Source: a virus
DNA length: 49,847 nucleotides
IMG/VR virus record: IMGVR_UViG_3300034062_006955
Span: 1 to 49,847 of that record
Reading direction: 5' to 3' (one strand)
Made by a program: the position numbers and the translations under genes
Notes under the pieces: model-generated
Seen by the model: only the letters and a program-made list of their open reading frames with translations
Told to the model about the DNA's origin: nothing
Databases searched by the model: none
Part shown: piece after piece, positions 1 through 49,847 of the stretch
Position numbering within the stretch: the first letter of the stretch is position 1
Layout of the letters: every line of letters starts with the position of its first letter

Positions 1-1691
1 CTTATTTACAGACATACGATAACACAGTTTCAAAGTATGTTCCCTTAGACCTTTTTCCTGACCAAGTAAGTTTGATTGAAGACTACGATAACCACAATGA
101 AAATATTGCATTGAAATATCGTCAGGCGGGTGTATCAACAGTTACCGCAGCTTGGGCTTCAAAAAAATTGGTATTTGCCAAAAAACAAAAACCTGAAAAG
201 ATTCTAATCATTGCCAATAAGTTAGATACATCTGTCGAGATGGCTAACAAGATTAGAAGTTTTACAGAACAGTGGCCATCATGGGTCGGTGTTGGATTTT
301 CGAAAGAAAAAAACTCTCAAAGACACTTTAAACTTACAAATGATTGTGAAGTTAAATCTGTTGCAACATCTAAAGATGCCCTGAGAGGTTATACCCCGAC
401 CATCCTTATCTTTGATGAGGCAGCGTTCATTGAGGCTGACGGAGATTTCTGGTCAGCGTGTATGGCCTCACTATCTACGGGTGGTAAGGTTATTGTGGTT
501 TCAACTCCTAACGGATATGACCCAATCTATTATGAAATTTATGACCAGTCTTTAAGAAACATGAACGATTTCAAAATATCTGAAATGTTTTGGTATCGTG
601 ACCCTCGTTATACAAAAGACCTTTTCATGGTTAAAACAAACGATTTGGTTCATTATCTTCTTAACAGAGAAGAGTATTCCAAAGATTTGATTGTTGATTT
701 ATCGATTGAAAATCCATATGAAAGAGACCATAAGGTTACTACTGATTACATCGAACAAGGATATAAACCATGTTCCGCTTGGTTTGAAGGGATGGTTAAG
801 AAATTGAAATTCGATAGACGTAAGGTTGCTCAGGAATTGGAATGTAACTTCTTGGGTTCAGGTGATAACGTATTTGAATCTGAACTTATGCAGAATATTT
901 CCAAGAATATGTTAAGAGAACCATCCGCTAAGTTGATGGGAGGGTCTCTATGGATATTTAAAGAACCCGTTAACGGTCACAAATATGTTATGGGTGTCGA
1001 TGTATCACGTGGAGATTCGGAGGACTTCTCGTGTATCCAAATCATTGATTTCGATGAAAGAGAACAGGTGCTAGAATACGTTGGGAAAGTTCCACCAGAT
1101 GTTATAGCGGAAATTGCGTATAAGTGGGGAACGATGTATAACGCTTATTGTGTTGTGGATATTACGGGAGGTATGGGTGTTTCAACTGCAAGAAAAATGC
1201 AAGAAATGTCTTATGGAGGTGGTTTGTATGTTGATAATGTTGACACAACCAATAAATGGAAATGGGACCCCAAATTAAATGAAAAAATACCAGGTATTAA
1301 CTTCAATAGTAAAAGAGTTCAAATTATTGCAGCATTTGAAGAAGGTATGAGACATGATTTCAGAGTATATTCAAATAGATTATACAACGAAATGAATACT
1401 TTCATTTATATCAATGGAAGACCGGACCACCAAAAAAATCATCATGATGACTGTATAATGGGGATTTCTATGGCAATCTATGTTGCTGAAAAATCTTTCC
1501 AATCTTTAAATAAAGTTACAAATCATACAAAAGCCATGCTAAATTCTTGGACAAGTAATGTTCATGAAAATAGAAATACTTCTGATTTCTTTAATCCAAT
1601 GATTCCACAGATGGGTAAAGATTCAAGAGTATGGAATAATGGAGCATCAAAAAAAGACTACGAAACATATAAGTGGTTATTCGGGGGTTGA
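1..1691 (+). CDS. gp17: Terminase large subunit (gp17-like), 5' end missing
   Basis: ATP-driven DNA packaging motor and headful nuclease that docks on the portal. The reading frame is open from the window edge, so the true start lies upstream; the TTG at 72 is only an internal codon. Counting from that TTG, a deviant Walker A (KYRQAGVST, about 15-23) has its lysine before the Arg-Gln instead of in the usual GKS/T place. Walker B is ILIFDEAAF (111-119), and the coupling motif STPNG is near 144-148. The C-terminal RNase H-like nuclease is marked by GVDVSRGD (D310), VVDITGG and HHDDCIMG (near 460). Portal follows after 39 nt, the usual T4 order. Family assignment is strong; exact length is unknown. 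Confidence 0.93.
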   Translation, partial: YLQTYDNTVSKYVPLDLFPDQVSLIEDYDNHNENIALKYRQAGVSTVTAAWASKKLVFAKKQKPEKILIIANKLDTSVEMANKIRSFTEQWPSWVGVGFSKEKNSQRHFKLTNDCEVKSVATSKDALRGYTPTILIFDEAAFIEADGDFWSACMASLSTGGKVIVVSTPNGYDPIYYEIYDQSLRNMNDFKISEMFWYRDPRYTKDLFMVKTNDLVHYLLNREEYSKDLIVDLSIENPYERDHKVTTDYIEQGYKPCSAWFEGMVKKLKFDRRKVAQELECNFLGSGDNVFESELMQNISKNMLREPSAKLMGGSLWIFKEPVNGHKYVMGVDVSRGDSEDFSCIQIIDFDEREQVLEYVGKVPPDVIAEIAYKWGTMYNAYCVVDITGGMGVSTARKMQEMSYGGGLYVDNVDTTNKWKWDPKLNEKIPGINFNSKRVQIIAAFEEGMRHDFRVYSNRLYNEMNTFIYINGRPDHQKNHHDDCIMGISMAIYVAEKSFQSLNKVTNHTKAMLNSWTSNVHENRNTSDFFNPMIPQMGKDSRVWNNGASKKDYETYKWLFGG

Positions 1692-1694
1692 TAG

Positions 1695-1702
1695 TATTTA
1701 TA
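1695..1702 (+). promoter_or_regulatory. Candidate late-promoter motif, portal gene
   Basis: TATTTATA lies 28 nt before the portal ATG, in the short gap after the terminase stop. This is the longest spacing of the set. Confidence 0.5.
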
Positions 1703-1730
1703 TTATCAAAGAATTAAGTAAAATTGTATC

Positions 1731-3584
1731 ATGGCAGAACAGAATTTAACAGTTTGGCAACGATTATCCAAAACTTTTGGTCCAAATTCCCTTTTGGGTC
1801 AAGACTATCCAACTTTCAAGTTTGATAAGAAAGAAATATTACGCACAAAAAGTAGAGAAGAATATGAGAAGGAAAAACTTCAAGCTCAACAATCATTCTA
1901 TTTGGCAGGTCAATGGACAAAGGTTGAAAACAATTTATATTCTCAAGCCATCTATTACGAACCATCAAGATTATCTGCCCAGTATGATTATGAATCGATG
2001 GAGTATACTCCTGAAATTTCTGCAGCATTAGATATCTACGCTGAAGAATCTACAACGACAAACGAAGATGGATTCATTCTTCAGATTTATTCTGAATCAA
2101 AAAGAATCAAATCAGTATTAGCTGACTTATTCAATAACGCACTTGATATTAACACTAACCTTCCAATGTGGACAAGAAATACCTGTAAATATGGTGATAA
2201 CTTTGTTTACTTGAAGTTAGACCCTGAGAGAGGAATTGTTGGATGTCAACAACTACCAACAATTGAGATTGAAAGACATGAGGTAGGTGCGAGTCAAAAG
2301 ATTTCAGTTCAGATTGAAAAAACTGAACCGAACAAAGCCTTAACTTTTACTTGGAAGAACAAGAACATGGAATTCCAAACTTGGGAGATTGCCCACTTTA
2401 GATTATTGGGTGACGATAGAAAACTCCCATACGGAACTTCTATGTTAGAAAAAGCAAGAAGAATTTGGAAACAATTGTTACTTTCTGAAGATGCGATGTT
2501 GATTTATAGAACATCAAGAGCTCCTGAAAGAAGAGTATTCAAAGTATTCGTCGGAAACATGAATGATGACGATGTTGAAGCATATGTTCAACGTGTTGCC
2601 AATAAGTTCAAAAGAGAACAAATTGTAGACAGTAAGACAGGTAACGTAGATATGAGATTCAACCAAATGGCAGTTGACCAAGATTACTTCGTTCCTGTGA
2701 GAGACCCTGCAGCGCCAAATCCAATTGATACTTTAGCTGGTGCTACAAACTTATCAGAGATTGCCGATATTGAATATATTCAGAAGAAATTATTGACGGC
2801 TCTTCGTGTTCCAAAAGCATTTTTAGGATTTGAAGAAGTTGTTGGTGATGGTAAGAATTTATCTCTTCAAGATATTAGATTTGCCAGAACAATTAATAGG
2901 ATTCAAAAAAGTATTTTGCAAGAACTAAACAAAATTGCAATTGTCCATTTATTCTTATTAGGTTTCGAAGATGAATTATCAAACTTTACTTTAGGTCTTT
3001 CAAACCCATCTACACAAGCCGACCTATTAAAAATAGATGTTTGGAAAGAAAAAGTATTATTATACAAAGATTTAGTTGCAGACCCAGGAAATGGTATTCA
3101 AGCAACTTCATCTACATGGGCTAAGAAACACATCTTTGGTTGGTCTGATGAAGAAGTTAAACTTGACTTACAACAACAAAGAATTGAAAGAGCAGTTGGT
3201 GAAGAATTGAAAGCAACTGCAACAGTTATCACAAAGACAGGATTCTTCGATAATATCGACAAACTTTACGGAACAACAACAGGAACCACAACAACACAAG
3301 GTGCTGAAACAGAAACTGAAAGTCCACTACCATCATTCGGAGGAGGAAGTGAACCAGCTGGACTACCTGAACCAGCAGGTGGAGAATTAGGAGGAGGTGA
3401 AGCTCCACCACCGGCAGAAGCAGGTGGAGGTGAGGCTGAAGTAACACCTGAATCAAGAAAGAAGGACTTTAATATTTTAGTTGAAAATAACATGATTAAA
3501 GGAGACCAATTCCTTGATTTAGGAAAAGCTAGAGAATCTTTGGGAGAAATTTCAAAAGAATTGGATAAGTTATTAAATTCATAA
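1731..3584 (+). CDS. gp20: Portal vertex protein (gp20-like)
   Basis: Dodecameric head-tail connector through which DNA is packaged and ejected; it nucleates prohead assembly. At 617 residues it is longer than T4 gp20 (524). The body carries typical T4-type portal text, including the stem/crown region around RVANKFKREQIVDSKTG and the wing segment LSEIADIEYIQKKLLTALRVPKAFLG in parts. Residues about 510-575 are a low-complexity Thr/Gly/Pro/Glu tail that is probably a disordered extension specific to this lineage. Its place between terminase and the protease/scaffold/capsid genes supports the call. The start is preceded by an A-rich leader with no Shine-Dalgarno sequence. Confidence 0.92.
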   Translation: MAEQNLTVWQRLSKTFGPNSLLGQDYPTFKFDKKEILRTKSREEYEKEKLQAQQSFYLAGQWTKVENNLYSQAIYYEPSRLSAQYDYESMEYTPEISAALDIYAEESTTTNEDGFILQIYSESKRIKSVLADLFNNALDINTNLPMWTRNTCKYGDNFVYLKLDPERGIVGCQQLPTIEIERHEVGASQKISVQIEKTEPNKALTFTWKNKNMEFQTWEIAHFRLLGDDRKLPYGTSMLEKARRIWKQLLLSEDAMLIYRTSRAPERRVFKVFVGNMNDDDVEAYVQRVANKFKREQIVDSKTGNVDMRFNQMAVDQDYFVPVRDPAAPNPIDTLAGATNLSEIADIEYIQKKLLTALRVPKAFLGFEEVVGDGKNLSLQDIRFARTINRIQKSILQELNKIAIVHLFLLGFEDELSNFTLGLSNPSTQADLLKIDVWKEKVLLYKDLVADPGNGIQATSSTWAKKHIFGWSDEEVKLDLQQQRIERAVGEELKATATVITKTGFFDNIDKLYGTTTGTTTTQGAETETESPLPSFGGGSEPAGLPEPAGGELGGGEAPPPAEAGGGEAEVTPESRKKDFNILVENNMIKGDQFLDLGKARESLGEISKELDKLLNS

Positions 3585-3592
3585 TATTTATA
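3585..3592 (+). promoter_or_regulatory. Candidate late-promoter motif, 232-aa gene
   Basis: TATTTATA begins directly after the portal stop codon and ends 15 nt before the next ATG. Confidence 0.5.
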
Positions 3593-3607
3593 TTCAAATA
3601 CAAAAAA

Positions 3608-4306
3608 ATGACTTTCGGACAAGTAAAATCCATTATTGAAAAAAATCTTATTGAATCGTATAGAAACGAGAAAGAATTTAAAAAATCTTTAAGAGAATTT
3701 AAGGAAAATGTTCTCAACAGTAAGTCGTTGTCCAAGGTTTATAACTTGTATGACCAACTTTCAACTTCTCAAGGTCTGAGTGCTTCAGATGCTAATGAAT
3801 ATGTTAATGAAGGTATTGGTCTTATCCAAAGATTATTACCAACAATCAAAATGCCAAAAAGTATATCTGAAAGTAATGACAACTTATATTCAGACATTGA
3901 TACTTTAGTTTATACAAATAAGCTCAATATCCACGAAAGATTACAGGCTAGAAAAAATATCATCAAAGTTTTAACTTCAGAAAACAAAATTGTTAAAGAA
4001 TCTATACAAATTCCAATTAGCACAATGGTGAAAATCGCTAACCAAACTTTGGAAAATTATGTGGATACTATGGACGAACAATCTAAAAAAACCTTTATTG
4101 AAATTCTTAAATCTGATGGTGAAAATTTAAAAGAAGGTTTTTCAGCACTTAAAGAAAAAACTATCGAAAAATTGAATTCGATTCTTGGCGAACAAAAAGA
4201 AAGTGATGTTATTGAAAAAATAACTGAAACAATTAACAAATTGAAAGAAGAAGAATTCAATCAAATTAACTATGTAAAATTAGTTACTTTAGAAAAGAAT
4301 TTATAA
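3608..4306 (+). CDS. Unknown head-module protein, 232 aa
   Basis: I do not recognise this family. The protein is mostly predicted helix, rich in Lys/Glu/Asn, with no signal peptide or membrane segment. The C-terminal half (about 150-225) looks like an extended coiled coil (EKTIEKLNSILGEQ region). It sits where T4 carries the small prohead-core genes 67 and 68, between portal and protease, so a core or assembly role is a positional guess only. Its last 6 bases overlap the convergent bS21 gene. Confidence 0.7.
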   Translation: MTFGQVKSIIEKNLIESYRNEKEFKKSLREFKENVLNSKSLSKVYNLYDQLSTSQGLSASDANEYVNEGIGLIQRLLPTIKMPKSISESNDNLYSDIDTLVYTNKLNIHERLQARKNIIKVLTSENKIVKESIQIPISTMVKIANQTLENYVDTMDEQSKKTFIEILKSDGENLKEGFSALKEKTIEKLNSILGEQKESDVIEKITETINKLKEEEFNQINYVKLVTLEKNL

Positions 4307-4489
4307 TTCGTTAACTTTTCTTTGTTTGTAAATTGCTTTCAACTTCTGAGCTCTTTTCTCAACAGATTTTTTTGTGAATTCTTTCCTATTCATCAATTGT
4401 TGATTTTGTTTGGTCTTAATAACTTTAGACTTTAAAGTCTTGAGAGCTTTCTCAATGTTTTCGTTGTTTTTAATTTCTATAATTAACAT
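4301..4489 (-). CDS. rpsU: Ribosomal protein bS21, phage-encoded
   Basis: Small basic protein of 62 residues. The N-terminal beta-strand and helix MLIIEIKNNENIEKALK and the block KSVEKRAQKLKAIYKQ match, from memory, the Bacteroidota form of bS21 (pattern MLI-IK-ENI-ALK, then F-K-SV-KRAQ-KA-Y-Q) better than the proteobacterial form. bS21 binds the 30S platform beside the 16S rRNA 3' end. It is encoded against the direction of the head genes, overlaps the preceding gene's end by 6 bases, and has its own TATTTATT motif 7 nt before the ATG, suggesting late expression. Phage-borne bS21 has been reported in other large phages. Alternative: a chance basic helical protein, which the motif agreement makes unlikely. 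Confidence 0.88.
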   Translation of the reverse strand: MLIIEIKNNENIEKALKTLKSKVIKTKQNQQLMNRKEFTKKSVEKRAQKLKAIYKQRKVNEL

Positions 4490-4496
4490 ATTCTGA

Positions 4497-4504
4497 AATA
4501 AATA
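4497..4504 (-). promoter_or_regulatory. Candidate late-promoter motif, bS21 gene
   Basis: TATTTATT on the minus strand, 7 nt before the bS21 ATG. The rest of the divergent gap (4505-4585) is AT-rich and holds only an imperfect TATTTTTATT towards the plus-strand gene. Confidence 0.5.
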
Positions 4505-4585
4505 TTATTGTTTTTTGTAATTTTTTGACATTGAGTTTTATATGTCTTATTTTTATTGAAATAAACTTTAATAACATGAAATTTA

Positions 4586-5014
4586 ATGAAAAAAGGTAAA
4601 AGTGTAAAGTTGAATCTTTACAGTCCAATCAAATCAGTATATGGCACTGTCGATTCAAAAAATTTAAAATCAATTTACATTAATATCCAATCTTGGGTAT
4701 GTCCCAAAAAAGACCACGATAATTGGCATAGGGTTGTATGTAATCTCAATCGTGAAATAAAGCATTCAGTATTCAATTCAATATCTCAAACAGTTTTTAT
4801 GGATAAAAGCATTGTAGATTTAGATTTAAGAACGAGTGGGATATCAGTCGGAAAAAAATCTTTTTTTAATTTAGAAGTAAATTTATATACAAATGAAGAA
4901 TTAGATTTCAAATCTCAAGAATTAAAAGATTCAGTTAAAAGAATCGTTAAAAACATTTTTACAAATAACCTTACAAACAATTCTTATTTCGACTTTTATA
5001 AAACCAAAAAGTAA
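4586..5014 (+). CDS. Unknown protein, 142 aa
   Basis: I do not recognise this gene. It encodes a soluble, basic, probably mixed alpha/beta protein beginning MKKGKSVKLNLYSPIKSVYG, with no signal peptide or catalytic motif I can name. A nearby ATG at 4576 runs into a stop after seven codons, so 4586 is the start. It lies between bS21 (divergent) and the prohead protease. Confidence 0.65.
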   Translation: MKKGKSVKLNLYSPIKSVYGTVDSKNLKSIYINIQSWVCPKKDHDNWHRVVCNLNREIKHSVFNSISQTVFMDKSIVDLDLRTSGISVGKKSFFNLEVNLYTNEELDFKSQELKDSVKRIVKNIFTNNLTNNSYFDFYKTKK

Positions 5015-5042
5015 AATAACAACTAAACTTACTCAATCAGTA

Positions 5043-5050
5043 TATTTATT
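5043..5050 (+). promoter_or_regulatory. Candidate late-promoter motif, protease gene
   Basis: TATTTATT ends 12 nt before the prohead protease ATG. Confidence 0.5.
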
Positions 5051-5062
5051 TCTAAAAGAGTT

Positions 5063-5779
5063 ATGAAGAAATTAAGAATTCTTGAGGCAAATGAATCAGG
5101 TCATGGTATTTTGATTGAAATGGATGCTGGCTATGTGTCTCCTCGTGAAGATATGAATGCAGCTTTTTTAAGAGAGGCTGTCAAAATGGATTATAAAAAT
5201 CCTTTTGAATTTTATGCTGTTCTACAAAAATACGACACTCCAAACAGAAATGGTAGATTCTATCCTGAAAGAATACTCAAGAGAGAGGCTGAAAGATATA
5301 AAAAAATGATTGCTAAAGGTTTATCAACTTCAGAATTAAACCATCCAGAATCTTCTTTAATTGACCTCGATAGAGTTTCACACATAATAACAGACGTATG
5401 GTGGGATAAGAATATATTAATGGGTAAATTAAAATTACTCACTTCACCAGGTTTTCATGAAAGGGGTATCGTTTCAACTAAAGGTGACCAAGCGGCTAAC
5501 TTAATGAGACAAGGGGTAACCATGGGTGTTTCATCAAGAGGTGTTGGTTCCTTGAAAAAAGTTGGGGAAAGAAATGAAGTTCAAGACGACTTCGAGTTAA
5601 TTTGTTTTGACTTAGTATCCTCACCTTCAACACCTGGTGCTTATCTTTTCTCAGATGTGAACGAAAGAGAAAAATATGAAGAAAATCTTGAAGAAGAAAA
5701 GAAAGTTTCACAACCTGAGAAGAATTTAGACAAGTCTATTGATTTGATGAAAAAACTTACCGATTTTTTAGGTAAATAA
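5063..5779 (+). CDS. gp21: Prohead core protease (gp21-like, family S77)
   Basis: Serine protease that matures the prohead by cutting the scaffold, capsid and internal proteins after (L/I)-x-E. The His-containing ELNHPESS motif (near residue 95) and the nucleophile motif MGVSSRGVGSL (near 154-164) match the T4 gp21 fold. Length (238 aa) is close to T4 gp21 (212). The N-terminus itself carries I-L-E followed by Ala (residues 6-9), compatible with self-processing. The C-terminal 40 residues are a charged helical tail. It is followed 11 nt later by a small gene and then scaffold and capsid, the usual T4 order. Confidence 0.9.
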   Translation: MKKLRILEANESGHGILIEMDAGYVSPREDMNAAFLREAVKMDYKNPFEFYAVLQKYDTPNRNGRFYPERILKREAERYKKMIAKGLSTSELNHPESSLIDLDRVSHIITDVWWDKNILMGKLKLLTSPGFHERGIVSTKGDQAANLMRQGVTMGVSSRGVGSLKKVGERNEVQDDFELICFDLVSSPSTPGAYLFSDVNEREKYEENLEEEKKVSQPEKNLDKSIDLMKKLTDFLGK

Positions 5780-5790
5780 AAATTAAAATT

Positions 5791-6000
5791 ATGGACGAAA
5801 AGTATTTTGTTGCTAAAATCACCTATGACCTTCCTGATGAAAACTCTGGTAAAATTAAAAAAATTAGAGAAGAAAAATTAGTTAAAGGTTTCTCAGTAAC
5901 TGATGTTGAAGCTAAGGTTACAAAAAAATATGAAGGGTTTTCTCACGATTGGAGAATAACCTCAGTTTCAGAGAGTAAAATCGATGAAGTAATTGATTAA
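5791..6000 (+). CDS. Small protein, 69 aa, DUF4494-like pattern
   Basis: A compact alpha/beta protein. The layout (YFVAKITY, then GKIKKIREEKLVKGFS, then VTDVEAKVT) resembles the DUF4494 family seen in Bacteroidota and their phages: an aromatic-rich first strand, a 'GK..' turn, and an 'EA' helix. Function is unknown. It follows the protease by 11 nt, probably on the same transcript, and ends just before a strong terminator. Confidence 0.65.
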   Translation: MDEKYFVAKITYDLPDENSGKIKKIREEKLVKGFSVTDVEAKVTKKYEGFSHDWRITSVSESKIDEVID

Positions 6001-6006
6001 AAATTT

Positions 6007-6033
6007 AAAGTGGTCCTAACGACCACTTTTTTT
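6007..6033 (+). terminator. Rho-independent terminator after protease unit
   Basis: Perfect 9-bp stem AAAGTGGTC / GACCACTTT (6007-6015 and 6021-6029) with loop CTAAC, followed by a T run. It separates the protease unit from the next motif-led gene. Confidence 0.88.
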
Positions 6034-6045
6034 ATTTTATAGAAC

Positions 6046-6053
6046 TATTTATA
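6046..6053 (+). promoter_or_regulatory. Candidate late-promoter motif, 106-aa gene
   Basis: TATTTATA lies between the terminator and the ATG at 6068 (14 nt gap), as expected for a new transcription start. Confidence 0.55.
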
Positions 6054-6067
6054 ATAAACTTTTTAAA

Positions 6068-6388
6068 ATGATTTTTATTATAAATTACAGAGACCAAAGT
6101 TCAACCCTATTAAGTGCGACTACGTGGTCAGACGCTTCAGCATACGCTGAAGGAACTGGTAAAGAAATTTCATCTATTAATCAACCTAACTACGGAACGT
6201 TGGTTTTGAATTCCCCTCTATCCAGCAATTTTTATCAATTAATACTTAAAAACAATTCAACAGGTGTTTCCACAAGCTATTTTGTTTTTGAGGAAGATTA
6301 TCAATCTTTAACCACTTGGATTGAATCACAAGTAAATACAGAGGTGACACAACTATTCCACCAACAAAGAAATTACGTTTCATTATAA
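6068..6388 (+). CDS. Unknown protein, 106 aa
   Basis: Not recognised. It begins MIFIINYRDQSSTLLSATTW and appears to be a small beta-rich protein with Ser/Thr/Asn-rich loops. It has no signal peptide: the hydrophobic start is only five residues. It stands as its own unit between a terminator and the next late motif, inside the head module, so a minor virion role is possible but unsupported by any motif. Confidence 0.6.
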   Translation: MIFIINYRDQSSTLLSATTWSDASAYAEGTGKEISSINQPNYGTLVLNSPLSSNFYQLILKNNSTGVSTSYFVFEEDYQSLTTWIESQVNTEVTQLFHQQRNYVSL

Positions 6389-6418
6389 GAGAAATAATAC
6401 TTTTTTCTTATTTGACAC

Positions 6419-6426
6419 TATTTATA
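6419..6426 (+). promoter_or_regulatory. Candidate late-promoter motif, scaffold/capsid unit
   Basis: TATTTATA lies 22 nt before the scaffold ATG. No terminator or second motif separates scaffold from capsid, so it may serve both. Confidence 0.55.
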
Positions 6427-6448
6427 AGTTAAATTAAACAATTTTTCT

Positions 6449-8092
6449 ATGCAAGAAAATAAAGATGTAGTACAAGAGGCACTCATTCGAATGAAACAAG
6501 TCGAAGATGTAATTGCCGAGAATGCAAAAGGAATACTTGCTTCAACTATGAAGGAAGAAATCAATCAATTAGTAAAAGAATCTCTATCTGAACAAGATGA
6601 TGACGAGGTTGAATTAGATGTAGACATGGACGATGACACTGAAGAAGTGGATATGGACATGGATATTGATAACGAAGACGAAGTCGGAATGGATATGGAC
6701 TTAGATATGACTGACATGGATTCAGAATCTCCTATTGATTTAACAAACGCTTCTGACGAAGAAATTCTAAAAGTTTTCAAAGCTATGGGTGAAGAAGACG
6801 GTATCATTGTAAAGAAGGATGGCGAAGACATTCATCTTACTGATAACAATTCTGACAACGAATACTTAGTAAAACTTGGTGAATCTATGGAAGAAGAAAT
6901 GGACGAACAAGAAGAGGAAATGGATGAACAAGAAGAAGAAATGGACGAATCATCTCATTGGGGTGGTAACAAAGGTGACATTTCTAAATCTCGTAAAGAC
7001 TACATGGAAGAAGACGAAGATGTAGATGCAGTTATTGAAAAGTTATTCTCATCAGATGACAGCGAAGACATGGATGTTGACGTTGAAGACGAAGAGATTA
7101 TGTATGAAATCGAATTTGACGAACAAGACGATGACGACATGGATGATTCTGCTGACATGGATTTGGACGAACAGGAAGAAGAAATGGATGAGCAAGAAGA
7201 AGAAATGGATGAGCAAGAAGAAGAAATGGATGAGCAAAATTGGGAAGAAAGCTTAGATGAGGCTTACAGTCACAAGAAAGCACCAGGAGTTAAAGGTAGT
7301 GGGCCTAAATTCTCTTATGACAAATCTGCTAAAGGTGGATTCAAAGAAGATAAGAAAGTAGGACCTAAATCTGTAGGAACTGGTAAAGCTAAGTTTGAAT
7401 ACAAGAAAGGCGCGAACATGGAAGGAAAGTCTAAAGTAGTTAAAGCTGAAACGAAAGAAGGGAAATTCGGAGGCAACAAAGGAGACGATTCTCGTTCTAA
7501 AAGAGACTACGAACAAAAGTTTGGTGGTAACAAAGGTGACAAATCTAAAACTCATAGTGGAAAAGATTATGAAAAGACTGAAACTAAAGAAGCTGCAAGA
7601 ACTTATGGTATGGGTTCTAAAGAAGGAAGAGGTCTCAGAAAAGGCATCACTAATAACAGAAACTATGTTTATGGTAAAAATGGTGTAAAAGTTGAATCTC
7701 TTGAATCAGAAGTTAGTATGTTGAGAGAAAAGAACGAAGAGTATAGAAAAGCATTAAATGTGTTTAGAGAAAAATTAAATGAAGTAGCAATCTTCAACTC
7801 TAATTTAGCATATGCAACTAGACTTTTCACTGAACATTCAACAACTAAAAAAGAAAAAATAAATATCCTGAGAAGATTTGACGGAGTAGAAACACTTAAA
7901 GAGTCTAAAAATCTCTATAAGTCTATCAAAGACGAATTAGGTCAGGTTGATTCAAAATCAATTAACGAATCAGTTGGAAATAAAATAAATAATACAGTTT
8001 CAACTGGCTCATCAACAACATTGATTGAATCAAAAACTTATGAAAATCCACAATTCTTAAGAATGAAGGATTTAATGACAAAAATTAAATAA
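6449..8092 (+). CDS. gp22: Prohead scaffold/core protein (gp22-like), expanded acidic form
   Basis: The internal scaffold around which the capsid forms, later cleaved by the protease. At 547 residues it is about twice T4 gp22 (269). Order of parts: short N-terminal helix; very acidic region (about 45-270) with Asp/Met/Glu runs and heptad DEQEEEM repeats; basic Lys/Gly region (about 275-410) with a repeated GGNKGD...DY motif; coiled coil (about 415-470); and a C-terminal block (NLAYATRLFTEHST, INILRRFDGVETLKESK) typical of T4-type scaffold proteins. Several (L/I)-x-E sites suggest extensive cleavage. Position just before the capsid gene agrees. The acidic part could also take the role of T4 gp67. 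Confidence 0.8.
   Translation: MQENKDVVQEALIRMKQVEDVIAENAKGILASTMKEEINQLVKESLSEQDDDEVELDVDMDDDTEEVDMDMDIDNEDEVGMDMDLDMTDMDSESPIDLTNASDEEILKVFKAMGEEDGIIVKKDGEDIHLTDNNSDNEYLVKLGESMEEEMDEQEEEMDEQEEEMDESSHWGGNKGDISKSRKDYMEEDEDVDAVIEKLFSSDDSEDMDVDVEDEEIMYEIEFDEQDDDDMDDSADMDLDEQEEEMDEQEEEMDEQEEEMDEQNWEESLDEAYSHKKAPGVKGSGPKFSYDKSAKGGFKEDKKVGPKSVGTGKAKFEYKKGANMEGKSKVVKAETKEGKFGGNKGDDSRSKRDYEQKFGGNKGDKSKTHSGKDYEKTETKEAARTYGMGSKEGRGLRKGITNNRNYVYGKNGVKVESLESEVSMLREKNEEYRKALNVFREKLNEVAIFNSNLAYATRLFTEHSTTKKEKINILRRFDGVETLKESKNLYKSIKDELGQVDSKSINESVGNKINNTVSTGSSTTLIESKTYENPQFLRMKDLMTKIK
6902..6943 (+). repeat. 21-bp tandem repeat, 2 copies (acidic heptad)
   Basis: Two copies encoding Asp-Glu-Gln-Glu-Glu-Glu-Met in the scaffold gene. 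A matching longer array lies at 7166. Confidence 0.75.
7166..7228 (+). repeat. 21-bp tandem repeat, 3 copies (acidic heptad)
   Basis: Three near-identical copies of the heptad-coding unit plus a partial fourth (GATGAGCAA at 7229). This is a candidate site for repeat-number change by slippage or recombination. Confidence 0.8.
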
Positions 8093-8121
8093 ACAAAATA
8101 AAACAAAACAAATATTTTAAA

Positions 8122-9930
8122 ATGGGAGCATTATTAGAATCAGGTCTTGTTGGTAACATCGGTCTTAAGCACCTTAAAGTTATCAAAGAAGACACAATCG
8201 GAAAATGGGACAAATTAGGATTCTTAGAGGGTCTTAAAGGTCACATGAGAGAGAACGTAGCACAACTTTATGAAAACCAAGCGTCATACCTTATCAACGA
8301 AGCTTCAACAACTTCAGATACAGGTGCTTTCGAAACTGTGGTTTTCCCTATCGTTAGAAGAGTTTTCTCTAAATTATTAGCAAACGATATCGTATCAGTA
8401 CAGGCTATGAACTTACCAATCGGTAAATTGTTCTACTTCGTACCTAACATCCAGAACTATGAAACAGGTGGTGATTACAATTCAAACGAAGGAACTCACT
8501 ATTCTCCTTATGGAGCACCTAATGGACCGTTATCTCCAAACGCTGGATATAACTACAACACTGGTAGAACATTGTATGACAAGTTCTATGAAGGTGAAGA
8601 ACCAGCATTAGACCCACCAGGTTTATATGACTATTCTAAAGGTTCATTCTCTGCTGTAACAGGTTCTGCTGTAACTGCACAATGGAATAATGTAACATTA
8701 AACCTTGACCCTTACGCTTATGCTGAAGGTAACTACAGAAAAGTATTACTTATCATGTCAGGTTTCGCATCTGATGGTGCTGGTAAATTAATCGGTCCTG
8801 ATGGTCAACCAATCGACAACGAATCATTCTTATCTGATTTGACTATCTACGGTAGTACTGTTGGTACAAACGTAAATACTGCAGGTGGCGGTCCTTACTT
8901 ATTTAGAGTTGTAACTCAAAGATATGGTAAAGGTATCGTTCAATACGGTAATAACAACTCAACATTAGTATTCCCTACATCAAAAACAGGTGGTGGTCAA
9001 TATGACAACATTTGTGATGTTGAAGGACAAATCTATCTTGAAGTAGATTTACAAGTTCCTGCATGTATCTCTTGCGGTGGTTCAATCGACGGTTACACAG
9101 GTTCAACGTTCTCTTCAACAACAACACCAAACCAAGCGTTTACACCAGTTTATAGAATTTACAAGAACTTAGAATTCGAAGATAAAATTGGTGAGGTGTC
9201 ATTCGACCTTCAATCAGTAACAGTTTCTGTAACTGAAAGAAAATTAAGAGCACAATGGTCTCCTGAAATGGCACAAGACGTTGCGGCATTCCACAACATC
9301 GATGCTGAAGCTGAATTAACAGCTTTATTGTCTGAGCAAGTTGCGGCTGAAATTGATAGAGAAATCTTAAGAGACCTTAGAAAAGGTGCGGCATGGAACT
9401 TAAGATGGGATTACAACGGTTGGAAAAGATTGGGAACTAACGCAGTTCCTTACACTCAAAAAGACTGGAACCAAACGCTTATCACAGCAATCAACCAAGT
9501 TTCTGCTCAAATCCATAAGTCTACTTTAAGAGGTGGTGCTAACTGGATTGTTGTTTCTTCTGAAATCAGTGCAATTTTTGATGATTTGGAATATTTCCAC
9601 GTATCAAACGCAGCTCCTGAACAAGACCAATACAACATGGGTATTGAAAGAGTTGGTACTTTAGCTGGTAGATATCAAGTGTATAGAGACCCTTACTTCC
9701 CACCAAACCAAGTGTTATTGGGACACAAAGGAACGTCTTTACTTGATACAGGTTACATCTACGCACCATACGTTCCATTACAACTTACACCTACAATGTA
9801 CAATCCGTTCAACTTCACTCCAATCAAAGGTATCATGACTAGATACGCTAAGAAGATGGTGAACAACAGATTCTACGGTAGAATCACAGTTGATGGCGTA
9901 AGAACATTCGACTTAAAAGAATTGAGATAA
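8122..9930 (+). CDS. gp23: Major capsid protein (gp23-like)
   Basis: Main hexamer-forming shell protein. The block KLRAQWSPEMAQDVAAFHN, followed by DAEAEL and the EIDREILRDLRKGAA helix, matches the conserved core of T4 gp23. The first 60 residues act as a removable delta-domain: Ile58-Asn-Glu60 followed by Ala61 fits the protease site, close to Glu65 of T4. At 602 aa it is longer than T4 gp23 (521); the extra sequence is in Gly/Asn/Tyr-rich loops around 120-320, including a CISCGG motif. The leader is purely A-rich (AAAACAAAATAAAACAAAAC style) without Shine-Dalgarno. A strong terminator follows. Confidence 0.95.
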   Translation: MGALLESGLVGNIGLKHLKVIKEDTIGKWDKLGFLEGLKGHMRENVAQLYENQASYLINEASTTSDTGAFETVVFPIVRRVFSKLLANDIVSVQAMNLPIGKLFYFVPNIQNYETGGDYNSNEGTHYSPYGAPNGPLSPNAGYNYNTGRTLYDKFYEGEEPALDPPGLYDYSKGSFSAVTGSAVTAQWNNVTLNLDPYAYAEGNYRKVLLIMSGFASDGAGKLIGPDGQPIDNESFLSDLTIYGSTVGTNVNTAGGGPYLFRVVTQRYGKGIVQYGNNNSTLVFPTSKTGGGQYDNICDVEGQIYLEVDLQVPACISCGGSIDGYTGSTFSSTTTPNQAFTPVYRIYKNLEFEDKIGEVSFDLQSVTVSVTERKLRAQWSPEMAQDVAAFHNIDAEAELTALLSEQVAAEIDREILRDLRKGAAWNLRWDYNGWKRLGTNAVPYTQKDWNQTLITAINQVSAQIHKSTLRGGANWIVVSSEISAIFDDLEYFHVSNAAPEQDQYNMGIERVGTLAGRYQVYRDPYFPPNQVLLGHKGTSLLDTGYIYAPYVPLQLTPTMYNPFNFTPIKGIMTRYAKKMVNNRFYGRITVDGVRTFDLKELR

Positions 9931-9951
9931 TTTATTCTTTGACGATACAAA

Positions 9952-9978
9952 AAAGGTCCCCAAAAGGGACCTTTTTTT
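9952..9978 (+). terminator. Rho-independent terminator after major capsid gene
   Basis: Stem AAAGGTCCC / GGGACCTTT (9952-9960 and 9966-9974), loop CAAAA, then a run of seven T. It marks the end of the scaffold-capsid transcript. Confidence 0.9.
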
Positions 9979-9988
9979 ATGCCCGATA

Positions 9989-9996
9989 TATTTATT
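9989..9996 (+). promoter_or_regulatory. Candidate late-promoter motif, 397-aa gene
   Basis: TATTTATT ends only 3 nt before the ATG at 10000. It lies between the terminator and that ATG, which favours 10000 over the earlier ATG at 9979. Confidence 0.5.
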
Positions 9997-9999
9997 AAC

Positions 10000-11193
10000 A
10001 TGATAAAGCAAACATGGAATATTAGTAGTGAAGAAAAATATAGAATATTAAACCTTCATGAATCTGCAACAAAAAATTTATATCTCCTTAAGGAACAAGA
10101 AATAAACCCTGAGGATAATGAAAATGTCATTCGTAGTAATGATAAGAATGACAAATTTATTTATTTAGTATTCCAACCTGAAAAATCAACACAAGTTAGT
10201 GGTCCATTTGATTGGGACTCACCTTATGTTGTTGTTGCGACTGACCGTAATAATGTGTATGTTGCTGAAGTAGCTGAAAAAGATTCTAAGAATATGCCGA
10301 TTAAATTCAGAGTTGAATTAAATCGACCTTTACCTGTATGGAATCCAAAAAATGTGAATAATAATGAATTCAAATTTTCTTTCATAAAAACAGGAAATAA
10401 AAATTATAATTGGAATTTTGAATATAATAATAAAACAAAAAATGCATTACTTGCGGAAGATGAGCTTTATTTATACTATGGAGTTATTTTCAGAGGTAAT
10501 CTCATGATTGCTCCTGTAAAGAAAGAAGGTCCAACCAATACTTGGTCTTTTGGTTATGAACAAGAAGGAGTGATAGATTTTAAAGATATTCCTTTAAATC
10601 AAGAAACTGAGTTTGTGCCAAGGTATAATGTAATTATTAATAAAAATACGTATATTGGATTAGTAGTTCCAACCACCTTTGGATTTTTTGCAATTCCAAA
10701 AGGTAAAGAAACACCACCACCTAATAAAATACCAATTCCAACACCACCTCCTCCTCCATCAAATTTTGGTGATAACTTTGGTGATAATATTTCTTTCCCT
10801 AACGCATCTACAACAGAAAAGCCTGAATACCAAGCTTTTGTTAAGTTTGTAAATGGAAATGATATTTCGAATTATAAATTTATAATTCAAGCTTCAGCAT
10901 CAAAATGTAGAGCTAAAAGCATTGAGGGACAAGGAGTAACACAATGGAAAGATGATAAAACGACATATCCTGACGTAGTAGTTGATAAAAACGCTGATAT
11001 GTCTGATATTGGTAATCTCAATTTAACTAAAGCAAGAGCACAGCATTTGAAAGACTTTTTGATTAAAAATATTCCAAAACTAAAAGACGCTAATTTTGAA
11101 GTTATTGCACAAGGTTCTATAGGAACATGTGGAAGTGAAGAAGAAAATAGAACACAAAGAGTTGTGTCTTTGAGTGTTCAAAAAATAAAATAA
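10000..11193 (+). CDS. Protein with Pro-rich linker and OmpA-like C-terminal domain
   Basis: I choose the ATG at 10000 (397 aa) because the ATG at 9979 overlaps the terminator T run and the late motif lies between them. Residues 8-22 (ISSEEKYRILNLHES) form a helix ending Leu-His-Glu followed by Ser, a possible prohead-protease site. Residues about 50-235 are an unrecognised beta-rich region. Residues about 243-262 are a Pro-rich linker (IPIPTPPPPP). The last 120 residues, with NLNLTKARAQHLKDFLI and a closing ENRTQRVVSL, resemble the OmpA-like peptidoglycan-binding fold. There is no signal peptide, so a virion-associated wall-binding protein is more likely than a host envelope protein. Moderate confidence in the domain. 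Confidence 0.6.
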   Translation: MIKQTWNISSEEKYRILNLHESATKNLYLLKEQEINPEDNENVIRSNDKNDKFIYLVFQPEKSTQVSGPFDWDSPYVVVATDRNNVYVAEVAEKDSKNMPIKFRVELNRPLPVWNPKNVNNNEFKFSFIKTGNKNYNWNFEYNNKTKNALLAEDELYLYYGVIFRGNLMIAPVKKEGPTNTWSFGYEQEGVIDFKDIPLNQETEFVPRYNVIINKNTYIGLVVPTTFGFFAIPKGKETPPPNKIPIPTPPPPPSNFGDNFGDNISFPNASTTEKPEYQAFVKFVNGNDISNYKFIIQASASKCRAKSIEGQGVTQWKDDKTTYPDVVVDKNADMSDIGNLNLTKARAQHLKDFLIKNIPKLKDANFEVIAQGSIGTCGSEEENRTQRVVSLSVQKIK

Positions 11194-11202
11194 TTTATTT
11201 TT
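11181..11202. terminator. AT-only bidirectional hairpin between convergent genes
   Basis: AAAAATAAA / TTTATTTTT around the ATAA loop spans the stop codons of two convergent genes and gives a T run on either strand. The stem is weak because it has no GC pair. Confidence 0.35.
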
Positions 11203-11662
11203 TTAATTCTTCTGCAACTTTTATCTGTAAAATGAATTTATCGGAATATTCTGTAACAAATGTTGTAAAATATATTTTTGATAAGACATGAGGTATTTCG
11301 AATGGTTTTTCCCCATCCCATTTATAATCTTCATTTTTTGTTTGGATATATTCAATATCTTTTAAAGACATGTTTCTTTTATCTAATTTTGAGAAAGATT
11401 CATCGTCTAAGAAATATACTCCATCCACTTGACTATACCATTTTTGAAAATATTCTTTGTAATCAAAAATCACTTTTTGAATTTTGGGGAAATATTGTAA
11501 ATCAATTTTATTTGGTGCGAAATCTATTTCTATCCCTAAAGTTTTAAATTCTTGTTTCGATTTATTTACACTATCAACATTCTGATAAAATATCTTTCCG
11601 GTTTTTTGTGCAAACAAATTGATAGATGTGAATAATACTAAAGTTAAAAGTAATGTTTTCAT
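11195..11662 (-). CDS. Secreted cargo (moron) protein, 155 aa
   Basis: The N-terminus MKTLLLTLVLFTSINLFAQ is a clear signal peptide (Lys, hydrophobic core, Ala-Gln cleavage region) of the kind typical of Bacteroidota. The mature 136 residues are soluble, rich in aromatic and charged residues, and belong to no family I recognise. It is the only plainly exported protein in the window, runs against the neighbouring gene, and has an exact host-type promoter instead of the phage late motif. This is the classic layout of a moron: a gene expressed independently to change the host envelope. Superinfection exclusion is one possible role; no direct evidence supports it. Confidence 0.75.
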   Translation of the reverse strand: MKTLLLTLVLFTSINLFAQKTGKIFYQNVDSVNKSKQEFKTLGIEIDFAPNKIDLQYFPKIQKVIFDYKEYFQKWYSQVDGVYFLDDESFSKLDKRNMSLKDIEYIQTKNEDYKWDGEKPFEIPHVLSKIYFTTFVTEYSDKFILQIKVAEELKK

Positions 11663-11677
11663 TGATATGATTTTTTA

Positions 11678-11708
11678 CAAAGATATGGAAATTATTATTT
11701 CCATCAAA
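11678..11708 (-). promoter_or_regulatory. Bacteroidota housekeeping-type promoter
   Basis: On the minus strand TTTG (11708-11705), 19 nt, then TATCTTTG (11685-11678), then 15 nt to the ATG. This matches the established -33 TTTG / -7 TAnnTTTG consensus exactly in sequence, with spacing in the usual range. Confidence 0.7.
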
Positions 11709-11735
11709 ATAATTTTTCAAATCATTCTTAGATTT

Positions 11736-11960
11736 TTATTTGGGTAATCGACTTGAGTTCAACACACGTAATGACTTTGAAATTATTTCGGACTCTTCTA
11801 AAGTGAATAAATTTTTTTGATAACACATATTAATTGCCAAGCCAATCATATAAACTGATTGTTCTTCGCTAAGTCCATCTATAAGATTTGATATGTCAGT
11901 AGGTGAAAAATAAGAAATTGTCTCAAATAATTCCCCAATTGGTTGTTTTTTGTCTTCCAT
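11736..11960 (-). CDS. Unknown small protein, 74 aa
   Basis: Not recognised. An acidic all-helical protein (ISNLIDGLSEEQSVYMIGLA region) with no signal peptide. It lies upstream of, and on the same strand as, the secreted protein, and is divergent from the next plus-strand gene. The host-type promoter lies between it and the secreted gene, so the two are probably transcribed separately. Confidence 0.55.
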   Translation of the reverse strand: MEDKKQPIGELFETISYFSPTDISNLIDGLSEEQSVYMIGLAINMCYQKNLFTLEESEIISKSLRVLNSSRLPK

Positions 11961-11975
11961 AATAAGATTATATGA

Positions 11976-11983
11976 TATTTATG
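11976..11983 (+). promoter_or_regulatory. Candidate late-promoter motif, 229-aa gene
   Basis: TATTTATG ends 14 nt before the ATG at 11998. It supports that start over the ATG at 11950, which lies upstream of the motif. Confidence 0.45.
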
Positions 11984-11997
11984 AAAATATAATAGTG

Positions 11998-12687
11998 ATG
12001 GAAAAAAAACAAATAAAAGAAGCGACTGGTGGTGGAAGTTCGGGAAGTTTTAAAGTTCCTGTTGTGTTAGCCCCTCAGAATTGGGAAAATGAACAATTAA
12101 GTCCGTTTGTTGAACCTGTATATAATTATACAAATGCAGAGTTGGCGTATGAAGAGGCTGATGGGGATTTTAAAGAAACACCAGCAAAAAGAACTGCCAT
12201 TGAAAGAAGAACAAAAAAATTATCTGCAGTTTCAAAATATTTGAAACAATTTTATACAGGTCAAAATGATGAAGAAGGTTCTGCAATTAATCCTACTATG
12301 AATGGTCTCCCATTGAAAGAGGAGTTTCTTAATGAAGATTTAGCAGTTTGGTTCGGCACAAAGAAAAAACCTAAAGGAAGTAAACAACCTAAAGGTCCTT
12401 GGGTCAATATTTGTAGAAAAGAAAATGGTAAACACCCTCCATGTGGTAGACCTGAGGCTAAAGATAAAGGATACCCAAAATGTAGAGCAGTTGGTGTTGC
12501 TGCAAAAATGAGTGCATCTGAAAAAAGGTCTGCTTGTCAACAAAAGAGGAGAGCTGAAAAAACTGAACCAAAAACAGGAACTGGTAACGCACCTACGATG
12601 ACAAGTTATAAGCCGAGAAACGAGGGAATTAAGAACTTGATTAGAAAAGTATTGAGAGAGAACACTAATCCAACTTCTTCAAAATAG
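11998..12687 (+). CDS. Basic Cys-containing protein with terminal L-x-E motifs
   Basis: The start at 11998 (229 aa) is chosen because the late motif lies between it and the upstream in-frame ATG (11950). The N-terminus reads MEKKQIKEATGGG: Ile-Lys-Glu followed by Ala fits the prohead-protease rule. Residues about 118-180 are a strongly basic region with four to five Cys (WVNICRKENGKHPPCGR, then YPKCRAVGVAAKMS). This pattern recurs in phages and large DNA viruses, but I cannot assign it a function. The C-terminus IKNLIRKVLREN is a short amphipathic helix ending Leu-Arg-Glu. A DNA-associated internal head protein is a reasonable guess. The end overlaps the convergent gene by 23 bases. Confidence 0.65.
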   Translation: MEKKQIKEATGGGSSGSFKVPVVLAPQNWENEQLSPFVEPVYNYTNAELAYEEADGDFKETPAKRTAIERRTKKLSAVSKYLKQFYTGQNDEEGSAINPTMNGLPLKEEFLNEDLAVWFGTKKKPKGSKQPKGPWVNICRKENGKHPPCGRPEAKDKGYPKCRAVGVAAKMSASEKRSACQQKRRAEKTEPKTGTGNAPTMTSYKPRNEGIKNLIRKVLRENTNPTSSK

Positions 12688-13075
12688 TTTTTAAGGAGTG
12701 TTGAATATTACTTCTGATTTCATCTTCTAAAAGTTGTCTCTCACCTTCGAGGACCTTATCAAAATCTTGAATAATTTCTTTATAACCATTATTATCTGAT
12801 AGGTAAACTGAATAACTATAAACGTGGTTTATCAAGTTTATTGTATGGTTTTCTATAACAATAAACATATTTTTTTCCTCATTTTTTATAAACCTCTTAA
12901 ATGAGATTGGTGCAAACGTAAGTTTCGAATTTGGGTCTGATATTAATTTTTTACAAATTTCGATAGTTATTTTTTCCTCTTCAGGTATTGGGAATGAAGG
13001 GTCAAACCTTTCTTTAAGATTCAGATATAATTTGAACAATAGACGAGGGATATATCCCACAACTTTATTTTCCAT
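12665..13075 (-). CDS. Unknown protein, 136 aa
   Basis: Not recognised. Begins MENKVVGYIPRLLFKLYLNL and is mostly helical and charged, with no clear membrane segment beyond a short hydrophobic stretch near the start. It is convergent with the preceding plus-strand gene (23-base overlap) and downstream of the 154-aa gene. TATATTTG lies 4 nt before the ATG but is too close to be a convincing promoter. Confidence 0.55.
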   Translation of the reverse strand: MENKVVGYIPRLLFKLYLNLKERFDPSFPIPEEEKITIEICKKLISDPNSKLTFAPISFKRFIKNEEKNMFIVIENHTINLINHVYSYSVYLSDNNGYKEIIQDFDKVLEGERQLLEDEIRSNIQHSLKTILKKLD

Positions 13076-13103
13076 GTGACAAATATAGGGAACTTATTAA
13101 AAA

Positions 13104-13568
13104 TTAACAATAGGCACCTGAACAATGTTTTTTACCATCTAAACCCGGCATTTTTCCTTTACACACTTGAACCGCATAACCGTTTGCATAAGCGCTGGGG
13201 TAAACCTTGAATTTTGCTTTTGCTGCGGATTTACCTCTTGCACATAATTTTGTTCCAGTTTTTTTTCTTCCCTCCTGAATATCTTCATAATCTACATATG
13301 ATTCTTGTTTCTTTGTTTCATTCATCATGAAATCAAAAACTTGGTCCATACTAGTTTTGGCTTCACTAACATGGTCGTCAGCCCAATCGTGACCGTCTTG
13401 AATTATACCATCAACTACATTTGGGTCCAATTTTAACAACATCTCACATTGTCTTTTTATTTGTTCTAAGTTACTAAAGAACATGTAATTTGTCGTTTGT
13501 TCTTCTTTCAATACTTTTTTTACTAAGTTTGAAATGTCCTTTTCTGTTAGTCTAATTACCTTACTCAT
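13104..13568 (-). CDS. Small virion-type protein with helix-L-x-E leader and basic Cys tail
   Basis: Residues 1-24 (MSKVIRLTEKDISNLVKKVL, then KEEQ) form the amphipathic leader recurrent in marine T4-type phages, ending Leu-Lys-Glu. The middle is helical. The C-terminal 60 residues hold a basic motif (GRKKTGTKLCARGKSAAKAK, then FKVYPSAYANGYAVQVC) and five Cys in total, similar to short proteins I have seen in T4-like cyanophages. Function is unknown; DNA or metal binding is possible. The start overlaps the end of the upstream structural gene by 4 bases, so they are translationally linked. An internal head protein carried in by the leader is my preferred guess. Confidence 0.65.
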   Translation of the reverse strand: MSKVIRLTEKDISNLVKKVLKEEQTTNYMFFSNLEQIKRQCEMLLKLDPNVVDGIIQDGHDWADDHVSEAKTSMDQVFDFMMNETKKQESYVDYEDIQEGRKKTGTKLCARGKSAAKAKFKVYPSAYANGYAVQVCKGKMPGLDGKKHCSGAYC

Positions 13569-15067
13569 TTTCTATTTACGATTTGGAATGTTAATTGTTT
13601 TTTATAAGTATCTTTCTCCCCACTAGTATTCACCTGTATGTCAACAAAATATTGATTTGGAATTTTGTCTCTCATACTGAACATAAAGTAATACTCATTA
13701 GGGGTTCTATTTATCGGAGTCCAATCTTGAACCTGAACCTCAGTAGTTCCTTCTTTAACGTAAACTCTGTAGAATGCAGAAACGTCCAAAAGAACTTGTT
13801 GTGCTGTGTAAGCCTTCTTGATTGTAATACCTACCTTTCTAATATCTGAAGATAATATGTTCTCGTTCTGTAAAATACCATAGAATTCAAATCCGTATTT
13901 TTGAGGTTCTTTCGAAATAGAACCAATCTGAACTCCAGCACTATAATTCTGTAATGTAAATTGATTAGTCACGTTTGGTAGGTATTGACCATTAATTGAA
14001 AGATTTTCCCAAACATCATAAAAGTTACATGGAACAGGACAAGACAAGAACGCATTTGGAACAATTACCTCATAAACACCTTTTGTTCTCAAACAAGTTG
14101 TTAGTGCTGATAAACCATCCCAAAGTTCCCCATCTCTACCCTCAATCCTAACAGTTGGGTTATAATCTAAATTGACTAAATCACCATTCTGATAAACATA
14201 AAGATAAAGTTTGTTTACTTGATTCTTTAAAAATTGATTTCTGTCATCTTCAATTAAATCATCGTATGTTGTTAGTAGATATGGTTGATAGAATGTTTGT
14301 GTGTATTTCGAAAAGAATGCCACACTATAACTGTCAGTCAACCCTGTTATATTTTCGACCGCAGGAACGTATGCGACTCCCCAACCTGTAACACCTGTAA
14401 TACTACCACTTAAAATACCGTTTATTTCATTCGTCATATCCATGTTAAGGTCTTCATTACCAAGGTCAAAGTGTTGAGTTGCAATGATTGTAAGACCTGA
14501 ATAGTTTACAACACCTGTATTTCGGTTGTCATAGACCCCTGGTTGAGACCAATTCCTTATTGTGGTAGTTTGATACCAATTGGAAGGACGAGTCGAATAT
14601 GCCCTACTATCTACGTAAGTTAGGGGGGACATACCACCTGTGGCTGATGTTTTGTTGATATTGAAGTCATTGTAGTCGTATCCAACACCTTCATCCCAAA
14701 ATTGTGATTCACCTGTATCACCTGAAGTTTTCGGAATTCTGAATAATATTAAATCGAATGATGTTGCTCTTCTTCTTTCATCTGACATGAATGTATTAAG
14801 TAACTCATTATCAAAAGATGATGTGTTTGTCATCTTTAAAGTGTGAGTCATTGCGCTTGTGCAACCTGTTGAGATTATGCCTTGTTGAATATCATCGATT
14901 AATAGAGCTAAGTCTAAATCAAACAGATATCTTGTATAACCATAGTTAGGAACTATGAAATCTGATGCACCGAAGTTTAATTGAACTACAGGATTTCTTG
15001 CAGTGTTGACATACGAATTTGAGGTAATCGTATTGTTCTTATCGATATATGACCTTAAAATTGACAT
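13565..15067 (-). CDS. Probable virion structural protein, 500 aa
   Basis: No named domain recognised. The composition (Asn/Thr/Tyr/Gly-rich, beta-strand-like, no signal peptide) and conserved-looking stretches such as IATQHFDLGNEDLNMDMTNE suggest a tail, neck or baseplate component. It lies directly downstream of the gp5-like gene (18-nt gap) with its own late motif, and upstream of the leader-bearing 154-aa gene (4-base overlap). Structural role is an inference from context and composition. Confidence 0.65.
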   Translation of the reverse strand: MSILRSYIDKNNTITSNSYVNTARNPVVQLNFGASDFIVPNYGYTRYLFDLDLALLIDDIQQGIISTGCTSAMTHTLKMTNTSSFDNELLNTFMSDERRRATSFDLILFRIPKTSGDTGESQFWDEGVGYDYNDFNINKTSATGGMSPLTYVDSRAYSTRPSNWYQTTTIRNWSQPGVYDNRNTGVVNYSGLTIIATQHFDLGNEDLNMDMTNEINGILSGSITGVTGWGVAYVPAVENITGLTDSYSVAFFSKYTQTFYQPYLLTTYDDLIEDDRNQFLKNQVNKLYLYVYQNGDLVNLDYNPTVRIEGRDGELWDGLSALTTCLRTKGVYEVIVPNAFLSCPVPCNFYDVWENLSINGQYLPNVTNQFTLQNYSAGVQIGSISKEPQKYGFEFYGILQNENILSSDIRKVGITIKKAYTAQQVLLDVSAFYRVYVKEGTTEVQVQDWTPINRTPNEYYFMFSMRDKIPNQYFVDIQVNTSGEKDTYKKQLTFQIVNRK

Positions 15068-15077
15068 CTACTTTATC

Positions 15078-15085
15078 AATAAATA
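15078..15085 (-). promoter_or_regulatory. Candidate late-promoter motif, 500-aa gene
   Basis: TATTTATT on the minus strand ends 10 nt before the ATG at 15067, in the gap after the gp5-like gene's stop. Confidence 0.5.
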
Positions 15086-16633
15086 TCAATTCAAACGAAT
15101 ATTTTGATTTAAGATTTTTTTAACTGCCTGTTGTAGTTCTGTGAGGATATTGTCGACTGTGGTTCCGTCTTGTGTAACGGGAACTGGAGGAAGACCAGGG
15201 TATGCGTGAGTGTGTGTTACAAGGTATCTGACAATTAGATTAATAAGTTCTAAAAGTTCTTCACCTCTCACCATACTTGATGTGTTTGGAATGATTTCGT
15301 CAAAGAATGTTTCACCTGATATTCCATAAAGTGTTCCGTCAAAATTGATTACTTTTTTACCCGGTATTGATGATTTGTGTGAAAGTAAAAATACATTATC
15401 TGAACCAAGGGCTCCGAATGTAGTTGGACCGGCTTCGTATGATTGTTGTTCGATTTCTTCAATCTCTGTTTTGGTTGGTATACCTACAGTATTGTTTTTC
15501 CAAATTAAACCAAAACCTGGTTCATCATTTGGATTCAATTTGATACCAGCATAAATCTCAGATAGATTTTTTTGTATTATATCGGTATTACCTGTTGGAC
15601 AAACTGCGGATGGAACAGATTGAAAGTTTGCAATATTAAATGCTGGGTTAAGTTGTTCTGTGGTGATGTTACTTGGTCTGAAATAAATTGGGAACTTGTT
15701 AGTGTTTTCACTGAACAATCTTACTCCTGTTCTTGTTGTAGTTCCATCATTACATGCTCTAATAAAATTATTGATAAATTGAATTGTATCTAATTTTGAT
15801 TTCAAGTTGAATGATTCGGATGCAACTAAGTTCTTCAAGTTTTCAGGTAACACCGAAGATGAAGTTAATTGTTTCGAATTTGTTCGAGAATCAGGTTTCA
15901 ATTGGTATAGGTAAACTGCCCCACAGAATTTTTCTGCATTGTTCTCCGGGTTCGTAATAACCCATTCAATCAAGTATTTTACTTGAACAACAACTTCGAA
16001 TGTTTTTGTAACTGTTTTGTTTGGTGATGTTTTTTTAACCCTATCAAATTGTGATAACTGTAAAAAGGCTCTTTTGTCGTTTGCTGTGAAATTAAGGTTA
16101 GATTGTGGAATTGATTTGTATTTTCCCGCTCTTAACAATACATCTTGTTTCTTAACAATTAAGTCAGCATTTCCTCTACCTAAAAGAGCATTGTCACCTG
16201 GTTCAGGATATAACCCAACCTCTGATTTGTTCGGATAACTTCCATCTTGGTTTTTAATGTTACGTGGGGACTTAAGTTGCATTCCCGTTCCCGTAAACTT
16301 ATCGCCACCTACGTTGTATTGGTCAAATAAAGCATTTGGTGAATAGAAATTATTTTGAACGTAATATTGGTTCTGATATTTGAAATCTTTATTAACGTAG
16401 ATTATCTGAATAATCTCATTGATTTCAGGAACTTGATAGACGAAATAAGGTAAAAGGGGGTTGAAAAGAAATGGGTCTCTCGCAGTCCATGGGTCTTTTT
16501 GGGGATTCCAATTTTCAACTGACTTGATAATGTCTTCATAGTTATCAATTCTTAACCTAGCACGAACACGTCCCAACATTAATGGGTCTTGGTTATCGAT
16601 AACCACACACTGAAAAAATATTGAACTACTCAT
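15086..16633 (-). CDS. gp5: Baseplate hub protein with gp5-type OB fold
   Basis: The N-terminal ~110 residues (CVVIDNQDPLMLGRVRARLR, then PWTARDPFLFNPLLPYF and VPEINEIIQIIY) match the OB-fold domain of T4 gp5 and other tail-hub proteins, where the pattern 'GRVRVRI ... P..PE.gE.V.v' is diagnostic. No lysozyme domain like that of T4 gp5 is visible in the remaining ~400 residues, so wall degradation must be elsewhere. A HTHAYPGLPPVPV segment near the C-terminus resembles the glycine/proline turn before needle domains. Its start overlaps the 67-aa gene's stop (TAATG), so translation is coupled. Good confidence for the hub role, less for the exact equivalence. Confidence 0.75.
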   Translation of the reverse strand: MSSSIFFQCVVIDNQDPLMLGRVRARLRIDNYEDIIKSVENWNPQKDPWTARDPFLFNPLLPYFVYQVPEINEIIQIIYVNKDFKYQNQYYVQNNFYSPNALFDQYNVGGDKFTGTGMQLKSPRNIKNQDGSYPNKSEVGLYPEPGDNALLGRGNADLIVKKQDVLLRAGKYKSIPQSNLNFTANDKRAFLQLSQFDRVKKTSPNKTVTKTFEVVVQVKYLIEWVITNPENNAEKFCGAVYLYQLKPDSRTNSKQLTSSSVLPENLKNLVASESFNLKSKLDTIQFINNFIRACNDGTTTRTGVRLFSENTNKFPIYFRPSNITTEQLNPAFNIANFQSVPSAVCPTGNTDIIQKNLSEIYAGIKLNPNDEPGFGLIWKNNTVGIPTKTEIEEIEQQSYEAGPTTFGALGSDNVFLLSHKSSIPGKKVINFDGTLYGISGETFFDEIIPNTSSMVRGEELLELINLIVRYLVTHTHAYPGLPPVPVTQDGTTVDNILTELQQAVKKILNQNIRLN

Positions 16634-16836
16634 TATTTACGTGAATCAAATTCTTTTAAAATCCTGTTATAAGTTTCTTCAACTTTGTCTAAGTGGTATG
16701 TTGATGCAATTATATTTGCTTTAGTAACATCAAACTCATCACTCAGTTTGTCCATCATTTCAATCAATTTGGCATTAGGTAAATTTTTTAATTCACCTAA
16801 AATCATGGTAATATTTTCTAACTCTTGTTTTTCCAT
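16633..16836 (-). CDS. Small helical protein, 67 aa
   Basis: Not recognised. All-helical and acidic (LGELKNLPNAKLIEMMDKLS). Sandwiched between two structural genes, 4 nt after the 708-aa gene and with a 1-base stop/start overlap with the gp5-like gene. A chaperone or small baseplate part is conceivable, but nothing in the sequence shows it. Confidence 0.6.
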   Translation of the reverse strand: MEKQELENITMILGELKNLPNAKLIEMMDKLSDEFDVTKANIIASTYHLDKVEETYNRILKEFDSRK

Positions 16837-16840
16837 AATC

Positions 16841-18967
16841 TTATCTTGGAAGTGTTACCCATCTTGGGACACTGCCGGTTTTATCAGGAACGATGAATGT
16901 ATCAGATACACCATTTTCGGCTTGTTCATCCTTATCACCTTTTTGCATTGCTAGAAATGCCTGTAGGTTTATATTTGGAGACCCATCCGGTAATGTTCCT
17001 GTTGGTATACCTAATTCCTGCATATATTTTATACCATTAATGGTTGCCCTTTCAGGAGATTCTCCTGGTAGGAAATCAGATAGAATTGCTAAAACTACAG
17101 GTATTTTAGACCTTGGTCTTGGTAATCCGTTCAGAATGTTAATAATATTATTTATGTTATCTAAAAGAGATTTACACTTTCGATAATCTTCTAATCCTTT
17201 AATAATTTCACCGGCAAGTTGAGTTGCAATACCAACTAATCTCAATATTTTCTTATATCTTTTCTTACGTTCTGAATTTGATATATCCTCAATTATTGCA
17301 CCTAACAAACCAAGTATATCCTTCTTAAGTAATTCGAAAAGTGTTCTGATGAATATTGCACCAATTTTAGAAATAACTTCAATACTGAATTTTTTAAATT
17401 TTTTCAGAAAAGATGTTGCATCTGTAATGATGTTATTAATTTGACTATTTGTTGTAGTCGCAGATTGAATTTGTGTATTCGCAGTTCCCACAGCAGTATT
17501 ATAATTGTTCACTGCCGTTTTTTCTAACACGTTTGTCATTACCATAATAGGTAATAAAGTTTTAGGACTTAACGCCGCACTTGCAACTGCTAAAGCAATA
17601 TTTTGAATCAGATTATTTGCAATAGAACCTGCTGCGTTAAAATTATTATTTGTGTATATTTTCCAGTTAGGGTTTTGGGTTACACTGTCAATAATGTTTT
17701 CAATTGCTGTTACTTGTTGGTCTATTGTTAAACCACTTAGCTTAGCACCTAAATCAACAAGTTGGGCGGTTATATTCGCAGAATTTATCGGAAGTTTTAC
17801 GTTATCACAATCTACAAGTTCGATAACCCCATTTTGAACATTTGATACTTGTAAATCGATATTTCTCAAATCGACTTCTGTAAGCTCAAAGAAACTATCA
17901 TCAATACCATCAAGTTCTGCCACTTTGGATACACCACTTACATCAATTTCTCTTCTCGAATCGAAACACAATCCTAAAATTCTCTGAGCTATCAGATAGA
18001 ATTTTGAACCTTGGGAAATTTCACCAGGACCTAATCCGGCTTGATTACTCACAAAATTAAATAGAAACTGCATGATTTGAGTCCCTAAGTTTTGTGTATC
18101 AAATAATTTGATTGTGGAAAAATAATCATTAAGAAACTCACCGACAGTGTTTCCTGTTGTTGATAGTTGATTTGGTATTTGACTACCAGTTCTGTCAATT
18201 AAAGCAACTTTGAAAAAATCACCGAACACACCAAACTCATTTGTTCTTTGATATTGAATATCCATTAGATATTGTCCGCTAGTTCCTTGATAAAATTTTT
18301 GATATGTTTGTTGAAATGATTGGTTGGGTTGTGATATCAACTGATTCAACTGTTTGTTCATTGGAAAGTATTTCTGACCAGCATACGGTTTGAAAACACC
18401 ATCTGTAACTTCTGGTTTATCTTGTTCATAGAAAATCGACCCAACTGGCCTATCAACCTGTTGTTTTAACATACCACTTGCCAAACTTATTAAATCCAAG
18501 TTTTGAACCGGTATAGTAATTGTGCTACCTGATGGTAGTAAATCTAATGGTGTTACTTGAAAAGTGGATGCAGGAACTCCTTGATATTTTTGTTCTGAGG
18601 TGCAACCTAAGCTCTTTAGAGCGGCATCCTGTATAATTGATTTAATTTCAGGTTCTGATTTTATGGCGGTCTGTAAAATTAAATCTCTAACAAAATTTTG
18701 TGTATTACCACCACCGCTTGTCAGTGATATTAAGTCCAACATGTTTCCCATTGATGTTGGAACATTTCTTTGAAATCTTTTTTGTTGTTTGGATATTTTA
18801 TCTAATTGTTCAGATACTTTTTGAGATGCAGGTTGTTTAGAATTTGCAGCTTGTCTTCTGAGTTTTTTTTGAGATTTAGAAGTTTCAGCATAAGTGTTTA
18901 TTGCAGACAAATTACTGTTTGCCTGTTTCGCAGCACTTGATACATCAACAGATTGACTTTGTTGCAT
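16841..18967 (-). CDS. Large virion protein with hydrophobic helices, 708 aa
   Basis: Not assignable to a named family. The N-terminal ~80 residues are Gln/Ser/Lys-rich helix. The middle is mixed. Residues about 445-560 contain two long hydrophobic stretches (IALAVASAALSPKTLLPIMV and FSIEVISKIGAIFIRTLFEL), unusual for a soluble baseplate part and more like tail-tube-filling or membrane-contacting proteins. No signal peptide. It is located between the gp5-like hub gene and a small gene next to the late sigma factor. A tape-measure or hub-central role is possible; the total length and neighbours permit it but do not prove it. Confidence 0.65.
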   Translation of the reverse strand: MQQSQSVDVSSAAKQANSNLSAINTYAETSKSQKKLRRQAANSKQPASQKVSEQLDKISKQQKRFQRNVPTSMGNMLDLISLTSGGGNTQNFVRDLILQTAIKSEPEIKSIIQDAALKSLGCTSEQKYQGVPASTFQVTPLDLLPSGSTITIPVQNLDLISLASGMLKQQVDRPVGSIFYEQDKPEVTDGVFKPYAGQKYFPMNKQLNQLISQPNQSFQQTYQKFYQGTSGQYLMDIQYQRTNEFGVFGDFFKVALIDRTGSQIPNQLSTTGNTVGEFLNDYFSTIKLFDTQNLGTQIMQFLFNFVSNQAGLGPGEISQGSKFYLIAQRILGLCFDSRREIDVSGVSKVAELDGIDDSFFELTEVDLRNIDLQVSNVQNGVIELVDCDNVKLPINSANITAQLVDLGAKLSGLTIDQQVTAIENIIDSVTQNPNWKIYTNNNFNAAGSIANNLIQNIALAVASAALSPKTLLPIMVMTNVLEKTAVNNYNTAVGTANTQIQSATTTNSQINNIITDATSFLKKFKKFSIEVISKIGAIFIRTLFELLKKDILGLLGAIIEDISNSERKKRYKKILRLVGIATQLAGEIIKGLEDYRKCKSLLDNINNIINILNGLPRPRSKIPVVLAILSDFLPGESPERATINGIKYMQELGIPTGTLPDGSPNINLQAFLAMQKGDKDEQAENGVSDTFIVPDKTGSVPRWVTLPR

Positions 18968-18968
18968 A

Positions 18969-19334
18969 TTATCTCAATTTATAGGTTTCTTCATCCGAAG
19001 AAACATCTTTCTCAATCAAGTTTTGTATTAAATCATCATCCAAATCAGAAAGTGTAAATGATTCTGTATTTGCATTAGATTTCTCCCAAATACTTGATTG
19101 TAATTTGGAAAGACTGATTTTTTTTTCAACACAATCGTTTACGATTTTTTGTTGTTTTTCAATCACTGGTCCAATTGTTGTCATGTCTTCTGCGTCCTTT
19201 AACATGGCCAACATTTTATTTTGTATTCTAATAGCAGTATTTCTCTGCTCTACTAACTCATTGTAAATCTCTTGCATTAAAGCAAGAATGGATTCTTTAC
19301 TGAAATTTATTTCTTTTCTCTGTGGTCTAGGCAT
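18969..19334 (-). CDS. Unknown helical protein, 121 aa
   Basis: Not recognised. Begins MPRPQRKEINFSKESILALM; the body is a long amphipathic helical region (EQRNTAIRIQNKMLAMLKDA) and the tail is acidic. It ends 1 nt before the 708-aa gene, so the two are probably co-translated. Its start has a TATTTATA motif only 3 nt upstream. A chaperone-like or assembly role for the following large protein is a guess from pairing alone. Confidence 0.6.
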   Translation of the reverse strand: MPRPQRKEINFSKESILALMQEIYNELVEQRNTAIRIQNKMLAMLKDAEDMTTIGPVIEKQQKIVNDCVEKKISLSKLQSSIWEKSNANTESFTLSDLDDDLIQNLIEKDVSSDEETYKLR

Positions 19335-19337
19335 ATC

Positions 19338-19345
19338 TATAAATA
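19338..19345 (-). promoter_or_regulatory. Candidate late-promoter motif, 121-aa / baseplate unit
   Basis: TATTTATA on the minus strand ends 3 nt before the ATG at 19334. It sits in the 16-nt gap after the late sigma gene. Confidence 0.5.
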
Positions 19346-19350
19346 GTTTT

Positions 19351-20100
19351 TTATTGATTTTTCATCCTAGTCTGAATTCCGATGTATAGTTTTTTGAATT
19401 TTTTGATAGACCCACGAATTTCTTTTGTGCTAAGATTGGTCATCTCTCTTAAGGATAATAGAATTATGTTTTTGTTGAATTTGTTATTTTCGTTACCACT
19501 GAAAATAGTTTCATAGTTGTCAAACAAATCAACTAAAGCAAACCCTAACTTTTTTTCGTTTTCGTTCAAATTTTCACCATCAATAAATTCTTTCAACTCG
19601 GAAACATATTCAGTTAGAATTAAATTAGTGTCAACAACATCATCATCAATTCTGTAAATCATGTCAGGTCTTTCTTGAATTGATGTTGATATGTCTTCGT
19701 ATGATACTTTTCTGTTTGTTTCTTTTTGGTCTTTGATGATTTGACCCATCAAATAGTTTTTACATATCGTTCCAAAGTAAGAATATGCCTTTTTGTTTTT
19801 TGAAGGTTTGAATTTGTCTACCTTCGTCATTAAAAATGAGTGGGTATCACAATGAATCTCTTCAAAGTCCATGTCCTTACGATATAGTTTATATCGTCTT
19901 ATGATTGATGAAATCATCTTATCCAAAGGGGCTCTAAGGAATTCGTTATAAATCTTATTACGTTCCATAGAGTCCTCTGTTATTAAAAATTTTCTGACAG
20001 CGTTTTCTTCTCTGACATCAAAATAATTTTCTTTTACAGCCTTTCTACCCCTTTTTTTTGATGAAACATCTTCTGTTGTTGCAGTAAGAGTTTCTGACAT
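19351..20100 (-). CDS. gp55: Late-transcription sigma factor (gp55-like)
   Basis: Redirects host RNA polymerase to phage late promoters, in T4 together with gp33 and the sliding clamp. A sigma region-2-like core is visible: FLRAPLDKMISSIIRRYKLY, then HSFLMTKVDKFKPSKNKKAY with SYFGTICKNYLMGQIIKDQK. The motif 'AYSYFGTICKN' parallels 'PFAYFTQIMYN' of T4 gp55. At 249 aa it is longer than T4 gp55 (185), with a Lys/Arg-rich N-terminal lead and an extra C-terminal helix pair that may provide more DNA contact. It overlaps the upstream glycosyltransferase by one base. Its presence fits the recurrent TATTTAT motif. Confidence 0.82.
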   Translation of the reverse strand: MSETLTATTEDVSSKKRGRKAVKENYFDVREENAVRKFLITEDSMERNKIYNEFLRAPLDKMISSIIRRYKLYRKDMDFEEIHCDTHSFLMTKVDKFKPSKNKKAYSYFGTICKNYLMGQIIKDQKETNRKVSYEDISTSIQERPDMIYRIDDDVVDTNLILTEYVSELKEFIDGENLNENEKKLGFALVDLFDNYETIFSGNENNKFNKNIILLSLREMTNLSTKEIRGSIKKFKKLYIGIQTRMKNQ

Positions 20101-20906
20101 TACTCATTCTCTGGTTGATATTTTATGACTCTATCGTCAGTGAAAAAGTATTCTTTCTTAGCAGATGCAATCCAAAATTTTACTTCATCTTCTAAAATCT
20201 TTTCATCACCATATCTATAACCCCAAAATATTGAACCTTCTCTTAGGTTTGAGTGTCTATATCCGAGACGAGGAATTGTCATAATTGAAACTGAGTTATA
20301 CGTTAATCTTAAAAGAAGTTCGTAAACAAAAGTTAATTTTATTGAAGGTTTGAATCCTCCAAAATCTTGTAAAACCTCTTTCTTAATAACAGAACCTGCT
20401 GTTTGGAAGTTTTGATATTCTTGTAATGTATCGTTTGTTAGGTATCCGATTTCTTGTGAGAAGTTTGCTGCGAATGTTGCTTCATTTGTGAAACCTGCGA
20501 AAGCATCTTTCTCGTCAGTGTCTACTACAACAGGTAAAAATATTTGAACCTCAGGATATGCTTCCATGTATTTCTTAACATTCTTAAACCAAATTAACGA
20601 ATACTCGTCGTCAAATTCGAATAAAGATACCCATTTACCTTTAGCGTTCTCAACACCAAAGTTAACTTGAGCACAATAGTTTGGTTCTTTATCCCAAAGT
20701 AATTTTGTTACATTTATATTTCCAAAATCATATTCATTCAATAAAGTTACTAATGTTTCTTCTTGAGTATGAACGATAACAAGTTCTTCGAACTCAACTT
20801 GTTGTGATTGAAGTGACTTGATAGCCTTTTCAAAATATTCATTAAAATCTTTTGCTAATGCAGATTTGATTGGTAATATTACCGAAAGTGATAGTTTGTT
20901 ATCCAT
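20100..20906 (-). CDS. Glycosyltransferase, GT2-like
   Basis: GT-A fold enzyme that transfers sugar from a nucleotide donor. The N-terminus SLSVILPIKSA is the usual first beta-strand. Metal-binding aspartates appear in SLFEFDDEYS (near 113-122), and a Gly-rich acceptor region QTAGSVIKKEVLQDFGGF follows. No membrane helix or signal peptide, so it works in the cytoplasm. It is linked to the late sigma gene (1-base overlap) and to the upstream GT4-like gene (1-nt gap). Acceptor unknown. Confidence 0.82.
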   Translation of the reverse strand: MDNKLSLSVILPIKSALAKDFNEYFEKAIKSLQSQQVEFEELVIVHTQEETLVTLLNEYDFGNINVTKLLWDKEPNYCAQVNFGVENAKGKWVSLFEFDDEYSLIWFKNVKKYMEAYPEVQIFLPVVVDTDEKDAFAGFTNEATFAANFSQEIGYLTNDTLQEYQNFQTAGSVIKKEVLQDFGGFKPSIKLTFVYELLLRLTYNSVSIMTIPRLGYRHSNLREGSIFWGYRYGDEKILEDEVKFWIASAKKEYFFTDDRVIKYQPENE

Positions 20907-20907
20907 A

Positions 20908-21960
20908 TTATAATTCAGTTTTTGTGATTTGTTCTTCGAATGAATCCGCTCTTGTTGTTAAAAATGTTTCAAACAAATTAACGACACTAGTTTCAAATTC
21001 TTGTTTATTTTGGTATTTTACCACAGTTTCTTTCATGTGGTCATACAATTCAGGTTTGATACCATCCTCTAACCAATTTTGAATAAAATCGGCGATAAAG
21101 TCTGACATAAGTGTTACATCAGTTACCCATATCCCGTTATCTTCAGTCATCCACTCAGGTTGTAAATCAGGGATTTTACCGATTGTTGGAACACCACAAG
21201 CCATTGATTCTAATGGGAATGTTCCGAATCCACTTTTATCGTCAATCCAAATACTTAAGAAACATTCTTTCAAAGACTTTGCAAAATCTTTTTCAGATAA
21301 ACCTCTTAAATCTCTGAATGTAAACCATCTGTATTGTGGAAACTTCAAATAGAATGTTTTAATTAAATTAACCGCATCGCTTTGTTCTTTTGTATGAACA
21401 GCGACTATTGGCATTGGAGGTGTAGGTTTTGGTGAAAAGCTCTCTCCGATGTATGGTTTAACAATATCAAAGGTCGATTGTCTCATTACTCTTTCGATAT
21501 AATCTTTTTGAAGATTTGAAGTTGTAATACATTTGTAGAATCCGAACTGAGCCCATCCTTGACCTGGTTGTAACGTTTCTAACATGTTGGAATATTGTTG
21601 TGTTAGAACAATTTTAGCACAAGGTAGTTTTGAAACTTGTTCCATAATGAAACCAAAAATTTCAGGAATGATTAAAAAATCTTCAGGAGATATTTCTAAG
21701 TTTTGACCTTCGATTGCTTTGTGAGGTAATGTCATATATTCTTCACCCAACCATGAGGCGACACCTACATAGTCATTCTTTTCGTGAAGCATAATTGGAT
21801 TGAATCCGTCTTTTTTAAGAACATCTGCCATTTGATAAATTAATCTAATAGATGCCTTAGCGTTACCTTTTGTGTCTTGGACAAAAAAGTAAATTCTTGC
21901 TTTTTTCTCTCTTAAGTTTTGAATTGAGAGTTGAACTTTTTCTGTTGCTAAATTTCCCAT
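20908..21960 (-). CDS. Glycosyltransferase, GT4-like (GT-B fold)
   Basis: 350-residue GT-B enzyme. The C-terminal half carries the donor-site signature FGTFPLESMACGVPTIGKIP (the 'E..acG.P.i' motif of GT4 with its catalytic-region Glu). The N-terminal half has a Rossmann-like ARIYFFVQDTKGNAKASIRL. Cytoplasmic; no signal peptide. Packed 1 nt from each neighbour. Confidence 0.85.
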   Translation of the reverse strand: MGNLATEKVQLSIQNLREKKARIYFFVQDTKGNAKASIRLIYQMADVLKKDGFNPIMLHEKNDYVGVASWLGEEYMTLPHKAIEGQNLEISPEDFLIIPEIFGFIMEQVSKLPCAKIVLTQQYSNMLETLQPGQGWAQFGFYKCITTSNLQKDYIERVMRQSTFDIVKPYIGESFSPKPTPPMPIVAVHTKEQSDAVNLIKTFYLKFPQYRWFTFRDLRGLSEKDFAKSLKECFLSIWIDDKSGFGTFPLESMACGVPTIGKIPDLQPEWMTEDNGIWVTDVTLMSDFIADFIQNWLEDGIKPELYDHMKETVVKYQNKQEFETSVVNLFETFLTTRADSFEEQITKTEL

Positions 21961-21961
21961 A

Positions 21962-22243
21962 TTAATAGTGATTGATAAGTTTTTTATTTAATAATGAATT
22001 GAATGCCAGTTTGAATGGAATCGTAGTTTGTGAAGCTGACTTGATACCTAATTTATCGTCGATATCATCATTTTCAGAAAGAACTACCTCAAGTAACATT
22101 TTTACAAGTTCGAACTTAATTACGTTAATTCTCATTTCTGTTGCACCTGTCATTGGTTCTGAAGAAGGACTGTCTGACATATCGAGATATCTTTCAACTT
22201 CATCCAAGTCGACAAAGTAATTTTCATTTAAAAATTTAATCAT
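21962..22243 (-). CDS. Unknown protein, 93 aa
   Basis: Not recognised. Acidic and helical (MIKFLNENYFVDLDEVERYL). Overlaps the HAD-like gene by 4 bases (ATGA type) and lies 1 nt before the GT4-like gene, so it belongs to the same transcript. No motif suggests a function. Confidence 0.6.
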   Translation of the reverse strand: MIKFLNENYFVDLDEVERYLDMSDSPSSEPMTGATEMRINVIKFELVKMLLEVVLSENDDIDDKLGIKSASQTTIPFKLAFNSLLNKKLINHY

Positions 22244-22830
22244 TTTATTTCTTTAATTTTTTCTTCAAGTTCTTTCAATTTTGAGATTGAATACTTTGTT
22301 TTAATGTCTGAGTTGTATGTTGTATCGTATTTGACGACAACTTTCCCTTCAGGATGATTTAATAATAATTGTGGATTTGCCGTAAGTAAAATGTCTACGG
22401 AATCCCATAGGGAATTTATTGTGGATTCACTGTAAAATTTTACAGTTTCAACCAAACACCCAAATTTAGATATGAAAAATAATGATGCTGGTTTAGATTT
22501 ACCCATTTCATCTGAAACAACAAGAATGTCATGTTCATCACGCATGTTTAAATAAAAATCGTTGAAATCCATCATTGATGAAGTTTCAACAGAACCAGCG
22601 TGCCCAAAAATTTCCATAGTATGTTCTTTATATAGGAAATTATATACATCATCTTCGTCTTTGAATGCGAGATGTTCTGAAATATTCAAAGTAGTCAAAT
22701 CGGAAATTACTTTGTGTTCAAATTCAGTTTCTTCTTTGAATGGGTTTTCTATATACCATTTTTCATATTCCTGTTGTATTTTTCTCAAGGTGTCTCTTAA
22801 AACACCATTAAGTTCAATTCCTATTTTCAT
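22240..22830 (-). CDS. HAD-fold protein with lost catalytic aspartates
   Basis: The start MKIGIELNGVLRDT aligns with HAD motif I (hhhDxDG), but both catalytic Asp are replaced: Glu6 stands for the nucleophile and Asn8 for the general acid. Motif II-like ILVVSDEMG and a motif IV-like DSVDILLTANP are still visible, so the fold is probably kept. Phages often carry HAD 5'-nucleotidases; this one may be a binding or regulatory derivative. It overlaps the PhoH gene start region by 4 bases and the 93-aa gene by 4 bases. The fold call is moderate; inactivity is inferred from two residues. Confidence 0.6.
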   Translation of the reverse strand: MKIGIELNGVLRDTLRKIQQEYEKWYIENPFKEETEFEHKVISDLTTLNISEHLAFKDEDDVYNFLYKEHTMEIFGHAGSVETSSMMDFNDFYLNMRDEHDILVVSDEMGKSKPASLFFISKFGCLVETVKFYSESTINSLWDSVDILLTANPQLLLNHPEGKVVVKYDTTYNSDIKTKYSISKLKELEEKIKEIK

Positions 22831-23561
22831 TCTTCGTATCTTTTTAAAATTCCTGTAATCAAAGGATTTCTTACGATATCTTGTCCTCCAAATTCGAAAG
22901 TTCCAATATCATTCATATCTTGAAACTTTTGTAATGCATCCCAAAGACCCGTGTGTGTTTTATCCTTGTGTCTATCAAATTGTTCTAAATCTCCTGAAAT
23001 GAAGAATTTAGAGTTGAATCCAATTCTTGTTAAAAGAAGTTTCATCTGACTTGGAGTTGAATTTTGAGCTTCTTCAAAGATTAAAATTGAATTGTCAATA
23101 TTCATACCTCTCATGTAAGCTAATGCAAAAACTTCAATAGCTTCGATGTCTTTTAATTTTTCTCTTACATCTTTACCAATAATTTTGTTCAAAAGATAAT
23201 AAGATGGAAAAATATAAGGGTCTAATTTTTCTTCTACATTACCCGGGAGACTTCCCAATTTTTCTTCCGCTTCAACTGCTGGTCTGACGATTATTATTTT
23301 CTCATAAGGAGTTTCCGGGTCTACCAATAAGTCTACAGCACATTTCATTGCTATATAACTTTTACCGACCCCTGCAGGACCTGAACATATTGTTATTTGA
23401 TTATTTGTGAGAATATCATAATAATGTTTCTGACTCTCTGATAAAAATTTTTGTTTAGTTTTCTTTTTTACGATTGAACAAATTAAATCTTTTTTACTTT
23501 TGAAATTCCCTTCAGTTACTGTGGGAGTTGGTTGTGGACTTCTTCTCGTCAATTTACTCAT
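22827..23561 (-). CDS. phoH: PhoH-like ATPase
   Basis: P-loop ATPase common in lytic phages, with a proposed role in RNA metabolism. Walker A is ICSGPAGVGKSYIAMK (near 58-73) and Walker B is SILIFEEAQNSTPSQMK (near 155). The family motifs IIVRPAVEAEEKLGSLPG and KFFISGDLEQFD are also clear. Length 244 aa matches single-domain PhoH proteins. It sits 5 nt downstream of the epimerase gene and overlaps the HAD-like gene by 4 bases. Confidence 0.93.
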   Translation of the reverse strand: MSKLTRRSPQPTPTVTEGNFKSKKDLICSIVKKKTKQKFLSESQKHYYDILTNNQITICSGPAGVGKSYIAMKCAVDLLVDPETPYEKIIIVRPAVEAEEKLGSLPGNVEEKLDPYIFPSYYLLNKIIGKDVREKLKDIEAIEVFALAYMRGMNIDNSILIFEEAQNSTPSQMKLLLTRIGFNSKFFISGDLEQFDRHKDKTHTGLWDALQKFQDMNDIGTFEFGGQDIVRNPLITGILKRYEE

Positions 23562-23566
23562 TTTTT

Positions 23567-24658
23567 CTATTTTATTTTTATCCGACCTACTTCACCAGAT
23601 TTTCTCTTGAATATAGTATCTCCATCGGGGCTTTCATAAATCCATACTGTGTTTTTGTCAACGTTGTCAACTTCAGACTTAATCCAATTATAAGTTAATT
23701 TCATACCCATGTCCAATGGAAAGAATACGTCACTACCTATTTTTTCTTGATATAGTTTATTATCTGAATTTCTACCATTAACTCCTAAGGGACATTTGAA
23801 ACCATATTTTTGTATGAAGTCATCACCCTGTAAGTTTTTGATTGTTAGTTTCTTACCTGAAAGTGCAATTGCAATTTCAGCAAGTTTGTTTATAGTAACC
23901 ATTTCTTCGCTACCAATATTAACTGGTCCTGAGAAATTACTATCCATAAGTTCTAAGATTGCTCTTACACACTCATCAACATATAAGAACGAACGAGTTT
24001 GATTACCATCACCCCAAACTTCAATCTCATCTCCATCTTTAGATTCTGCGACTTTTCTACACATTGCTGCAGGAGCTTTTTCTCTCCCACCAGTCCATGT
24101 TCCTTGTGGTCCATATATGTTATGGAATCTGGCAATTTTTACATCCAACCCATAGTTCTTTTGAAATGCCAAGTATAATCTTTCAGAGAATAATTTTTCC
24201 CATCCATATTCTGAATCTGGGTTTGCGGGGTATGCTGAACTTTCTTCACAATTAGGGTTTAATGGGTCTAACTGATTGTGTTCAGGATACATACATGCTG
24301 ATGAAGAATAGAATATTTTCTTAACTTTTTTGATGACACATTCTTTTGCAACATTGAGATTAATCGTTGCTGAGTTGTGCATTACGTCTGCGTCGTGTTG
24401 ACCTGTGAATATATACATTGCACCACCCATGTCTGCTGCTAGTTGATATACTTCGTCAATATCTTCTTCAATAACTAACTTAACAACATTGGGGTCAGTT
24501 AAATCACCAACAATAAATTCGTCACAGATTTCATCTTGAAAGAAATATTCGTGTTTTTTTAAATCACAGATTCTAACGTGATTTCCTTGTTCTTTTAGTT
24601 TTTTTGCGAGATGACCTCCGATGAAACCACCACCACCTAATACAACTATTTTTTTCAT
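23567..24658 (-). CDS. GDP-mannose 3,5-epimerase-like enzyme
   Basis: Short-chain dehydrogenase-type epimerase expected to convert GDP-D-mannose to GDP-L-galactose/L-gulose. Rossmann motif GGGGFIGG (8-15); catalytic Ser in SSSACMYP (118-125, with Cys122), Tyr151-x3-Lys155, and Lys194 in GGREKAPAAMCRK. These, together with RFHNIYGPQGTWTGGREKAP and the C-terminal GRNSDNKL, match plant and bacterial GDP-mannose 3,5-epimerases closely, more specifically than generic NAD epimerases. It overlaps the TylF-type gene by 4 bases. Role: a nucleotide-sugar donor for the glycan genes around it. Substrate is inferred from the motif match. Confidence 0.82.
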   Translation of the reverse strand: MKKIVVLGGGGFIGGHLAKKLKEQGNHVRICDLKKHEYFFQDEICDEFIVGDLTDPNVVKLVIEEDIDEVYQLAADMGGAMYIFTGQHDADVMHNSATINLNVAKECVIKKVKKIFYSSSACMYPEHNQLDPLNPNCEESSAYPANPDSEYGWEKLFSERLYLAFQKNYGLDVKIARFHNIYGPQGTWTGGREKAPAAMCRKVAESKDGDEIEVWGDGNQTRSFLYVDECVRAILELMDSNFSGPVNIGSEEMVTINKLAEIAIALSGKKLTIKNLQGDDFIQKYGFKCPLGVNGRNSDNKLYQEKIGSDVFFPLDMGMKLTYNWIKSEVDNVDKNTVWIYESPDGDTIFKRKSGEVGRIKIK

Positions 24659-25443
24659 TGGTTTTCATTTTTAATCCAGTAAACTCCACATCTGTCTACT
24701 GTTACTAATGTATCTTGAATGTTTCTTGATTGTCTAAAGTCGTGTGTGCAATCTCTTGCACCCTTCAAACAAAAGTCATCGATAATACAAACACCTTTGT
24801 CTACGAGTTTATCGTAACAAGAATAGAATACATCATGTGTTGATTCATACATGTCACCATCCATTCTTAAGATTGCTAAATTCTGAACTAATTCATTATT
24901 AGGTAATGTTTCGCCAAAAAATCCTTTAATGAAAATGACTTTTTCATCAAGACATTTGAATATTTTAAAATGATTTTGAACTTGTTCTAAAGAAATTGCT
25001 AATTTTGTTTGGGTATAGTGTGTATCTCCATCGTCCTGCATAAATTTTCCACTTGGTTTTGGTAGACCGGCAAATGAATCACAAACAAAAACTTTTTTGT
25101 CCATACCATACATGTCACAATATAATTTCATGAATATAGTTGCACCACCTTTCCAAACACCAGTTTCTATTAAATCTCCTTCAATGTTGTTCTTTCTTAC
25201 GTAATCCAACATTTCGTGTAAATTATTCATTCTTTTTAACCCAATCATTGTAACCGCATCTTCGGGCCAATCTAATCCCTCAAGACGATGTTCATCTATT
25301 GGTCTTGCCATAATTTCTCTTATCACGGATTCTTCAGGAAAAGCTCCACTCTCAACCCAATTGTTAACTAATGTTGCGTCTCCTACTCTACCGATTATTA
25401 CGTATTTTAGAAATTCTAATTTTAATTCATTACTCAATGACAT
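24655..25443 (-). CDS. Macrocin O-methyltransferase-like (TylF family)
   Basis: SAM-dependent sugar O-methyltransferase. The SAM-site motif DLIETGVWKGGATIFMK (near 90-107), VCDSFAGLPKPSG, LAILRMDGDMYESTHDVFYS and CIIDDFCLKGARDC are the landmark sequences of the TylF family, including its metal-binding Asp pairs. Family members methylate sugar hydroxyls in antibiotics and glycans. Its start overlaps the next methyltransferase by 14 bases. Likely role: capping a glycan made by the neighbours. Confidence 0.88.
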   Translation of the reverse strand: MSLSNELKLEFLKYVIIGRVGDATLVNNWVESGAFPEESVIREIMARPIDEHRLEGLDWPEDAVTMIGLKRMNNLHEMLDYVRKNNIEGDLIETGVWKGGATIFMKLYCDMYGMDKKVFVCDSFAGLPKPSGKFMQDDGDTHYTQTKLAISLEQVQNHFKIFKCLDEKVIFIKGFFGETLPNNELVQNLAILRMDGDMYESTHDVFYSCYDKLVDKGVCIIDDFCLKGARDCTHDFRQSRNIQDTLVTVDRCGVYWIKNENQ

Positions 25444-26026
25444 AATTCTTATTTTTTAAAACTGTTAATCCATTATTGTTTTCATAAACTTTATATAATT
25501 CCCAAGATTGTCCTAATTCTGTTAATAAGAAATCTTCAACAGCGGTCATTAGTCCTTGTTTTATTCCTGGGTCTGATTTTACAAGAGCACTGGCGTGATT
25601 GTATATTACTTCATCAATTCTACCAAAATGTTCCGTATCATGAAGAACAATGTATTTGGATGATTTATTTGAATGTAATTCTAATTCTTTAATTAATTGA
25701 TTGTAAGTGTGTAACGTGTCAATAAATAAAAGTTCAGTGGGTTCAATTTCTAACTGAAGAACGTCTTTCTCCTCGAAAGAATAATTGATTGAATATTCCT
25801 TACATAGACTAATAACTTCACCAATATTTGGGTTTGTTACAATATCATAACTAATCATTTTTTGGGGGTTAGAATAAACTAAGGGCCATGTTGATGAGAC
25901 CCATCTAACACCCATTTCTGTAATGTGTGAACATTCTTTACCTAAATTGTATAAAGTTTCTAAATGTTCGTTAATATCTGAGGAGGTGCTTTTGTGTAGA
26001 TTGTATTTAGCTAAAATTTTTTCCAT
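25430..26026 (-). CDS. Class I SAM methyltransferase-like protein
   Basis: 198 residues. The motif I region ITEMGVRWVSSTWPL, then LLFIDTLHTYNQLIKELELH and KYIVLHDTEHFG, match the methyltransferase group that includes CmcI and Methyltransf_24 proteins (D-x-x-H-x-Y motif, then 'HD'). The substrate is probably a sugar, judged by neighbours. The last bases overlap the TylF-type start; 36 nt separate it from the upstream glycosyltransferase. Confidence 0.75.
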   Translation of the reverse strand: MEKILAKYNLHKSTSSDINEHLETLYNLGKECSHITEMGVRWVSSTWPLVYSNPQKMISYDIVTNPNIGEVISLCKEYSINYSFEEKDVLQLEIEPTELLFIDTLHTYNQLIKELELHSNKSSKYIVLHDTEHFGRIDEVIYNHASALVKSDPGIKQGLMTAVEDFLLTELGQSWELYKVYENNNGLTVLKNKNYVIE

Positions 26027-26062
26027 AATTTTAATTTTATCAAATAATAGGATAAATCAAAA

Positions 26063-26710
26063 TTATTTGTAGGATAATTTCTTAAGTTCAAATATTGATT
26101 TCATATACTCACAATCTTTGAGCCTATCGTATGTTTTGATTCTATAATGATAATAATTCGTTGGAGTAGTGTTGTTTACCGTCTGTATATCAAATCTTGG
26201 TGCGGGAACTGGACTAATACTCAGATGTCTTAATAATAAACCTAAAGCAACATCATCAATAAATCGGTGCTCCCAATATTCTTGTTTCAATAAAACTAAA
26301 TCAACAACATTTTTTGACACAATAAATCCAGAACCTGATGCAAAAATTATACCGTGATGATTTCCGATAACTCCAGAATAGAAATTGTTTCTTGGTTTGT
26401 CTTCTAAGTAGTCCTTTAACATTTGTTTATCAACATATGAACTTGAGTTTGTTCTGAAAATGTAGTCGTAGTCTCGATTTTTTAATAATTCAAAAGCCTT
26501 GAGGGTTTTGTGTCCACAATTTATTAAAGATTCGGGAACATTTGTTTTAATCAAATTACCATCAATCTCATCTTTATCGTTGTTTCCTACAAGAAAAAAT
26601 GTGTCAACACCATCGACCTCAACGGAATTCCAAGATTCATTTTGGGATTCAAAAAATTTGGTGTAAATTCCACCATCTAGATGTGTTAAAGTTACTATTA
26701 AAATTTTCAT
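26063..26710 (-). CDS. Glycosyltransferase, GT31/Fringe-like
   Basis: 215 residues. The order of landmarks resembles GT31 beta-galactosyl/GlcNAc transferases: a central YDYIFRTNSSSYVD in the place of the DxD strand, then FASGSGFIVSK (the 'asGag' motif), then RFIDDVALGLLL (the 'EDV..G' catalytic motif). The classical DDD is not present in the central strand, so metal binding may differ or activity be altered. Ends 1 base into its upstream neighbour. Confidence 0.6.
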   Translation of the reverse strand: MKILIVTLTHLDGGIYTKFFESQNESWNSVEVDGVDTFFLVGNNDKDEIDGNLIKTNVPESLINCGHKTLKAFELLKNRDYDYIFRTNSSSYVDKQMLKDYLEDKPRNNFYSGVIGNHHGIIFASGSGFIVSKNVVDLVLLKQEYWEHRFIDDVALGLLLRHLSISPVPAPRFDIQTVNNTTPTNYYHYRIKTYDRLKDCEYMKSIFELKKLSYK

Positions 26711-27435
26711 TAATATAAAAGATTTACCAAGTTGTTAATTTCATTTTCATATTGTGTAAATGGTCTCAATAAATGTGAATCAATATAAAATCCAGAACTT
26801 ACCCTTTCTGAATTATATCTCCAATTTATTCTATCGATTCTTCTGTCAGCGGGACCATTCCAACCCCGTTTCAAAAAGATAACGTTTTTATTTATTTCAT
26901 TATATTGGTTAACCTTTTCAAAAAGATACTTTTGGTCGGTATACCATGTTTCATTTCTGTTGTGTAGTAAATTACAAAATTCTTCCCATGATAGATTTAA
27001 ATCAAAAACATTTTTAAACACCTGAGATTTTGCGGCAACGTAACACATTGGATACATGTTTTTTCTTAAACACTCAGGGTTGTCAGACGAGTGGATAACC
27101 ATGTTTTCAGAATTCAATCTCGAACAAGTTCCTTCAAAATAATTTTTTGATAGTGGTAACATATCAATATCGGAAATCAAACAGTTTCCTTCTAAAAAAT
27201 TTGCCAAGTAAAATCTGACAATTTGGGATTGTAGTCCAACATCAATACCTTCAACTTTTTTGAACTTTTTGACTAACCCAAATTGGTCTTCATAAATTTC
27301 AGAATCTTCGTCAGAAATCAAACCAAGAACGGGTTTGACTTTGAAAACTTGAGACCATACCTTTGAAACTGTTGGCCAAAAGTCAAAATAATAAGGGTTC
27401 GTGTCAGAACCAATTAAAACGTAATCTAAGCTCAT
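26710..27435 (-). CDS. Putative glycosyltransferase, GT-A type
   Basis: 241 residues. The N-terminal SLDYVLIGSDTNPYYFDFWP and a DxD motif in LISDIDMLPLSK (near 88-99) suggest a nucleotide-sugar transferase fold; no closer family can be named. Later conserved-looking features are NETWYTDQKYLFEKV and a GWNGPADRRIDRINW segment near the C-terminus. Four-base overlap with the next upstream gene. Confidence 0.7.
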   Translation of the reverse strand: MSLDYVLIGSDTNPYYFDFWPTVSKVWSQVFKVKPVLGLISDEDSEIYEDQFGLVKKFKKVEGIDVGLQSQIVRFYLANFLEGNCLISDIDMLPLSKNYFEGTCSRLNSENMVIHSSDNPECLRKNMYPMCYVAAKSQVFKNVFDLNLSWEEFCNLLHNRNETWYTDQKYLFEKVNQYNEINKNVIFLKRGWNGPADRRIDRINWRYNSERVSSGFYIDSHLLRPFTQYENEINNLVNLLY

Positions 27436-28100
27436 TTAACATAATTTGTGATTGCTCGCCAGTCTTCATTGACAGGAAGTTCATCTACACCAATTCTTTC
27501 TCCAACAAATCTCATAGTATCTCTTTTGGTTGGAAAAGGTTTTTTCTCAAAAAAATCATCGTGAACAACTTTATCAAGTTCGAATGCATTATAGACCATT
27601 TTTAAAAAGGTTTGGTCAATACCATAGTTGTTTTTTTTACCAACAACAAATTTCTCAATCATTTGTGTAAGTGGTAATTGTTTTCCTTTGATTCCCCACA
27701 TACCAGCTAATATCCCTAATGTGTTATTACCGTAAGGAATACCGTGAGCTGGATGGTCTCTCATAACGTGTAAAGATTTTCCAGTTTCAATCCAAGCATT
27801 TACTGCGTCTCTTTCTCTTAAATTGATTCTTGAATCAGTGTCTCTGAATATTACAAGGTCACAGTCTTCTAAGTCAGATGCAAAAAATCTCCAAAAACAA
27901 CCATATTCGAAATCATCAACCTTTACAAGAATACAGTTAAGTGTTTCCAATTTGGAAATAGTTTCAGATGGAACTGAATTGTCATAATACAATATCATTT
28001 TCCAATCAGGGTAAATGAGAGGCATGAGTTCAGCATTTCTTATTGCTCCAACATTATAGAGGGGGTTGTCTCCCCATAGACTAAAACTAACATATTTCAT
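27432..28100 (-). CDS. Putative glycosyltransferase, GT-A type
   Basis: 222 residues with a GT-A metal site in CDLVIFRDTDSRINLRE (DTD near 87-89) and a downstream acceptor/base segment GKSLHVMRDHPAHGIPYGNN. The pattern 'W..Y.D.s.p......l' near the N-terminus fits related phage and bacterial surface-sugar enzymes. Overlaps both neighbours by 1 to 4 bases, so it is part of the minus-strand operon. Confidence 0.75.
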   Translation of the reverse strand: MKYVSFSLWGDNPLYNVGAIRNAELMPLIYPDWKMILYYDNSVPSETISKLETLNCILVKVDDFEYGCFWRFFASDLEDCDLVIFRDTDSRINLRERDAVNAWIETGKSLHVMRDHPAHGIPYGNNTLGILAGMWGIKGKQLPLTQMIEKFVVGKKNNYGIDQTFLKMVYNAFELDKVVHDDFFEKKPFPTKRDTMRFVGERIGVDELPVNEDWRAITNYVK

Positions 28101-29512
28101 TACAGAACCACCTCCTTTGTCACTGTGTGACCTTGAGTCTTATGTGAATCGGCTTGAACGTGTTCAATTAAACCTGGGAAGAATGATACAGGAACCTGAT
28201 GTAATAAACAGTAGAACGTAACAGCTCTTTCTTGAGCGTGTCCACAGTTTACATCATCTTTAAGATACCCAATAAGTGGAGATACCCATTTCATGTATTT
28301 TTCAAATGTAGCATATTCGAATGTCACATTGTTTGTTGTTCCCCAAACTGGTTCTCTCCCCACCCTTAGGTTTTCAGAAATAACTTGTCTAAGATAAGGT
28401 TCAATGTCAAGTTTGTAATGTGATTTGATTGCCTCAAAAATGGTCTTCACCCAATCAGGATTATCTATGAAATGATAATTTCTCATACTAAATGGGAAAT
28501 AACTGATAATTTTTGGGTTGTGTTTCAACAAATTGTTAAGGAAGAATGTGAATCCTTCTTGTGGGTTTGTATCATATTCCAAAAGTTGGATATACTTTGT
28601 TTTACATAATTGGTGTCTCCAAATGGAATACCAAGCGGTAAAGGCGGTAAACTTTGGATATTGTTCAATGTTGTGTTTGAGGTCTCTTACGATGATTACG
28701 TTAGGATAGTTTTCAATGTCTGTGAATTCTCCCTTTCCTACATACATAAAAACCAAATGTCCCATTCCATCGTATTTTCCTGACTTGATGTTGGATTTAA
28801 TAATGTCTTGGTCGTGACACATTACGTATGTTGTAAGATTATTAATTTCTTCTTCTAAAAGAACCGGTAATATATCCTCATATTTTTCTGCAAAAATTTC
28901 TCTGTTCTTATCCCACTGTTCGTTTGTTTCACCAATAGAAAGGTGAGTGACTCTGACATCATATGTTACACCTACTTTAACATCCTCTAAGTAGTTCTCA
29001 AAAGAGAATGTTACGTCATAGAAGTGGAATCCATCCACTTCTTCATTAAAGTTCTTTTTGATTTTTCTTTTGTCTAAAGAAATGAATAAACCATCAACCA
29101 TTGTGGTTGGTGAAATCTTTCCTTCGTTTGTTGAATATTTTGATTCCCATTTCTTCCCATCTTTAGAATGGTTTACTATTCCTCTCATGGTTATTGGTTT
29201 TTCCCACCATCTACCTGTTGGAGGCATGTATGTGCTACCAGCTAAACCAATGATTCCATAATCGGTGGTTTGGAAATTAGACAATAGTCTCTTACCCCAT
29301 TTCTTTGTTTCGAATAACAAATCGTCATGACACAAAACAATTATGTCAGTTTTTGATTCATTTAAGATTTCGTTATAAACTTGAGATAATGATTTTTCTC
29401 CGTTGTTAATCTTTTGGATGATATCAACGTCAACACCACATGTCTTTTTTATTTGTTCTATAAATTTTGGATTATCTTCTCTTGTTGAAAATCCTACAGT
29501 TATTTGTCCCAT
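28100..29512 (-). CDS. Two-domain glycosyltransferase
   Basis: 470 residues with two GT-A-like halves. The first (1-~235) has TDIIVLCHDDLLFETKKWG as its DxD strand, then VDGLFISLDKRKIKK and FHFYDVTFSF, like PF13712-type GT2 enzymes. The second (~240-470) has YIQLLEYDTNPQEGF in the same place, followed by GTTNNVTFEYATFEKYM. Fusion suggests two successive transfers or one active and one binding half. The start overlaps the 56-aa upstream gene by 13 bases. Confidence 0.75.
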   Translation of the reverse strand: MGQITVGFSTREDNPKFIEQIKKTCGVDVDIIQKINNGEKSLSQVYNEILNESKTDIIVLCHDDLLFETKKWGKRLLSNFQTTDYGIIGLAGSTYMPPTGRWWEKPITMRGIVNHSKDGKKWESKYSTNEGKISPTTMVDGLFISLDKRKIKKNFNEEVDGFHFYDVTFSFENYLEDVKVGVTYDVRVTHLSIGETNEQWDKNREIFAEKYEDILPVLLEEEINNLTTYVMCHDQDIIKSNIKSGKYDGMGHLVFMYVGKGEFTDIENYPNVIIVRDLKHNIEQYPKFTAFTAWYSIWRHQLCKTKYIQLLEYDTNPQEGFTFFLNNLLKHNPKIISYFPFSMRNYHFIDNPDWVKTIFEAIKSHYKLDIEPYLRQVISENLRVGREPVWGTTNNVTFEYATFEKYMKWVSPLIGYLKDDVNCGHAQERAVTFYCLLHQVPVSFFPGLIEHVQADSHKTQGHTVTKEVVL

Positions 29513-29670
29513 TTCTTTTTGGCGGTTTTTATTATTTCATGTTGCGTTATCTCAGGATTTTTTTTAGATATGGTAATACATTCTAAGATAAATTCGGCAA
29601 CGAGCCTTTTTTTCTCAAGTTTTTTTATGAGTTCGATGATATTATCTAAATTTTCGTAATACTTTCCCAT
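29500..29670 (-). CDS. Small unknown protein, 56 aa
   Basis: Open frame from ATG at 29670 to TAA at 29500, starting MGKYYENLDNIIELIKKLEK; it is helical and basic at its end. It exactly fills the gap between dUTPase (10 nt before) and the two-domain glycosyltransferase (13-base overlap), as expected for a real member of this compact operon. No function can be suggested. Confidence 0.6.
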   Translation of the reverse strand: MGKYYENLDNIIELIKKLEKKRLVAEFILECITISKKNPEITQHEIIKTAKKKWDK

Positions 29671-29680
29671 GTGAATTTAG

Positions 29681-30286
29681 TTAAATACCAGTGCTTCCGA
29701 ATCCATTGTCACCTCTATCTTGTTCATCAAAATTGTCAGTTTCAACTAGTTGAATGAACTTTCCGTTCATCACAGGACAGATAACACCTTGAGCAATCTT
29801 CATTCCTTTTTCGATTTTGACAGGAGATAATGTTGAATTGAATACAATTACTTTTACTTCACCTGAATATCCCTGGTCTACAGTTCCTGGTGTGTTTAAC
29901 ACGGTTAAACCCATCTTGAGGGCTAATCCACTTTTAGGTCTAACTTGTAATTCATATCCCATTTCAAATTGGAAAGAAAGTCCTGTTGGAACTAATACTC
30001 TTCCAAGTGATGGAATCTCAACACTTTCAGTTGAGTGAAGGTCAAATCCTGAATCTGATGGATAATTGTATGATGGCATTACCGCATCATCGTTAAGTTT
30101 TTTTACTTTGACAACTTTCATTTGCATGGAGTCATATAACTGTTTCTCCATTTCATCCCATTCCTCATCTGTTATGTTGTCTACTATTTCAGAATAGTTT
30201 TCAGTTGGTTCGTAACCAGCCTCTTCTTTAAGTTTTTCGAATAAACTTTTTAGTTCTTCGATTTGGTTGTTGTCTAATACACTCAT
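29681..30286 (-). CDS. dut: dUTPase with N-terminal extension
   Basis: Hydrolyses dUTP to dUMP and pyrophosphate. All five trimeric-dUTPase motifs are present: SDSGFDLHS, RPKSGLALKMGL, NTPGTVDQGYSGE (catalytic Asp in TVD), an acidic segment near KIAQGVICPV, and the C-terminal RGDNGFGSTG. The enzyme proper starts around residue 57; the first 55 residues (LDNNQIEELKSLFEKLKEEA and following) are an acidic helical extension not found in standard enzymes (about 150 aa). Overlaps the exonuclease gene by 4 bases. Confidence 0.93.
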   Translation of the reverse strand: MSVLDNNQIEELKSLFEKLKEEAGYEPTENYSEIVDNITDEEWDEMEKQLYDSMQMKVVKVKKLNDDAVMPSYNYPSDSGFDLHSTESVEIPSLGRVLVPTGLSFQFEMGYELQVRPKSGLALKMGLTVLNTPGTVDQGYSGEVKVIVFNSTLSPVKIEKGMKIAQGVICPVMNGKFIQLVETDNFDEQDRGDNGFGSTGI

Positions 30287-30984
30287 GATAATGTCATTAA
30301 TTTTGATACTACGTCTATTAATACTGATACGTCTTTTTCACAATATTTTACAATTCCTTCGTAATCTTTTTTTACCCAAAAAGCTTCATGAACTTTGTTT
30401 CCTGTAACCTCCATAGTCTTTGAAGATTCAACACCTAAACATACACACATTAATTCTAATGAAGCAATTGAACTATATCCACCATATTGCCATAACTCTT
30501 TTGTATCTAATGCTTTTATCTCCCATGGTTTTGTATCATGACCAGGAAGTATCTTCGGAGGAAGTAATCCGTTCATAATCATTCTTTTTGCTAACACAGG
30601 GATATCAAAACCCTTAACGTTGTGTCCACACAGATAGAAACCTAAATTTCCAATCCTATGTAATAGTTTTTGAACATCTTTCAAAAGTTTCTTTTCGTCA
30701 GGGTCACTGAAGGATTGCATTTTTGTTTCACCACCATCTGTTACGAACGCGACTGAAACACAAGCAATTCTTGAAAACTCAGGAACAAGGGCTGCTCTGT
30801 TTACAAACATTTGTTCAACACCCTTATCAGCGTCTTCAGGAAATCTTTTTTGAAACCAGTCAAAATAGTGTTCGAACTGAAATGAAAGAGGCTCTCTGTT
30901 TTTCTTCAGAGAGTCCCAATCAGGTTCGATACCAACTGTCTCAATATCTAAGAATAAAAATTTAGTTAGTGGTATTGATATCAT
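30283..30984 (-). CDS. 3'-5' exonuclease, DEDD/PolB-exo type
   Basis: RNase H-fold exonuclease acting on single-stranded or mispaired DNA ends. Exo I is KFLFLDIETVGIEP (residues 8-21), Exo II LCGHNVKGFDIPVLAKR, and Exo III YCEKDVSVLIDVV, giving the full D-E-D-D set of the PF10108 type. 233 residues, standalone, with no polymerase domain. Grouped with dUTPase, so a small DNA-metabolism island lies inside the glycan operon. Four-base overlaps on both sides. Confidence 0.85.
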   Translation of the reverse strand: MISIPLTKFLFLDIETVGIEPDWDSLKKNREPLSFQFEHYFDWFQKRFPEDADKGVEQMFVNRAALVPEFSRIACVSVAFVTDGGETKMQSFSDPDEKKLLKDVQKLLHRIGNLGFYLCGHNVKGFDIPVLAKRMIMNGLLPPKILPGHDTKPWEIKALDTKELWQYGGYSSIASLELMCVCLGVESSKTMEVTGNKVHEAFWVKKDYEGIVKYCEKDVSVLIDVVSKLMTLS

Positions 30985-32192
30985 ACTATAGATTTATAAA
31001 ATTCTGCTCTTTCTTTTGTTACAACATTTAAGTCGTATTTGTCTTTTACTGTCTCGTAAAGTCTTTCACCCATATCTTTAACCATATTCGGATTCTTCAC
31101 AAGTTTTTCGATAAATTTAGCCCAATCAGAGTGATTTCTATTTTCATCAACTAAAAGAGCATTCCCATCAACAAAGTTACCATTTTCTAAACAATGTTTC
31201 AAATCTATTGTGTATGGTCCTAAATTTGACGCAATAAGTGCTTTCTTGTAAAAACCAGACTCAATAACTTTTAATTGAGATTTCATTCTATTGAACATAT
31301 GGTTTTTAATTGGTGCCAAAGATACGTCAAATTTTGAATAGTTTTTTGCGTAAGATTGAACAGGTTTTGTCCATACACGAACATATGATTCTGAATTTTC
31401 GTTTGAGAATTCTTCTTGTGTGTAATTTAAAAGATATTTTTTATAATCTTCTGAAACTATAGAATAATTTTGTGTAAAGATTTTTTCATATTGTGCCCAC
31501 ACAGTTTCGTGAGGTAGAATGTTTCTTTTCTTATGTTCTTTGGTCTGTGCATTGATTTCAGTAACGGTTCCTCTGGTATCAAAACCACAAAGAACGTATT
31601 GTAACTTGTCTGAGTATTTTGTTAATTTGCTGAATGATTGGTCCAACAACTGTAAGTCATGTAAGTGAGACGAACCTCCTAACCAACCAATTCTGATTTT
31701 GTCTGATTCAGGTGTTGGTTCTTTGAATTGAGATTCGTTTGGATTGATTGCGTTTGGAAACACAACAACATTTTTATTGAATTTACTGATTTCGTCAGCA
31801 AACAACGGTGTTGTTGTTGAAACATATTTTGCTGCTTTTAGATTTGCAACAATTTTTTCATTGATTTTATTCACAACAATCATGTCATGAATAGGATGCT
31901 CTTTTCCTGGCATCCAATAGTCATCGATATCTGCAACAGTTGCAATACCACTTTCGTTAAGTTTTTGTATTAACTCAAGTGACTTTTCAAAGTCAGGACT
32001 AATACTCCTATGGAATGAAACAATTTGATAATCTTCGAAAAAATTCAAATCATTCATAGGAACATCATAAACGATATCAACATGGAAATCGTCAGGATAT
32101 TGAGTTTGTAAAAAAATGTGAGGGTCTACTGACCTGAATTTGCCCACTCCTGTTCTGTCAGAAGGAACTACTAAAATTTTAATTTTTGCCAT
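30981..32192 (-). CDS. Glycosyltransferase, GT4-like
   Basis: 403-residue GT-B protein. The N-terminal IKILVVPSDRTGVGKFRSVD contains an unusual acceptor-side loop. The central linker RIGWLGGSSHLHDLQLLDQS begins the donor domain ('G..G....K'), and FNRMKSQLKVIESGFYKKAL is the E-containing signature (Lys...Glu..Gly). Cytoplasmic. The 53-nt leader upstream (32193-32245) has no late motif. Confidence 0.8.
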   Translation of the reverse strand: MAKIKILVVPSDRTGVGKFRSVDPHIFLQTQYPDDFHVDIVYDVPMNDLNFFEDYQIVSFHRSISPDFEKSLELIQKLNESGIATVADIDDYWMPGKEHPIHDMIVVNKINEKIVANLKAAKYVSTTTPLFADEISKFNKNVVVFPNAINPNESQFKEPTPESDKIRIGWLGGSSHLHDLQLLDQSFSKLTKYSDKLQYVLCGFDTRGTVTEINAQTKEHKKRNILPHETVWAQYEKIFTQNYSIVSEDYKKYLLNYTQEEFSNENSESYVRVWTKPVQSYAKNYSKFDVSLAPIKNHMFNRMKSQLKVIESGFYKKALIASNLGPYTIDLKHCLENGNFVDGNALLVDENRNHSDWAKFIEKLVKNPNMVKDMGERLYETVKDKYDLNVVTKERAEFYKSIV

Positions 32193-32245
32193 TAAATTGT
32201 ATTATATTGGGAAATATAACACTTTAAAACAAATAAGAAAAGTCG

Positions 32246-32866
32246 TTAAGATAATTTTTTAACTTTAGTAACTCTACCTTCAAATTGGTGTTTTCCAACT
32301 TTGAATGTGAACATCTCGTTAGTTTTTTCAGTAGATTCTGTGATTAAACCATTTTCTTTCAACGCACTTCTAACTGCCTCGTTAATCATTTTTTGAATTA
32401 CTTTGTAATCAATACCTTGAGATTGAACTTGAGGTTGAGATTGTGTAGTTTGTTGCTTTGGTTTTGCAGATTCAGGAACATAATTACCATTACTCTCTTT
32501 CATTAATCTCGAAGCCTTTTCAATCAATTCACTAGATAATGTCATCTGAGGTTGTTGAGGTTGAGAAATTGGGTGTTCCATCATTAACTTTTTGATTTCG
32601 TCAGGTAGTTTTGAATTTTTAATTGCATCTACTGAAGGAACTCCAACTGGTTTTGTGTTTGGAACTTGAGACAAATAAGGTTGTTGAACTTGTTGTTCTT
32701 GTAAAAATTCCTGAGGAATATTGTATTTGGCTTGAGGGATGTCGTAATCCTGAGCCATTGGCATTGATGAATATGATGATTCGGATATTGAATTACTTCT
32801 TTTCATACCATCATGTCTATCCATAATAGCTTTCGATTTGATAAGTTTGTCCATTAATTGGTCCAT
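32246..32866 (-). CDS. Gln-rich unknown protein, 206 aa
   Basis: Not recognised. The first ~140 residues are low-complexity (Gln/Pro/Ser-rich) and probably disordered, then a helix YKVIQKMINEAVRSALKENG and a short basic beta-like end FTFKVGKHQFEGRVTKVKKL. Similar 'helix plus small C-terminal domain' proteins occur near head genes of T4-type phages, so a virion role is possible. It ends 3 nt after the WYL-like gene's region. Confidence 0.55.
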   Translation of the reverse strand: MDQLMDKLIKSKAIMDRHDGMKRSNSISESSYSSMPMAQDYDIPQAKYNIPQEFLQEQQVQQPYLSQVPNTKPVGVPSVDAIKNSKLPDEIKKLMMEHPISQPQQPQMTLSSELIEKASRLMKESNGNYVPESAKPKQQTTQSQPQVQSQGIDYKVIQKMINEAVRSALKENGLITESTEKTNEMFTFKVGKHQFEGRVTKVKKLS

Positions 32867-32869
32867 AAA

Positions 32870-33250
32870 TTAAAATTTTGAATTAATAATAACGCTAACC
32901 ATGCTTTTGTCACCATTTGGATTGTATCCAGGCTTCATTTCTGTAAAATTTTCTCCAGTAGGTTTTAGAGATAGAATTTTATCTAATCTGAAAAGTCTCC
33001 ATCCAGGTAATGGTTGCTCACCTTTGTAGGCTGTGTGAGAAGAACCTTCGTTATCCCACGCCCTTACAACTTTATTTCCCGCTTTACTAACTCCCAAACA
33101 GACAGGTTCAATATCTCTCAAACCACGTCCACCTGGTTCATCACCATCATAGTATATAACGCACTTCTTCTTGTTCTTGATACAATCAACAACATCATCT
33201 ATCGATGCAAGTTCGCAAATTAAACCTTTAAGTGATTCTTGGAGTTTCAT
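32870..33250 (-). CDS. WYL-like small-domain protein, 126 aa
   Basis: Residues about 25-105 follow the WYL-domain pattern: a beta-strand VIYYDG, then RDIEPVCLGVSKAGNKVVRA, then LPGWRLFRLDKILSLKPTG. In bacteria WYL domains sense ligands, often nucleotides, in regulators. Here there is no DNA-binding domain and the gene is among virion-type genes, so a structural reuse is also possible. The N-terminus MKLQESLKGLICE carries possible L-x-E sites. One-base overlap with the upstream gene. Confidence 0.55.
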   Translation of the reverse strand: MKLQESLKGLICELASIDDVVDCIKNKKKCVIYYDGDEPGGRGLRDIEPVCLGVSKAGNKVVRAWDNEGSSHTAYKGEQPLPGWRLFRLDKILSLKPTGENFTEMKPGYNPNGDKSMVSVIINSKF

Positions 33251-33552
33251 TATGATATAGGGAAATTAGGGTAAGGTTTAGAAGAGTTGAATTTGTTTAT
33301 TTTGATTTCATTTTTTCTCTCTATCACATCATCAATAGTTCCAGCTGCTGAATTGTAAACATCCAAGAATACACCAGTTCCTCTACCGAGTCTGTCTCCG
33401 TCAGCTAAAGCATCTTCGTTCGTTGAAGAATATGGATTACCTGCTGCGTTATAATCGTTTCTTGGAATTAGTTTTGCTCTTTCAGCATCTGCAAAGGCAG
33501 TAAGTGCATTCGGAACGTTTTGTGATAAGTCGACTGTAATTTCGTTCGCCAT
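33250..33552 (-). CDS. Unknown protein, 100 aa
   Basis: Not recognised. Polar, Asn/Ala/Asp-rich (VPNALTAFADAERAKLIPRN, GDRLGRGTGVFLDVYNSAAG), soluble, no signal peptide. The composition is like small virion proteins. Overlaps the WYL-like gene by one base and lies 4 nt from the 155-aa gene upstream. Confidence 0.6.
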   Translation of the reverse strand: MANEITVDLSQNVPNALTAFADAERAKLIPRNDYNAAGNPYSSTNEDALADGDRLGRGTGVFLDVYNSAAGTIDDVIERKNEIKINKFNSSKPYPNFPIS

Positions 33553-33556
33553 ATTT

Positions 33557-34024
33557 TTATAATTTTGAAATTATTTCGTTTATTCTTTTAAGGCTTTCAG
33601 TAACCGCAGCATCATATTTTTGCATTGTCGATGCGTGTTTTTGAGAAGGTCTAACATTAGTGAAGTCTTTCTTCTCATGTGGTTTAATAAACTGATTAGT
33701 CATACCAGTTTCTTTTTTATTATCTTTTGTAACCTTTAAAGTTTCTCTCATTTTTCTTAATTCGTTGTTCACCCAATTTTTCATTTGAACTCCACCATTA
33801 AGAACGAATGAACCTTCTTTATGATTACCTTTGAAATTATCAAAAAAGTTTTTGATTCTTTTCAGTTGTTTATAACTGATGAATTTTTTTCCTTGAAGTT
33901 CTTGGTTTCTTTTGTAACCTTCGCTATCCTTATCAACATCACCAACCTTACTGAGAGAAACCCTCATGTGTTCTCTCATGTTTCTTGGAAATTCAATTTC
34001 TTTATCGTATAAACTTTTATTCAC
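33557..34024 (-). CDS. Unknown basic protein, 155 aa
   Basis: Not recognised. Lys/Arg-rich, helical protein with ISYKQLKRIKNFFDNFKG and a C-terminal helix VTESLKRINEIISKL. Possibly DNA- or capsid-associated, given charge and the neighbouring small virion-type genes. Its start overlaps the 272-aa gene by 8 bases. Confidence 0.6.
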   Translation of the reverse strand: MNKSLYDKEIEFPRNMREHMRVSLSKVGDVDKDSEGYKRNQELQGKKFISYKQLKRIKNFFDNFKGNHKEGSFVLNGGVQMKNWVNNELRKMRETLKVTKDNKKETGMTNQFIKPHEKKDFTNVRPSQKHASTMQKYDAAVTESLKRINEIISKL

Positions 34025-34835
34025 TTGATAACATTTTAATTAAATCTTTTTTAGAAAAACCTTGTTTCTCCATTTGTTTTATTAAAGATTTCATATTCTT
34101 TTTTAAAAATGAAGGAATTTCTTCATCATTTTTCTTTTTAGTAACTTCAGAATTGTTTGAATTTTTCTTACCCATCAAAATATCTTCAACCACCTTAATC
34201 ATTTTTTGTTTTTGAATTTCAGATAAAGTTGCTCTTGTTACAAAATTCTTGTCTTTTTTAAATTTTGAATTTTCGTCTTTTTTTCCTGATGGGTCTTTAC
34301 CTTGTTCTAAAGTTCTTTCCCATGCATCTGGTTCAGCCATTTTTAATTCGTCTCTGAAATATTCAAAAGTTTCTTGACCATTCATATCTTTTGTTTCCTC
34401 AAATCCAAAAGCACCCGACATATCTTCTTCTTTAACTTCGTCAACAGATTCACCATAGTAAGTTCTGTAACCACGAGCAATTGGGTCGTTTGTAATTCTT
34501 GCAGCAGCAACTGTTTGGTCCATAGTTTTTTTCGGATGTAATCTTGGGTCTAAGATTGGAATTTTAGAATTTGAAAACGCTCCGTCTATGTTAACCAATT
34601 CTTCTAACTCACCTGTAATTTCTTTCGATGATTTTTTCTTTTTTGATTTGGCACATTTATTCAAATATTTTTTGATTACCTCAACTTTGTCTTTTGGTAT
34701 TTTCATCATTACATCTTTTTTTCTTGCTTCAGTTAAAGTTTCTTCCACAGAATAGTATAATGAATAATCATTTCCCTTATCTCTAAGGAAAAAATAATAT
34801 GGCGATGAATAAAATTCTTTGTCTATAGTAATCAT
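34017..34835 (-). CDS. Unknown protein, 272 aa, first gene of minus-strand unit
   Basis: Not recognised. N-terminal ~35 residues YYFFLRDKGNDYSLYYSVEE look folded. The rest is Lys/Glu-rich, helical and repetitive in charge, including MDQTVAAARITNDPIARGYR near residue 105. No signal peptide. It heads the compact minus-strand run and has a TATTTATA motif 16 nt upstream. Possible assembly or virion protein; no firm evidence. Confidence 0.6.
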   Translation of the reverse strand: MITIDKEFYSSPYYFFLRDKGNDYSLYYSVEETLTEARKKDVMMKIPKDKVEVIKKYLNKCAKSKKKKSSKEITGELEELVNIDGAFSNSKIPILDPRLHPKKTMDQTVAAARITNDPIARGYRTYYGESVDEVKEEDMSGAFGFEETKDMNGQETFEYFRDELKMAEPDAWERTLEQGKDPSGKKDENSKFKKDKNFVTRATLSEIQKQKMIKVVEDILMGKKNSNNSEVTKKKNDEEIPSFLKKNMKSLIKQMEKQGFSKKDLIKMLSSE

Positions 34836-34851
34836 CTGTTTCTTTTTAATC

Positions 34852-34859
34852 TATAAATA
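34852..34859 (-). promoter_or_regulatory. Candidate late-promoter motif, head of minus-strand unit
   Basis: TATTTATA (minus strand) 16 nt before the ATG at 34835. It faces away from a second copy at 34873, giving a divergent pair in a 53-nt gap. Confidence 0.55.
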
Positions 34860-34872
34860 CTAAGAGATAAGG

Positions 34873-34880
34873 TATTTATC
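34873..34880 (+). promoter_or_regulatory. Candidate late-promoter motif, fibre gene
   Basis: TATTTATC 8 nt before the ATG at 34889; plus-strand half of the divergent pair. Confidence 0.5.
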
Positions 34881-34888
34881 ATTAGTTT

Positions 34889-37800
34889 ATGTCATATCAG
34901 AATATTAATCAATACAATTATAGAAGGTGGGCGTTAATTCCATTCAATGAAATCACCGACATTTGCCTTGCATCAGATGAAAAAGACTATGACCAAGAGG
35001 TAGTTTTTTCTCCTTTGTTGATTGGTGAAAATGATGGGAATCGTATGCCGTTTAAGTTTGATATCAATCATTCGGCAACAACTTTATGTCAATCGGCAAC
35101 ATGTTCTTTTGATAATCAAACAATTGTTTCTGAAAACTATTGGAACCCAACTGATACTGACCCAAACTTTTGTCCTATAATTACTGACTTATGTGACGTT
35201 GGTTTAACAGGTATAGATAATGGACTTGTTAAAAAAATGTCAGGAGAAACAATTCAAATTAATACAGGTTTATATTCAAGTATCTCAGACAAATACAGTA
35301 GATACAAATATGATAGGAGAATGAAAATGCATCCTATCACAGGTTTCACTACAACAGCAAATAGACTTTGGAATGATAATTCATATTCATATGATTTGTC
35401 TTATTCAAATGAAAACAATAGTGTAGGTTGGTTTGCAAAATTAAATGGTGGATTCTTCCAAGGATTTTATAAAATAGCTGGATATGATTATCAAGTTTTT
35501 CCTGAAAGAGTTAACTTAGGATGGACAAGTGAATTCTTATTAAGATATAGATGGACTGGTGATACTTCAGTAGGTTTGAATAACAGATACCCTGATAATA
35601 AAGGAACATTCTTTTTCATGGGTGCGAGAGCTGAAAATAAATTTTACCACTATGCTGACGGACATCCTCCACAAGATACGGGATACACAAGAGTAACGTC
35701 AGGTTTGACCTGTATGCATACTTGTGGTTGCACAAGTAGTGCAAACACAGCCTCAACTTGTTATTCAGTTTATCAACTATCAGGAATTACAAACACAACT
35801 TGTAGTTGTGGATGTCCATGTAATTGCACAACATCAGCACAATTTCCTGAAAAGGACCCATTATATGATGGAGTTTCGAATGGATTATCTCTGAGGTTGA
35901 GTGGTGATAGTGGAAACCCGAGATTATGTATCAAGACATATAGGATTACAGGTGGTTGCGAATCTACAGGAACTTGTTTGACAGGATTGACATATGTCAC
36001 TGGAACTTCAGTAACTGAATGGTGTTCTACGAGAGGTATCTTTGATGACTGTAGAAATACAACATATATCAATGTTGAACACTGGGTTCAAATCGATGCC
36101 GTGTTCCAACGTAATGAATATTTTTCAGGATGTGACCTTTGGGATAAAGGTGGTCTTGGATTAATTGTTTCGGATGAATATACCGCTACAACAGCCAATA
36201 ACAGTTTAAGTTTAATTAAACCTCCAATAACTCACGCAGATGTATATGACCCTGAAACAACTGAGGTTGTTACATTCACAGATATTTGGATGGAGGAAAA
36301 AAATTACAGATTGGGTAAGTTGAAACTATTCGTAAATGGTAGACTGTTCATGGTAGTTGAAAACTTCGAAGAAATTATTCCACACTTAGTTAACGTTGAA
36401 AAAGAAAAACAAATTGGTGTTGGTTATAACATTTCATTAGGCGGGGGAACACAAGGACTCAAAGATAACTTAACGTTCTCAGGAACTTGTCCTGCAACTG
36501 TTGATGAGATAGTTTATCAACAAGACCCGGAGTGTTTAACAACACATGACTTAGACAATACAATTTATTCAGGATTGACAACTCATATCAGACTTGAGGA
36601 AATTTTTGGTGGAAGTATGATAGGTGATATCAGTGCATTTAGAATGTATACCGAGCCTCTCAACGCTAGTCAAATTGCACATAACTTTAGAGTTTTGAAA
36701 TCAAGATATGATTTATTAGACCCTAATTGTCCAAACTGTAGAATTATTGTTCCTGATAATGATTTAACATATTTAGCATTCCCTTGTAACGATTTATATT
36801 ATGAGTTGTTTGAATGTCCAACACCTACACCAACAGTAACTCCGACGGTAACACCAACCATTACACTTACACCAACAATTACTCCTACTTCTACGGTAAC
36901 ACCTACTTTAACTCCAACATCATCGATAACTCCAACAGTTACTGAGACACCAACTAATACTCCAACACCAAGTATTACTCAGACTCAGACTCCAACAATC
37001 ACTCCAACAGAAACTTTAACTAACACTCCCACTGAAACTCCAACCCAAACACCAACAATCACTCCAACAATTACTGAAACGCCAACTAATACTCCAACAC
37101 CAGGTCTTAGTCCAACACCTACACCTACAATAACTCCATCAATATCTGAGACTCCAACTAATACACCAACAAATACAGAAACACCAACTCAAACCGAGAC
37201 TCCGACGCAAACTCCAACACCAACTCAAACCGAGACTCCGACGCAAACTCCAACACCAACTCACACAAGATTTGCATTCTTATGTTGCACTGGTTCAACT
37301 GCTGTTGAGGCTTGTTCGTGTTCTTCAGGAACTGTAACAATATGGGGTGATTATTCTAATTTTGATGAAAATGATTTATTCTTCAATAATCCAATAGGTG
37401 ACGTTACGGTTGACATGTTTGGTTTTTATGTATTTGATTCTATTAGTATAGAATTGGATTCTAATGGTGTTATAATTGGTGCATATAGTTTGTGTCCGAC
37501 TGTAACTCCTACAGTATCTGTTACTCCAACTGAAACACCAACTAATACTCCAACTGTAACTGAAACACCAACAGTAACTCCAACACCAGGACTTAGTCCA
37601 ACACCTACACCAACAATAACACCTACGATATCAGAAACTCCAACAAATACACCAACTGAAACCCCAACACCAACACCAACTTTGCCTGATAATAATTTCT
37701 TGTTACAAGAAGATTATTTCATGATTCTCCAAGAAGATGGATTCGGAATTTATATTGAAACCGAAATTCCAACACCAACACCTACCCCTACTCAGACTGA

Positions 37801-37957
37801 AACACCTACTCAGACTCCGACTAATACCCCAACTATAACACCTACTCAAACATCTACACCAACAGTAACACCTACTGAACCATTCTTCCTATTATTTGAA
37901 GATAGTTCAATTGCTACGGCAGAAAATAACGATAATATTGAAATAGATATAATATAA
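34889..37957 (+). CDS. Large fibre/adhesin-like protein: LamG-like domain, Thr-Pro linkers, type A module
   Basis: 1022 residues. Residues 1-640 are a beta-rich region with the concanavalin A-like/LamG layout (LGKLKLFVNGRLFMVV, then GDISAFRMYTEPLNASQIAH). A Cys-rich loop near 272-312 holds nine or more Cys. From about 644 the chain is Thr-Pro linker, a type A Cys-bounded module (792-871, starting RFAFLCCTGS), more linker, and a short LLQEDYFMILQEDGFGIYIE element. A last linker and an acidic tail follow. No signal peptide; a virion receptor-binding or decoration protein is likely. The Thr-rich linkers are plausible O-glycan acceptors for the enzymes encoded at 42.9-49.8 kb. Confidence 0.72.
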   Translation: MSYQNINQYNYRRWALIPFNEITDICLASDEKDYDQEVVFSPLLIGENDGNRMPFKFDINHSATTLCQSATCSFDNQTIVSENYWNPTDTDPNFCPIITDLCDVGLTGIDNGLVKKMSGETIQINTGLYSSISDKYSRYKYDRRMKMHPITGFTTTANRLWNDNSYSYDLSYSNENNSVGWFAKLNGGFFQGFYKIAGYDYQVFPERVNLGWTSEFLLRYRWTGDTSVGLNNRYPDNKGTFFFMGARAENKFYHYADGHPPQDTGYTRVTSGLTCMHTCGCTSSANTASTCYSVYQLSGITNTTCSCGCPCNCTTSAQFPEKDPLYDGVSNGLSLRLSGDSGNPRLCIKTYRITGGCESTGTCLTGLTYVTGTSVTEWCSTRGIFDDCRNTTYINVEHWVQIDAVFQRNEYFSGCDLWDKGGLGLIVSDEYTATTANNSLSLIKPPITHADVYDPETTEVVTFTDIWMEEKNYRLGKLKLFVNGRLFMVVENFEEIIPHLVNVEKEKQIGVGYNISLGGGTQGLKDNLTFSGTCPATVDEIVYQQDPECLTTHDLDNTIYSGLTTHIRLEEIFGGSMIGDISAFRMYTEPLNASQIAHNFRVLKSRYDLLDPNCPNCRIIVPDNDLTYLAFPCNDLYYELFECPTPTPTVTPTVTPTITLTPTITPTSTVTPTLTPTSSITPTVTETPTNTPTPSITQTQTPTITPTETLTNTPTETPTQTPTITPTITETPTNTPTPGLSPTPTPTITPSISETPTNTPTNTETPTQTETPTQTPTPTQTETPTQTPTPTHTRFAFLCCTGSTAVEACSCSSGTVTIWGDYSNFDENDLFFNNPIGDVTVDMFGFYVFDSISIELDSNGVIIGAYSLCPTVTPTVSVTPTETPTNTPTVTETPTVTPTPGLSPTPTPTITPTISETPTNTPTETPTPTPTLPDNNFLLQEDYFMILQEDGFGIYIETEIPTPTPTPTQTETPTQTPTNTPTITPTQTSTPTVTPTEPFFLLFEDSSIATAENNDNIEIDII

Positions 37958-37971
37958 AAAAATAGATTAAA

Positions 37972-38478
37972 ATGGCAAATACAAAAATAAGTGCGTTACC
38001 AACATTTACAGGAGACACCACGGGTGCTTATCTTGTTATGGATAATAGTAGTTTAACTGAAACTTTTAAAGTTCCAAAAGAAACATTATTTAGTGGATAT
38101 ACAACAAATGTTGTGTCACCCGTCTCAGGAAGTTGGACTTTATCTGCAGGAACAAATACTGTTAGTTTTACAGTTACTGCAGGTGAATCATATGTTATGT
38201 GGGTGAATGGAAATATTCCAAACGGTATTGTTAATTGGAATGCAACAGTAACACTATCAAACACAAACGTTCCTGCAATAGGTGTTCAGTATGGTTGGTA
38301 TTATCTTGCGGGAGATGCTTTGGTGTTAACATCAATACCAAGTCAGATAGTTGGAACTGCGGGAGCCATTATTACCACATCACCACCAGCTTCAAATTCA
38401 AACACCTTTACATTTGGTATAACCAATAACAGTGGAACATCTCAAATAATATATTACGGATATATTAAAGTAAGTTAA
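37972..38478 (+). CDS. Probable fibre or tail-attachment protein, 168 aa
   Basis: Begins MANTKISALPTFTGDTTGAY, a leader shared in pattern with the following collagen-like protein (ISQLPLTTSG...), which looks like a common virion-attachment segment. The rest is a beta-rich Ser/Thr/Val domain (SGSWTLSAGTNTVSFTVTAG), probably a jelly-roll. No late motif upstream; it follows the 1022-aa gene by 14 nt and probably shares its transcript. Confidence 0.65.
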   Translation: MANTKISALPTFTGDTTGAYLVMDNSSLTETFKVPKETLFSGYTTNVVSPVSGSWTLSAGTNTVSFTVTAGESYVMWVNGNIPNGIVNWNATVTLSNTNVPAIGVQYGWYYLAGDALVLTSIPSQIVGTAGAIITTSPPASNSNTFTFGITNNSGTSQIIYYGYIKVS

Positions 38479-38526
38479 GATAACAAACTATAATACAGAT
38501 AATGCCAAATACGGACTATAAAAACA

Positions 38527-38534
38527 TATTTATA
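38527..38534 (+). promoter_or_regulatory. Candidate late-promoter motif, collagen-like fibre gene
   Basis: TATTTATA 13 nt before the ATG at 38548. Confidence 0.5.
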
Positions 38535-38547
38535 AAATAAAAACAAA

Positions 38548-39801
38548 ATGCCAAATTTACCAATATCCCAATTACCATTAACAACGTCAGGACAACCTGA
38601 ATCTTGGATGGCGATTGTAAACTACAATGTTGACCCATCAGGGATTACAAATAAAATATATTTCTCATCATTAACAGAACAATTTTCAGGTTCAACAGGA
38701 ACAAGTGGAACTTCTGGTTCTTCGGGAACAAGTGGAATAGATGGTTCATCAGGGACTTCTGGCTCAAGCGGAACTTCTGGTTCTTCGGGAACAAGTGGAA
38801 TAGATGGTTCATCAGGGACTTCTGGCTCAAGCGGAACTTCTGGTTCTTCAGGAACAAGTGGAATAGATGGTTCATCAGGGACTTCTGGCTCAAGCGGAAC
38901 TTCTGGTTCTTCAGGAACAAGCGGAATAGATGGTAGTTCAGGAACCTCAGGTATAGATGGTTCTTCAGGAACAAGTGGTTCAAGTGGAACTTCAGGTTCA
39001 TCTGGGACTAGTGGAACCTCTTTTCAATGGTTAGGTCCTTGGAGTTCTACCACTAATTATTATCGTAACGATGTTGTTAGTTATTCAGGTAGTTCATTCA
39101 TTCTTATTTTTGAGGGACCGATTATAAATCAACCACCACTCGGACCAACATTTCCACCTGCATGGGAATTAATGGCACAGGCGGGAACAAATGGCACTTC
39201 AGGGTCATCAGGAACGTCTGGTTCATCAGGAACGTCTGGTTCATCAGGAACGTCTGGTTCTTCAGGGACAAGTGGAGATTCAGGCTCAAGCGGAACATCA
39301 GGTTCTTCAGGAACAAGTGGAACATCTGGTGTTACTCCGTCAATTCCAAGTAATGCTTGGGGTTCATTTATTTCGTTGGAAAGTCAATATGTTACTAGTA
39401 TAACAACAGCATATTCGATGACCGCGGATACCCAAACTTCGGGAAATGGTGTTATTGTTTCCGCAGATACAAGATTTGTTGTTGCAAGTGCAGGAACATA
39501 TAATTTACAATTTTCTTGTCAAATAGAATCAACAGGAGGAGGTAGTGCCCAAACCATGGATATATGGTTGGCAATAAATGGTAATAATGTTGATAATTCA
39601 AATACACAAGTTGTTGGTAATTCGAACAACGGAAGAAGCGTAGCTGCTTGGAATTTCGTTGAGCCACTAAACGCCGGTGATTACATGGAATTGAAATTTA
39701 GAGTTAGTGATATTAGATTAGGTTTTGCGTATGATATTGCACAAATAAATCCAACAAGACCTGCAATTCCGTCGGTTATTATAACGGTAACTCAAGTTTA
39801 A
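38548..39801 (+). CDS. Collagen-like fibre with CBM-like insert and C1q-like head
   Basis: 417 residues. Residues 1-48: attachment leader (LPISQLPLTTSGQPESW). About 50-153: collagen-type Gly-x-y repeats (GTS, GSS, GID). About 156-210: a small domain FQWLGPWSSTTNYYRNDVVS followed by a W-containing end, resembling carbohydrate-binding module 5/12. About 212-268: second Gly-x-y region. About 270-417: a C1q/TNF-like jelly roll (TADTRFVVASAGTYNLQFSC and the AGDYMELKFRV strand). Gly-x-y repeats imply a homotrimer. A receptor-binding fibre is the natural reading. Ends 1 nt before the next gene. Confidence 0.8.
   Translation: MPNLPISQLPLTTSGQPESWMAIVNYNVDPSGITNKIYFSSLTEQFSGSTGTSGTSGSSGTSGIDGSSGTSGSSGTSGSSGTSGIDGSSGTSGSSGTSGSSGTSGIDGSSGTSGSSGTSGSSGTSGIDGSSGTSGIDGSSGTSGSSGTSGSSGTSGTSFQWLGPWSSTTNYYRNDVVSYSGSSFILIFEGPIINQPPLGPTFPPAWELMAQAGTNGTSGSSGTSGSSGTSGSSGTSGSSGTSGDSGSSGTSGSSGTSGTSGVTPSIPSNAWGSFISLESQYVTSITTAYSMTADTQTSGNGVIVSADTRFVVASAGTYNLQFSCQIESTGGGSAQTMDIWLAINGNNVDNSNTQVVGNSNNGRSVAAWNFVEPLNAGDYMELKFRVSDIRLGFAYDIAQINPTRPAIPSVIITVTQV
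38734..38922 (+). repeat. 63-bp tandem repeat, 3 copies (collagen-like)
   Basis: Three copies starting at 38734, 38797 and 38860, each encoding GIDGSSGTSGSSGTSGSSGT plus Ser. They differ only at a few bases (for example TCG/TCA). A diverged fourth starts at 38923. Likely unstable in copy number. Confidence 0.88.
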
Positions 39802-39802
39802 G

Positions 39803-40363
39803 ATGTATACAACAGACTGCAATTATTTCAATATAACAAACTACAATAATGTCCAAGAAGGATATTATAGGTGGACAGGATGTACAGGTATCGTAAGTGT
39901 TTCACCAATCAATACGTTGGACTCAACATACCTTTGTGCTAAAAATGTTACAGTCGAACAATATGGTGCACCCCTTACAATTGTGTTTGCGGGATTATGT
40001 CCATCGAATACACCAACACCAACAATGACACCAACAATCACTCCAACACCTGTCACACAAACTCCAACACCTACACCAACGATTACACCAACAATTACTC
40101 AAACATTTATCCCGAGTTACAACTTATGGTCTTCAGGTTATTTTGAAGATGCTTGTAATTTGGTTAACATACCTCAACCAGCTAACGTCACAATCTATAG
40201 CACAATTCCTTTCACTTCATTAGTTGAGGGTGACTTTGTTTATGGAAATCCTGGTCAAACAATTCCACCTAATTCACCAGGAAATATTATATCAGATGGA
40301 GCGGTTTGGATTCAAATAAACGTTTTAAATGGTCAGGTCCTCGACGTCGGTATTTGCAATTAA
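39803..40363 (+). CDS. Thr-Pro linker protein with Cys-bounded module
   Basis: 186 residues. N-terminal domain (1-~68) is Cys-containing and beta-rich (YNNVQEGYYRWTGCTGIVSV). About 69-102 is a Thr-Pro linker. The last ~80 residues (YNLWSSGYFEDACNLVNIPQ to the final Cys-Asn) are a diverged member of the module family seen in the two following genes, with the Ala-Cys near its start and a Cys at its end. No signal peptide. Starts 1 nt after the collagen-like gene, so it is co-translated. Confidence 0.68.
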   Translation: MYTTDCNYFNITNYNNVQEGYYRWTGCTGIVSVSPINTLDSTYLCAKNVTVEQYGAPLTIVFAGLCPSNTPTPTMTPTITPTPVTQTPTPTPTITPTITQTFIPSYNLWSSGYFEDACNLVNIPQPANVTIYSTIPFTSLVEGDFVYGNPGQTIPPNSPGNIISDGAVWIQINVLNGQVLDVGICN

Positions 40364-40378
40364 AATAAAAGAGTTAAG

Positions 40379-40386
40379 TATTTATA
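40379..40386 (+). promoter_or_regulatory. Candidate late-promoter motif, 195-aa gene
   Basis: TATTTATA ends 3 nt before the ATG at 40390, whose MAVC start parallels the MAC start of the next gene. Confidence 0.5.
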
Positions 40387-40389
40387 GAC

Positions 40390-40977
40390 ATGGCAGTATG
40401 TGGTGTAACAATTTTTAGTGAAAATTTAAGTGGTCTTACGACAAACGTAACGTTTTACCCATGCTCAGGTGGAACTATATCGTTGGGTGAACAAGTTTTC
40501 CCATTCAATTACGTTGATGATTATTACTTTGGTCAGTTTGATTGTTATGTTCCTCTATATGATTACAACTACATATTAGAAATTCCTTGTCCAACTGTAA
40601 CTCCGACTCCGACCGTTACAGCAACTGTAACACCGACAATAACTTTAACGCCAACAGAAACACCAACAAATACTCCAACCGTAACACCAACCATAACTCC
40701 AACAAACTCAAGATTTGAATTTACTTGTTGCACAGGTTCTACATTATCAAATGCGTGTGGATGTTTAGGTGGAACAGTATCAATTTGGGGTGACGAAAGT
40801 AATTTCGACCAAAATACATTATTTTATAATGAACAATTAGGACCTGTGACAATCAATATGTCAGGTTTTTATAACAACTCAAATGTTGTTATTGAGTTGA
40901 TTTCTGACGGAACTACAACAGGTTTTTTCTCTTTCTGTCCGACTCCAACACCAACGGTCACACCATCGGCAATTTAA
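40390..40977 (+). CDS. Thr-Pro linker protein with type A module, 195 aa
   Basis: N-terminal domain (1-~66, MAVCGVTIFSENLSGLTTNV) is followed by a Thr-Pro linker (~67-105), a type A module (~106-184) with CCTGS, VSIWGDESNFDQNTLFYNE, GFYNNS and a closing Cys, then a short Thr-Pro end. The module is clearly related to the one in the 1022-aa protein. Probably a small virion decoration protein anchored by its N-terminal domain. Confidence 0.68.
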   Translation: MAVCGVTIFSENLSGLTTNVTFYPCSGGTISLGEQVFPFNYVDDYYFGQFDCYVPLYDYNYILEIPCPTVTPTPTVTATVTPTITLTPTETPTNTPTVTPTITPTNSRFEFTCCTGSTLSNACGCLGGTVSIWGDESNFDQNTLFYNEQLGPVTINMSGFYNNSNVVIELISDGTTTGFFSFCPTPTPTVTPSAI

Positions 40978-41024
40978 TAATAACATTTTTTTCAAACCAT
41001 ATAATAAAATAGACTGAATCGTAG

Positions 41025-41032
41025 TATTTATT
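41025..41032 (+). promoter_or_regulatory. Candidate late-promoter motif, 575-aa gene
   Basis: TATTTATT 17 nt before the ATG at 41050. Confidence 0.5.
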
Positions 41033-41049
41033 AGAAAAATAGTAATACG

Positions 41050-42777
41050 ATGGCATGTAGCAAATATACACTAACGAATACTGGTTCAACAACAGTAAAT
41101 TTTAATTATCAAAGATGTGATGACACTCTTTGGCAATATCAAATAGAATTATTACCAGGTCAAACAAAAAATATTTGGCTTGTGAATGGAACATATTCTT
41201 CCGCTCAATTATTTCAACAATCAATTGTTTTAATTGATAACGGAGTTTTCCCTCCACTACAAATTACACCTACACCATCTGTTACGCCAACATTAACCCC
41301 AACACCTACGGTTACTTCTACAGTAACTCCAACACCTAGTGTGACGGCATCAGTTACTCCAACTATAACACCAACAATGACAGTAACACCGACTAACTCG
41401 AGAAATAGTTTCGCAGTTACATCGGGAACAACTGCAGAAATTGCTTGTCAGGGAATTAACCCGACAACAATTTGGGGTGAAGAACCAGCATTTGATGCTA
41501 ACACACAATTCTACAATTCAGTATCAGGACCTGTATCAATTGATATGACAGGTTACTATAGTGATGGTTCGGACGTTGTTCAAGTTGATTCAACAGGAAC
41601 AACAGTTGGATTCTTTACAATATGTAATACTCCAACACCAACTCCAACTATCACACAAACTCCAACAGTTACTTCAACGGTAACTCCAACATCTAGTGTA
41701 ACTCCGACAATCACACCAACTCTAACTCAAACTCCAACTCCATCAATAGGATATTATACTTATGTGTTAGGAACTGGAACTACAACAAATGATGCTTGTA
41801 ATAACTTTAACGTAGCACCACAAACATTATTCGGAGCATTAGCAGGTGGCGTTGGACCAAACATTGGTGAAACATTATATCTCGATAGTTCACTATCAAC
41901 TCCAGCAACAAATGCATTCTATTCTAATGGAACTGCATTATATCAAATAACAGGTGGAGCGGGATTAATAACTGCCGTAGAACCTGATGGTTGTGTCGGT
42001 ATTGTAACACCAACTCCAACAAATACTGAAACACCTACAGAAACACCTACAAATACACCAACACCTACAGTTACTTCTACAGTGACTCCAACAACAACTA
42101 TTACTCCGACATCTACAGAAACACCTACACCTACACCAACTGTGACTGCAACGGTTACTCCAACAATTACTCCAACAACAACACAAACACCAACACCAAC
42201 TCAAGCTAGATTTGAGTTTGTATCATCATCAGGAGCAAGTGCATATGATGCTTGTCACGTAGGTTCTTCAGTTTCAATTTGGGGTGATTTATCAAACTTT
42301 GACCAAAATGCACAATTCTACGATTCAGCAACAGGTCCTGTTACAACGGACATGGCTGGATTCTACTCATACAATGGTGTGGTTACTGAAGTCGATTCAG
42401 ATGGAGCTCAATTAGGTGCATTTAGTTCATGTGCAAGTCCTACTCCAACACCTACAGTTACTCCAACGGCAAGTATTACACCTACAGTTACTCCAACATT
42501 GACCCCAACACCAACTCAAACAATTGGATATTATACATATAGTTTAGGATATGATGCGGCATCTTCAGCAACAGCTTGTTCTGACTTTGGTTCATCACCT
42601 TCTAACTATTACGCACCATTAGTTGGTGGACCTGGTCCAAATATTGGTGAATTCTTATATACCGATAGTTCAACATCAACTCCAGCACCTAACGGATATT
42701 ATTCAAACGGTGTGGCTTGGTATCAAATTACAGGTGGAGCAGGTGAGGTGACCTCGGTTGACCCTAACGGTTGTTAA
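41050..42777 (+). CDS. Multi-module Thr-Pro adhesin-like protein, 575 aa
   Basis: N-terminal anchor-like domain (1-~72, MACSKYTLTNTGSTTVNFNY) followed by alternating modules: type A at 41396-41628, type B at 41749-41998, type A at 42205-42435, type B at 42526-42775, with a Thr-Pro linker before each. Type B has YYTY-LG, GGxGPNIGExLYxDSS and YSNG...YQITGGAG...GC; type A has IWG, FYxS..GP and GFYS...C. Beads-on-a-string layout without signal peptide suggests a flexible virion surface protein. It ends before a strong terminator; the GlcNAc-transferase-like gene follows. Confidence 0.72.
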   Translation: MACSKYTLTNTGSTTVNFNYQRCDDTLWQYQIELLPGQTKNIWLVNGTYSSAQLFQQSIVLIDNGVFPPLQITPTPSVTPTLTPTPTVTSTVTPTPSVTASVTPTITPTMTVTPTNSRNSFAVTSGTTAEIACQGINPTTIWGEEPAFDANTQFYNSVSGPVSIDMTGYYSDGSDVVQVDSTGTTVGFFTICNTPTPTPTITQTPTVTSTVTPTSSVTPTITPTLTQTPTPSIGYYTYVLGTGTTTNDACNNFNVAPQTLFGALAGGVGPNIGETLYLDSSLSTPATNAFYSNGTALYQITGGAGLITAVEPDGCVGIVTPTPTNTETPTETPTNTPTPTVTSTVTPTTTITPTSTETPTPTPTVTATVTPTITPTTTQTPTPTQARFEFVSSSGASAYDACHVGSSVSIWGDLSNFDQNAQFYDSATGPVTTDMAGFYSYNGVVTEVDSDGAQLGAFSSCASPTPTPTVTPTASITPTVTPTLTPTPTQTIGYYTYSLGYDAASSATACSDFGSSPSNYYAPLVGGPGPNIGEFLYTDSSTSTPAPNGYYSNGVAWYQITGGAGEVTSVDPNGC

Positions 42778-42804
42778 TAACATAAAAAAATTAAAATTAC
42801 ATAT

Positions 42805-42832
42805 AACCCTCTACTTTTGTAGAGGGTTTTTT
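42805..42832 (+). terminator. Rho-independent terminator after fibre genes
   Basis: Stem AACCCTCTAC / GTAGAGGGTT (42805-42814 and 42819-42828) with loop TTTT and a T run. It separates fibre genes from the second glycan cassette, which therefore needs its own start or read-through; an imperfect TATTTTTATA lies just after it. Confidence 0.9.
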
Positions 42833-42854
42833 ATTTTTATACCAAATATAATTT

Positions 42855-44123
42855 ATGAGTAAAATTTTTATACAAATTGCAAGTTACAGAGACCCTCAAT
42901 TGGTTCCAACCTTAAAAGATATGATTGCAAATGCAAAGAAACCGAAAAACTTGGTTTTCTCGATTGCAAGACAATTCAGCGAAACAGATGGTTTTGATAA
43001 CCTTGATGAATTCAGAAAAGATAAAAGATTTAAAATCTTAGACATTCCTTACCAAGAAGCTAAAGGTGTTTGTTGGGCAAGAAACCTAACACAACAATTG
43101 TATGATGGTGAGGAATATACAATGCAGATTGATTCCCACATGAGATTTGAAAAAGATTGGGATGAAACCTTAATTAAAATGATAAAGGGTCTACAAAAAG
43201 ACGGTTACAAAAAGCCTCTACTTACGGGTTATGTTCCGTCTTTTGACCCTGAAAACGACCCAGCAGGGAGAGCACAAGATGCTTGGAGAATGGCATTCGA
43301 TAGATTTATTCCTGAAGGTGCCGTGTTCTTTTTACCTGAAACAATTCCAGGTTGGAGAGAACTTAAAAAACCTGTAACAGCAAGATTCTATTCAGCTCAC
43401 TTCTGTTTTACTTTAGGTCAATTCTCAGTTGAGGTTCAACACAATCCTGAATATTATTTCCACGGAGAAGAAATTTCAATCGCAGTAAGAGCATACACAT
43501 GGGGTTATGATTTATTCCATCCACACGTTCCTGTTGTTTATCACGAATATACTCGTAAGGGTAGAACAAAACAATGGGATGATGATAAAGGTTGGGGTGA
43601 AAGAAATAGGATTTCTCACTTAACTAATAGAAAGTTATTTGGTATGGACGGTGAAAAACAAGAAGGACATGACGGACCTTATGGTTTTGGACCTGAAAGA
43701 ACTTTAAGAGAATATGAAAAGTATGCGGGGATTTTGTTTGAAAAAAGAGCAATTCAACAATATACATTAGATAAAAACTACGCACCGAATCCATATGATT
43801 ATGTGACAGAAGAGGATTGGAAAAATGATTTTGCTGTTGTATTCAAACATTGTATTGATATTGGATACACCCAAGTTCCTGAAAAAGATTATGATTTTTG
43901 GGTGGTTGCATTTCATAATAAAGAGGATAAAACTTTATTTAGAAAAGATGCTGATAAAGCGGAAATCAGTAGAATGATGAATGACCCCGATAAGTATTGT
44001 AAAGTGTGGAGAGAATTCCAAACATCAGAAACACCAACATATTGGGTTGTATGGCCACACTCAGAGTCAAAAGGATGGTGTGATAGAATTACAGGTCAAT
44101 TAACCCATGCTCACGTAAGCTAA
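42855..44123 (+). CDS. Polypeptide GlcNAc-transferase-like (GT60, PF11397 type)
   Basis: 422 residues. The N-terminus IFIQIASYRDPQL (5-16), then EAKGVCWARNLTQQLYDGEE (68-87) and the metal site QIDSHMRFEKDWD (91-103, Asp93-x-His95), are the hallmark motifs of the Skp1-type GlcNAc-transferase family, which links GlcNAc to hydroxyl groups of protein side chains. The downstream HFCFTLGQFSVEVQHNPEYY and FHGEEISIAVRAYTWGYDLF also match. Cytoplasmic, no signal peptide. Its place directly after the Thr-Pro-rich fibre genes makes those the obvious protein acceptors. Family call is strong; acceptor is inference. Confidence 0.87.
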   Translation: MSKIFIQIASYRDPQLVPTLKDMIANAKKPKNLVFSIARQFSETDGFDNLDEFRKDKRFKILDIPYQEAKGVCWARNLTQQLYDGEEYTMQIDSHMRFEKDWDETLIKMIKGLQKDGYKKPLLTGYVPSFDPENDPAGRAQDAWRMAFDRFIPEGAVFFLPETIPGWRELKKPVTARFYSAHFCFTLGQFSVEVQHNPEYYFHGEEISIAVRAYTWGYDLFHPHVPVVYHEYTRKGRTKQWDDDKGWGERNRISHLTNRKLFGMDGEKQEGHDGPYGFGPERTLREYEKYAGILFEKRAIQQYTLDKNYAPNPYDYVTEEDWKNDFAVVFKHCIDIGYTQVPEKDYDFWVVAFHNKEDKTLFRKDADKAEISRMMNDPDKYCKVWREFQTSETPTYWVVWPHSESKGWCDRITGQLTHAHVS

Positions 44124-44140
44124 ATTTTTTCTAAAATAAT

Positions 44141-45091
44141 ATGAGTTCAAAAAAAATTGCATTTCATACGAATCAGTTAAGTATAAGAGGCACTGAGGTG
44201 GCATTATTTCAGTATGCAAAATACAATGAAGAAATACTAGGTAATAAAAGCGTCATATTCACTTTTCCAAATAGAGATATGAGTGCATATGAAAAATTTA
44301 AAAATCGATTTGAAGTTGTAATTTTAGATTGGTGGAATTATGAAAACTACCTTTTGGAGAATAATTTTGATTTTTTGTATTTAATTAAGATGGGTTCAAA
44401 TGATGGTTATTGTTTAACCAAAATACCGACTTTGGTGCATGCTGTTTTTAGGTTTAATGACCCTCACGGACACAAATATTTTTATGTATCGGATTGGTTG
44501 GCTAAAGACCAAGGATATAATCCTGAGACGCATTCATTACCACACATATGTGAGAAATTACCTGACTCAGAATATAATTTTCGTGAAAAACAGAATATAC
44601 CTCAAGACGCAATTGTTTTCGGCGGATACGGTGGTTCAACCGAATTCAATATAGAATCTGTAAAAAACGCTATTAGAGATGTTGTAAAAAAACGTGATGA
44701 TATTTATTTTATCTTTATGAATTTCACATCTTTTGTTGACCACCCACAAGTTAAATTTTTTCCGGGTAATTACGACTTAAAAGAAAAATCTGCATTTGTT
44801 AATGCGTGTAACGCAATGATTCACGCACGAAGTGGTGGAGAAACTTTCGGACTCGCGGTTTCAGAGTTCGCTTTATCAAATAAACCCATAATAACATATG
44901 GATTATCAGGTGAAAATAATCATTTAGAAATTTTAAACGAAAGAGCAATAATTTACAAAGGTTATGAAGACGTGTTAGATATTTTTGAAAACCTTCAAAT
45001 TTATATCAAATACGAAGATTATGATACCCCATATAAACAATTTAGTCCAGAAATAATAATGGAGAAATTCAATAGAATTCTATTATCATGA
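44141..45091 (+). CDS. Glycosyltransferase, GT4-like
   Basis: 316-residue GT-B-type enzyme. N-terminal KIAFHTNQLSIRGTEVALFQ matches the acceptor-side 'GG.e..l' start of GT4. The donor domain has a glycine-rich VFGGYGGSTEFNIESVKNAI and the signature MIHARSGGETFGLAVSEFAL (E-x7-E). Ends in a 4-base overlap with the next gene. Confidence 0.85.
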   Translation: MSSKKIAFHTNQLSIRGTEVALFQYAKYNEEILGNKSVIFTFPNRDMSAYEKFKNRFEVVILDWWNYENYLLENNFDFLYLIKMGSNDGYCLTKIPTLVHAVFRFNDPHGHKYFYVSDWLAKDQGYNPETHSLPHICEKLPDSEYNFREKQNIPQDAIVFGGYGGSTEFNIESVKNAIRDVVKKRDDIYFIFMNFTSFVDHPQVKFFPGNYDLKEKSAFVNACNAMIHARSGGETFGLAVSEFALSNKPIITYGLSGENNHLEILNERAIIYKGYEDVLDIFENLQIYIKYEDYDTPYKQFSPEIIMEKFNRILLS

Positions 45092-45831
45092 AAATATTAT
45101 TTACATTTTTATCAATTTCGACAGGAAATGATTTTTATTTAAATGCTTCTAAAAATTTGGTTAATGAAATATTATCTAATTCTTCTCACGATATTCTTTT
45201 AACCACAAATAATGTTGAATATTTTGATGAAATAAATAATCCTCGTTTTAGTGTTAGGAATAATGTTCCTGAAAACTCTATGTTCACATATAAAAACGGA
45301 GGTGAATTTAATTACAATTTAAAATATTTGGCATTCAAAGATTTACCTAATGATTATGATGTAATCTTTTATGTAGATGGTGATATCAAAAGTAATTTTT
45401 GGAATGATTTTTCCGAATTCAGATTAAATGAATTGATGGGGTCATATGATTTTGTCGCTACAAGACTTAATTGTATTTTAAAAAATGAGGTTAAACAACA
45501 TATTGAAACTGGAAGTGCTTTATTTTCTCATAAAATTCTTTCATACAATGTTTTAAGTTGGGACCTAAATGACCCGATTATGGATTCTTGTCTCCCAAGC
45601 GAACACTTTTTAATTTTTAAATATAATAAAGAAAAGTTAGAAATTTTTGCAAATAAATGGTCTGAGTTAAATGGTATAATGCAAAGTCAAAACGGTGGGA
45701 ATGGTAGTTGGGGAGATGGGTTTGAAATGGGTATAAGTGCAAAATATGCAGGATATGATAATTTATATGATTTAAATTACGGTGATTTACAAAATCATTT
45801 CGGGTTCTTTTTCAACGGAAATAAAAAATAG
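45088..45831 (+). CDS. Putative glycosyltransferase, GT-A type
   Basis: 247 residues. The N-terminal strand KILFTFLSIS and the metal-binding VIFYVDGDIKSNFW (DGD near 93-95) fit the nucleotide-sugar transferase fold, with an acceptor-side ETGSALFSHKILSYN further on. No closer family can be named. Overlaps the GT4-like gene by 4 bases; 6 nt before the FkbM gene. Confidence 0.72.
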   Translation: MKILFTFLSISTGNDFYLNASKNLVNEILSNSSHDILLTTNNVEYFDEINNPRFSVRNNVPENSMFTYKNGGEFNYNLKYLAFKDLPNDYDVIFYVDGDIKSNFWNDFSEFRLNELMGSYDFVATRLNCILKNEVKQHIETGSALFSHKILSYNVLSWDLNDPIMDSCLPSEHFLIFKYNKEKLEIFANKWSELNGIMQSQNGGNGSWGDGFEMGISAKYAGYDNLYDLNYGDLQNHFGFFFNGNKK

Positions 45832-45837
45832 TTAATT

Positions 45838-46629
45838 ATGGAAACTTTAAAAACAAAAACTGATAATTTTATCATAAATACACTTCCAAACGATTGGAGT
45901 GGTGTTAGTATTCACAACAGTAAAAGTTGGGAACCTCATATTGTTGATTTCCTTAAAAGGAATTTAAAAAATAATTCTGTTTTTGTTGACGTTGGTAGTA
46001 ACTATGGGTGGCACTCAATTAAATGTTCTCCTTACTGTGAAAGTGTTTATAGTTTCGAGCCTCAAAAATATATTCATGATGTTCAAAAAATGAGTATAGA
46101 ACAAAACAATATTACAAATGTTAAGTTGTTTAACTGTGGTGTTGGAGACAAGAATGAGACTAAGGAAATGTCTCCAATTGATTACAACAATCCAAGTATA
46201 CATATGGGTGATTTAAGTTTAGGTGTTGGGGGTGAACAAGTCGAAGTCAAAACTTTAGATTCTCTTGAGATACCGAAGTTAGATTTTATAAAAATTGACG
46301 TTCAGGGGTATGAAAAATTTGTTCTGAGTGGTGCTCAAAATACAATTAGTTTGAGTAAACCAACTATAATAATAGAGATGGAAGACCATCAATTAAGACG
46401 TTTCAATTATGGTGTTGCAGAATTATTTGAAATACTTAGAAATTTTGGATATTACATCTACTTTTTAGATTATTTTTACCCATCGGACCACGTTTGTGTC
46501 CATAAAGACAACTTAGAAGAGTTTATAAAAACAAACGGTGATTACATTAAAGAACTTTTAGAATCAAACAATCTCAACCACAATATTGAGAATGGTGTTA
46601 CAGAAAAGATTATTTATGAAAAAAATTAA
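45838..46629 (+). CDS. FkbM-family methyltransferase
   Basis: 263 residues. SAM-site motif I VFVDVGSNYGWHSI (near 49-62); acidic motif SFEPQKY; later VKTLDSLEIPKLDFIKIDVQ followed by GYEKFVLSGA, the diagnostic 'L..l.......d.iKiDvqG.E..vl.Ga' of FkbM O-methyltransferases. These commonly methylate sugar hydroxyls. The end overlaps the GT10-like gene by 14 bases. Confidence 0.9.
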   Translation: METLKTKTDNFIINTLPNDWSGVSIHNSKSWEPHIVDFLKRNLKNNSVFVDVGSNYGWHSIKCSPYCESVYSFEPQKYIHDVQKMSIEQNNITNVKLFNCGVGDKNETKEMSPIDYNNPSIHMGDLSLGVGGEQVEVKTLDSLEIPKLDFIKIDVQGYEKFVLSGAQNTISLSKPTIIIEMEDHQLRRFNYGVAELFEILRNFGYYIYFLDYFYPSDHVCVHKDNLEEFIKTNGDYIKELLESNNLNHNIENGVTEKIIYEKN

Positions 46630-47476
46630 ATTGTCCGCCCATTGGGATAAATCTGAAAATATAACGTATAGATTATTAAAACAATTTCTTACGCCAGACA
46701 TAGATTTGAGTGGTATTGAATTTGTTTATGATGATTCGTATGATATGATAATTTTCTTCAATTACGTTTCTGAAGACGTTAAGGATGGATGTGAATCTTA
46801 TGTTCTACCTCACGAACCAAGTTGGATTGGCACTCACCAGAAAGTTTTACCGAATGGGGTTAAAGTTTTAGGTTTCTCGAAAGAGTTATATACTGGTGAA
46901 TGTATAGAAACAACTGCTCACACCTTTTACGGTGGGAGAGGTCCTTGGATTGATTCTTTGGATTTTTGGTCCTATGAAAATGTAGGTGAAAAACAATTTG
47001 TAAAATCTAAAAATATTTCATCATCAATTACTAAACTCAACACCAACAATGGGGCAACTTGTTTATACCCCCAAAGATTTGAAATTTTTAAATTAATCGA
47101 AACCTTACCTTTTATTGACGGATATGGTGGAACATCTCTTAGTCCTAAACGACAAGACGCTCTTATTGATTATAGATTCAATATTGCAATTGAAAATGAC
47201 TTTCACAAAAATTGGATTACTGAAAAATTTTACGATAGTGTGTTAACGGACACTATCCCAATTTATTATGGATGTAAAAATATTAAAGAAATATATCCTG
47301 AAGGAGGGTATCTTTTAATTGAAGATATTAACAATTTAACACAAATAAAAAATTTGTTAGAATACGTGAACAATAATGCAGAAGAAATATATTCTGAAAA
47401 TATAGATTCCATTAGGAAAATTAAGAAAAAGTATTTTGAAAAATACAATTTATTAAAATTAATTATAAATTTATAA
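46616..47476 (+). CDS. Fucosyltransferase-like (GT10)
   Basis: I take the ATG at 46616 (286 aa, MKKIKLSAHW) rather than the one ten codons earlier, which lies deeper inside the FkbM gene. The conserved alpha-1,3/4-fucosyltransferase block is clear near 182-225: YRFNIAIENDFHKNWITEKF, then DSVLTDTIPIYYG and YLLIED (pattern 'fNiafENs...yvTEKl..al.ag.vPiyyG'). The N-terminal half is divergent, as usual. The donor is normally GDP-L-fucose; GDP-L-galactose from the epimerase at 24 kb is a chemically close alternative (6-hydroxy form). No signal peptide, unlike the membrane-anchored eukaryotic forms. Confidence 0.83.
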   Translation: MKKIKLSAHWDKSENITYRLLKQFLTPDIDLSGIEFVYDDSYDMIIFFNYVSEDVKDGCESYVLPHEPSWIGTHQKVLPNGVKVLGFSKELYTGECIETTAHTFYGGRGPWIDSLDFWSYENVGEKQFVKSKNISSSITKLNTNNGATCLYPQRFEIFKLIETLPFIDGYGGTSLSPKRQDALIDYRFNIAIENDFHKNWITEKFYDSVLTDTIPIYYGCKNIKEIYPEGGYLLIEDINNLTQIKNLLEYVNNNAEEIYSENIDSIRKIKKKYFEKYNLLKLIINL

Positions 47477-47477
47477 A

Positions 47478-48107
47478 ATGAATTACGAAAATAATATAAC
47501 CAAAAAATGTAGCTTAGAGCATAACGATAGTATATCCACATACAAAGGTTGGGGTGCTCAACAAAATTTCAACGCATTCGAAGTGTTTCACAACTTTATT
47601 AGGGATGTGAAACCAAAAAGAATTTTAGAGATAGGAACTTCTTTAGGTGGTTTTACCTGTTTTTTAAAATACGCTTGTGATAGAATGAATATTCCTTGTG
47701 ACATTCTAACATATGATATTCATTATAAATCATGGTATAAAGATTTAAGTGATATGGGTATTGATGTGAGAATAAAAAATGTTTTTTTAGAAAATTATAC
47801 TGTCGTTGAAAACGAAGTTATTGATTTTATAAAATCAGAGGGAACCACTGTAGTTTTATGTGATGGTGGTGATAAAATTAGAGAGTTCAATCTCCTATCA
47901 AATTATCTAAAAAACGGTGATTTTATCTTAGCGCACGATTATGCAGAAAATTCTGAAATATTTAAAGAACAAATTTTCGGAAAAATTTGGAATTGGCATG
48001 AAATCAAAGATTCAGATATTAAAGAGTCTTCGGAAAGAAATGATTTGGAAATTTATAATAAAGAGGAGTTCGAAAGTGTCGTTTGGACTTGTAGAGTTAA
48101 AAAATAA
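47478..48107 (+). CDS. Class I SAM methyltransferase (CmcI-like)
   Basis: 209 residues. Motif I KRILEIGTSLGGFTCFLKYA (near 47-66), then TVVLCDGGDKIREFNLLSNY and GDFILAHDYAEN, which follow the CmcI/rhamnosyl O-methyltransferase layout ('D..H' region replaced by 'DGG', 'HDy'). Likely a sugar methyltransferase by context. Starts 1 nt after the GT10-like gene and ends 3 nt before the next. Confidence 0.75.
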   Translation: MNYENNITKKCSLEHNDSISTYKGWGAQQNFNAFEVFHNFIRDVKPKRILEIGTSLGGFTCFLKYACDRMNIPCDILTYDIHYKSWYKDLSDMGIDVRIKNVFLENYTVVENEVIDFIKSEGTTVVLCDGGDKIREFNLLSNYLKNGDFILAHDYAENSEIFKEQIFGKIWNWHEIKDSDIKESSERNDLEIYNKEEFESVVWTCRVKK

Positions 48108-48110
48108 GAT

Positions 48111-49778
48111 ATGAACGGAGTAACTTTAGTAACAGGTATTTGGGATATTGGTAGAGGTGAACTGTCTGAGGGATGGTCAAGACCTTATCAACATTATTTA
48201 GATAGATTCGAAAGACTATTAGAAGTTGAAGAAAACATGATTGTTTTCGGTGATGAAAGTTTAAGAGAACTTGTTTTTAGAAAAAGAACGTCTGAGAACA
48301 CTCAATTTATAGTTAGAGATGTTTCTTGGTTTAAGAATGACTTCTTTGACAAAATTCAAAACATTAGAACAAATCCTGAATGGTCAAATCAAGTTGGGTG
48401 GTTGAAAGATTCAACTCAAGCAAGACTTGAATATTATAACCCTTTGGTTATGTCTAAGGTATTCCTACTACATGATGCTAAAATTATGGACCAGTTCAAT
48501 TCAGAATACTTGTTTTGGATTGATGGTGGTATTGCAAACACAGTTCATCCAGGTTATTTTACACACGATAAAGTATTGGATAAGTTACCTAAATTTATTT
48601 CAAAATTTTCATTCATTTGTTTTCCATATGAAGCAACAAGTGAAATTCATGGATTCAATTCTCCTGTTTTAAATGAGATTGCTGGAGACAAAGTAAACAA
48701 AGTTGCTAGAGGTGGGTTTTTTGGAGGACCTAAACACACCATAACAGACATCAATTCTATCTATTATGGGTTATTAAGTTCCACTCTAAATGAGGGATAC
48801 ATGGGAACTGAAGAATCAATCTTTTCAATCATGTGTTATAAACATTCAGATTTAATTAATTATTTTGAAATAGAGGGTAATGGACTTATAAGTAAATTTT
48901 TTGAAGACCTTAAGAATGAAACGTTAGTTGTTAAGTCTGAAAATCCAACAAGAGGGGTATCAAATTTAGATACAAATAAAGTTGGATTGTATGTAATTGG
49001 ATTCAATAGTCCGAAACAATTTAAGACTTTAATAGATTCAATGTTATCTTACGACCAAGATTATATTTTGAAAACTAAAAAGTTTTTGTTGGATAATTCA
49101 ACTGACCTATCAACTACCGAAGAATATTTGGCAATTTGTAATGAGTTTGGTTTCGAACATATTAAAAAAGATAATTTAGGTATCTGTGGTGGAAGACAAT
49201 GGATTGCAGAACATTTTGACCAAACTGATTTAGATTATTATTTATTTTTCGAAGACGATATGTTTTTCCATCCGAAGGATGGGGTTTGTAGAAACGGATT
49301 CAATAGATTTGTTCCAAACTTATATTCCAAAACTTTAGAAATTATTAAGAAGGAAAATTTTGATTTCTTGAAACTAAACTATTCAGAATTTTTTGGTGAC
49401 AATGGAACACAATGGTCTTGGTATAATGTTCCACAACATTTAAGAGTTGAATATTGGCCAGAAAAACCTAGACTACCTCAAGTAGGATTAGACCCAAATG
49501 CACCAAGAACTTTATTCAAATCGGTTCACTCACATAAAGGAATCCCTTATACTAAGGGTGAAGTTTATTATTGTAATTGGCCACAAGTGGTTTCAAGAAC
49601 AGGAAATCAAACAATGTTTTTGGATACAACATGGGCACATCCTTACGAACAAACATGGATGAGTCATATGTATCAGTTAACAAAACAAGGAAAATTATAT
49701 TCAGGTTTATTGTTAATGACTCCAACAGAACACGATAGATTCGAACATTACGACAGAAGTATACGCAAAGAGTCATAA
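48111..49778 (+). CDS. Two-domain glycosyltransferase: HtrL/YibB-like plus GT2-like
   Basis: 555 residues. The first ~270 match the HtrL/YibB-type pattern: TLVTGIWDIGRG start, YLDRFERLL and MIVFGD, then FLLHDAKIMDQFNSEYLFWI with DGG (near 139-141) and GFFGG. From ~290 a second GT-A domain starts VGLYVIGFNSPKQFKTLIDS and carries the DxD site YYLFFEDDMFFHPKDG (near 378-393). Both are cytoplasmic. Last gene of the cassette; a new late motif and start codon follow at the window edge. Confidence 0.8.
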   Translation: MNGVTLVTGIWDIGRGELSEGWSRPYQHYLDRFERLLEVEENMIVFGDESLRELVFRKRTSENTQFIVRDVSWFKNDFFDKIQNIRTNPEWSNQVGWLKDSTQARLEYYNPLVMSKVFLLHDAKIMDQFNSEYLFWIDGGIANTVHPGYFTHDKVLDKLPKFISKFSFICFPYEATSEIHGFNSPVLNEIAGDKVNKVARGGFFGGPKHTITDINSIYYGLLSSTLNEGYMGTEESIFSIMCYKHSDLINYFEIEGNGLISKFFEDLKNETLVVKSENPTRGVSNLDTNKVGLYVIGFNSPKQFKTLIDSMLSYDQDYILKTKKFLLDNSTDLSTTEEYLAICNEFGFEHIKKDNLGICGGRQWIAEHFDQTDLDYYLFFEDDMFFHPKDGVCRNGFNRFVPNLYSKTLEIIKKENFDFLKLNYSEFFGDNGTQWSWYNVPQHLRVEYWPEKPRLPQVGLDPNAPRTLFKSVHSHKGIPYTKGEVYYCNWPQVVSRTGNQTMFLDTTWAHPYEQTWMSHMYQLTKQGKLYSGLLLMTPTEHDRFEHYDRSIRKES

Positions 49779-49783
49779 CAATA

Positions 49784-49791
49784 TATTTATT
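49784..49791 (+). promoter_or_regulatory. Candidate late-promoter motif, gene at right edge
   Basis: TATTTATT ends 3 nt before the ATG at 49795. Confidence 0.45.
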
Positions 49792-49794
49792 GTT

Positions 49795-49847
49795 ATGGAA
49801 TTTTATATCAAGAAAAACGCAACACTCCCTGTATTAAAAATGCAGGT
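49795..49847 (+). CDS. Start of a further gene, 3' end missing
   Basis: An open frame begins MEFYIKKNATLPVLKMQ and runs off the window. The start is supported by the late motif just upstream. Too little is visible to name it; the motif suggests a late, probably structural, protein. Confidence 0.5.
   Translation, partial: MEFYIKKNATLPVLKMQ

Follow-up and report, generated by a model that had tools for sequence, protein, structure and literature searches.

A secreted protein under a host-type promoter and its convergent tagged partner form an exchangeable gene pair in T4-like phages

The DNA analysed here, hereafter called the window, comprises the 49,847 nucleotides of IMG/VR virus record IMGVR_UViG_3300034062_006955 and encodes a T4-type terminase, a portal protein, an S77 prohead protease and a Gp23 capsid protein. 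A preliminary description of the window had interpreted a small secreted protein, here named S, as a moron standing alone among late genes. Comparison with related phages identifies S as one half of a polymorphic two-gene cassette that is swapped as a unit with the convergent gene T (Table 1). S is probably the immunity or superinfection-exclusion partner of T. We propose that T is an envelope-acting protein packaged in the virion and that S is its early exported cognate, comparable to Spackle of phage T4; we assign this reading a probability of about 0.45. The host probably belongs to the Bacteroidota because of the promoter type and because the capsid protein is similar to that of phages infecting Flavobacterium and Rhodothermus, although good capsid matches also come from phages of other hosts. 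In this way, one unannotated "moron" leads to a rule that can be tested across many uncultured phages: one strand encodes a tag with a variable tail, and the opposite strand encodes, under a host-type promoter, the exported protein that matches it.

Table 1 Features of the T/S region (positions in the window)
Feature	Position	Strand	Basis or remark
Empty site, stretch absent in L097	9981..11732	.	blastn
Putative late-promoter motif TATTTAT before T	9989..9995	+	Recurs before T, scaffold and 229-aa genes
T, 397-aa partner gene	10000..11193	+	Convergent with S in every relative seen
Constant 33-aa tag of T	10000..10098	+	LHE and LKE|Q protease-type sites; alignment
Exchange unit, unrelated sequence in L087	10100..11633	.	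blastn
OmpA-like C-terminal domain of T	10768..11190 (approximate limits)	+	AlphaFold2 model and Foldseek
S, gene of the 155-aa secreted protein	11195..11662	-	Open ORF and signal peptide
Host-type promoter of S, TTTG-N19-TATCTTTG	11678..11708	-	-33/-7 pair; unique in the window

The secreted protein S and the tagged protein T

The S reading frame is open, and its translation begins with the predicted signal peptide MKTLLLTLVLFTSINLFAQ, with the cut before K. The signal peptide is kept in the homologues, as judged by a hydropathy rule and not by a trained predictor. Thus, the description of S as a signal-peptide protein was correct, and so was the statement that its mature part belongs to no known family: searches of Pfam, PHROGs, NCBIfam and PADLOC gave nothing above threshold. 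The matches of S to bPH_3 (0.011) and of a homologue to Imm57 (0.15) lie below the cut-off and were dropped. The PDB yielded no match by sequence or by fold, the structure model of S being of moderate quality (pLDDT 67). The family of the window's S has 10 further distinct members, each located beside the same T type and sharing 35 to 64% identity with the window's S in the mature part. Two cysteines occur in nine of the 11 aligned members and are both missing in the window's S and in that of L255, as would look like a disulfide lost as a pair. Capture of S from a host genome had also been considered; neither S nor the T tag has a relative in the collection of genome contigs, which speaks against it. 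Likewise, the collection of named phages contains neither S nor T nor the tag. S does lie on the minus strand, but the description of it as standing alone holds only in part, since the next gene (11736-11960) has the same orientation and S converges with T.

The start codon of T is most likely the ATG at 10000 and not that at 9979, because the relatives begin at this methionine. T consists of the constant tag, a middle part common to many types and a variable tail. The tag ends with (L/I/V/M)xE in 47 of 53 T proteins, a count that admits V and M besides L and I, and LHE is found earlier in the tag in 50 of 53. Such sites resemble those of the T4 protease gp21, which cleaves after L/I-X-E (PMC9026906). 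In 15 long records, strong matches to the tag are confined to the T/S cassette, and a general tag used throughout the phage was therefore rejected. For the window's T, AlphaFold2 gave a model that is weak overall (pLDDT 61), but its C-terminal domain was matched by Foldseek to the peptidoglycan-binding domains of OmpA, Pal and MotB with probabilities of up to 0.99 and weak E-values (best 0.03). An OmpA domain exceeds the Pfam threshold in the T protein of L087, and a TseH-like domain does so in a single T protein, that of L038. No recognised enzyme domain was found in the OmpA-like tail of the window's T, and Pfam gave no match to the MuF domain for this protein or 10 relatives.

Pairing and exchange of the two genes

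In related T4-like phages, the T/S site directly follows the capsid gene. The stretch from there to the genes for a 74-aa and a 229-aa protein is either nearly empty (about 300 bp) or carries one or two T/S cassettes, sometimes together with other genes, which come and go. In the window, a single base separates the stop codons of S and T, and the homologues of S end convergently against a T homologue in every case seen. Among 75 distinct T/S pairs, at least 16 T-tail types and 18 S types can be distinguished, and the two classifications agree with an ARI of 0.81. In the first set, the ARI with the S type was 0.88 for the T tail vs 0.22 for the T N-domain. The window's S family is combined with a single T family in all 11 cases, and the T genes of L255, L232 and L244, which were found by the tag alone, are accompanied by this S family. 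Furthermore, several phages possess tandem cassettes, each with its own S.

The pairing was also observed in a separate set of previously unused contigs found by the tag alone, which contains 46 T genes with room downstream. The hydropathy rule called a convergent secreted gene beside all 46; the calls in L233 and L235 clearly concern another gene and were removed, leaving 44 of 46. Because the same allele is present at several of the loci, the number of independent events is smaller than that of the loci. A TAnnTTTG box is present at 31 of the calls. Under the same rule, 33 of 874 control genes (3.8%) showed the arrangement, nine of them with the box.

The correspondence between T and S is not without exceptions. 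Each of three T-tail clusters is found with two different S types, and one S type is shared by two tail clusters. No S is evident beside the T genes of L139, L233 and L235, and L064 has a secreted gene in a different arrangement. Of the tails found with more than one S type, the homologous OmpA-type ones of L051, L087 and their relatives are accompanied by two unrelated S types of 129 and 136 aa. Since the T N-domains also differ between the L051 and L087 groups, S may be matched to the middle of T rather than to its end. Profile comparison detected no relationship among eight S families, and a single family uniting all S types was therefore rejected. In other phages, a protein with a CAP domain and a C92 amidase lipoprotein are among the S types. 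The latter, a C92 papain-like amidase (9.1e-29) encoded at 5681-6283(-) of L038 beside the TseH-like T, is enzyme-like and does not look like a plain inhibitor.

Close relatives reveal both the exchange and the loss of the pair. L087 shares about 93% DNA identity with the window up to 10099 and from 11634 on, and blastn found nothing in between. One breakpoint falls where the tag ends (codon 33) and the other at about codon 10 of S; thus, the promoter of S lies outside the swapped part. In L097, the entire T/S pair is missing and the flanks, which are 98.2% and 90.5% identical to those of the window, are joined (blastn). S is therefore accessory, has its own promoter and is absent from a close relative, as expected for a moron. 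This part of the preliminary description stands, but S does not behave as a single independent unit: it is gained, lost and swapped together with a partner that carries the late motif.

Two promoter classes

The host-type promoter sequence reported just upstream of S was confirmed. The ATG of S follows 15 nt past its end, and the pattern occurs once in the window vs 0.06 times as expected from 100 simulated sequences with the window's dinucleotide transitions. A -7 box of this form, TAnnTTTG, has been documented for the flavobacterial primary sigma factor (PMC9723704). The same promoter precedes homologues of S that are only about 39% identical as well as unrelated S genes at the same site; some S genes without a host-type promoter of their own are placed after the 74-aa gene. 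The spacer that separates -33 from -7 contains a perfect hyphenated palindrome, TGGAAATAATAATTTCCA, at 11686-11703; a role as operator was dropped because most relatives do not keep it. The looser pattern TTG-N17..22-TAnnTTTG was found within 80 nt upstream of only two window genes, S and 12665-13075(-). The latter is a conserved 136-aa gene with the promoter TTG-N20-TATATTTG, whose TAnnTTTG box is kept in 26 of 28 relatives; possibly, this is a further early gene in a neighbourhood of late ones.

Among the relatives, the promoters of S and T fall into two classes. TAnnTTTG is present within 60 nt upstream of 45 of 52 S genes and of none of 52 T genes, as compared with 0 of 84 capsid and 1 of 42 scaffold genes. 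At least two of the S genes that were missed (L084 and L085) are start-codon misassignments, in which the promoter is seen on direct reading. By contrast, TATTTAT precedes 48 of 52 T genes, all 42 scaffold genes and all 72 genes for the 229-aa protein; the window's S lacks it. In two long relatives, the motif occurs before 24 of 111 and 23 of 142 genes and at none of the intragenic control positions, and full host-type promoters are rare there (1 and 7). In the window, it is located 9-28 nt before many start codons, for instance those at 3608, 5063, 11998 and 34889. TATTTAT appears to serve this group of phages as late promoter.

Proposed function and alternative explanations

According to the mechanism that we propose, T would be made late and directed into the prohead core by its constant N-terminal tag, which would be cut off by a gp21-type protease to leave mature T in the virion. 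Mature T would then act on the envelope of the next cell, in the window's phage via the OmpA-like peptidoglycan-binding domain. S would be read by the unmodified host polymerase soon after entry, exported and able to neutralise T of the matching type. As Spackle does against the gp5 lysozyme of T4, S would thereby shield the envelope of the infected cell and exclude sibling phages. Because the T tail and S are exchanged together, each S would be expected to fit its T. Superinfection exclusion is the likeliest role of S. If S confers immunity to T, the pair would provide a molecular basis for allele-specific superinfection exclusion among closely related wild phages. The tag is a testable candidate for a capsid-targeting signal. 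Points against the mechanism are the exceptions to the T/S correspondence, the S genes without a host-type promoter of their own and the fate of the T4 internal proteins: these are delivered to the cytoplasm, a destination that fits poorly with an envelope-acting T.

T4 Spackle (gp61.3) binds and inhibits the lysozyme domain of gp5 in the periplasm (PMC7677548). S, too, is encoded by a T4-like phage, small and predicted to be exported; early synthesis and action on a virion protein in the periplasm would be expected of it. However, no relationship to gp61.3 was found in the PDB by sequence or by fold; moreover, the polymorphic S is exchanged along with the protein that it presumably targets, the product of a tagged head-region gene rather than gp5. 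T resembles the T4 internal proteins IPI-III and Alt, which carry capsid targeting sequences (PMC9026906), in being apparently late and accessory, in having an N-terminal propeptide-like tag ending with (L/I)xE (V and M were also counted) and in the presence of a prohead protease, here of the S77 type. It differs from them in the length of the tag (33 vs about 10 aa), the envelope-type domains and the secreted-gene partner, and its packaging is putative. The MuF polymorphic toxins of temperate phages are also encoded in the head module with a constant N-terminal part and a variable C-terminal domain, and members of polymorphic-toxin families are accompanied by immunity proteins (PMC5576092). 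T belongs to T4-like phages and lacks a Pfam MuF match, and its partner is convergent, apparently exported and under its own host-type promoter.

A constant N-terminus with a variable C-terminus and a covarying neighbour is what polymorphic pairs display, and bacterial effector-immunity pairs of type VI secretion and other polymorphic toxin systems have variable C-terminal domains and neighbouring cognates too; the TseH-like domain of one T is a further likeness. In contrast to these systems, T and S are phage-borne and convergent with separate promoter classes, and delivery would occur by the virion. We tentatively extend the parallel, with less confidence than we place in the mechanism itself, to T4-like phages, probably of Bacteroidota, that would exclude one another by exchangeable virion-delivered envelope effectors (T) and exported immunity proteins (S) under host-type promoters.

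Two other explanations appear unlikely, and about equally so. S could be a moron in its own right, expressed early, exported and without any tie to T, whose product prevents superinfection or hides a receptor, in agreement with its signal peptide, host-type promoter and accessory presence. Yet S is nearly always paired and swapped with T, and a single receptor-blocking role might predict a common S family, which profile comparison of eight S families did not reveal. Alternatively, S could be a helper of T, both acting on the envelope, for instance if S prepared or anchored what T acts on in the course of infection or lysis. This would agree with the strict pairing, and the OmpA-like T tails together with the CAP and C92 amidase types of S all suggest the envelope; the different promoter classes rather suggest separate times of action, and antagonists are more typical of polymorphic matched pairs.

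It is still less likely that T and S are unrelated cargo hitchhiking at a recombination-prone site between conserved flanks. The T tail adjoins S, so that recombination in the shared flanks could link both genes without a functional tie, and other genes do come and go at this site, where neighbours are linked by position. Linkage does not by itself explain why a tagged late gene and an exported gene with a host-type promoter are combined recurrently: the T(+)/S(-) order, together with the tag, the secretion signal and the two classes of promoter, is found in no fewer than 16 types and also in tandem cassettes, vs the low background among the control genes. Finally, it is very improbable that S is synthesised late as part of the virion, like the products of the structural genes among which it is located, given its signal peptide and a host-type promoter in place of the late motif.

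Other tagged genes were observed as well. Three loci (L069:9513-10491, L034:5189-6770 and L147:1833-2878) show the mirror image of the T/S pair, with a secreted gene on the plus strand that converges with a tagged gene on the minus strand. The secreted gene is preceded by a TATCTTTG box where this was checked, and the minus-strand gene begins with a different tag, MKKxIRLxExDLINIVxxIxxEQ, which suggests a second tag class following the same logic. Moreover, L101 and L104 (6003-6974(-)) carry a 323-aa gene at the same site, which starts with MDLNENIFKIKKIMGLLSEQ, also ending with LxEQ, and contains an HExxH-like motif.
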